A DNA stretch of 35,420 nucleotides from Desulfobacterales bacterium (GTDB lineage Bacteria; Desulfobacterota; Desulfobacteria; Desulfobacterales; UBA5852), in the NCBI GenBank assembly GCA_030065275.1, contig JASJCV010000014.1:1-35420 (forward strand). Direction: 5' to 3'. This document shows, one piece after another, positions 1-35,420 of this stretch (positions are counted from its first letter, which is position 1; each line of letters starts with the position of its first letter). The translations under genes were made by a program, and so were the position numbers. The notes under the pieces were generated by a model. The model was given only the letters and a program-made list of their open reading frames with translations. It made no database searches and was not told the origin of the DNA.

Positions 1-726
1 GCCAAAGTCAAAGGCGCCATGACCTATCCGATCGTCACCATTCTCATTGCGATCGTGGTCCTGGCCGTCATCCTCATTTTCGTCATCCCGGTATTCGAAG
101 AGATGTTTGCTGATTTCGGTGCCGATCTGCCCGTACCGACCAAAGTGGTCATCACCATGAGCGATTTTGCCAAAGCACAATTCCCCTATATCATCGGTGC
201 CATCATTCTTTTCATATTCGCTTTCCGCCGCGTCTATCGAACGGAGAAGGGCCGAACCTACACCGATAAGACGGTGCTTCGGCTTCCCGTGTTCGGCGAT
301 CTGCTGCGCAAGGTGGCCGTGGCCAAGTTCACGCGCACCATGGGGACCATGCTGGGAAGCGGTGTGGCGATTCTGGAAGCACTGGATATTGTCGGTAAAA
401 CGGCCGGCAACAAAACCATCGAAGATGCGATCGTCCACGTGCGCGCCGGTATCGCCGAAGGCCGTACCATGGCCGATCCGCTGACCGAAAGCGGTGTTTT
501 CCCTTCGATGGTCTGTCAGATGATTTCGGTCGGCGAGGCCACTGGTGCGCTGGATGCCATGCTCGGCAAGATCGCCGATTTTTACGATGAAGAAGTCGAT
601 CAGGCCGTCGAGAACCTGACCTCCTTGATCGAGCCGTTCATGCTGGTTTTCCTGGGGGTTACCATCGGCGGTCTCGTGGTCGCCATGTATCTGCCCATCT
701 TCAAGATGGCCGGGACGATATCCTGA
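1..726 (+). CDS. pilC: PilC/GspF-type inner-membrane platform protein of type IV pilus assembly (5' truncated)
   Basis: The reading frame is open from base 1, so the gene begins before the window and only the C-terminal ~240 residues are present. PilC is the polytopic inner-membrane platform on which the pilus ATPases act. Visible are a hydrophobic helix (about residues 10-30 of the fragment) followed by the family-typical FEEMFADFG stretch, a second helix (IIGAIILFIFAF), a cytoplasmic helical repeat containing LLRKVAVAKFTRTMGTML and SVGEATGALDAML, and a C-terminal membrane helix (LVFLGVTIGGLVVAMYLPIF) ending in the usual KMAGTIS-like tail. These are hallmarks of the T2SSF domain. GspF of type II secretion shares this fold; the neighbouring PilS-like kinase favours the pilus assignment. 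The 3' end is intact. Confidence 0.93.
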   Translation, partial: AKVKGAMTYPIVTILIAIVVLAVILIFVIPVFEEMFADFGADLPVPTKVVITMSDFAKAQFPYIIGAIILFIFAFRRVYRTEKGRTYTDKTVLRLPVFGDLLRKVAVAKFTRTMGTMLGSGVAILEALDIVGKTAGNKTIEDAIVHVRAGIAEGRTMADPLTESGVFPSMVCQMISVGEATGALDAMLGKIADFYDEEVDQAVENLTSLIEPFMLVFLGVTIGGLVVAMYLPIFKMAGTIS

Positions 727-788
727 CGTCGGCCAGGCGAGCGCTAATTTTTCCGATTGATTCAACGCGGCGTTTTCGAGGTGTGGTG

Positions 789-878
789 ATGGCGGTTGTT
801 GCGATTAACCTCGGCATTGCCCATGCTCGACCATCGTCGCGTCCAAGGCCGTGCCCGGCGCCAATAACCATACGATGA
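789..878 (+). CDS. possible 29-aa leader peptide coupled to the sensor kinase
   Basis: A short ATG frame encodes 29 residues (starts MAVVAINLGIAHARP, then proline/arginine rich). It has a Shine-Dalgarno-like GAGGT at 778-782, six bases before the ATG. Its TGA (876-878) overlaps the ATG at 875 of the kinase frame as ATGA, the usual geometry of translational coupling. The kinase start itself has no visible ribosome-binding site, which makes coupling attractive. There is no homology I can recognise; in GC-rich DNA a 30-codon frame can arise by chance, so this is a weak call. Confidence 0.3.
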   Translation: MAVVAINLGIAHARPSSRPRPCPAPITIR

Positions 879-2185
879 TGACGTCAGTCAGCCAAACCGC
901 CGATAGTGAACTCCGTCAGAAAATCCGATGGCTCAATCGCTACCGCTTCTTGTTTACCATGGTGCTGTTGGGCTCGACGCTGTTCTTCCATCTCAGCAAA
1001 TATGGCCGCACCCTCAATGCCTCCCTGATCATCCTGTATGCCGCGATCGTGGTGCTTTTGTTTTTAAGCCTGTTCTACGCTGTTCTTCAGCGGCGCTTCG
1101 TACGCGAAGACCTGTTGGCCTACATCCAAATTGCGATTGACAGTCTTATCGTCACACTGATTCTTCTCGTCACGGGATTTTTTGAAAGTATTTTTGTCTT
1201 TCTTTACCTGGTCGTCATCATCTACACGAGCATGCTTCTTAATCGTCGTGGCAGCCTTGTGATTGCCTCGCTGTGCAGTTTAGAATACATCTTGCTTGTT
1301 TTTTTGTACTACTCGGAGTGGCTCCGCCCGCTGGCGTCCGCCAACCTGGAGACGGTCGCCAATATCCAGTGGCATTTTGTGGTTTACCGCGCGGTGATCA
1401 CGGTATTCGCCTGTTTTGCGGTGGCCCTGTTGAGCAGCCATCTGGCTGAGCAGGCACGACGCACCCGCAAGGAACTCAAGGCCATGGGCGACCGGGTTCG
1501 TCGGGTTGAAAAAATGGCTGCCGTGGGGGAAATGGGGGCGGGGCTGGCCCATGAAATCAAAAACCCATTGGCCTCTATCACGGGATCGATTCAACTGCTG
1601 CGGGAGGAAATCCCATTTGAATCCGGGCGAGACAAATTGATGCAGATTATCCTGCGGGAAGCGGATCGCCTGAGTGCCCTGGTGGGAAATTTTCTTCTAT
1701 TCGCCCGTCCGCCTTCGGGAACAAGCGTTCCTATCGACCTGAATAGCGCCATACCGGAGACCATTCGCCTAGTCGAACAAGACCGGCGTTTCCACAATAC
1801 CGTGACCATCGAGCAGAGCGGCCCGTGTGGGCTGTGGATCGTCATGGATCCGGATCACTTCCGCCAGATATTATGGAATCTGCTGCTGAACGCCGTCGAA
1901 GCCATCGACGGTGGCGGGGTGGTCGGTGTGTCCGTGGATACCACCAAGGACGGCTTTGTCGCCATCCGGATTTCCGATGACGGTTGTGGGATATCCGAAA
2001 CACAGATGCAATCGATTTTTGATCCCTTTTACACCAGCAAGCCCCACGGCACCGGACTGGGCCTGTCGATCGTCCACAGCATCCTTGAATCCTACGACGG
2101 CTGGCTTGAAGTGGAAAGTCGACCCGGCCAAGGTACTCATTTTACAATGAAAATCAAACGTATCCAGCCGCCGGCCGTTACTTGA
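875..2185 (+). CDS. PilS-like membrane sensor histidine kinase
   Basis: Two-component sensor kinase. Counting from ATG 875, residues ~24-190 form about six hydrophobic helices resembling the PilS membrane sensor. A short charged linker follows (~192-217), then the HisKA box with phospho-acceptor His226 in GLAHEIKNPLASITGS, and a HATPase domain with the N box NLLLNAVEAI, the G1 box DDGCGIS and GTGLGLSIVHSI. Unlike textbook PilS there is no room for a PAS domain between membrane part and HisKA. The frame extends upstream to GTG 851; 875 (or 878) is preferred because it overlaps the stop of a small upstream ORF. It follows pilC, as pilS often does, but the expected pilR regulator does not follow: lysS is next. 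The input and partner cannot be told from the sequence. Confidence 0.88.
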   Translation: MMTSVSQTADSELRQKIRWLNRYRFLFTMVLLGSTLFFHLSKYGRTLNASLIILYAAIVVLLFLSLFYAVLQRRFVREDLLAYIQIAIDSLIVTLILLVTGFFESIFVFLYLVVIIYTSMLLNRRGSLVIASLCSLEYILLVFLYYSEWLRPLASANLETVANIQWHFVVYRAVITVFACFAVALLSSHLAEQARRTRKELKAMGDRVRRVEKMAAVGEMGAGLAHEIKNPLASITGSIQLLREEIPFESGRDKLMQIILREADRLSALVGNFLLFARPPSGTSVPIDLNSAIPETIRLVEQDRRFHNTVTIEQSGPCGLWIVMDPDHFRQILWNLLLNAVEAIDGGGVVGVSVDTTKDGFVAIRISDDGCGISETQMQSIFDPFYTSKPHGTGLGLSIVHSILESYDGWLEVESRPGQGTHFTMKIKRIQPPAVT

Positions 2186-2210
2186 CAGGTGCGATGGAAT
2201 CGTTTAGATT
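2182..2210 (+). promoter_or_regulatory. candidate sigma-70 promoter TTGACA-N17-TAGATT
   Basis: A perfect -35 hexamer TTGACA (2182-2187) lies 17 bases before TAGATT (2205-2210, four of six consensus positions). The -35 overlaps the stop codon of the kinase. Predicted transcription starts near 2216-2218, only a few bases before a strong intrinsic terminator, so the promoter either drives a very short RNA or reads through to lysS. Confidence 0.5.
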
Positions 2211-2221
2211 GCAACGTTGCT

Positions 2222-2270
2222 CCCATTCTTTAGTTTTGTTCTAACAGGCTGAAAGAATGGGGTTTTTTTT
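2222..2270 (+). terminator. intrinsic terminator after the sensor kinase
   Basis: A perfect 10-bp stem, CCCATTCTTT (2222-2231) with AAAGAATGGG (2252-2261), encloses a 20-base loop and is followed, after one G, by eight T (2263-2270). This is the clearest Rho-independent terminator in the window. It ends the pilC/kinase transcript and may also end a short RNA starting near 2217. Confidence 0.85.
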
Positions 2271-2299
2271 AAGGTGTGCGGATGACCGCTTCGGCTTGA

Positions 2300-2322
2300 G
2301 GGTTGCCCGCGGCCCTTTTTTT
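2300..2322 (+). terminator. second terminator-like hairpin in the lysS leader
   Basis: GGGTTG (2300-2305) can pair with CGGCCC (2310-2315), using two G-U pairs, across a four-base loop; seven T follow directly (2316-2322). It is weaker than the hairpin at 2222-2270. It lies inside a longer potential stem, AGGTGT (2272-2277) with ACACCT (2330-2335), extended by CG/CG after one mismatch, so the leader may fold as a unit. It could be a back-up terminator or an attenuator for lysS; no lysine-rich leader peptide is visible. Confidence 0.4.
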
Positions 2323-2355
2323 ACGACGGACACCTAACAGGCGAGCCGATGACGC

Positions 2356-3843
2356 ATGAATGAATCGCAATCCAATCAGTTGATCCGCAACCGCCGATTA
2401 AAAATTGACGAACTCAGGCAAGCCGGGGTTCCTCTGTATCCCAACGGCTTTCAGGTTACCCACACGATTGCCGCCATCCAGGCCGCCTTGCCGGAGAACG
2501 AGAACGTCACCGAGGCCGCCGAAGAGACCATTGCGGCGGCCGGCCGGATTATGGCGCTCAATCGCTTTGGCAAGGCCACATTTCTGCGCTTCCGCGACCG
2601 TACCGGCCAGTTGCAGGCCTATGTTCGCCAAGACAAGGTCGGGGCCGAAGGGTATCGCCTCTTCAAAAAATTCGATATTGGGGATTTTATCGGCCTTCAG
2701 GGGACCATGTTTCGCACGCGTACCGGCGAATGGACGCTCCTGGTCGATCAGCTCCAGTTGCTGGCCAAGGCCCACCGCCCGCTGCCGGAGAAGTTCCACG
2801 GCCTCAAGGATCCTGAAAAGCGCTACCGTCAGCGCTATGTTGACCTGATCATGAATCCCGAGGTTCGCCGGCTGTTCACCCGCCGCAGCCAGATCGTCCA
2901 AAGCATTCGTCAATTCATGCTTGCCCGCGATTATCTGGAGGTCGAGACCCCAATGATGCAGCCGCTGGCCGGCGGGGCCGAAGCCGAACCTTTCGTGACC
3001 CACCACAAGGCCCTGGACATGGATCTCTATCTGCGCATCGCACCGGAGCTCTACCTCAAGCGGCTCGTGGTCGGGGGTTTTGAAAGGGTTTTCGAAATCA
3101 ATCGCAACTTCCGCAATGAGGGGGTCTCGACCCAGCACAATCCGGAATTCACCATGCTCGAGTTTTACCAGGCCTATGCCGACTATGAAGACCTCATGGC
3201 CTTGACCGAGGAGATGTTCGCCCAGGTGGCCCGGGAGGTGTGCGGCCAAACCGCCATTGTTTACCAGGGCCATGACATCGAACTGGCCGGCCCCTGGAAA
3301 CGTCTGCCCCTGGTCAAGGCGCTCGAGGAACTCGGCGGCCTGCCGCCGGCGCTGCTTGCCGACCGTGAGGGCCTGTTGGCGTTCGCTGAGCGCAAGGGGG
3401 TCAAAATAACCAAGGACGGCCGTCGGGGCAAAATCGTTACCAAACTCTTCGATGCCCTGGTGGAACCGCAGTTGATCCAGCCCACCTATATCACGCACTA
3501 TCCGGTGGAGGTCTCGCCGTTGTCCCGCCGCAGCGACAGCGATCCCGATTTCACGGAACGTTTCGAGCTTTTCATTGCAGGGCGCGAGATCGCCAATGGC
3601 TTCTCCGAATTGAACGACCCGGAGGATCAGCGCGGTCGATTTATGCAGCAGGTTGCCGACCGCGAGGCCGGGGACGCCGAAGCCCACCGTATGGACGAGG
3701 ATTACCTCGAAGCGCTCGAGTACGGCATGCCGCCCACGGCAGGCGAGGGCGTCGGCATCGATCGTCTGGTGATGCTGCTGACCGACGCCGCCTCGATTCG
3801 GGAGGTCATTTTTTTTCCTCACATGAAGCCGGCGGGCCAATGA
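2356..3843 (+). CDS. lysS: lysyl-tRNA synthetase, class II
   Basis: Charges tRNA-Lys with lysine in the cytoplasm. The 495-residue length is typical. An N-terminal OB-fold anticodon-binding domain (~residues 60-150, FGKATFLRFRDRTGQLQAY) precedes the class II catalytic core. Motif 2 is seen in FEINRNFRNEG followed by HNPEFTMLEFYQAY, and motif 3 in GEGVGIDRLVMLLTD with the usual C-terminal SIREVIFFPHMKP. The ATG at 2356 gives MNESQSNQ, a usual N-terminus; the ATG seven bases upstream runs into a stop after four codons. Thirty bases separate it from the Lol permease gene, so lysS, lolC/E and lolD probably share a transcript. Confidence 0.97.
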   Translation: MNESQSNQLIRNRRLKIDELRQAGVPLYPNGFQVTHTIAAIQAALPENENVTEAAEETIAAAGRIMALNRFGKATFLRFRDRTGQLQAYVRQDKVGAEGYRLFKKFDIGDFIGLQGTMFRTRTGEWTLLVDQLQLLAKAHRPLPEKFHGLKDPEKRYRQRYVDLIMNPEVRRLFTRRSQIVQSIRQFMLARDYLEVETPMMQPLAGGAEAEPFVTHHKALDMDLYLRIAPELYLKRLVVGGFERVFEINRNFRNEGVSTQHNPEFTMLEFYQAYADYEDLMALTEEMFAQVAREVCGQTAIVYQGHDIELAGPWKRLPLVKALEELGGLPPALLADREGLLAFAERKGVKITKDGRRGKIVTKLFDALVEPQLIQPTYITHYPVEVSPLSRRSDSDPDFTERFELFIAGREIANGFSELNDPEDQRGRFMQQVADREAGDAEAHRMDEDYLEALEYGMPPTAGEGVGIDRLVMLLTDAASIREVIFFPHMKPAGQ

Positions 3844-3873
3844 AAGGTTCATCCGGCGCGACTGGGCAACGCC

Positions 3874-5109
3874 ATGCGATTTGAATGGTTTATAGGCGGA
3901 CGTTATCTCAGGGCGAGACGCAAGCAGGCCTTCATCTCTCTGATTACGATTCTGTCCACCGCCGGGGTTGCCGTGGGGGTCATGGCGCTGATCGTCGTCA
4001 TTGCCGTCATGGCCGGCGCCCAGTCGGAGTTCCGTTCGCGTATTCTGGGGGTGCAGTCGCACGCCGTGCTGATGCGCTATGGCGGTGAATTCGCAGAATA
4101 CCGGCAGGTCATCGAACAACTCAAAGGGGAGGCGGATGTCGTCGCGACCCGCCCTTTTATCCTCACCCAGGTTATGTTACGTTCCCCCACCGGGATTTCC
4201 GGCGCGGTGCTCAAAGGGGTAGCGCCACCGACGGAGATCGAGCGCAACATCCAGGGCATTGGCGAAGCGCTCGAAATCCTGTATGCCACGGCTCCCGAAA
4301 ATACCGACCAGCGCGGCGGCGCTCCCGTGGTCCTGGGAAAGGAGTTGGGACGCAAGCTGGGCGTGGCTCGCGGGGATACGCTTTACGTGATTTCGTTCCG
4401 AGGGGTCGTATCACCGATGGGGCATGTCCCGTCCATGAAGCGCTTTCATGTGGCCGGATTTTTCGAATCCGGCATGTATCAATTTGACGAAGCCTACGCC
4501 TTTGTCCGCCTGAAGGACGCCCAACGTATCTTGAAGCTGGGCGATACGGTCAGCGGCATCGAAATTCGAGTGGATGATATCTATCAGGCCGATCAAATTG
4601 CCAAGCGACTGGGGGCCCGCCTTGGTTTTCCTTATCGTATTCAGGACTGGATGCAGATGAACGCCAACCTGTTCTACGCCCTGCGTCTTGAGAAAGTCGC
4701 CATGTTCGTCATCCTGACGCTGATCGTCCTGGTGGCCGCCTTCAATATCGCCAGCACCCTCATCATGATGGTGATGGAAAAGACCAAAGACATCGCCATC
4801 CTGAAGGCGATGGGCGCCACCAATCGACATATCATGCGGATTTTCGTGATCAAAGGCATGATGATCGGTATTTCCGGCACCTTGCTGGGCGTCGGGCTGG
4901 GTACGCTTTTATGCGCTGTATTGAAACGTTATCCGATTATCCAATTGCCGGGGGATGTCTACTACTTCACATCCCTACCGGTGCAAATGCAGGCCACGGA
5001 TGTCATCACCATTGCGCTGGCGGCGATCGGTATCTGTTTTCTGGCCACGCTGTATCCGGCCCGGCAGGCGGCCCGGCTGAACCCGGTGGATGCCATTCGA
5101 TACGGTTAG
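3874..5109 (+). CDS. lolC: lipoprotein-releasing ABC transporter permease LolC/LolE
   Basis: Inner-membrane subunit of the Lol transporter, which extracts outer-membrane lipoproteins and hands them to LolA. The 411 residues start with the family signature [20 protein letters not shown] and a first membrane helix (~20-48). A periplasmic MacB-PCD-like domain (~50-265) follows, then three C-terminal helices with the conserved [26 protein letters not shown] coupling region and the end [19 protein letters not shown]. Only one permease gene stands beside lolD, so the complex may be a homodimer as in organisms with a single LolC/E-type (LolF-like) subunit; a second copy elsewhere cannot be excluded. 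Confidence 0.94.
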
Positions 5110-5167
5110 CCCGGGGTGCGCGGCATCCGCTTTGAGGTCATGCCGCCCACGAGGGCCAGGATTGGAA

Positions 5168-5857
5168 ATGAACGCCGACACCCTTGTACAAGTGAACCAG
5201 CTGCACAAAAGCTTTCCGGGCAGCGACGCGGGACAAATCGATATCCTGGATGGGGTCGACTTCCATTTAAAGGTCGGCGAGACGCTGGCGATTGTCGGCG
5301 CTTCGGGTATCGGCAAGTCAACATTGCTCCACATTCTGGGAACGCTCGATCGCCCGGACAGCGGTTCCATTTTTTTCCAGGGCATGGATGTGTTCGCTCT
5401 GAACGGCGACCGGCTGGCGGGTTTTCGCAACCGATCCATCGGCTTCGTCTTCCAGTTTCATCACCTGCTGCCCGAGTTTACGACGCTGGAGAACGTCATG
5501 ATGCCCGCCTTGATCGGCGGACTGGCGCAAACGGACGCTCGACGACGGGCCCGGGATCTGCTCGTGCGGGTCGACCTGGCCCAGCGGCTTGCGCACCGGG
5601 TCACGCAACTCTCGGGCGGTGAGCAGCAGCGCGTCGCCCTGGCTCGGGCCCTCGTTCTGAAACCGCGTCTTCTATTGGCCGACGAGCCGACCGGTAATCT
5701 GGATAAGCACAATGGGGACAAGATTCATCAATTGCTGATGGCGCTCAATCGCGAGTTGGGTATGACCCTGGTCGTCGTGACCCACAATCCCGAATTGGCT
5801 GACCTGATGGATCGCCGGGTAACCATAGATGAAGGCCGGCTGGTCGAGTTGGAATAG
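5168..5857 (+). CDS. lolD: lipoprotein-releasing system ATP-binding protein LolD
   Basis: ATPase subunit of the Lol lipoprotein exporter. The 229 residues carry Walker [10 protein letters not shown], the Q-loop region [13 protein letters not shown] (typical of LolD/MacB ATPases), the signature [15 protein letters not shown], Walker [13 protein letters not shown] and the switch histidine in VVVTHNPEL. The frame is open back to 5090 inside the permease gene, but ATG 5168 ([16 protein letters not shown]) gives the family-typical N-terminus and has AGGA a few bases upstream. bamA starts eight bases after its stop, which suggests co-transcription. Confidence 0.95.
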
Positions 5858-5865
5858 GAGTTGAA

Positions 5866-8508
5866 ATGGTTCGAAGCCTCCGCTGGCTCCCCCTGCTTGC
5901 CCTGCTGATGATGCCCGCCTGGCCCGGCCACGCTCAGGAAAGCGTTCGCGTGCTGGTGTTGCCTTTCGAAGTCAATGCCCAGGAGGACCTGGCCTACCTC
6001 GAACAGGAAATTCCCAAGATCATCAGCCGCAACCTTCTGGCCGAAGGGGCCATCCTGGTCGAATCGCCCGTTGCAAGCGTTCTCCAGGACATAGAGGCCA
6101 TCCGGACGCTCGGCGTCGACACTGCCGCCGACTATGTCATTTGGGGCAGCTTCACGCTGATCGGCCAGCAGTTCAGTCTCGACGTTCGCCTACTCAAGCC
6201 CTTTGAGACCTCGGCCACCGAGTCGATCGGGGCCCAGGGCGAAGGCCTGGCCACGTTGTCCGCCAAAATCGGTGAGGTTTCCCAGGATTTAACCCTCCGG
6301 CTTTTTGATCTGGCCGAAGTGATCGAAATTGTCGTCCAGGGCAATGATCGGATCGAAGCCGAGGCCATTCGACGCAATATCCGCACGCAGGTGGGGGAAA
6401 GCTATCTGCCCAAAAGGATTGACGAGGATCTCAAGGCCGTCTACCAGATGGGTTTCTTTGTGGATGTGCGGGTGTTGACTCAGGATTCGGACGAAGGTCG
6501 CCGGCTGATTTTCGACGTTAAGGAGAAACCCACCATTCTGGGTATCGGCATCTCCGGGAATCAGGAATTCGACGATGAAGAGATTCGCGAAAACCTGACC
6601 CTCAAGGCCGGCTCGGTTCTAAACCTGGCCCGTGTGCGCACGAACGCCGAGATTATCGAAGATATCTACAAGGAGGAGGACTTCCACAATATCAAGGTCG
6701 AGTACCGCGTGACCGAACTGGCCAACAATCAGGTCAATGTCGAATTCGACATCGCCGAAGGGGAAAGGCTGGTTATCAAGGATATCCGCTTCGTGGGCAA
6801 CCATACCTTCGACGATGGCGACCTCAAGGGTGTCATGCGCACCAAGGAAAAGCAGTGGCTGCTCTCCTGGTTGACGGGCGCCGGGGATCTCGACCTGGAA
6901 AAACTGAACCAGGACGCCATCGCGATCGCCAGTTTCTATCAAGACCACGGATTTATCAATATCAAGGTGTCCGACCCCGAGGTGATATTCACGGAAGAAG
7001 CGATCGAGATTACCATCAAGATCGCCGAGGGGGACCGCTACAAACTTGGCAAAGTCGATGTGTCGGGTGACCTCATTCGCACCCGCGAAGAATTAATCGA
7101 AGTGCTGCAGATCACCGGCGATGAATATTTCAATCGCGGCCTGCTGCAGAAAGACACGATTCGTTTGACGGATGAGTACGGCGATGAGGGTTATGCCTAT
7201 GCGCAGGTGACACCCCGGACCTCGGCCGATCCCAAAACCCTGACTGTGGACGTCAACTACAACATCACCAAAAACCAGCTGGTTTTTTTCGAAGAGATCA
7301 TCATCGGCGGTAACACCAAGACGCGCGACAAGGTCATCCGGCGGGAGTTGAAGGTCTATGAACAGGAAATCTACAGCCGCACCAGTTTGAAAAAGGGCAT
7401 CCAACGGCTCCATTCACTGGATTTTTTCGAGGACATCAAAGTCAACACCCTCAAGGGCGAAACAGACGACCAGATGATTCTCAAAATCGACGTCACCGAA
7501 AAACCGACCGGGACCTTGACGTTTGGCGGGGGGTTCAGCAGTGCGGCCAGTGTGTTCGCGGCCTTTTCGGTAAACCAGCGCAACCTTTTCGGTCGCGGGC
7601 AGACGCTTAGCGCCAATATCGAAATTGGTGGAACCGCTCAGCGCTACGACATCTCCTTTACCGAACCGTGGCTGTTCGATATCCCGCTGGCCGCCGGATT
7701 CAACACCTACAGGCAGGACACAAAATACAGCGATTATGGCTACGACAAGTCGGGCTTGGGCGTGAAGCTGTTTGCCAGTTACCCGATTTACCGTCGCACA
7801 CGGTTTTATCTCTCCTACCTCTGGGATGATTCCGATATCGACATTACCAATGAAAGCGAGGCTTCGCAAAATACCCTCGACCTGGAAGGCCGCAACGTGA
7901 CGAGTGCCGTTACGGGCACGGTGCGCTATGACTCCACCAACAAGCCCTTCAACGCCACCCGAGGTTCAAAACATGAAATCTCAGTCGAATACGCCGGCCT
8001 GGGGGGGGATTTTGAATTCACCAAAACAAGCGTCAAGTCAGCCTGGCATATTCCCCTGTGGGGTAAACTGACGGGCTACTGGCGGGGGCAGGGCGGCTGG
8101 GTCGACGACCGGGGCGACACCCCGGACTATGAGAAATTCTTCCTTGGCGGCGCCGACACGGTCCGCGGGGTGGAGTCCAAGGACGTCAGCCCGGAAGAAA
8201 CCAATGATGATGGGGACTCGGTACTCGTCGGCAGCGAGGTGTTCGTCGCCTTGAACCATGAACTCCACTACCCGATCGGTGAAGAGTTGGGGTTGGTGGC
8301 CCTTGCGTTCGTGGACATGGGGGATCTTTGGCGCAATACCGAAGACTTCGAGGTCGAGTTCAGCGATATGGTCAAGACCGTCGGCGGCGGTATTCGCTGG
8401 CTTTCACCGATGGGGCCGCTCCGTCTGGAGTATGGCTATGTCTGGGATTCGGGCGACACCGACGCCGAAGGCGGTAAATTCGAGTTTAGCATGGGCAGTA
8501 AATTCTAA
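5866..8508 (+). CDS. bamA: outer-membrane protein assembly factor BamA with extra N-terminal domain
   Basis: Central Omp85-family subunit of the BAM complex that inserts beta-barrel proteins. The 880 residues begin with a signal peptide (about 1-23, ending GHA-QE). Next is an unusual ~125-residue segment (~25-148). Five POTRA-like repeats then run from about 151 (VIEIVVQGNDRIEAEAIRRN) to ~490, followed by a C-terminal barrel with the conserved FFLGGADTVRG motif and a terminal phenylalanine (SMGSKF). E. coli BamA (~810 residues) goes straight from signal peptide to POTRA1. The extra segment has the pattern VRVLVLPFE ... ADYVIWGSFTLIG ... LDVRLL, like TolB-N/CsgG-type alpha/beta domains; that match is pattern recognition, not a search. 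It lies between lolD and skp, as expected for outer-membrane biogenesis. Confidence 0.96.
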   Translation: MVRSLRWLPLLALLMMPAWPGHAQESVRVLVLPFEVNAQEDLAYLEQEIPKIISRNLLAEGAILVESPVASVLQDIEAIRTLGVDTAADYVIWGSFTLIGQQFSLDVRLLKPFETSATESIGAQGEGLATLSAKIGEVSQDLTLRLFDLAEVIEIVVQGNDRIEAEAIRRNIRTQVGESYLPKRIDEDLKAVYQMGFFVDVRVLTQDSDEGRRLIFDVKEKPTILGIGISGNQEFDDEEIRENLTLKAGSVLNLARVRTNAEIIEDIYKEEDFHNIKVEYRVTELANNQVNVEFDIAEGERLVIKDIRFVGNHTFDDGDLKGVMRTKEKQWLLSWLTGAGDLDLEKLNQDAIAIASFYQDHGFINIKVSDPEVIFTEEAIEITIKIAEGDRYKLGKVDVSGDLIRTREELIEVLQITGDEYFNRGLLQKDTIRLTDEYGDEGYAYAQVTPRTSADPKTLTVDVNYNITKNQLVFFEEIIIGGNTKTRDKVIRRELKVYEQEIYSRTSLKKGIQRLHSLDFFEDIKVNTLKGETDDQMILKIDVTEKPTGTLTFGGGFSSAASVFAAFSVNQRNLFGRGQTLSANIEIGGTAQRYDISFTEPWLFDIPLAAGFNTYRQDTKYSDYGYDKSGLGVKLFASYPIYRRTRFYLSYLWDDSDIDITNESEASQNTLDLEGRNVTSAVTGTVRYDSTNKPFNATRGSKHEISVEYAGLGGDFEFTKTSVKSAWHIPLWGKLTGYWRGQGGWVDDRGDTPDYEKFFLGGADTVRGVESKDVSPEETNDDGDSVLVGSEVFVALNHELHYPIGEELGLVALAFVDMGDLWRNTEDFEVEFSDMVKTVGGGIRWLSPMGPLRLEYGYVWDSGDTDAEGGKFEFSMGSKF

Positions 8509-8719
8509 ACCCCCAATAGGCAACAACCGGCCAGGGACGTTCCGGGGCGGATACGCAGGCAACGGCATCGTCACTTTCCGGTCTCTATCGTCGCGATGGC
8601 TTCATGGATGGGGACGCGGTGTGAAACGAAGCGCAATCGACGATCAAACCGCCGATGAGTGGATGCTTGGCGCCCTTATCCGGTGCGGCGATAAGAATTC
8701 AACCAACGAAGGAGGTCAA

Positions 8720-9253
8720 ATGCGCAAGCGAATGATGATAGGCATGCTGGCGTCAGCCATTCTTGCTCTTTTCACAATGGATGCCGTTGCGGCCGATCTG
8801 AAGATCGGTGTGGTGGATTTCCAGAAGGTCGTCAACGATTCCGAACCGGGCAAAAAGTTCGAAGCCAATCTGAAAGCCGAAGGCCAGCAGATGGAGGCCG
8901 AGATTGATCAAGGCAAAGCCGAACTCAAGGAATTGAAAGAGAAACTTGAGCGCGAATCCATGGTCATGAGTGAAAAGGCCAAGGAAGAAAAACAGATCGA
9001 ATTCAATGTCAAACTCTCGGGGCTCCAAAAGAAACAGGCCCAGTTCCGGAAGGATTTTGTGGGCAAACAGCGCAAGGGGCTGGCGCAATTCGAACGGGAA
9101 GTGCTGGAGATTGCCCACGAGATTGGTAAAAAGGAAAAATATACGCTGATCGTATCCAAATCGGCTCTGCTCTATATGGACGGTGCGGTCGACATCACCC
9201 CCAAGGTCGTCAAGGCGCTCAATCAGCGCCACAAGGCCCAGGGGAATCAATAA
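8720..9253 (+). CDS. skp: periplasmic OmpH/Skp-family chaperone
   Basis: Skp holds unfolded outer-membrane proteins in the periplasm on the way to BamA. The 177-residue product has a signal peptide (MRKRMMIGMLASAILALFTMDAVAA), then the family start DLKIGVVDFQKVVNDSEPG, a long charged coiled-coil hairpin (~45-130) and the C-terminal KKEKYTLIVSKSALLYMD...DITPKVVKALN typical of OmpH. The ATG at 8720 is fixed by a perfect GGAGG at 8711-8715; the frame is open far upstream into bamA but those codons are not expected to be translated. The 211 bases between bamA and this gene show no clear promoter or terminator. Confidence 0.95.
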   Translation: MRKRMMIGMLASAILALFTMDAVAADLKIGVVDFQKVVNDSEPGKKFEANLKAEGQQMEAEIDQGKAELKELKEKLERESMVMSEKAKEEKQIEFNVKLSGLQKKQAQFRKDFVGKQRKGLAQFEREVLEIAHEIGKKEKYTLIVSKSALLYMDGAVDITPKVVKALNQRHKAQGNQ

Positions 9254-9324
9254 CCGCAACAGCTGCGGTGCGACGCTCGGCGGGCGATCGATGCCGACCA
9301 GCGCCCATTGAGGACACCCGTGTC

Positions 9325-10416
9325 TTGAAGCCGGCACACAGCCAAACGCAACGGCCGACGGAAAAAACCTTGGCCGAATTATCGGCGGTCGTCGAAGGCC
9401 GATACACCGGCGATGGCAACGTTCGCATCGCACGGGCGGCCCCCTTCGAGACGGCCGGGCCCGAAGCGATCACGCTCGCTCGCAGCCGCAAATACCAGCA
9501 GCGTATCAGCGAGACCGGCGCCGGCGCCGTGATTGTTCCGCTGGACTTTGAGCGGCCGGGTTTGAATCTGCTCCAAGCCGACAACCCATATGCCGCGTTC
9601 GCCCGTATTGCCGCCGTTTTGCATCCGTCCAAGCGCCCACCTCCCGGCATCCACCCCACGGCCGTGTGCGCCGAGGACTTTCGTCCAGGCCCGGGCCTGT
9701 CCGTCGGCCCGATGGTGGTCATTGGCCGGAATGTCACGCTCGGCGCGCGCGGGTGCATTCACGCCGGGGTTGTCATCGGCGATGACGTCGCCATGGGGGA
9801 TGATGTGTGCATCCATCCGAACGTGACGCTCATGGCGGGATGCCGCATCGGCCATCGGGTCACCATCCAGGCCGGCAGCGTGATCGGCTGCGACGGTTTC
9901 GGGTACGCCCCGGACGGCGATCGCTATTGCAAAATACCGCACACGGGGTATGTGCAGATCGACGACGATGTCGAAATCGGTGCCAACAACACGATCGACA
10001 AGGGTACGTTCGGCCGCACCCACATCCACCGCGGCGTCAAGACCGACAATCTTGTTCACATCGCCCACAATGTCATCGTCGGTCCTGATTCCATCCTCGT
10101 GGCCCAGGTGGGGATATCGGGCAGCACGACCCTGGGGCGGCATGTGGTCCTGGCCGGCCAGGTGGGGGTCACGGGCCACCTGCATATCGGCGACTATGTG
10201 ATGGCGGGGGGCAAGACCGGTATTTCCAAATCGGTGCCGGACGGCCATTTAATATCGGGGGCCCCGGCAATGCCCCACAAGCTTTGGCTCAAAGTGCAAC
10301 GCGTCATTCCGCGGCTGCCGATGATCCGCAAGAAGATCCAATCGATCGAGAAACGCTTGATGCGCCTCGAACGGGACCGAGACAACCATACCGCCGGGCG
10401 CCAAGAAGAAAGGTAA
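9325..10416 (+). CDS. lpxD: UDP-3-O-(3-hydroxyacyl)glucosamine N-acyltransferase
   Basis: Third step of lipid A synthesis: transfers a 3-hydroxyacyl chain from ACP to the 2-amino group of UDP-3-O-acylglucosamine. It shows the N-terminal uridine-binding domain (KTLAELSAVVEGRYTGDG; NPYAAFARIAAVL) and then a left-handed beta-helix of hexapeptide repeats, with the catalytic-loop sequence VHIAHNVIVG and the LpxD-typical GISGSTTLGRHVVLAGQVGV and GKTGISKSVPDG. The start is uncertain. TTG 9325 has GAGGA at 9310-9314 and gives a family-like N-terminus; GTG 9268 is in frame, without a visible ribosome-binding site, and would add 19 unconserved residues. It stands in the classic skp-lpxD-fabZ-lpxA order. 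Confidence 0.95.
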   Translation: MKPAHSQTQRPTEKTLAELSAVVEGRYTGDGNVRIARAAPFETAGPEAITLARSRKYQQRISETGAGAVIVPLDFERPGLNLLQADNPYAAFARIAAVLHPSKRPPPGIHPTAVCAEDFRPGPGLSVGPMVVIGRNVTLGARGCIHAGVVIGDDVAMGDDVCIHPNVTLMAGCRIGHRVTIQAGSVIGCDGFGYAPDGDRYCKIPHTGYVQIDDDVEIGANNTIDKGTFGRTHIHRGVKTDNLVHIAHNVIVGPDSILVAQVGISGSTTLGRHVVLAGQVGVTGHLHIGDYVMAGGKTGISKSVPDGHLISGAPAMPHKLWLKVQRVIPRLPMIRKKIQSIEKRLMRLERDRDNHTAGRQEER

Positions 10417-10420
10417 ATCG

Positions 10421-10864
10421 ATGGGCTCTGGATATGCAATCAAGGACATCCTGAAATATTTGCCCCACCGCTACCCGTTCATCATGATCGACCGGGTGCT
10501 GGAACTGGAGCCTGAGAAACGCATTGTCACATTGAAGAACGTGACCATCAACGAGCCTTTTTTCCAGGGCCATTTTCCGGACGATCCCATCATGCCGGGC
10601 GTGCTCATCCTGGAGGCGATGGCCCAATCGGCCGGCGTGCTCACCTACTTGTCGCTGCCGGCGGACCAACGTGAGGTCCTGATCTATTTCATGGCGATCG
10701 AAAGAGCCAAATTCCGACGGATGGTGGTGCCGGGCGACCAGTTGCGGTTCGAGGTCGAGATCCTGAAACTCAGGCGCAAAGCGGTCAAGGGCGCTGGCAA
10801 GGCCTTCGTCGACGGCCATCTCGTGGCCGAGGCCGAGATGATGGCCTCGATTGGAGAGAAATGA
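10421..10864 (+). CDS. fabZ: 3-hydroxyacyl-[acyl-carrier-protein] dehydratase FabZ
   Basis: Dehydrates 3-hydroxyacyl-ACP in fatty-acid elongation and so competes with LpxA/LpxD for the same substrates, the usual explanation for its place among lpx genes. The 147-residue hot-dog protein shows the catalytic His in [14 protein letters not shown], the [20 protein letters not shown] motif with the catalytic Glu, and a normal C-terminus. Four bases separate it from lpxD. Its stop overlaps the lpxA start (ATGATGA), suggesting coupled translation. Confidence 0.97.
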
Positions 10865-11634
10865 TGATCCATCCCACCGCGATCGTCAGCCCCCGGGCCG
10901 ACATCGGGCCGGATGTCGACATCGGGCCGTATGCCATCATCAGCGAAAATGTCACCATCGGCGCGGGGACGATCATCGGGGCCCACACAACCATCGACCC
11001 GTTCGTCGATATCGGGCCGGAGTGCCACATCTTTCAATTCGCTTCGGTCGGCGCTCTGCCCCAGGCTATCAAGTTCGGCGGCGAGAAGACCTATGTCAAA
11101 ATCGGCCGCCGAACCGTCATCCGCGAATTCGCCACCGTGAACCGCGGCACCGGTTTCGGTGGCGGGGTGACCGAAGTCGGCGAAGAAAATCTGCTGATGG
11201 CCTATGTGCACATCGCGCACGACTGCAAGACCGGCCGGGGTGTGATCCTGGCCAATAACGCGACCCTGGCGGGGCACGTCTGCATCGATGACTACGTGAC
11301 GGTCGGCGGGTTGACCGCCATTCATCAGTTCGTTCGCGTCGGGCGTCATGCCTATATCGGGGGCAAGTCCGCTGTGGTCAAGGATATTCCGCCTTACGTG
11401 ATTGCGGCCGGCGACCGGGCTCGTCTGCACGGTCTGAACCGGGTCGGGCTGAGACGCCACGGTCATTCGGAGAAAGCCATCGCCATGCTGAAGCGGACCT
11501 ATCGACTGATCTTTCGCATCGGCATCACCCTCAACGAGGCCATTGAACGGGTCAAAGCGGAAGTCGACCAGACCCCGGAGGTCAAACGCTTCATGGCCTT
11601 CATCAAATCTTCCCGTCGTGGCATCACGCGTTAG
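10861..11634 (+). CDS. lpxA: acyl-ACP--UDP-N-acetylglucosamine O-acyltransferase
   Basis: First committed-pathway enzyme of lipid A: moves a 3-hydroxyacyl chain from ACP to the 3-position of UDP-GlcNAc, or to the 3-amino group when a GlcNAc3N pathway exists. The 257 residues form hexapeptide repeats from the start (IHPTAIVSPRADIG), with the catalytic-base region YVHIAHDCKTG, GGLTAIHQFVRVG, and the C-terminal helical domain beginning HGLNRVGLRRHG. ATG 10861 or 10864 can be used; both overlap the fabZ stop. The oxidoreductase gene directly downstream raises the question of whether the acceptor is UDP-GlcNAc or its 3-amino analogue. Confidence 0.97.
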   Translation: MMIHPTAIVSPRADIGPDVDIGPYAIISENVTIGAGTIIGAHTTIDPFVDIGPECHIFQFASVGALPQAIKFGGEKTYVKIGRRTVIREFATVNRGTGFGGGVTEVGEENLLMAYVHIAHDCKTGRGVILANNATLAGHVCIDDYVTVGGLTAIHQFVRVGRHAYIGGKSAVVKDIPPYVIAAGDRARLHGLNRVGLRRHGHSEKAIAMLKRTYRLIFRIGITLNEAIERVKAEVDQTPEVKRFMAFIKSSRRGITR

Positions 11635-11696
11635 GCCCTGCGCCGGGACAACGGGACGGACCGACGGGCCCGGCCGCTATTAAAGGAGACTTGTTC

Positions 11697-12707
11697 GTGG
11701 ACGCTTCGGCCCCAGCCGACCGACGTTCGACCCCGCGCCCGGAAGCGACGCCACCGGTGCGTGTGGCCGTGGTGGGCGCGGGTTATCTCGGGCGCTTTCA
11801 CGCCGAGAAATATGCGAACCTCGACGGGGTCGAACTCGTGGGTGTTGCGGACGTCGAAACGGCCAACGCCGCTGAGGTGGCGCGTCACTGCCGCAGCCGG
11901 GCATTCAACCGTCACCTTGACCTTGTGGGGCGGGTCGATGCCGTCAGCATCGTGGTGCCCACGCCGCTGCATTTCGCGATCGCCGGAGACTTTCTCAGAA
12001 ACGGTGTCGATGTTCTGATCGAAAAGCCAATGACCACCACCCTGGGGGAGGCGCGCGAACTGATCGACATCGCCGAAAGCGAAGGCCTGATTCTGCAGGT
12101 GGGTCATCTCGAACGTTTCAACCCGGCCGTGATGGCCGTACGCGAGCGGATCCACAAGCCCATGTTCATCGAATCGCACCGCCTGAGCCTCTATCAGGGC
12201 CGGAGCACCGATGTCAGCGTCGTGCTTGACCTGATGATTCACGACATCGATATCATCATGAATTTCGTGGGCGCCCCGGTCAAATCCATCCACGCCTCCG
12301 GTGCGGCCGTTGTGTCGGCGCACTGCGACATCGCCAATGCCCGCATTGAGTTTGCCACCGGCTGCGTGGCCAACATCACCGCCAGCCGCATTTCCACCAA
12401 AAACCAGCGCAAGGTCAGACTCTTTCAGAAAAATGCCTACATCGCCGTCGATTTCGCCCAGCGTGAAATCACGCATATTCAGCAGACCGGCGAGGCCGGC
12501 AGCGCCCCGATTCCGGGCATGACCGTCGATCAGGTCTGTTTTCCCGAGGGCGACGCACTGGAGGCAGAGCTGCGCGCGTTCGTCGATGCCGTGGCGACCC
12601 GCCGCGAACCCGAGGTGACTGGCGAAATGGGCTATCAGGCCCTGGAGATTGCCCTTAACGTCATGGAGCAGATTGATGATGCCACGCGTCGCTTCGGTGC
12701 CTTCTGA
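11697..12707 (+). CDS. Gfo/Idh/MocA-family NAD(P)-dependent oxidoreductase between lpxA and lpxB
   Basis: The 336-residue protein has an N-terminal Rossmann fold (VAVVGAGYLGRFHAEKY), the family EKP signature in DVLIEKPMT, GHLERFNPA in the following strand and a DLMIHDIDIIMN segment matching the catalytic region of sugar dehydrogenases of this family. GTG 11697 is chosen because AAAGGAG (11682-11688) sits eight bases upstream; TTG 11691 would be only two bases from it. The place between lpxA and lpxB is where lpxI, or the gnnA/gnnB pair that makes UDP-GlcNAc3N for 3-amino lipid A, occurs in other bacteria. This is GnnA-like in family, but no GnnB aminotransferase is next to it. The role is therefore inferred from position only. 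Confidence 0.85.
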   Translation: MDASAPADRRSTPRPEATPPVRVAVVGAGYLGRFHAEKYANLDGVELVGVADVETANAAEVARHCRSRAFNRHLDLVGRVDAVSIVVPTPLHFAIAGDFLRNGVDVLIEKPMTTTLGEARELIDIAESEGLILQVGHLERFNPAVMAVRERIHKPMFIESHRLSLYQGRSTDVSVVLDLMIHDIDIIMNFVGAPVKSIHASGAAVVSAHCDIANARIEFATGCVANITASRISTKNQRKVRLFQKNAYIAVDFAQREITHIQQTGEAGSAPIPGMTVDQVCFPEGDALEAELRAFVDAVATRREPEVTGEMGYQALEIALNVMEQIDDATRRFGAF

Positions 12708-13893
12708 ACGCTCCCGGCGGCCCGCCATCATGATCGTGGCGGGTGAGGCCTCGGGCGATCTGCACGGTGCCAAACTGGCCGCCGCTCTGACGGCCGTGGA
12801 CTCCCGGCTGACGCTGTTCGGTATCGGCGGCGATCACATGCGGGCGGCCGGGGTCCGGGTGACCGTGGATGCCCGCCAGTTGGCCGTGGTCGGCCTGACC
12901 GAGGTCTTCACCAAACTTCCCGGGATTCTGCGCGGTTGGCGAGTGGCCTGCCGCATGCTTGCCGAAGGCCGCCCGGACCTGCTGATCCTGATCGACTTTC
13001 CGGATTTCAACCTGCGCCTGGCGCGCCGCGCCAAGCAACTGCAGACGAAAGTGCTTTACTATATCAGCCCGCAGATCTGGGCCTGGCGAAGGCGAAGGGT
13101 CCGGCAGATCCGCCGTCGGGTGGATCATATGGCGGTCATTCTGCCGTTCGAAGCGGAGTTCTACCGACGCCACGGCGTCAATGTCTCCTTCGTCGGCCAT
13201 CCGCTCATGGATCATGACCCGCCTTCCGGCCAGGCCCCGAGGAGATCCACACCCGATATGCCACCCGTTCTTGGGTTGCTCCCGGGCTCGCGCGACAGCG
13301 AAATCAGCCGCCTTCTGCCCGCCATGCTCGACGCGGCGCTCAGGTTGCAGCAGCGCCTGAAGGTGCGGGTCATGCTTTCCTGCGCTGACAGTGTCGATAC
13401 GCATCGCGTGGCCCGTCTCGTTGCCCCCTATCGCGATCGTCTGCACATGGACACCATTGGCGGCGGTCCGCAACACATTTTCCAATCGGCGGATGTGGTC
13501 ATCGCCGCCTCCGGCACGGTGACCCTCGAGGCGGCGCTCTGGGGGGTCCCGATGCTGATCGTCTACCGCGTCTCGCCCCTGAGCTATCTTTTGGGGAAAG
13601 CACTGATCCGCGTGCCGCACATCGGCCTGGTCAATCTCATCGCCGGTCGGCGGGTCGTGCCCGAGCTTATCCAGCAGACGGCGACCCCGACGCGCATCGC
13701 CGCTGAAGCTGAATCCCTGCTGATGCAACCCGCCAGGCGCGATCAGATGCGGGCCGGGTTGGCCGAGGTCAAACAGCGGTTGGGGGCGGCTGGGGCCTCC
13801 ACGCGCGTGGCCCGCATCGCGACGCAAATGCTGGGCCGCACCGCCGGCCCCTCGAAACGGTCCCCTGACGGAGCGCCGCCGCAATGCCACTGA
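12676..13893 (+). CDS. lpxB: lipid-A-disaccharide synthase
   Basis: GT19 glycosyltransferase that joins lipid X to UDP-diacylglucosamine to form the lipid A disaccharide at the inner membrane. About 405 residues with IMIVAGEASGDLHGAKLAAAL at the N-terminus, SPQIWAWRRRRVRQIRR, FVGHPLMDH, the nucleotide-site LLPGSRDSEI and the C-terminal ASGTVTLEAALWGVPMLIVYR and GLVNLIAGRRVVPELIQ. ATG 12676 (or 12679) overlaps the upstream gene by ~32 bases and has GGAG at 12665-12668; ATG 12730 within the IMIVAG strand would be the minimal start. Its end overlaps msbA by ten bases. Confidence 0.96.
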   Translation: MMPRVASVPSERSRRPAIMIVAGEASGDLHGAKLAAALTAVDSRLTLFGIGGDHMRAAGVRVTVDARQLAVVGLTEVFTKLPGILRGWRVACRMLAEGRPDLLILIDFPDFNLRLARRAKQLQTKVLYYISPQIWAWRRRRVRQIRRRVDHMAVILPFEAEFYRRHGVNVSFVGHPLMDHDPPSGQAPRRSTPDMPPVLGLLPGSRDSEISRLLPAMLDAALRLQQRLKVRVMLSCADSVDTHRVARLVAPYRDRLHMDTIGGGPQHIFQSADVVIAASGTVTLEAALWGVPMLIVYRVSPLSYLLGKALIRVPHIGLVNLIAGRRVVPELIQQTATPTRIAAEAESLLMQPARRDQMRAGLAEVKQRLGAAGASTRVARIATQMLGRTAGPSKRSPDGAPPQCH

Positions 13894-15671
13894 TCCCGCG
13901 CCTGGAATTGAAGCCCCGCCATCGCGAACTGATGGACCTGATCAAATCCTATCGCCGGGATCTGATATTGGCCTGCGTGTGTATGGTGCTCGCGGCGGCC
14001 TGCGAGGGGGCGACGGCCTATCTCATCAAATACGCCGTCGATGAAATCTTCATTTCTCGCAGCGAATGGTGGCTGCGCTTCATACCGCTCGCCGTTCTGG
14101 TCGCTTTTTTCACCAAAAGTGCCGGCACCTATGGTCAGGGGTACCTGATGCACCGGGTGGGGCGCGGCATCATCCGCCAGCTTCGCAATCGCCTCTATGA
14201 CCGGATTCAGGATCTGCCCTTGTCATTTTTCCAGGCGGAAAAGACCGGCAACCTGATTTCAAGGCTCACCAACGACGTCAACATCGTGCGTTACATGGTC
14301 TCGAGCGCCGTCACGACCTCGCTCAAGGAGGTTTTCTCGGTCGTCGTCCTGGTCGTGGTGATTATTCAGATGGACTGGGAGATGGCACTGCTCGCCTTTG
14401 GTGTTCTGCCGTTTGCTTTTCTTCCCCTGATCCGTTTCGGCCGCCGCATCCGCAAAATCAGCACGCGTGGGCAGGAGGCCACCGCCGAGATGACGGCCTT
14501 TCTGCATGAAACCATCGCCGGCGCCAAAATCGTGAAGGCCTTCGGCATGGAAGACTACGAAAAGGAGCGCTTTTACGCACGGACCCGAAAGCTGTACAAA
14601 TTCGACATGCGTGAGGCCAAAATCAACGAACTGACTTCACCGCTGATGGAGTTTATCGGCGGGATCGGTATGGCCGCGGCCATATTCTACGGCGGCTACC
14701 GGGTGCTCAACGGCAACCTGACACCGGGGACCTTCACGGGTGTGCTCGCCGCCATCCTGAGCCTCTATCGCCCTGTCAAACGCATCAGCAAACTCAACAA
14801 CGCCGTCCAGCAGGGACTGGCCGCCACCGACCGCGTCTTTGACATCCTGGAGCGCACCCCGGAAACCCGGGAGCGTCTCCCCGTCCACGAACTTGATTTC
14901 AAGCCGACGGTGGTGACGTTCGAAGATGTGAGCTTCTTTTACGACAACCGCCGAAACCAGCCGGTCCTGGACGGCATCAATCTCGAGGCCCGCGCCGGAC
15001 AGGTGACGGCCATCGTGGGTATGAGCGGCGGCGGTAAGACTTCGCTGGTGAATCTCATCCCGCGCTTCTACGATGTCACCGGCGGCTGCATTCGGATCAA
15101 CGGTCAGGATATCCGGCATTTCACGCTGCGCTCGCTGCGCCGCCAGATTGCCATCGTCACCCAGGAACCGATCCTCTTCAACGAAAGCATCCGGGAAAAC
15201 ATTGCATATGGCAACCGCCAGGCATCAGCGCCGGAAATCATGGCGGCCGCCCGGTCCGCCTATGTCGACACGTTTGCCGACCGGCTGCCGCAGGGTCTCG
15301 ACACGCCCGTCGGCGAGCTGGGCACGCGCCTTTCCGGAGGGGAAAGACAGCGCATCTGCATTGCCCGGGCCCTCCTGAAGGACGCACCGATCCTGATTCT
15401 GGACGAAGCCACATCGGCGTTGGATTCGGAGTCCGAAACCCTTGTGCAGAAAGCGCTTGAGAATCTGATGCACGGCCGGACGGCCTTCGTGATCGCCCAT
15501 CGGCTCTCCACCATCGTCCATGCCGATCACATCATCGTCATGGCCGGCGGAAGGATTGTCGAGGAAGGGCCGCATGAAGCCCTTGTGGCGCACTGCGGCG
15601 AATACCATAAACTCTGTCTGATGCAGTTCGGCGGCCAGCCCGAAGGGCGCACCCTCACTGCCCGGGACTGA
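13884..15671 (+). CDS. msbA: lipid A export permease/ATP-binding protein MsbA
   Basis: Homodimeric ABC flippase that moves lipid A-core across the inner membrane. The 595 residues comprise a six-helix ABC transmembrane domain (~15-320, with QDLPLSFFQAEKTGNLISRLTNDVN and the coupling-helix region) and a nucleotide-binding domain (~345-585). The latter has Walker A GMSGGGKTS, Q-loop TQEPILFNESIRENIAYG, signature RLSGGERQRICIARALL, Walker B ILILDEATSALDSES and the switch His in VIAHRLSTI. The ATG at 13884 lies inside the end of lpxB. Membership of the lpx run supports lipid A export over multidrug transport. Confidence 0.95.
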   Translation: MPLIPRLELKPRHRELMDLIKSYRRDLILACVCMVLAAACEGATAYLIKYAVDEIFISRSEWWLRFIPLAVLVAFFTKSAGTYGQGYLMHRVGRGIIRQLRNRLYDRIQDLPLSFFQAEKTGNLISRLTNDVNIVRYMVSSAVTTSLKEVFSVVVLVVVIIQMDWEMALLAFGVLPFAFLPLIRFGRRIRKISTRGQEATAEMTAFLHETIAGAKIVKAFGMEDYEKERFYARTRKLYKFDMREAKINELTSPLMEFIGGIGMAAAIFYGGYRVLNGNLTPGTFTGVLAAILSLYRPVKRISKLNNAVQQGLAATDRVFDILERTPETRERLPVHELDFKPTVVTFEDVSFFYDNRRNQPVLDGINLEARAGQVTAIVGMSGGGKTSLVNLIPRFYDVTGGCIRINGQDIRHFTLRSLRRQIAIVTQEPILFNESIRENIAYGNRQASAPEIMAAARSAYVDTFADRLPQGLDTPVGELGTRLSGGERQRICIARALLKDAPILILDEATSALDSESETLVQKALENLMHGRTAFVIAHRLSTIVHADHIIVMAGGRIVEEGPHEALVAHCGEYHKLCLMQFGGQPEGRTLTARD

Positions 15672-15710
15672 GATCCGCAAGACCGCCTAGCATCCTTTAC
15701 GGCCCTTTCC

Positions 15711-16922
15711 ATGAGAATCGTCCACCGCCATATCCTGCGAAGCATCATGACACCGCTGGGGGTGAATCTGCTTTTCTTCACCTTCATCTTTCTCATGGGC
15801 AAAATGCTCAAGATCACCAAACTCATCATCAACTATCAGGTCGGGGCCGGGGTGATCGCCCAGTTGCTGCTCTACTCCATCCCCCATTTCCTGGTTTTCG
15901 TGATGCCCATGGCGGTGATGATGGCGATCCTGCTGGCCTTTATGCGCATGGCCGCCGACAATGAAATCCTGGTACTGAAGTCCGCCGGCGTCAGCCTCTA
16001 CCGCATGATTCCCTCGGTGTTGGTGATCATCGCCTGCGGTACATTGGCCACGCTGGCCATGACGATCTTCGGCATGCCGCAGGGTAAGCTGGCCATCAAG
16101 CGCCTGACCTACGAAACCCTGGCGACCCATGCCAACGTGGGCCTCCAGGCGCGGACCTTCAACAACCGCTTCGAGAAGGTGACGCTTTACGTCAATGCCG
16201 TCGATACCCAGACCATGCAGATGCGTGACATTTTCATCGAGGACCGCCGCAACCCTCGAGCCGTGGCCACCATTGTGGCCCCTGCCGGCCAACTGATCCG
16301 CCTGCCGGAGCGCCGGGCCGTGCGGCTGAGGCTCTTCAACGGTTTGATCAACCAGATCAAGCGCAACGAACAGTCGGCCCGCCTGCTGCATTTCGCCACC
16401 TACGATTTCGAATTCACCTTCAAGCCGGCGGACAAACTGGCACGTTATAAGCGCAAGGATGAAGATGAAATGAACCTGGCCGAGCTCCAGGCGCACATCC
16501 GCAGTGTCCGCAAGGATCCGGAGGATTACTACGAGGCGCTGAACGAATATCACGTCAAGTTTTCGATTCCGGCCGCCTGTCTGGCGCTGGGTCTTCTGGC
16601 CATCCCGCTGGGCGTCGAGTTGAAATCCAGCCGCAAGTCGGCGGGGTTGGGTATGGGCCTGCCCCTGTTCGTCATCTACTATGTCATGATGAGCGCGGGC
16701 CGCAACCTGGCGGAAATCGGTCTGGTTGCGCCCGCTCTGGGCCTGTGGCTGCCGAACGCCGTTTTCGGCGCGGCCGGCATAATCATGCTGGTCCGATGCG
16801 CCAACGAAAAACCGCTCTACTGGATGGATGGGTTGCGCTTCATCGGTCGGGCGGCGGCCGGCGCCTTCAAGCGCCTGCTGCGTCGCCTGACCCGGGGGCG
16901 ACTGTTCCGCGGGGTGTCATGA
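15711..16922 (+). CDS. lptF: LPS export permease LptF
   Basis: One of two inner-membrane permeases of the LptB2FG extractor, which takes LPS from the membrane and passes it to LptC/LptA. The 403-residue YjgP/YjgQ-family protein has N-terminal helices (IVHRHILRSIMTPLGVNLLFFTFIF), a periplasmic beta-jellyroll (~120-270) and C-terminal helices (ALGLLAIPLGVELKSSRKSA, VIYYVMMSAGRNLAE). It stands 39 bases after msbA without an obvious ribosome-binding site. The stop overlaps lptG (ATGA). Confidence 0.93.
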   Translation: MRIVHRHILRSIMTPLGVNLLFFTFIFLMGKMLKITKLIINYQVGAGVIAQLLLYSIPHFLVFVMPMAVMMAILLAFMRMAADNEILVLKSAGVSLYRMIPSVLVIIACGTLATLAMTIFGMPQGKLAIKRLTYETLATHANVGLQARTFNNRFEKVTLYVNAVDTQTMQMRDIFIEDRRNPRAVATIVAPAGQLIRLPERRAVRLRLFNGLINQIKRNEQSARLLHFATYDFEFTFKPADKLARYKRKDEDEMNLAELQAHIRSVRKDPEDYYEALNEYHVKFSIPAACLALGLLAIPLGVELKSSRKSAGLGMGLPLFVIYYVMMSAGRNLAEIGLVAPALGLWLPNAVFGAAGIIMLVRCANEKPLYWMDGLRFIGRAAAGAFKRLLRRLTRGRLFRGVS

Positions 16923-17986
16923 CGATTATCGACCGCTATATCATTCGAGAGATCGGTCGCTATTTCGCCCTGATACTGGTGACGGTCACGACGATTTACA
17001 TCATTGCCGATTTCTTCGAACGGATCGACAAGATGATCGAATTGGAGGTCACCGTGACCCAGGCCGTTTTGTTGATTCTATCACGCATTCCCCTGGAGCA
17101 TCTGATTCCGGCCAGCATTCTTTTGGCCGTGTTGGTCGTCTTTGGTCTGATGGCCAAGCACAACGAAATGGCCGCCCTCAAAACCGGCGGCGTCAGTATG
17201 TTTCGCTGTATCAAGGCCCCGCTCGTCGCCGGGCTGGGAACGGCGCTTTTTCTCTTTCTTTGCGCCGAACTGATGCTGCCGCTCGTACGCACGGCCGCCA
17301 ACCGTTATCGCCTGGCGGCGGACAAACAGCTCCAGATCAATCCGCGCGATCAGAATCTGTGGCTGCGGGGTGAGCGCTTCATCGCTAATATCCGCCATGT
17401 CGATATCGAAAAGTCGGCCGCTTTCGGGGTGACCCTGAATTTTTTCGATGACCGCTTCCGTCTGACCCGGCGGGTCGAAGCGAGACGCGTTCAGCTCGGT
17501 GAGACGACATGGACGTGCCACAACGCTTTCGAGCAGATTATCAGCCCTTCGGGGGGCGATTTTTCGGCCCGGAACCATAAACGCTTGGACATGCCGGCCT
17601 TTTTTCCTCTGGAAGACCTCAAAAGCGGCGTTCGAACCTCGAGCGAAATGGGGGTATTCGAACTGGCCGCCTATATCCGGACGGTGGCGGCGGAGGGATA
17701 CGACACCATCGCCCTTCAGGTCGACTGGCAGGCCAAGGTCACCTACCCCTTGGTCTGTATTCTTCTGCCGGTGATGGCCGCAGCCATTGCCGGTCGAACG
17801 CGACGCCGGCAGGGGCTGGCCGTCGTGGTGGTCGTGGGGCTGGGGCTTTCGTTTTGTTTCTGGGTGGTCCAAAGCTTCAGTTTGGCACTGGGCTATGCGG
17901 CTTTCCTGCCTCCCACGCTGGCGGCCTGGATACCGATCCTGATCTACGCCGCGACCACGGCCATCGTTCTCCTGAGGGCGGAGTAG
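16919..17986 (+). CDS. lptG: LPS export permease LptG
   Basis: Partner of LptF in the LPS transport ABC complex. The 355 residues begin TIIDRYIIREIGRYFALILVT, the same start pattern as LptF, with helices around 15-40, 60-85 and 100-125, a periplasmic domain (~130-260) and three C-terminal helices, including YPLVCILLPVMAAAIAG and LSFCFWVVQSFSLALG. ATG 16919 is chosen because it overlaps the lptF stop as ATGA and matches the family N-terminus; the frame is open further upstream inside lptF. LptB, LptC and LptA are not in the window. Confidence 0.93.
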   Translation: MTIIDRYIIREIGRYFALILVTVTTIYIIADFFERIDKMIELEVTVTQAVLLILSRIPLEHLIPASILLAVLVVFGLMAKHNEMAALKTGGVSMFRCIKAPLVAGLGTALFLFLCAELMLPLVRTAANRYRLAADKQLQINPRDQNLWLRGERFIANIRHVDIEKSAAFGVTLNFFDDRFRLTRRVEARRVQLGETTWTCHNAFEQIISPSGGDFSARNHKRLDMPAFFPLEDLKSGVRTSSEMGVFELAAYIRTVAAEGYDTIALQVDWQAKVTYPLVCILLPVMAAAIAGRTRRRQGLAVVVVVGLGLSFCFWVVQSFSLALGYAAFLPPTLAAWIPILIYAATTAIVLLRAE

Positions 17987-17997
17987 ACGGCGATAAC

Positions 17998-19188
17998 ATG
18001 AAGGACGGCAACCCGAGTCTCGTGGACACTCTGAAACGGCAGGTAACCGCCGTGATCCAATCCCGGGGCCCGGACCGCCCGGCTTTCGCTGGCCTTCTGC
18101 GGATGCTGGCCATTACGTATGAAATCGCTGTGCGCCTGCGTGCCCGCTATTATCGACACCGACGGCCGCGCGGCCGCCAGCTGGCCTGCCGGGTGGTCTC
18201 GATCGGGAATCTGTCGGCCGGAGGGACGGGCAAGACGCCGCTGTGCATCTATCTGGCCCGCGTGATCCACGATGCCGGCCATCGGGTGGCGATCCTCAGC
18301 CGCGGCTACCACGGCGCTGCCGAAAGAACCGGCACGTTGATCGAGCCGGCGGAGGCGTCAGCGGCCGATGCCGGCCGGGCCGGGGACGAGCCGGTGCTCA
18401 TGGCCCGCCTGCTGCACCCCCGTTCGATTCCCGTGTATACGGGCCGCAATCGACTGGCCTCGGGCCGAAAAGCCCTGGCGCGATTCAATCCGGACGTCAT
18501 TCTGCTGGACGACGGGTTTCAGCATCAACAGCTCGACCGTGACATTGATGTTGTCCTTCTCGATGCCGAAGCGCCGCTGGGCAATGGTTATCTGCTCCCG
18601 CGCGGCCCGTTGCGGGAGCCGCCGTCCGCCCTTGCGCGGGCCGATATCCTCGTTCTGACCCGCTGCCCTTCCACCCCCGGTGGAAAGTCACCGGCCGATG
18701 TACGGCGGCAGCTGTATGCGGACCTGCCCGGGCTGGCCGCCAAACCTCTGTTTGCCTGCCGGCACCGTCCGGTGGGCCGTGAGCACGTTGAGGTCCACTC
18801 CGCGGACAGGTTCCGATCCGGCCCCTTGGATTTGGCAACGCTGAAGCATTTGCCCGTGCTGGCGTTTTCCGGTATCGCCCGCAACGATACCTTTCGCCGG
18901 ACGCTCATGGACCTGGGGGCCGATCTTCGCCGCTGGATCGCTTTTGACGACCATTATCGCTATCGGGCCGACGATCTGGAAAGCCTTGCCCGTGCGGGGC
19001 GCCGCGTGGCGGCCCGCGCGCTGGTGACCACCGACAAGGACCGTGTTCGGATTCAAGACGACTGGATTCAAGGCCTGCCGCTGCTGGTGATCGGGGTGTC
19101 CATCGATTTCGCCCCGGAACACGGGGCCTTTGAACGCCACGTGTTGGCCAAGCTGGGCATGGATGGCCACCGGGAGAAGAGCGTATGA
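17998..19188 (+). CDS. lpxK: tetraacyldisaccharide 4'-kinase
   Basis: Phosphorylates the 4' position of the lipid A disaccharide to give lipid IVA at the inner membrane. The product of ~396 residues contains the LpxK P-loop SIGNLSAGGTGKTPLCIYLA, SRGYHG, GDEPVLMARLL, LLDDGFQHQQLDRDIDVVLLDA and the C-terminal FDDHYRYRADDL and TTDKDRVR segments. ATG 17998 is just after the lptG stop; frames further upstream lie inside lptG. The residues before ARYYRHRRPRG are longer than in E. coli LpxK and poorly conserved. The stop overlaps the carbamoyltransferase start. Confidence 0.95.
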   Translation: MKDGNPSLVDTLKRQVTAVIQSRGPDRPAFAGLLRMLAITYEIAVRLRARYYRHRRPRGRQLACRVVSIGNLSAGGTGKTPLCIYLARVIHDAGHRVAILSRGYHGAAERTGTLIEPAEASAADAGRAGDEPVLMARLLHPRSIPVYTGRNRLASGRKALARFNPDVILLDDGFQHQQLDRDIDVVLLDAEAPLGNGYLLPRGPLREPPSALARADILVLTRCPSTPGGKSPADVRRQLYADLPGLAAKPLFACRHRPVGREHVEVHSADRFRSGPLDLATLKHLPVLAFSGIARNDTFRRTLMDLGADLRRWIAFDDHYRYRADDLESLARAGRRVAARALVTTDKDRVRIQDDWIQGLPLLVIGVSIDFAPEHGAFERHVLAKLGMDGHREKSV

Positions 19189-20906
19189 TTGTTCTGGGAC
19201 TTTCGGGCGCGCTGACCCACGATCCGTCGGCGGCCCTTTTCATCGACGGACACCTCGTGAGCGCTGCCGAGGAGGAGCGCTTCCTGCGGGACAAGCACGC
19301 CAAACGGCGCTGGCCGCTGCACGCTGCGCGTTATTGCCTGGAGGCCGCCGGCGTCGGTGCCGCGGACCTCGATGCCGTGGCCTTTCCCTTCGCCCCCTTC
19401 GGTCTGGGCCATCCCGGCCGCTGGCATTTCGCCCGCCGCTACTGGTACGCGCCCGATCGCGCCCTGAACGCGCTATTTAACGGCAACCGCCTCTTTCGGC
19501 GCAACCGCCGGGCCATCCTGAAGCTCATGCGCCAGTTGGAAATCGATCCTTCCCGTGCGCCATTCTGTCCCGTACCGCATCACCTGGCGCACGCCAGCAG
19601 CGCCTACCATATGAGCGGCTTCAGCGGCAAGACCGCCATCCTGGGCATCGACGGCAAAGGCGAATACGCCACGACGTTTTTCGGCTACGGCGAAAACGGG
19701 CGCATCCATACGATACGCGAGTTCTACGACCCCGACTCACTCGGCGGGGTCTACGGCGCCCTGACCCAGTATCTCGGATTCGAGATGCTCGACGGCGAAT
19801 TCAAGGTCATGGGCATGGCGCCCTACGGCGATTCCCGCAAACACGACTTCGGCCGTCTGATCCGCTGCAACGGCCGGTCGTTCAAGGTGAACACCCGCCT
19901 GGTCAACACGGTGGGCCTCAGGCGCTACAAACAAGACGGGCTGGGCTTTTATTTCAGCCCGGCTCTGATCGATTGGCTGGGCCCCAAGCGCGAGGGGGAT
20001 GAGATCGACGATCCGTATGTGGACTACGCGGCCAGCATGCAGGATCTTCTTGAGTCGATCGCGTTGCGGCTCGTCGATACCTATCTGGCGGACGTCATCG
20101 CCGAAACCGGCCGGATCTGTTTCGCGGGAGGGGTGGCGCTCAACGTCAAGCTCAACCAGCGCATCATCGCACGACCCGATGTCAAGGAGCTGTTCGTCCA
20201 GCCGGCGGCCAGCGATGCGGGGACCGCCATCGGCGCCGCTGCCTATGTCGCGCATGCGCGGGGCGATGCCGTCCGCCCGTTGAAGCACGTTTATTTGGGG
20301 CCGGCCTTCACGACGGAGGAATGCCGCCAGGCATGTGCGCGCCACCCGGACCGCCCGGGTTACCGTGTTGTCACGGACGCCCCCGCGGAGGCCGCCCGTC
20401 TTCTGGCTGACGGGCATCCGGTGGCCTGGTTTCAGGGCCGCATGGAATTCGGGCCGCGGGCGCTGGGCAATCGCAGCATCCTGGGTGACCCCAGCCGGCG
20501 GGGGATGGCCGACCGCATCAACGCGCAGATCAAATACCGTGAGCGCTGGCGGCCTTTCTGCCCCAGCATCCTGGACCGGGCGGCCGCCGACATCCTGCAG
20601 ACCCGCCATCCGGCCCCCTACATGACCCTGGCCTTCGATGTGGCCGAACACTGGAAGGCCCGCATCCCCGAGGTCGTTCACATGGACGGCACCGCCCGGG
20701 CGCAGGTGGTCACGCGCGAGACCAACCCGCGCTACTATGCGCTGATCGAGGCCCTGGAGGCGCGGCGCGGGATTCCAGTCGTCCTGAACACGTCGCTCAA
20801 CCGCCGCGGGGAGCCGATCGTCTGCACCCCCACCGACGCCCTGGACATGTTCTATGGCTCCGAGCTGCGCTACCTTTTTCTGGAAGATCTCTTGGTCAGC
20901 AAATAG
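19185..20906 (+). CDS. NodU/CmcH-family O-carbamoyltransferase, probably acting on LPS core
   Basis: Enzymes of this family use carbamoyl phosphate and ATP to make a carbamoyl adenylate and then carbamoylate a sugar hydroxyl. The 573-residue protein has the N-terminal Kae1-like ATPase domain (VLGLSGALTHDPSAALFIDG; histidine cluster HHLAHASSAYH at ~132-142; LGIDGKGEYATT; FAGGVALNVKLNQRI) and the C-terminal carbamoyltransferase domain (WFQGRMEFGPRALGNRSILGDP; PVVLNTSLNRRGEPIVCTP). Both domains look complete. Being ATGA-coupled to lpxK, it is probably an LPS enzyme; a family member carbamoylates core heptose in Pseudomonas aeruginosa, in a cluster that also contains LPS kinases. The acceptor here is inferred. 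Confidence 0.9.
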   Translation: MIVLGLSGALTHDPSAALFIDGHLVSAAEEERFLRDKHAKRRWPLHAARYCLEAAGVGAADLDAVAFPFAPFGLGHPGRWHFARRYWYAPDRALNALFNGNRLFRRNRRAILKLMRQLEIDPSRAPFCPVPHHLAHASSAYHMSGFSGKTAILGIDGKGEYATTFFGYGENGRIHTIREFYDPDSLGGVYGALTQYLGFEMLDGEFKVMGMAPYGDSRKHDFGRLIRCNGRSFKVNTRLVNTVGLRRYKQDGLGFYFSPALIDWLGPKREGDEIDDPYVDYAASMQDLLESIALRLVDTYLADVIAETGRICFAGGVALNVKLNQRIIARPDVKELFVQPAASDAGTAIGAAAYVAHARGDAVRPLKHVYLGPAFTTEECRQACARHPDRPGYRVVTDAPAEAARLLADGHPVAWFQGRMEFGPRALGNRSILGDPSRRGMADRINAQIKYRERWRPFCPSILDRAAADILQTRHPAPYMTLAFDVAEHWKARIPEVVHMDGTARAQVVTRETNPRYYALIEALEARRGIPVVLNTSLNRRGEPIVCTPTDALDMFYGSELRYLFLEDLLVSK

Positions 20907-20948
20907 CATCTGCGCACCACGGCATCCGTCGGCGGGATGGATGTTCCA

Positions 20949-20964
20949 AAAACGCCCGGGTTTT
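20949..20964. terminator. weak hairpin between convergent genes
   Basis: AAAAC (20949-20953) and GTTTT (20960-20964) can pair around a six-base GC loop between the ends of the carbamoyltransferase and the minus-strand GT9 gene. Short A/T runs flank it on either strand. It is the only terminator-like element at this convergent junction, but it is short and overlaps the GT9 stop codon. Confidence 0.2.
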
Positions 20965-22043
20965 CAAACGGGGTCGTTCGGGCCGGCGGGCCTTGCCCGG
21001 GGTGCCTGGAGCGCAACGGTCAGTTTGTCGATCACCATGGCCGGCGTGATCGCCGCCATGCAGGTGCACACGGGCATGGGGCAGCGCTTGCGATAGCAAC
21101 CCGCGCAGGCGATGTCCGCCACGACCGCCAGATCCTCGCAGCGATAGGGCGCCACGCGGCCGGGGGATGTCGGTCCGAAAAGTGTGACGTACGGGGTTCC
21201 CACCGCCGCCGCCAGGTGACCAGGGCCTGAATCCGGCCCGATGCCGGCGACGGCCTGTCCCAACAGGGCGGTTAACTCGGGGAGGTTCGTACGGCCGGTG
21301 AGATCGACGAGGCGGTGCGTGTCGCAAGCGGCGCTGATCCTGCGGGCCGTCGGCTGCTGGCTGTGGTCACCGGTCAGCACGACACCCAGCGGAAACCGGG
21401 CGAGAATGCGCGCCAGCAGTTGCTGGTAGCCGTCCGCATGCCAGTTCTTGGTTTCCCAACTCGACCCCATGACCACGACGATGTAGGGCCGCTTCAACCC
21501 GGGCGACCAACATTCCGGCGCGGTGGTCCTCGCCAGGGCGTCGAGACCGAAATTCAGCGGGCCGGCGGTTTCGATGCCCATGGCGGCGGCAAACTGCAGA
21601 TAGTGCCGCAGCTTGGATTGCCGTTCAGCGAAAAAGGGGATGTGGGTGTTGTTGAAGATCCAGTTGAACTCCTTGGCGTTGCGGGGGTGGAAGCCCACCC
21701 GGCGCGGACTGCCGGATAAGAGCGAAAACAGACCGCTTTTGAAATGACGCTGAAGATCAAGCGTGATGTCGAAGGCCTGCCGCCGCAACGCCCGCTGCAG
21801 GCCGGGAAGGGCTTTGAGGCCTTTGGGACGATCGAAAACCAACACGTTGTCGATCCGCTCATGGTGTTCGACCAGGGCCTTCCAGCGGGGTTCCACGAGC
21901 CAGGTGATACGGATCGCAGGGTATCGCCTCTTGATCAATCCGGGCAAACAAAATCCCCGCACCAGATCCCCGAGCGATCCCATGAGGATGATGAGCAGTG
22001 ATTCGCGCCCCTGCAATTCGATACGTTGACGGGTTGAGGTCAT
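20964..22043 (-). CDS. glycosyltransferase family 9, heptosyltransferase-like
   Basis: The 359-residue GT9 protein is likely to add a heptose or related sugar to the LPS inner core at the cytoplasmic face of the inner membrane. The N-terminal ESLLIILMGSLGDLVRGF strand and loop match the ADP-heptose transferase start. The C-terminal half has MGSSWETKNWHADGYQQLL, VVLTGD, LTGRTNLPELTALL, IGPDSGPGHLAAAVGTPYVTLFGPT and a cysteine cluster (CAGCYRKRCPMPVCTC) often seen at the end of these enzymes. The ATG at 22043 is 21 bases after the stop of the upstream kinase gene, so it ends a four-gene minus-strand operon with waaA. The donor sugar and acceptor are not readable from sequence. Confidence 0.9.
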   Translation of the reverse strand: MTSTRQRIELQGRESLLIILMGSLGDLVRGFCLPGLIKRRYPAIRITWLVEPRWKALVEHHERIDNVLVFDRPKGLKALPGLQRALRRQAFDITLDLQRHFKSGLFSLLSGSPRRVGFHPRNAKEFNWIFNNTHIPFFAERQSKLRHYLQFAAAMGIETAGPLNFGLDALARTTAPECWSPGLKRPYIVVVMGSSWETKNWHADGYQQLLARILARFPLGVVLTGDHSQQPTARRISAACDTHRLVDLTGRTNLPELTALLGQAVAGIGPDSGPGHLAAAVGTPYVTLFGPTSPGRVAPYRCEDLAVVADIACAGCYRKRCPMPVCTCMAAITPAMVIDKLTVALQAPRARPAGPNDPV

Positions 22044-22064
22044 TTGTGCGGTTTCATTGCGGGT

Positions 22065-22769
22065 TTAGCGGTCCATGCCTTCGATGGCACCCGCGGGCGT
22101 CATGGCCGCCAGGACGGGCGGCAGGCCGTGCTTGCGGACCGCCCGGCGCCAGCGTCGGCGGTAACGCGCCACCAGACGTGGCCGCGGACCGTTGTAGTGG
22201 CGGGCGCGATCGAAGTCGATGATCCAGGTTTCTCCATCGCCATCCACCAGTACGTTGCCCGGGTGCAGGTCCGGGTGGAGGATGCGATGGGCGATCAGTC
22301 GATCGATCTGCCGACAACAGCGCACCAGCGCGGCATCCAGCGACTCGGGTCGCTCGACGCTCAACTGGGCCAGCGAGGTCGCGACGGGCACCGCGCGGCT
22401 CACCAGCCAGCAGCGGCAGAACAGCCCCCCGCGGTAAGCCGTTGCGATCGGCTCCGGGGCGCGGATGCCCAACTGGCGCACTCGGTTCAGCCAGTCGAAT
22501 TCCCTATCGCTGCGGGGTGCACGCCACCTGAAATAGTGCTGCCGGTTGAACCGGGCGATCAGACCGCCGCGATAGTAGGACTTGACCACCACACGGCCGA
22601 TGTCGTCCAGCAACATTTCGGGCATGCGGCGGCGTCCGCTCAGCCGCATCCCGGATGGCTCGGCCTCGGCATGAAAGCACGCCACCAACTGATCCCGCTG
22701 GCCCCGGGTCAGTGGCTTAGCGGTCCGGAAGACATGCCCCTGATGAGGCTTTCGTATCGTATGCATCAT
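22065..22769 (-). CDS. LPS kinase of the Kdo/WaaP (PF06293-like) family
   Basis: A 234-residue protein-kinase-like enzyme expected to phosphorylate Kdo or heptose in the inner core. It shows a lysine in VVVKSYYRGG (ATP-binding lysine candidate), REFDWLNRVRQLGIRAPEPI, the catalytic loop LHPDLHPGNVLVD and the metal site IIDFDRARHYNG. The last motif is characteristic of Kdo kinase (KdkA-like) members. The start (ATG 22769) overlaps the TGA of the upstream GT9 gene. The frame is open much further upstream, but that stretch is the GT9 gene read in another frame. Confidence 0.88.
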   Translation of the reverse strand: MMHTIRKPHQGHVFRTAKPLTRGQRDQLVACFHAEAEPSGMRLSGRRRMPEMLLDDIGRVVVKSYYRGGLIARFNRQHYFRWRAPRSDREFDWLNRVRQLGIRAPEPIATAYRGGLFCRCWLVSRAVPVATSLAQLSVERPESLDAALVRCCRQIDRLIAHRILHPDLHPGNVLVDGDGETWIIDFDRARHYNGPRPRLVARYRRRWRRAVRKHGLPPVLAAMTPAGAIEGMDR

Positions 22770-23773
22770 GGTGCGGGCAATACCGATTCGAGTGCGTCGA
22801 GTACGACTTGCGGCTTCAGCGCCTCCATACAGGCCTGCGTCCCGGTCGGGCAATGCTGCTCGCCGTGGCGGGAGCAGGGTTTGCAGGCCAGCCCCTGGGC
22901 CTCCACCACCACGGCGTCGGGGTTTTGCCAGGGGCCGAAACCGAATGCGGGACTGGTGGCGCAGAAGACAACCACACAGGGCGTGCGAAAGGCCGAAGCC
23001 AGGTGCTGGGCCATACTGTCGTTGCAGACCACAGCGGCGGCATGCCTGACCAGTGTCATGGTTGCGGGCACGGATGTTCGCCCGGCCAGGTTGACGACCC
23101 CGAGGCCGCGGGCCACGCGGCGACTCACCGCCCGGTCCGCGGCGGCGCCCATCAGGAGGACGCGGTAGCCCCGATCGAGAAGGCGATCGGCCACCGTACG
23201 GAAATGATCCCAGTGCCACCGTTTGGTTTTCCGGGCGCTGCCCGGCACCAGAAGCACATAGGGCCTTGGATCTTGAATCTGAGCGGCCAGTTTGGAGTCG
23301 AGGCGGTCGACGGGCGGCGGGAAAAGCCGCAGCGAGGTGTCCAGGGCACGGAGGGGGGTTTCACCCGCGAGTAAACCCAGATTGCGTAGAACATCATGCG
23401 CATCGGTATCGCGCGCCTGTCGGGAATGAAAGGCAAATGCCAACTTGGCCGTGCGGAAGCCCGTGAGATGGGCAATGCCACTCAGGCGCAGCATCAAGGC
23501 GGTCCGATAGGAGCGTTGCAGGGCGTAGGCCCGGTCGAACCCGATGCGGCGCAGCCGACGGCTCATGCGCAGGATGCCGGTGAACCCCGATTCCCGGCCG
23601 CGCTTGTCGAACGCGATGACCCGATGAACCAGGGGATCGTCCGTGACCAGTCCCGCTGCCGCCGGTGTCGTCATCAACCATAATTGCGTGCCGGGATGAA
23701 GTTGATGCAGGGCGGCAATCAGGGGCGTCGAAAGGATGGTATCCCCCAGGTAGCTGGTTTGTACCAGCAGCAT
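22766..23773 (-). CDS. glycosyltransferase family 9, WaaF-like heptosyltransferase
   Basis: Putative ADP-heptose:LPS heptosyltransferase. The family N-terminus MLLVQTSYLGDTILSTPLIAAL begins at ATG 23773, followed by HPGTQLWLMTTP, YVLLVPGSARKTKRWHWDHF, VLLMGAAADRAVSRRVA, NLAGRTSVPATMTLVRHA and VCNDSMAQHLASAF, and a cysteine-containing C-terminal region (CKPCSRHGEQHCPTGTQACM). In-frame alternatives are GTG 23812 and TTG 23860. The candidate promoter just upstream would start transcription at about 23862, which makes TTG 23860 unlikely. Its TGA overlaps the start of the kinase gene. The large distance from the other GT9 in sequence suggests two different core linkages. Confidence 0.9.
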   Translation of the reverse strand: MLLVQTSYLGDTILSTPLIAALHQLHPGTQLWLMTTPAAAGLVTDDPLVHRVIAFDKRGRESGFTGILRMSRRLRRIGFDRAYALQRSYRTALMLRLSGIAHLTGFRTAKLAFAFHSRQARDTDAHDVLRNLGLLAGETPLRALDTSLRLFPPPVDRLDSKLAAQIQDPRPYVLLVPGSARKTKRWHWDHFRTVADRLLDRGYRVLLMGAAADRAVSRRVARGLGVVNLAGRTSVPATMTLVRHAAAVVCNDSMAQHLASAFRTPCVVVFCATSPAFGFGPWQNPDAVVVEAQGLACKPCSRHGEQHCPTGTQACMEALKPQVVLDALESVLPAP

Positions 23774-23868
23774 TCGACGGCCCGATGCATTCGACAGGCG
23801 GCGGTCAATCACCCTGCCGTCGTTCGGCGATGGGCTATGGCATACAGGTTCGGTAGACAAGGCGATGC

Positions 23869-23897
23869 AAATTAATAAAGTCGCGGAACATTGTCAA
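23869..23897 (-). promoter_or_regulatory. candidate promoter for the GT9-kinase-GT9 genes
   Basis: On the minus strand a perfect TTGACA (23897-23892) lies 17 bases before TAATTT (23874-23869), in an AT-rich island between waaA and the first GT9 gene. The -10 is weak (three of six). If used, transcription would begin near 23862. Confidence 0.4.
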
Positions 23898-23922
23898 ACG
23901 CGACGGCGCCAGGGTATTCGTT

Positions 23923-25230
23923 TCAGCCGGACCGCGGTTGATCGTTGAGGAGATCCCGGATGGCCCGGCAGGCCCGCGCGGTGCCTCCGCGATGGCGTTG
24001 AATAAAATCCGTGGCGCGGCGTTGCAGAATATGGCGTGGGGTAGGGTTTTCAATGGTCCTGATGAGCAGCCGGGCGGCCTGCCGCCAGTCGGCGGCCACA
24101 TGGACCATGCGTTCTTGAAAAGGTTCGGTTCCCACCCAACGGAAAGCACGCCAGTGGGGGCCGGTCACCGGTGCAACACCCCCCATCAGGGGCTCGAGAA
24201 AATTATGGCCGCCCAGCGGTTTCAGGCTGCCGCCGACAAAGGCCGCGGCGGCGTCCTGGTAGGTGCGGGTCAGTTCGCCGAAAACATCGCCGACGACAAT
24301 ACGGCCCCGGGCGATGGGGCCTTTGATCCGCGAGCGCCGCAGAACCGGGCGTTTCGCCGATCCGAGCCGCCGGCAAAGGGCGTCGATACGGTGCATATGG
24401 CGCGGAAAAACCCCGACGACAACATCGGGGCGGTGTCGTTGCAGCCGGGCGATCATCCGGTAGACGAGCGTTTCTTCCGCGCGATGAATCGAGCCCAAAA
24501 CGACGAACGGCGCTGTGGCGGGCAGGTGCCGCGTCCAGAATCGGGGCTGCGTGGCGGATCGCCCGACCGCCGGCAGGGGGATGCGGTCGAACTTCATGTT
24601 CGGCATGCAGGCGATGCGGTCGGGACCGAAGAGCCGGCCCAGCCGTTCGGCATTCGCGGGGTCGACGGCCAAAACGCGCGTCGGCGCCAGGTGCCGCCAC
24701 AGGGCCGGCCACAAGCGGTAGGCTTTCAGGCTGCGCGAGCGCAGGCGCGCGTTCACCATGATGACGGGAATATCGGCCTGGCGCAGGGCAAACAGAAGCC
24801 CGGGCCACAGTTCGGTCTCCAGCAGCACCATCAAGCGGGGCTTGAGACTCGATACCGCGCGTCGCATGACGGCGGGACGGTCGAACGGGAAATAATGAGT
24901 TTGCAGACGTCCGTCGACGAGGCCGGGGGGCAAACGCTTTGCCGCGGCCGCCAGAATGTCCATCCCCTGACGGGTGTTGGTCGTGGTCAGAATCCCCCGA
25001 TCGGTTTCATTGGCCAATCGCTCCGCAAGCATCCCGGCCAGGTAGGATTCACCGGCCGAGGCGGCCTGAATCCAGATGTCGGCCGGGTGCCGGAAGGGCC
25101 TGGCCAAGAGGCGCTCGGCAAAACCTTCACGCAGTTTGACGTGGCGCTGCAAGGCCGGCAGCGCGGGTTTCCAGAGCTGATCGTAGGCCCCCATAGCCCA
25201 GCGGAGCGTTTGCGGAATGGTGTGGGTCAA
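23923..25230 (-). CDS. waaA: 3-deoxy-D-manno-octulosonic acid transferase
   Basis: Adds one or more Kdo residues from CMP-Kdo to lipid IVA at the inner membrane. GT30-family features: an N-terminal amphipathic/anchor segment (WAMGAYDQLWKPALPALQ), IWIQAASAGESYLAGMLAERL with the conserved Glu, TTNTRQGMDIL, YFPFDRPAVMRRA, MVLLETELWPGLLFALRQ, PVIMVNARLRSRS, MPNMKFD, VLGSIHRAEET, and the C-terminal GGSLKPLGGHNFLEPLMGGVAPVTGP. The start is uncertain. The frame opens at TTG 25302, which the promoter at 25311-25339 would place almost at the transcription start. TTG 25230 gives ~435 residues, close to E. coli WaaA (425); ATG 25194 is the next choice. Confidence 0.94.
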   Translation of the reverse strand: MTHTIPQTLRWAMGAYDQLWKPALPALQRHVKLREGFAERLLARPFRHPADIWIQAASAGESYLAGMLAERLANETDRGILTTTNTRQGMDILAAAAKRLPPGLVDGRLQTHYFPFDRPAVMRRAVSSLKPRLMVLLETELWPGLLFALRQADIPVIMVNARLRSRSLKAYRLWPALWRHLAPTRVLAVDPANAERLGRLFGPDRIACMPNMKFDRIPLPAVGRSATQPRFWTRHLPATAPFVVLGSIHRAEETLVYRMIARLQRHRPDVVVGVFPRHMHRIDALCRRLGSAKRPVLRRSRIKGPIARGRIVVGDVFGELTRTYQDAAAAFVGGSLKPLGGHNFLEPLMGGVAPVTGPHWRAFRWVGTEPFQERMVHVAADWRQAARLLIRTIENPTPRHILQRRATDFIQRHRGGTARACRAIRDLLNDQPRSG

Positions 25231-25310
25231 TGTCTCCGGACGCTTTCGACAGCGCTTTTCTCTCCCTGGCCCGGGCGCACGCACGCCGCCGGGCGATTGC
25301 AAAACGCCGC

Positions 25311-25339
25311 AACATAGATAATTGTTTCGGCAGTGTCAA
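25311..25339 (-). promoter_or_regulatory. candidate sigma-70 promoter for waaA
   Basis: On the minus strand TTGACA (25339-25334), a 17-base spacer and TATGTT (25316-25311, four of six) form a good housekeeping promoter, with a predicted start near 25304. It faces away from kdsA in the 188+ base divergent gap and is the best promoter for the waaA operon. Confidence 0.6.
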
Positions 25340-25400
25340 ACAGAATGCCGTCGGGGTCGAAACCGCGATGGTCGGGGCGCGATGTCCAGCAGGGCAAATA

Positions 25401-25429
25401 TTGAAGGTCACTTGGTTTTATGCTATTGA
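25401..25429 (+). promoter_or_regulatory. weak candidate promoter for kdsA
   Basis: TTGAAG (25401-25406), 17 bases, then TATTGA (25424-25429) preceded by TG at 25421-25422, an extended -10 arrangement. Only three of six -10 positions match. A promoter is expected here because waaA and kdsA diverge, and this is the best candidate seen on the plus strand. Confidence 0.3.
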
Positions 25430-25439
25430 CGGCCAGCCT

Positions 25440-25461
25440 TAGCGCGCCCCGTGGGGCGCTA
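25440..25461 (+). promoter_or_regulatory. GC-rich hairpin in the kdsA leader
   Basis: TAGCGC (25440-25445) pairs perfectly with GCGCTA (25456-25461); inside, after one bulged G, CCC pairs with GGG around a three-base loop. It ends 29 bases before the kdsA ATG. No T-run follows on either strand, so it is not a typical terminator; a leader structure or protein-binding dyad is possible. Confidence 0.3.
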
Positions 25462-25490
25462 CACCTTAAATTGACCGGATCGGGACCGCC

Positions 25491-26327
25491 ATGCCCGCAA
25501 CCCATATCGTCGAAGTCGGAAACATCCGCTGCGGATCGGATCGGCTGTTTCTGATCGCCGGCCCCTGTGTCATCGAAGACGAAACCACCATGATGCGCAC
25601 GGCCGAGCGATTGAAAATCGTCGCGGCGCGACTGGATCTACCGCTGATTTTCAAGTCTTCTTTCATGAAGGATAACCGCAGTGCGATGGAGCATTATCAT
25701 GGCCCGGGACTGGCGGACGGTCTCGCCCTGCTGGCCCGTATCCGCGAAGCCTTCGACCTGCCCGTCATCACCGATGTGCATTACCCCGAGCAGGTGCCGG
25801 CGGTGGCCGCGGTCACGGATGTGGTCCAGATCCCGGCTTACTTGTGCATGCAGACATCGCTGGTGATGGCAGCGGCACGGACGGGGCTTCCCGTCAACCT
25901 GAAGCACGGACAGTTTCTGGCTCCGGCCAATATGATCAAGCCGGTTGCCAAAATCGAAACGACCGGGTCGCATCGGATCCTTTTAACCGAGCGTGGCTAT
26001 ACTTTCGGATACAACGATCTGGTGGTCGATCCCCGCAGCTTCTATGAACTGCGGCAGACCGGTTATCCGGTGGTCTTCGATGTGACCCACAGCATACGCC
26101 GCTACGGCATCCCCAGCAAAGACCCGCGCGGCAGCCGGCGCGAATATCTCAATACGATTGCCCGCGCCGGCGTGGCCGCCGGCGTTCACGGTCTTTTCGT
26201 GGAAGCCCATCCCGAACCGGCCGACGCCCGCTGCGACGCCGCCAGCCAGGTGCCGCTGAGCGAGCTGGAGACGTTCCTTAAACCCCTGGTCGAAATCCAC
26301 GCCCTGGTCAGCCGTCAAGGTGAATGA
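25491..26327 (+). CDS. kdsA: 3-deoxy-8-phosphooctulonate (Kdo-8-phosphate) synthase
   Basis: Condenses phosphoenolpyruvate with D-arabinose 5-phosphate to Kdo-8-P. The 278 residues show the DAHP/KDO8P synthase barrel: LFLIAGPCVIEDE, IFKSSFMKDNRSA, VITDVHYPEQVPAVAAVTDVVQIPAYLCMQTSL, NLKHGQFLAPANMIKPVAKI, RGYTFGYNDLVVDPRSF, VFDVTHSIRRYGIPSKDPRG, and the C-terminal GLFVEAHPEP. PAYLCMQT (a Cys where many members have Arg) is notable: KdsA enzymes of the metal-dependent class use a Cys near the N-terminus, here C567-type numbering cannot be assigned without alignment, but GPCVIE supplies such a Cys. The downstream gene is 55 bases away and carries KdsD-like CBS domains, so both likely serve Kdo supply. 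Confidence 0.96.
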   Translation: MPATHIVEVGNIRCGSDRLFLIAGPCVIEDETTMMRTAERLKIVAARLDLPLIFKSSFMKDNRSAMEHYHGPGLADGLALLARIREAFDLPVITDVHYPEQVPAVAAVTDVVQIPAYLCMQTSLVMAAARTGLPVNLKHGQFLAPANMIKPVAKIETTGSHRILLTERGYTFGYNDLVVDPRSFYELRQTGYPVVFDVTHSIRRYGIPSKDPRGSRREYLNTIARAGVAAGVHGLFVEAHPEPADARCDAASQVPLSELETFLKPLVEIHALVSRQGE

Positions 26328-26382
26328 CCGGGCCGGTCCTCAAACGGCGGTACCGCACCCAAATGGCGATGAAAGGGTCTTA

Positions 26383-27408
26383 ATGCAATTATATCTCGAT
26401 TCCGCGGATTTTCAGGAGATCGAACAAGCCTTCCAACTGGGCTTCGTTCAGGGGCTCACCACCACGCCGACCTTCATGCACCGGCACGGCATATCCGATA
26501 TCGACGGCGCCATCGTCAAGCTTTCCGGCATGGTGCCCGAACTGCATGTGGAGGCGCTGGGCGAATCCTGCGAGGAAATCGTGGCCGAGGCCCGGAGGAT
26601 CGTTGCCCTGCCGCTGGTGCGCGAGCCCGTCTTCAAGGTACCGGTTTCCCTCGAAGGTCTGCGGGCCTGTAAACAGCTGGTGGATGACGGCCATCGGGTC
26701 AATGTTCACCTGGTCTACACCCTGAACCAGGCCTATATGGCCATGGCGGCGGGGGCGTCCTATGTCTGTCCCCTGGCCGGACGACTCCAGGATCAGGGCC
26801 ACGATGCGCTGGCCCTCTTCGAACAGTGCGTCCAGGTGGTGGATCGATACGATTATCCCACGCGCATCATGTTCTCCTCGGTGCGCTACCCCGAACACGT
26901 GCGCCGGGCCGTGCAGTTGGGCGTGCATGTCTGCACCGTTCCCTGGAGTGTCATGCAGCGGCTGTGTGACAACACCCTCACCACCGAAGGCACCCATCAG
27001 TTCTGGGAGCATACGCGCCTGATGACGGTCAAGGTCAAGGACGTGATCCGCCCCCACAACCCGGTCTGCCGCCTGGAGGACACCGTCAACCAGGCCCTGG
27101 TCAAAATGACGGCCTCACGCATCGGCGCGGTGTCACTGGTGGACGCACAGGGCGGGTTGGCCGGCGTCTTCACGGATGGTGACATTCGCCGCAAGCTGCA
27201 GGCCTATGGTCCCGCCGTGCTCGATCGCCGCATGGCGGATACCGATTTCACCGCCACGCCCGTCACCGTCAACGCCGATGCCCTGGTGTACGAGGCCGTG
27301 AACCTGTTCAACAGTCACCAGATCGACAATATCGTGGTGCTGGAAGACAATGTGCCCACGGGCATTCTGGACATCCAGGACCTGGTCCAGATGGGCTTGC
27401 TCGGTTGA
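26383..27408 (+). CDS. transaldolase/fructose-6-phosphate aldolase-like domain fused to a KdsD-type CBS pair
   Basis: A 341-residue two-part protein. Residues 1-213 follow the fructose-6-phosphate aldolase (FSA/TalC) barrel almost column for column: MQLYLDSAD with Asp6, GLTTTPTF, the Schiff-base lysine at Lys85 in VFKVPVSLEGL, VCPLAGRLQDQG with Arg134, and Ser166. Residues ~217-341 are two CBS motifs (KDVIRPHNPVCRLEDTVNQA; GVFTDGDIRRKL; NSHQIDNIVVLEDN; GILDIQDLVQMGLLG) that look like the C-terminal half of arabinose-5-phosphate isomerase KdsD. The SIS domain that makes KdsD an isomerase is absent. ATG 26383 is chosen because GAAAGGG precedes it and it aligns with the FSA N-terminus; the frame extends to ATG 26320 inside kdsA. 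Residues aligned with FSA Asn28, Thr109, Ala129 and Tyr131 are Thr, His, Cys and Leu, so the substrate probably differs. Function is inferred. Confidence 0.85.
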   Translation: MQLYLDSADFQEIEQAFQLGFVQGLTTTPTFMHRHGISDIDGAIVKLSGMVPELHVEALGESCEEIVAEARRIVALPLVREPVFKVPVSLEGLRACKQLVDDGHRVNVHLVYTLNQAYMAMAAGASYVCPLAGRLQDQGHDALALFEQCVQVVDRYDYPTRIMFSSVRYPEHVRRAVQLGVHVCTVPWSVMQRLCDNTLTTEGTHQFWEHTRLMTVKVKDVIRPHNPVCRLEDTVNQALVKMTASRIGAVSLVDAQGGLAGVFTDGDIRRKLQAYGPAVLDRRMADTDFTATPVTVNADALVYEAVNLFNSHQIDNIVVLEDNVPTGILDIQDLVQMGLLG

Positions 27409-27426
27409 CATGCGGGGCCGCAACGG

Positions 27427-28383
27427 TTGACGACACCCGCCCCATCCCGGCGTGCTGACCGCGCGGCGGCCGCGATCGCCCGATGGATTGGGGCGGTCGA
27501 ACCGGCCCGGCTTCGGCGGATCGGCCGTTTCATCGGCCGGCTGGCCTACCTTCTCGACCTTCGCCACCGCCGTATCGTTTCCCGGAATCTGGCCTTTGTT
27601 TTTCCCGACAGCGACCGCGATGTCAACGCGCGCCTGGCGCTTCGCAGTTTCGAACACTTCGGCATGCTGGTGCTGGAAAACATTCAGGCCCTGGTGCTGC
27701 CGCGGGAGGCCTTTGGCCGGCGGATCCGCATCGAGGGGCTTCCGATCCTGGAAGCAGCGCTGGAACAAACCCGGGGTTGCCTGCTTTATTCGGGGCATCT
27801 GGGCAACTGGGAATTGGGACTGCTGGCCGGTGCGGCCATTTTCAACCGTACGGCCCTGACCGTGGCCAAACCCGTCAAATTTAAGCCGGTCCACCGCCTG
27901 CTGACGGCATTAAGATCCCGTTTCGGTAATCGGGTGGTGTTCAAAAAAGGTGCGCTGCAGTTGATGACCCGCGCCTTGCGGGAGGGGCAAACCCTTATCA
28001 TGCTGATCGATCAGGGGGTGCGGCGGCCCGAGTCCGTTGAAATTCGGTTTTTCGGCAAACGCACGCTGGCCTCACCGGCCGCAGCCTACCTGGCCTATCG
28101 ATGCCGGGTGCCGGTGGTGCCGATTTTTTGTGTGCGTGCGAGCGACGGCGATTACCGTCTCCACATTCTTCCGCCGGTCGAGCGCCCGCGGACAGGAGCG
28201 CTCAAAACCGATATCCAGGCGTTCACCCAAATGTTGATGGACACGGTCGAATCCGCCATAAGGCGCCACCCGGAGCAGTGGTTCTGGTTTCACAAGCGCT
28301 GGAAAAGGACCTATCCCGAGCTTTACCCGGAGTATCAGATCCTGCGTCGGCGCCGACGGCGCCGAAAGGGACGGCAGCCCTGA
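27427..28383 (+). CDS. lpxL: LpxL/HtrB-type lysophospholipid acyltransferase
   Basis: Late lipid A acyltransferase that adds a secondary acyl chain to Kdo-lipid A. The 318 residues include an N-terminal helix region, the family HX4E motif in YSGHLGNWELGLLAGA, KFKPVHRLLTALRSRFGNRVV, LIMLIDQGVRRPESVEIRFFGK, PVVPIFCVR and WFWFHKRWK. TTG 27427 is the only reasonable start; no in-frame ATG exists before the conserved helices, and the nearby ATG at 27410 stops after six codons. It lies 18 bases after the aldolase-CBS gene, in the Kdo-dependent lipid A block. LpxL versus LpxM/LpxP type cannot be separated by eye. Confidence 0.88.
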   Translation: MTTPAPSRRADRAAAAIARWIGAVEPARLRRIGRFIGRLAYLLDLRHRRIVSRNLAFVFPDSDRDVNARLALRSFEHFGMLVLENIQALVLPREAFGRRIRIEGLPILEAALEQTRGCLLYSGHLGNWELGLLAGAAIFNRTALTVAKPVKFKPVHRLLTALRSRFGNRVVFKKGALQLMTRALREGQTLIMLIDQGVRRPESVEIRFFGKRTLASPAAAYLAYRCRVPVVPIFCVRASDGDYRLHILPPVERPRTGALKTDIQAFTQMLMDTVESAIRRHPEQWFWFHKRWKRTYPELYPEYQILRRRRRRRKGRQP

Positions 28384-28438
28384 CCGGCGTCACTTACCGG
28401 CCGCGCCGACAACCGTGGAAACCGTCACGAGGTAGTCG

Positions 28439-29233
28439 ATGAAACCATCGCCGATTGGCCGGGAGGATTTTGTCGCGGACCGCTGGCGCCAACGCTTCGA
28501 GGCGTGTGAATTGACGGATTTCGAGCGTCTGTGGGCATTGGACCTGCCGGCCCTGGATGACGTCAACACGTCGCGGGGAGGGATCAGCACGGTGTCGCTG
28601 CTGGCATTGGGACCTCCCGGGAGCGAATATCCCCGGCTGATCGTCAAACGACAGCGAAACCATCTCAGCCGCACGTGGCGACATCCCCTTAAGGGCATTC
28701 CAACCCTTGAAAAGGAATATACCAATCTCCGGCGCTTTGGTCGCTGCGGTCTGCCGACGGCGGCCCCCGTGCTGTTTGCCCGCCGACGGGACGATTGCGG
28801 CATACGCGCCATTCTCGTCACCGAATATCTCGAAGCGTATCATGCGTTCGACACCCTCCTGGAAGAATGGGCCGGGGGGGCGCCCCCTGATGGCGGCGAC
28901 CGGGAGGCGATTCTGCACGCGGTGGCCGATTTGCTTGCACGCATGCATCGGGCCGGCTGGCGGCACAATTGCCTCTATCCCAAACACGTCTTTGTAAGCC
29001 GCCGGCAGCCTCGGCCGGACGCCCGTTTGATCGACCTCGAAAAAGCCCGCCGCATACTGGGTCCCAAGCACCGGATGAACCGGGATCTGGCCGCCTTTTT
29101 CCGGCGCTCCCCGCACTGGTCCGCCTCGGATCAGGCCTGCCTGCTGGTTCACTACCACGGGGGCGGGCGGATGACACCGGACATCGCCCGCACCTGGCGC
29201 CGAATTCAACGCCGCATGGCCCGTAAAGGATGA
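28439..29233 (+). CDS. InaA-like member of the LPS kinase (Kdo/WaaP) family
   Basis: A 264-residue kinase-fold protein. The ATP-binding lysine candidate is in LIVKRQRNHLSRTWRHPLKGIPTLEKEY, a pattern typical of InaA proteins (the Glu-bearing helix is in LEKEYTNLRRFG). The loop GWRHNCLYPKHVFV occupies the catalytic-loop position and LIDLEKARR the metal site. Compared with active WaaP/KdkA loops (HxD....N), the Asp is Asn and the later Asn is His, although IDLEKAR keeps the metal Asp. This may be a normal variant of the InaA branch or a sign of lost or altered activity. GAGGT lies about five bases before ATG 28439. It stands 55 bases after lpxL and 70 bases before the convergent tandem kinase gene. 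Confidence 0.85.
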   Translation: MKPSPIGREDFVADRWRQRFEACELTDFERLWALDLPALDDVNTSRGGISTVSLLALGPPGSEYPRLIVKRQRNHLSRTWRHPLKGIPTLEKEYTNLRRFGRCGLPTAAPVLFARRRDDCGIRAILVTEYLEAYHAFDTLLEEWAGGAPPDGGDREAILHAVADLLARMHRAGWRHNCLYPKHVFVSRRQPRPDARLIDLEKARRILGPKHRMNRDLAAFFRRSPHWSASDQACLLVHYHGGGRMTPDIARTWRRIQRRMARKG

Positions 29234-29303
29234 CGGCTTGCGGGTTCGCCTTCGGCCGGCCAGACCACAAGGGCGCGTTCCTTAGACGTGACTTGGTCGG
29301 AAA

Positions 29304-30848
29304 TCAGGCGGCCCCGTTGCTTGCACGGGCTGCGGCACGCTTGACAGCGCCCCGCGAATTCGCAAAGGCGCTCCGGAGCGCGTCATGCACCCGGCTGCCC
29401 TCCGGCCAGTTGTCCAACAGGCGTTGGCAGTCTTTGCGGAAGTGGCGTTTGAAGCCCTGCGGCGAGCGGACGATCTGTAGACCGTCCAGATCCATCAGAA
29501 AAAGCCGGCCTGCGTCGACGACGAGATTGGTGGCCTTCATGTCGCCGTGGCGGATCTGTGCGGCATGGAGGCGGTCGATCAGCCCGGTCAGAGCGGGGAG
29601 TGCGTGCATGTGCCGATCGATGGTTTGACCGTCTCGCGGCCAGTGTACGGACAGATTGACGCCCGCCTGATGGTCGCAGATCAGGAAGGCCCGCGCGCGG
29701 AAGGGCCCCCAGCGCTCTTCGATCAGCGCCCGCGGCGGTGGGGTGTCGATCCCGATCAGCTGGAGCATGTGGGCGTTGCGCCACGCCGTGCGGCCGCGGC
29801 TGGAACGCAGGCAGCGGCGCAGGAGATGCCACCGGTTTTTCAAGTTGTAGCGTTTGATCACCAGGGTCCGGCCATGATGACGAACACGGACGACGGTCGC
29901 ACTGTTGCCTTCCTTGAGGGGATGCCCCGCGTCCATCGTCCGGTCGGGATCATCCAGCAGCGGCTGAATGGCATCCGTATGCCACTGGCGGTCGTAGGCC
30001 GCGTAGCGCCGCCAGCTGCGGCGAACAGCGATATCCGTGCAATTGCGGGTGACTTTGGCCGCCCGCCGTCGCATGCGCTTGTGGCGGCAGCGTCGCATCA
30101 GGTGTTTCAGTTGCCGGAGGCGAGCCGGATGGTCCCCCAATCCGCGCTGCTGTTCATAGGCCTCTAAGGCCTCGGGCGCCCAGCGCTCGGCGTCCGGGTC
30201 GAACTGGACCAGGAAATGGGCCAGGTTGGCCAGGCGGCGGCGCCGGCGCAAGAACGCCGGCGGCGGCAACGCCCGCACGGCATCGCCGTCGATCATCAAA
30301 ACCTGGTTGGGGGCGACCAGAAAATTGCCGGGATGGACGTCCCGCTGGACATAGCCGCAGCGATGCAGGCGGGCGATCAGACGGGCGCATGTTCCTATCA
30401 TGATTCGGCGCGCCGGGTCTTCCGCGTCCGGCCAGCAATCCGCCAGGCTGCGGGCCCCCGCGACGGCGGAGGTCAACACCAGGGGGGTCTTTTCATCCTC
30501 CAGGGTGGTCGGGCGCAACAGGGCCGGGGTGGGAATGCCGGCCTGCTGCAGCGCGGCAATGCCCGCACGCTCACGCCGGAAGTGGCGCCGGGCATGCCGG
30601 GGCGCCAGGAACAGCTTGACAATGACGTCGTCGCCTTTGGCCCGGGAAGCGCGGCAGACCAGGCGTTTTCCGGGCAGATGCCGCAATACGGCCCGGCAGG
30701 TGATGATCTCGCCCGAATCGCCGGCGGACAGGCGCAGGCGAAACGGCGCCCGCAGATGCCGCTGGGCCCGGCGCAAGCGATCAGGTCGGATGACTTCCGG
30801 CGATGGAACGCGCGGGCGGTTCCCCGGATTTGCCTGGGATGCGGTCAT
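29304..30848 (-). CDS. LPS kinase-like protein with two kinase domains in tandem
   Basis: About 514 residues containing two complete-looking kinase cores in one chain. First core (~45-240): VIVKLFLAPRHARRHFRRERAG, catalytic loop YVQRDVHPGNFLVA, metal site LMIDGDAVRAL. Second core (~310-490): GNSATVVRVRHHGRTLVIKRYN, catalytic loop IRHGDMKATNLVVD, metal site LFLMDLDGLQIV. Both keep the catalytic Asp and Asn. The intervening stretch is very basic and contains WRRYAAYDRQW. The family (Kdo/WaaP-like) and setting suggest phosphorylation of two core positions or an active/regulatory pair. ATG 30848 is preferred; GTG 30857 is an in-frame alternative, and neither has a clear ribosome-binding site. It is convergent with the InaA-like gene and divergent from the Trm112 gene. 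Confidence 0.85.
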   Translation of the reverse strand: MTASQANPGNRPRVPSPEVIRPDRLRRAQRHLRAPFRLRLSAGDSGEIITCRAVLRHLPGKRLVCRASRAKGDDVIVKLFLAPRHARRHFRRERAGIAALQQAGIPTPALLRPTTLEDEKTPLVLTSAVAGARSLADCWPDAEDPARRIMIGTCARLIARLHRCGYVQRDVHPGNFLVAPNQVLMIDGDAVRALPPPAFLRRRRRLANLAHFLVQFDPDAERWAPEALEAYEQQRGLGDHPARLRQLKHLMRRCRHKRMRRRAAKVTRNCTDIAVRRSWRRYAAYDRQWHTDAIQPLLDDPDRTMDAGHPLKEGNSATVVRVRHHGRTLVIKRYNLKNRWHLLRRCLRSSRGRTAWRNAHMLQLIGIDTPPPRALIEERWGPFRARAFLICDHQAGVNLSVHWPRDGQTIDRHMHALPALTGLIDRLHAAQIRHGDMKATNLVVDAGRLFLMDLDGLQIVRSPQGFKRHFRKDCQRLLDNWPEGSRVHDALRSAFANSRGAVKRAAARASNGAA

Positions 30849-30992
30849 GGCCGTCACTGATACTAGCTAATGGGCCGGAAAGCAATTGGACCGCGCCTCC
30901 GGCACGCGGAAGTTCCGATCGGGGCGTTGCCGTTTCAGGCGCCTGGGGATGCATCGATCACGGCGGCGCCCGTTGGCGCAAAACGGACCGAT

Positions 30993-31015
30993 GGCCTGTC
31001 TTGCTAAAGACGGCC
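30993..31015. repeat. 23-base imperfect inverted repeat in the divergent gap
   Basis: GGCC-T-GTCTT (30993-31002) pairs with AAGAC-GGCC (31007-31015) around a four-base loop, nine pairs with one bulged T. It lies in the 272-base gap between the tandem kinase (minus) and the Trm112-like gene (plus). No T-run follows; an operator or leader hairpin is possible. In the same gap a TATTAT -10-like hexamer occurs at 31078-31083 but lacks a matching -35. Confidence 0.3.
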
Positions 31016-31120
31016 AAGCCTGATAGGAAGGTCACCGCGGTGGCCGAGAACCTCGCAACGAAGAAGATCGATTGCGTTATTATTTCACGACGCCGGATGG
31101 CAGGAAGGCAGCGCCGGATC

Positions 31121-31294
31121 ATGGGTCTAAACAAGGAATTGCTGGACATTCTGGTTTGCCCGCAGTGCAAGGGGGATATCCACCTCAACGACGAGCAGAG
31201 CGGTTTGGTTTGCGAGGCTTGTCGCCTGGTCTACGCGATCAAGGACGACATACCGATCATGCTGATCGACGAGGCCTTGCCGCTGGATTCATGA
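31121..31294 (+). CDS. Trm112/YcaR-family zinc-ribbon protein
   Basis: A 57-residue protein beginning MGLNKELLDILVCPQCKGDI. Two cysteine pairs (CPQC and CEAC) form a zinc-ribbon, followed by the conserved YAIKDDIPIMLIDEA. In Proteobacteria such genes (ycaR) often stand between lpxK and kdsB; in eukaryotes and archaea Trm112 activates methyltransferases. Here it is separated from lpxK and its last bases overlap the DUF4416 start. No exact function is established for the bacterial form. ATG 31121 gives the family length; the frame is open upstream without similarity. Confidence 0.9.
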   Translation: MGLNKELLDILVCPQCKGDIHLNDEQSGLVCEACRLVYAIKDDIPIMLIDEALPLDS

Positions 31295-31848
31295 GCCAGC
31301 CCCGCCCGGCATCCCCGGCCAAACTCGTCATCGGGTTTCTGGTGGGTGAGAAATCGCTGGCCCGCGGCATCATGGACGCGCTGGGCGAAACGTTCGGTGC
31401 CTTGGATCTGGTCAGTCCATGGTTGAGATTTGAATACACCGACTATTACGCCCGGGAGATGGGGGCGCCGCTTTACCGACGCATGCTGGCCTATAAACAA
31501 CTCGTTCCCCAGGACGCGTTGCCGGACGTCAAGCATGCCACCAACCGGCTCGAAACCCGATATGCGCTCGACGGCCGGCGGCGCGTCAATATCGATCCGG
31601 GTGTGCTCCTGCGTGAACGCTTTGTCCTGGCCACGGGAAAAAACTTTGCCCACCGCATCTACCTGGGTCGAAGCATCTACGCGGACCTCACCCTGGTCTA
31701 TCGCCGGGGCGGTTTCCAGACGCTGCCGTGGACTTATCCCGATTACGCCGACGCCCGCCTGCAGGCTTTTCTCATGCGGGCCCGCCAAAAACTGGCGCAC
31801 GATTTAAAGGCGATTGCAGGCGGCCCATCGGAAGCCCCGCCGGACTAG
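31291..31848 (+). CDS. DUF4416 family protein of unknown function
   Basis: The 185-residue protein has the DUF4416 pattern: KLVIGFLVGEKSLARGIMDALGETFG, SPWLRFEYTDYYAREMGAPLYRRML, LPDVKHATNRLETRYA, RRVNIDPGVLLRERFVLATGKNFAHRIYLGRSIYADLTLVYRRGGFQTLPWTYPDY. The high density of conserved aromatic and charged residues suggests an enzyme or nucleotide/RNA binder, but no activity is known to me. ATG 31291 overlaps the Trm112 stop (ATGA), so the two are translated together; the frame is open further upstream but there it reads the Trm112 gene out of frame. Confidence 0.85.
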   Translation: MSQPRPASPAKLVIGFLVGEKSLARGIMDALGETFGALDLVSPWLRFEYTDYYAREMGAPLYRRMLAYKQLVPQDALPDVKHATNRLETRYALDGRRRVNIDPGVLLRERFVLATGKNFAHRIYLGRSIYADLTLVYRRGGFQTLPWTYPDYADARLQAFLMRARQKLAHDLKAIAGGPSEAPPD

Positions 31849-31867
31849 CGGCGGAAGGAAATATTCG

Positions 31868-32749
31868 ATGCTGCAAAGCATGACGGCTTTTGCCCGCTGT
31901 GAAAAGCACGATGCGAACTACGAAGTCGTTACCGAGATTCGCAGCTACAACAGCAAGAACCTCGACCTGCTCGTGCGCCTGCCCCATTTCGCTCAGGCCC
32001 TGGAGGAACGCATCAAATCCATGGCGAGCCGCCGCTTGCACCGCGGCCGTGTCGAAATCAGGGCGGATATCCGTGAAGTGGGCGAGGACGTCCGCCGGTT
32101 CGAGGTCGATCTGCCCAAAGCCCAGGCCTACCACCAGGCCCTGGAAAAACTGCGGTCCGCCTTCGAACTGGACGGTAAGGTCGGACTGGAGATGCTGGCG
32201 GCCGCCGGCGGCATCATCAAGCCGGCTGAGGATGAAAAGGACCTGGAGGCGCTTTGGGAGGTCGTGGCTGCCGGACTGGCCGAAGCCTTCGACGGGCTCA
32301 TCGACATGCGCGGCCGCGAGGGACGACACCTGGCGGACGACTTCGCCAAGCGGCTGCAGACCATCGAAGATATTATCGCGGCGGTGCATCGCGCCAGCCA
32401 GGGACTGCTGGAGGCCTATCAGCAGCGTCTCAAGGAGCGGATCGCGGCGCTCACCCGGGGCGTGGTGGAAATCGATCCGGCGCGGATCGCCCAGGAGGCT
32501 GCCCTCCTGGCCGACCGCAGCGACATCTCCGAAGAAATCGTTCGGGCCCGGAGTCACCTCGAGCAGTTCCGTCACATCCTGACCCATGAATCACCGGCCG
32601 GCCGCAAACTGAACTTCCTGGTCCAGGAATTCAATCGCGAATTCAACACCATGGGAGCCAAGACCGGCAAGGCCGAAGTCTCGCACCTGGTGGTTGAACT
32701 GAAGACGGAACTGGAAAAGATCCGGGAGCAGGTCCAGAATGTCGAATAA
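31868..32749 (+). CDS. yicC: YicC/YloC-family endoribonuclease
   Basis: Family of RNA endonucleases involved in small-RNA and mRNA turnover. The 293 residues start with the diagnostic [10 protein letters not shown] and the [13 protein letters not shown] segment, include [15 protein letters not shown], and end with the DUF1732 domain ([30 protein letters not shown], then [19 protein letters not shown]). ATG 31868 has GGAAGGA about ten bases upstream. It is followed by remA and gmk, an order (yicC-remA-gmk) also found in Firmicutes and deltaproteobacteria. Confidence 0.94.
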
Positions 32750-32822
32750 AGACACCACGCCGCCACCGAAAACCGTTCGCGGCCGGCGGCGGCCGGCCAC
32801 GCCTGAGGAGGTCAGCGCGCGC

Positions 32823-33077
32823 ATGGAGCCCCGACTACTGAATATCGGATTCGGCAGCACCGTGGTCGCCGATCGGGTGGTGGCGATCGTCTCGCCCAAC
32901 TCGGCGCCCATGAAACGTCTCAAGGACGAGGCCAAAAAGGAGCAGCGGCTGATCGACGCCACCCATGGCCGACGGACCCGCTCCATTATTATCGTGGACA
33001 GCAACCATATCATTCTTTCTGCGATTCAGGCGGAAACGATTTCACAACGTTTTCTGACGGTGAAAGAAAACGGATGA
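32823..33077 (+). CDS. remA: RemA (DUF370) family DNA-binding regulator
   Basis: RemA in Bacillus subtilis is an activator of biofilm-matrix and osmoprotection genes that forms oligomeric rings. The 84-residue core begins [25 protein letters not shown], followed by [43 protein letters not shown], an excellent family match. ATG 32823 has a strong GAGGAGG at 32805-32811 (spacing 11) and gives the usual family length. An earlier in-frame ATG at 32739, overlapping the yicC stop, would add 28 basic/proline-rich residues not found in RemA as I know it. The stop overlaps the gmk start (ATGA). Confidence 0.92.
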
Positions 33078-33694
33078 GTCCCGAGCGGACTAAAAAAACG
33101 CTCGCGTCGGTTCCCCCCCGCCGTGAAGACACGCGGCCCTCCCGTGGGCGCCTCTTCATTCTCTCGGCCCCGTCCGGTGCGGGCAAGTCGACCCTCTGCG
33201 GCCTTTTGCGCGAGCGCCTGCCCGGCCTGCGCTACTCCGTGTCCTACACCACACGCGCGCCCCGGCCGGGGGAAATCGCTGGTGATGACTATTTTTTTAT
33301 CGATGAAGCCGCGTTCCGGGACGGTATCGCCAATGGCCGCTGGGCTGAATGGGCCCGGGTTCACGGCCACTACTACGGGACCGCTTCGGATTTTATCGAC
33401 CAAAGGTTGGCTCAGGGGCACGATCTGCTGCTGGATATCGACGTCCAGGGGGCCGCCCAGTTGGTGGCGCAATACCCCCAGGCGGTGACCATCTTCATCA
33501 TGCCGCCTTCCGTGGAGGTGCTCAGGCAGCGCCTGGCGAACCGGGAGACCGACAGCGCCGAAGTCATTGACCGGCGGCTGCGTAACGCCGCCGATGAGAT
33601 GGCGGCTCGCTCCCGCTACCGGCATATTGTCGTCAATGATCGACTCGAGCGGACGCTCGAAGATCTGCTGGCCATTCTGGCCCCCAACGATTGA
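33074..33694 (+). CDS. gmk: guanylate kinase
   Basis: Phosphorylates GMP to GDP. The 206-residue product carries the P-loop [12 protein letters not shown], the GMP-binding [14 protein letters not shown] and GDDYFFID segments, [20 protein letters not shown] and the lid region [17 protein letters not shown]. About 25 N-terminal residues precede the usual family start. It overlaps remA by four bases. The rpoZ gene that often follows gmk is absent; rlmB follows instead. Confidence 0.96.
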
Positions 33695-33739
33695 GGTGCC
33701 GAAAACGCTTCGGTCGCCCCACACCAGCGGGGAGAATTC

Positions 33740-34495
33740 ATGGCGCCAGCCGCTACCGAAATTCTTTATGGTGTGCACCCCCTGGAGGAAGCACTGCGCG
33801 CCGGGCGACGGCGCTTCGAAACCCTTTACATTCGCAAAGGGCGCTCGGAGCGCCGCCTGGCGGCCATCGCGGCCGAGGCCGCCGATCGTGGGGTCTGCGT
33901 CACCTACGCCGACGAGAGCGATTTGCGCAAGCTCGTGGGGCATGGCGGGCATCAGGGCCTTTGCGCCCGGGTGGATCCGCTGCCGGTCTGGTCGCAGAGC
34001 CGCCTCCTGGAAGCGGTGGCGTCGGCATCCCGGCCGCCGTTCTGGGTCCTGCTCGACAATATCCAGGATCCGCAGAACTTGGGCGCGATTGTACGCACCG
34101 CTTATTGTGCCGGGGTCGACGGCGTGGTGATTCCCCGCGACCGGGCGGCGCCGCCGCTGCCTTCGGTCTCCAAAGCATCGGCTGGCGCAATGGAGCACCT
34201 TCCGGTCGTCCGGGTGACCAACCTGGTCAACCTGATCCGTCAGCTCAAGAAAGCCGGCCTCTGGGTGGCGGGGCTCGATGCCCGGGCGGATCGCCAGGTT
34301 TTTACGACCCCGCTCGGCGGTCCGTTGGCTCTGGTGATCGGCAGCGAGGACCAGGGTCTGCGTCGCCTGGTAAAATCCCATTGCGACTGGCGTGTGGCCA
34401 TCCCCCAGGCCCGGGCCTTCGATTCGCTGAATGCCTCCGTGGCTGCGGCATTGGCGATCTACGAAGTTTTCCGTCAGCGTCTGCCCGAAAAATGA
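33740..34495 (+). CDS. rlmB: 23S rRNA (guanosine-2'-O-)-methyltransferase RlmB (SpoU family)
   Basis: SPOUT-fold methyltransferase that modifies a guanosine in the peptidyl-transferase region of 23S rRNA. The 251 residues show an N-terminal substrate-binding domain (ILYGVHPLEEALRAG; GGHQGLCARVDP) and the trefoil-knot motifs LLDNIQDPQNLGAIVRTAYCAGVDGVVIP, LALVIGSEDQGLRRLV and AFDSLNASVAAALAIYE. GGGGAG lies six bases before ATG 33740. Other SpoU members with the same domains (TrmH, TrmL-like) are possible, but the N-terminal domain favours RlmB. Confidence 0.93.
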   Translation: MAPAATEILYGVHPLEEALRAGRRRFETLYIRKGRSERRLAAIAAEAADRGVCVTYADESDLRKLVGHGGHQGLCARVDPLPVWSQSRLLEAVASASRPPFWVLLDNIQDPQNLGAIVRTAYCAGVDGVVIPRDRAAPPLPSVSKASAGAMEHLPVVRVTNLVNLIRQLKKAGLWVAGLDARADRQVFTTPLGGPLALVIGSEDQGLRRLVKSHCDWRVAIPQARAFDSLNASVAAALAIYEVFRQRLPEK

Positions 34496-34824
34496 AGGGT
34501 ACGACGATGCGCGGTAGGTGGCCAGGAAGGTCGTATCCCCGAGTATGGCTGTGTTGGGGCCGGAACGCACACCAGCCACAGCCGACCTGAGGACGCCATC
34601 GCGCATTGGACGGGAAAGCGGCGGAAGTGCGATTCGCTTTTGGCGATTAGCGCCGGCCCCGTCCCGATGCCGGGGTGCCACTGAACCATGGACGAATGCG
34701 CTGATCGCGCTTATCGACTTATGCGGGGTGGGCCGACGAATACGCCAATGATCATGTGCGCACGATCTTAGCAGCACCACGTGTCAATCGTCCGGTCGAC
34801 CGACGGGAGGAGGGATGTGGTCTG
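34496..34824. other. 329-base gap between rlmB and comF
   Basis: No gene, tRNA or clear promoter is seen. There is one 7-bp inverted repeat (GGCTGTG 34544-34550 with CACAGCC 34574-34580, 23-base loop) and a CCCCG/CGGGG pair around 34650-34675, but no T-run on either strand that would make a Rho-independent terminator. Short open frames here have no ribosome-binding site and no recognisable sequence. Confidence 0.5.
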
Positions 34825-35420
34825 ATGGCTGAATACCCGGGGATCACCGCCGCTGGTTCGCGCCGCTTCTTCCAGGTGCTGGCGGATTTTGTTTTCCCAA
34901 GCCGCTGTGCCGGCTGTGGATCGTTCTGGCATGCGCCGCCTCGGGGAAAGCCCGGGGCGGCGGTATCGAACGGCATATTCGATCCGATCCGGCGTTTTCT
35001 GTGCCCGGACTGCCTCGATGGCTGCCGCGAAGTGAAGCGTCCCATGTGCTCACGCTGCGGGTTGATGTTTTCCGATTCCAGCGGCGACGACCACCGCTGC
35101 AGTGATTGCCTGTCCCGGCCCGGGTCTTACGGCAAGGCCCGGGCCGTGGGCGTGTACGCCGGGGGGGTGATGGACCTGGTGCACCAGCTCAAGTATCAGG
35201 GACGCTTGGCCCTGGTCCCCGCCATGGGACACATGTTAGAGGGTGCCTATCGCCGCTACTGGTCCGAGTGTCCCGGGGACTGGGTGATCCCGATTCCATT
35301 GCATCGTCGTCGGCTGCGCCGGCGCGGGTTCAATCAGGCCGACCTGCTGCTGCGATCCTGGCTGAAGCGCGCGGATGCGGCCGGCTCTTCGAGTCCCGCA
35401 AGGGGGGCGCACATTCTGGA
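34825..35420 (+). CDS. comF: ComF-family double zinc ribbon / phosphoribosyltransferase-like protein (3' truncated)
   Basis: ComF proteins take part in natural transformation or DNA metabolism in competent bacteria and are widespread. The frame runs from ATG 34825 off the end of the window (198 codons seen). It starts MAEYPGITAAG, then DFVFPSRCAGCGSF, a second pair CPDC, CSRCGL and CSDC (zinc ribbons), then AVGVYAGGVMDLVHQLKYQGRLAL and VIPIPLHRRRLRRRGFNQADLL, all classic ComF. The PRPP-binding part lies beyond the window. GGGAGGAGGG at 34805-34814 is the ribosome-binding site; an ATG at 34815 stops after five codons. Confidence 0.93.
   Translation, partial: MAEYPGITAAGSRRFFQVLADFVFPSRCAGCGSFWHAPPRGKPGAAVSNGIFDPIRRFLCPDCLDGCREVKRPMCSRCGLMFSDSSGDDHRCSDCLSRPGSYGKARAVGVYAGGVMDLVHQLKYQGRLALVPAMGHMLEGAYRRYWSECPGDWVIPIPLHRRRLRRRGFNQADLLLRSWLKRADAAGSSSPARGAHIL

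Follow-up and report, generated by a model that had tools for sequence, protein, structure and literature searches.

How an outer-membrane sugar is built when the enzyme that usually supplies its precursor cannot be found is the question raised by a locus of a Desulfobacterales bacterium. Almost universally, Kdo connects lipid A with the remainder of LPS, and we know of no described bacterial route to the D-arabinose 5-phosphate (A5P) used for Kdo that does not run via SIS-domain isomerases. In the window, by which we mean the whole analysed stretch of 35,420 nucleotides, one gene beside a kdsA variant encodes the CBS pair of such an isomerase, with a transaldolase-like barrel where the SIS isomerase domain stood. 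A recent list of three prokaryotic routes to D-arabinose includes no aldolase (PMC11301363), and our search of the open literature, as distinct from subscription papers, returned no earlier TAL/FSA-CBS fusion or aldolase-based Kdo route.

Architecture of the fusion protein

The fusion gene comprises the following features:

26371-26377, plus strand: Shine-Dalgarno-like GAAAGGG, 5' of the ATG at 26383 (sequence)
26383-27408, plus strand: FSA/transaldolase-CBS fusion, 341 aa (domain profiles, alignment, AlphaFold2 model)
26383-27009, plus strand: TAL/FSA barrel, aa 1-209 (Pfam, alignment, fold)
26464-26466, plus strand: T28 codon, Asn in ordinary TAL/FSA (GVTTNPS to GLTTTPT; alignment)
26635-26637, plus strand: codon of the invariant Schiff-base lysine K85 (alignment)
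26707-26709, plus strand: H109 codon, Thr in ordinary TAL/FSA (NVTLIF to NVHLVY), invariant in the fusion family (alignment)
27019-27405, plus strand: KdsD-type CBS pair, aa 213-341, with TDGDIRR motif (profiles, structure matches, model)

The open reading frame runs from the ATG at 26383 to a stop ending at 27408 and encodes 341 aa. An earlier note, made from the letters of the window, had described an aldolase barrel followed by a KdsD-type CBS pair, and profile search recovered both domains: the N-terminal part belongs to the TAL/FSA family PF00923 (Pfam TAL_FSA, aa 3-204, E=4.7e-32; 111.9 bits, cut-off 27), and two CBS matches follow (E=5.6e-16). The AlphaFold2 model has a mean pLDDT of 88.7 and a pTM of 0.58, with a mean pLDDT of 92 for the CBS pair. 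A chance fusion or assembly artefact was ruled out, since the protein is conserved at full length in 24 aligned relatives from several phyla. In one assembly (L023, 7929-9018) the gene is split into two reading frames, one for the barrel and one for the CBS part, likely by a frameshift.

The C-terminal ~125 aa align with the CBS stretch of models for KpsF/KdsD (TIGR00393 positions 153-265, E=3.3e-17; KdsD model, 5e-14; GutQ model, 8.5e-11). KdsD CBS pairs came out best in profile, PDB-sequence and fold searches alike, and the nearest solved CBS structures by sequence and fold are the arabinose-5-phosphate isomerases 4o9k, 3k2v and 3fna, the identity to solved KdsD CBS structures being 26-34%. 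With KdsD, KpsF and GutQ the fusion thus shares the CBS pair, the kdsA link and, putatively, A5P as product. It differs from them in the barrel that stands in place of the SIS isomerase domain: TIGR00393 aligns solely at positions 153-265, and the score of 62.9 bits is far under the KpsF cut-off of 203.7. We take the ligand of 4o9k to be CMP-Kdo, which would amount to pathway feedback. For the adenine-nucleotide sensing proposed earlier there is little basis, the nearest CBS structures being those of KdsD proteins.

The barrel matches transaldolases in fold (Z 27-29) and is 31-34% identical to small transaldolases, among matches that also include FSA, and ~34% to the TalC-type protein of the window genome. 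It shares with FSA and TalC the fold, the Schiff-base lysine, Asp6 and the phosphate-site residues, but departs from them in N28T, T109H, Leu at position 131, the CBS pair and the Kdo gene context, and it scores only 149.2 bits with TIGR00875, the F6P aldolase/transaldolase equivalog (cut-off 245.95). Nine residues are invariant in the 24 aligned sequences: D6, T28, E57, K85 (on strand 4), N107, H109, R134, S166 and R168. By the roles of the equivalent residues in TalB and FSA, we take R134, S166 and R168 to form the acceptor phosphate site, and the Thr replaced by H109 to be the holder of the catalytic water in FSA/TAL. The invariance of D6, E57, K85, N107, R134, S166 and R168 indicates that the Schiff-base machinery and the acceptor phosphate site are retained, and the side of the pocket for the dihydroxyacetone hydroxymethyl group appears altered, as would be expected if the Schiff base were formed not with a ketose but with glycolaldehyde or an aldose.

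Distribution of the fusion and absence of KdsD

Short peptide patterns, run against 84,980 species genomes, gave 26 loci, nearly all with a full-length relative at 60-91% identity; taken over the whole family, full-length relatives are 58-91% identical. The carriers belong to the Desulfobacterota, Gammaproteobacteria, Bacteroidota and Aminicenantes, with one record labelled Nitrospira; since such patterns catch fairly close relatives only, the fusion is probably more widespread than this. Among 241 genomes surveyed from the window's order, all at least 80% complete, there were 12 carriers, seven of them in genomes outside the first set, and the merged sets comprise 33 carriers (as matching coordinates show, G185, G089, G169 and G124 duplicate the assemblies G001-G003 and G023). 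Within the order the carriers span several families, and they recur in other phyla. Those with named records are all metagenome assemblies, several of them incomplete; the window genome is 81% complete.

Profile search of the window genome found no SIS-domain KdsD, the KpsF model matching CBS regions only. KdsD went undetected in 26 of the 33 carriers, including the window genome and its sisters, and a complete single-contig 4.2 Mb carrier of the Bacteroidota (G012) is also without it. Within the first set, 19 of the 25 other carriers gave no SIS-domain match, and in the order survey KdsD was undetected in 11 of 12. Across the 241 genomes kdsA was found in 211 and KdsD in 200, and among kdsA-positive genomes the fusion occurred in 10/22 without KdsD against 1/189 with it (p=1.7e-10 with phylogeny ignored, a value that overstates independence, as the carriers share ancestry). 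Incompleteness alone is unlikely to account for the missing KdsD, given this association, the complete genome of G012 and the 97-99% completeness of the sisters. The earlier proposal of a non-orthologous KdsD replacement therefore gains support from the window genome and from the 26 carriers as a whole; a normal kdsD elsewhere, which the same proposal had named as evidence against itself, does occur in the remaining seven.

Six of these seven carry a second, canonical kdsA together with a canonical kdsC, and the exception (G189) is the sole KdsD-positive carrier with a single, variant kdsA. In the first set, carriers without KdsD have one kdsA each and the six with KdsD have two. Twelve kdsA-positive genomes of the order have neither KdsD nor the fusion; their KdsA is canonical and half are less than 90% complete, so that incompleteness or an unknown route may be the cause. 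Both these 12 genomes and the seven KdsD-positive carriers count against a KdsD replacement.

The kdsA variant, the KdsC-like gene and the LPS locus

The fusion starts 55 bp after its kdsA neighbour in a lipid A/LPS locus with these flanking genes:

23923-25302, minus strand: waaA (Kdo transferase), grouping with WaaA of KdsD-positive relatives of the order (profile match, tree grouping)
25491-26327, plus strand: kdsA', a KDO8P-synthase variant with KDNRS for KANRS, M120 for Arg and R203 for Gln (profiles, alignment, tree)
27427-28383, plus strand: lpxL-type lipid A acyltransferase, directly 3' of the fusion, HAD' lying between the two in sister genomes (domain match)

The window also holds LpxB, LpxK, a heptosyltransferase and Kdo/WaaP-type kinases; this context is one of Kdo and lipid A and lends no support to the heptose or S7P alternative once entertained for the gene. 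KdsA' scores as a KDO8P synthase with PRK05198 (331.3 bits, cut-off 242) and borders the cut-off of TIGR01362 (313.8 bits, cut-off 314), and like canonical KdsA it keeps the GPC, THS and CD motifs. Unlike canonical KdsA, it belongs to a clade of its own: in a 47-sequence KdsA tree a branch with 100/100 support divides the 23 sequences linked to the fusion from all others, which include canonical KdsA from this order as well as the second, canonical copy that two carriers possess. The KdsA' of other carriers are 62-86% identical to the window gene, canonical KdsA 40-50%. The fixed differences are A61D (KANRS to KDNRS), F117Y, R120M, K139H, Q203R, P205Y and N252S; KDNRS and CMQT occur in 23/23 variants where 14/14 canonical sequences have the Ala of KANRS and the Arg of PAFLxRQT. 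From the adjacent subunit, the canonical Arg 120 presumably contacts the phosphate of A5P.

The linkage to kdsA noted earlier was borne out by the neighbour survey, with kdsA' directly upstream of the fusion in 30/33 carriers and in the same operon-like arrangement across phyla. Every carrier has a kdsA, if only, in G077, as a 70% identical kdsA' fragment beside a fusion at the contig end, where no full match was found. In the genomes sampled from the order every kdsA' accompanied the fusion, as could result either from linkage or from a private intermediate; low-scoring kdsA genes of KdsD-positive genomes were considered as fusion-less kdsA' and rejected, being 44-48% identical to the window gene and, in four of five cases, truncated. 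Upstream of kdsA' in G189 (L098, C1:875611-876102) lies a short KdsB match with an internal TGA, in an otherwise complete single-contig genome; a frameshift, an assembly error and a pseudogene are the alternatives.

A third gene, the KdsC-like HAD', was found at E<=1e-50 in 27/33 carriers and in 0/16 control genomes, mostly directly downstream of the fusion. Pairwise distances of kdsA', the fusion and HAD' correlate with r of 0.73-0.76, above the 0.46-0.51 obtained with KdsB, as for a unit travelling together. The HAD' fold matches KdsC and KDN-9-phosphatase models, whereas its score of 60.5 bits (cut-off 208) and its different substrate loop set it apart from KdsC. In the window, HAD' is absent between the fusion and lpxL (27405-27483), unlike in the sisters G002 and G003, and it is absent there in the nearest relative, G001, too; as no gene matching HAD' or KdsC was found in the rest of either genome, both are left without an assigned Kdo8P phosphatase. 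In two KdsD-positive carriers a class III aminotransferase gene directly follows HAD' (L017, 2771-4162; L019, 8098-9414); its best models are glutamate-semialdehyde aminomutases, under cut-off, and it was considered as a Kdo8N-type gene.

The later steps look ordinary. Carrier KdsB proteins are diverse and have the usual motifs, and five of the six genomes with both gene sets have a single copy of KdsB, so one KdsB serves both. In other Desulfobacterota carriers, as in the window genome, WaaA groups with that of KdsD-positive members of the order. A specialised KdsB or WaaA that would mark a different sugar was sought in the window's order and not found, an extra, separate waaA clade beside the module being limited to gammaproteobacterial carriers. 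With ordinary KdsB and WaaA the steps after KdsA and KdsC appear unchanged, and the end product is probably Kdo; with the sites of the barrel (N28T, T109H) and of KdsA' (A61D, R120M, Q203R) remodelled, the intermediate or the sugar could yet differ from A5P or Kdo.

A candidate aldolase route to arabinose 5-phosphate

That the fusion is a non-orthologous A5P source replacing KdsD, working by aldolase chemistry under KdsD-type CBS control, is the best-supported reading, towards which we lean, if only slightly. The class I (Schiff-base) aldolase of TAL/FSA fold would supply a pentose phosphate, most simply A5P, to the adjacent KdsA', with K85 forming an aldimine with C1 of an aldose. Glycolaldehyde might be added to G3P, or R5P might be converted to A5P by a retro-aldol/aldol sequence or an H109-aided proton shift at C2; the second option, with R5P converted inside the site, is attractive given that free glycolaldehyde has no evident source. 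The CBS pair would let a pathway product, CMP-Kdo for instance, exert feedback control, and HAD' (in the window genome, some other phosphatase) would dephosphorylate the KdsA' product before ordinary KdsB and WaaA complete the pathway.

Several lines converge on this reading: the missing KdsD in most carriers and the association within the order; the kdsA of all carriers and the doubling of kdsA and kdsC in six of the seven that have KdsD; the coupling to the kdsA' clade across phyla and to HAD'; a CBS pair nearest to those of KdsD; the conservation of K85, D6, E57 and R134/S166/R168 while donor-side residues change; and the shared KdsB of five dual genomes together with the grouping of WaaA with KdsD-positive relatives. 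Precedents for A5P point the same way. FSA makes it in vitro and in engineered cells, FsaA joining glycolaldehyde and G3P, and TalB F178Y yields A5P, with R5P as by-product (PMC6298115, PMC9947464); the TAL/FSA scaffold can therefore reach A5P with the right stereochemistry, and the title of one solved structure found by fold search (3upb) is that of a covalent transaldolase-A5P complex. What remains odd if A5P is supplied is that the fixed KdsA' changes A61D, R120M, Q203R and N252S lie at presumed A5P-site positions.

Carriers that seemingly lack KdsD and have kdsA' with the aldolase-CBS fusion suggest that bacteria possess a second, as yet undescribed way of making an essential outer-membrane sugar. 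If natural, such a route would explain Gram-negatives that are kdsA-positive and KdsD-less, would be the counterpart of the engineered glycolaldehyde and G3P shunt, and would mean that a catalytic domain was swapped beside a retained KdsD-type regulatory domain.

Alternative explanations

The changes in the active sites of the barrel and KdsA' could instead mean, as the main alternative, that KdsA', the fusion and HAD' make a 3-deoxy-ulosonic acid that resembles Kdo without being Kdo: the barrel would build some other aldose phosphate (from glycolaldehyde and a different phospho-aldehyde, say), KdsA' would add PEP, and permissive KdsB and WaaA would accept the product; KdsD-less carriers would then hold another sugar in Kdo's place. 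The divergence of HAD' from KdsC, the strict coupling of kdsA' to the fusion, the keeping of both complete sets in dual genomes and the waaA clade that travels with the module in Gammaproteobacteria all fit this idea. We nevertheless consider it rather unlikely, since KdsB and WaaA are ordinary and lineage-like in the window's order and in the Bacteroidota carriers, five dual genomes run both sets on one KdsB, and the stereochemistry of the barrel with G3P would give arabinose. It seems quite unlikely that the trio forms a second pathway complete in itself, passed between phyla, in which a sugar phosphate made by aldol chemistry, but not A5P, gives a Kdo analogue.

It is improbable that the barrel has ceased to make a precursor and that the fusion acts on KdsA' as a regulator or scaffold under CBS gating, A5P coming from another enzyme such as a GlmS-type Ru5P isomerase. 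The replacement of the catalytic-water Thr109 and of Asn28 would suit such a protein; the invariance of the Schiff-base lysine, Asp6, Glu57 and the phosphate-site residues in 24 sequences from several phyla is unlike a decayed enzyme, and as GlmS is near-universal the tracking of KdsD loss by the fusion would be left unexplained. The idea draws on eukaryotic GFAT, which turns Ru5P into A5P by isomerisation and can stand in for the missing API in an E. coli mutant (PMC11301363, a study that used the A5P-auxotrophic K-12 kdsD gutQ double mutant). Were the fusion just a pentose-phosphate transaldolase or F6P aldolase of the ordinary kind that happens to lie beside kdsA, the fold and the similarity to the TalC-type protein would agree, yet we reject this most improbable case: two ordinary transaldolases are encoded elsewhere in the window genome, the fusion is far under the FSA/TAL equivalog cut-offs (149 against 246 bits) with N28 and T109 replaced, and it is linked to kdsA' and a KdsC-like gene in several phyla. 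The reading as an A5P source remains the one we prefer.

Other features of the locus and genome

Two KdsB-type genes occur in the window genome (G000, C191:8821-9501 and C274:6980-7666), in which one kdsA was found. A carbamoyltransferase gene at 19185-20906 adjoins the lpxK and heptosyltransferase genes and is kept beside the module in the related loci L001, L002, L003 and L023 of Desulfobacterota; carbamoylation of an LPS core sugar is a possible role. The locus also contains three homologues of Kdo/WaaP-type LPS kinases, at 22065-23219, 28439-29233 and 29304-30857.
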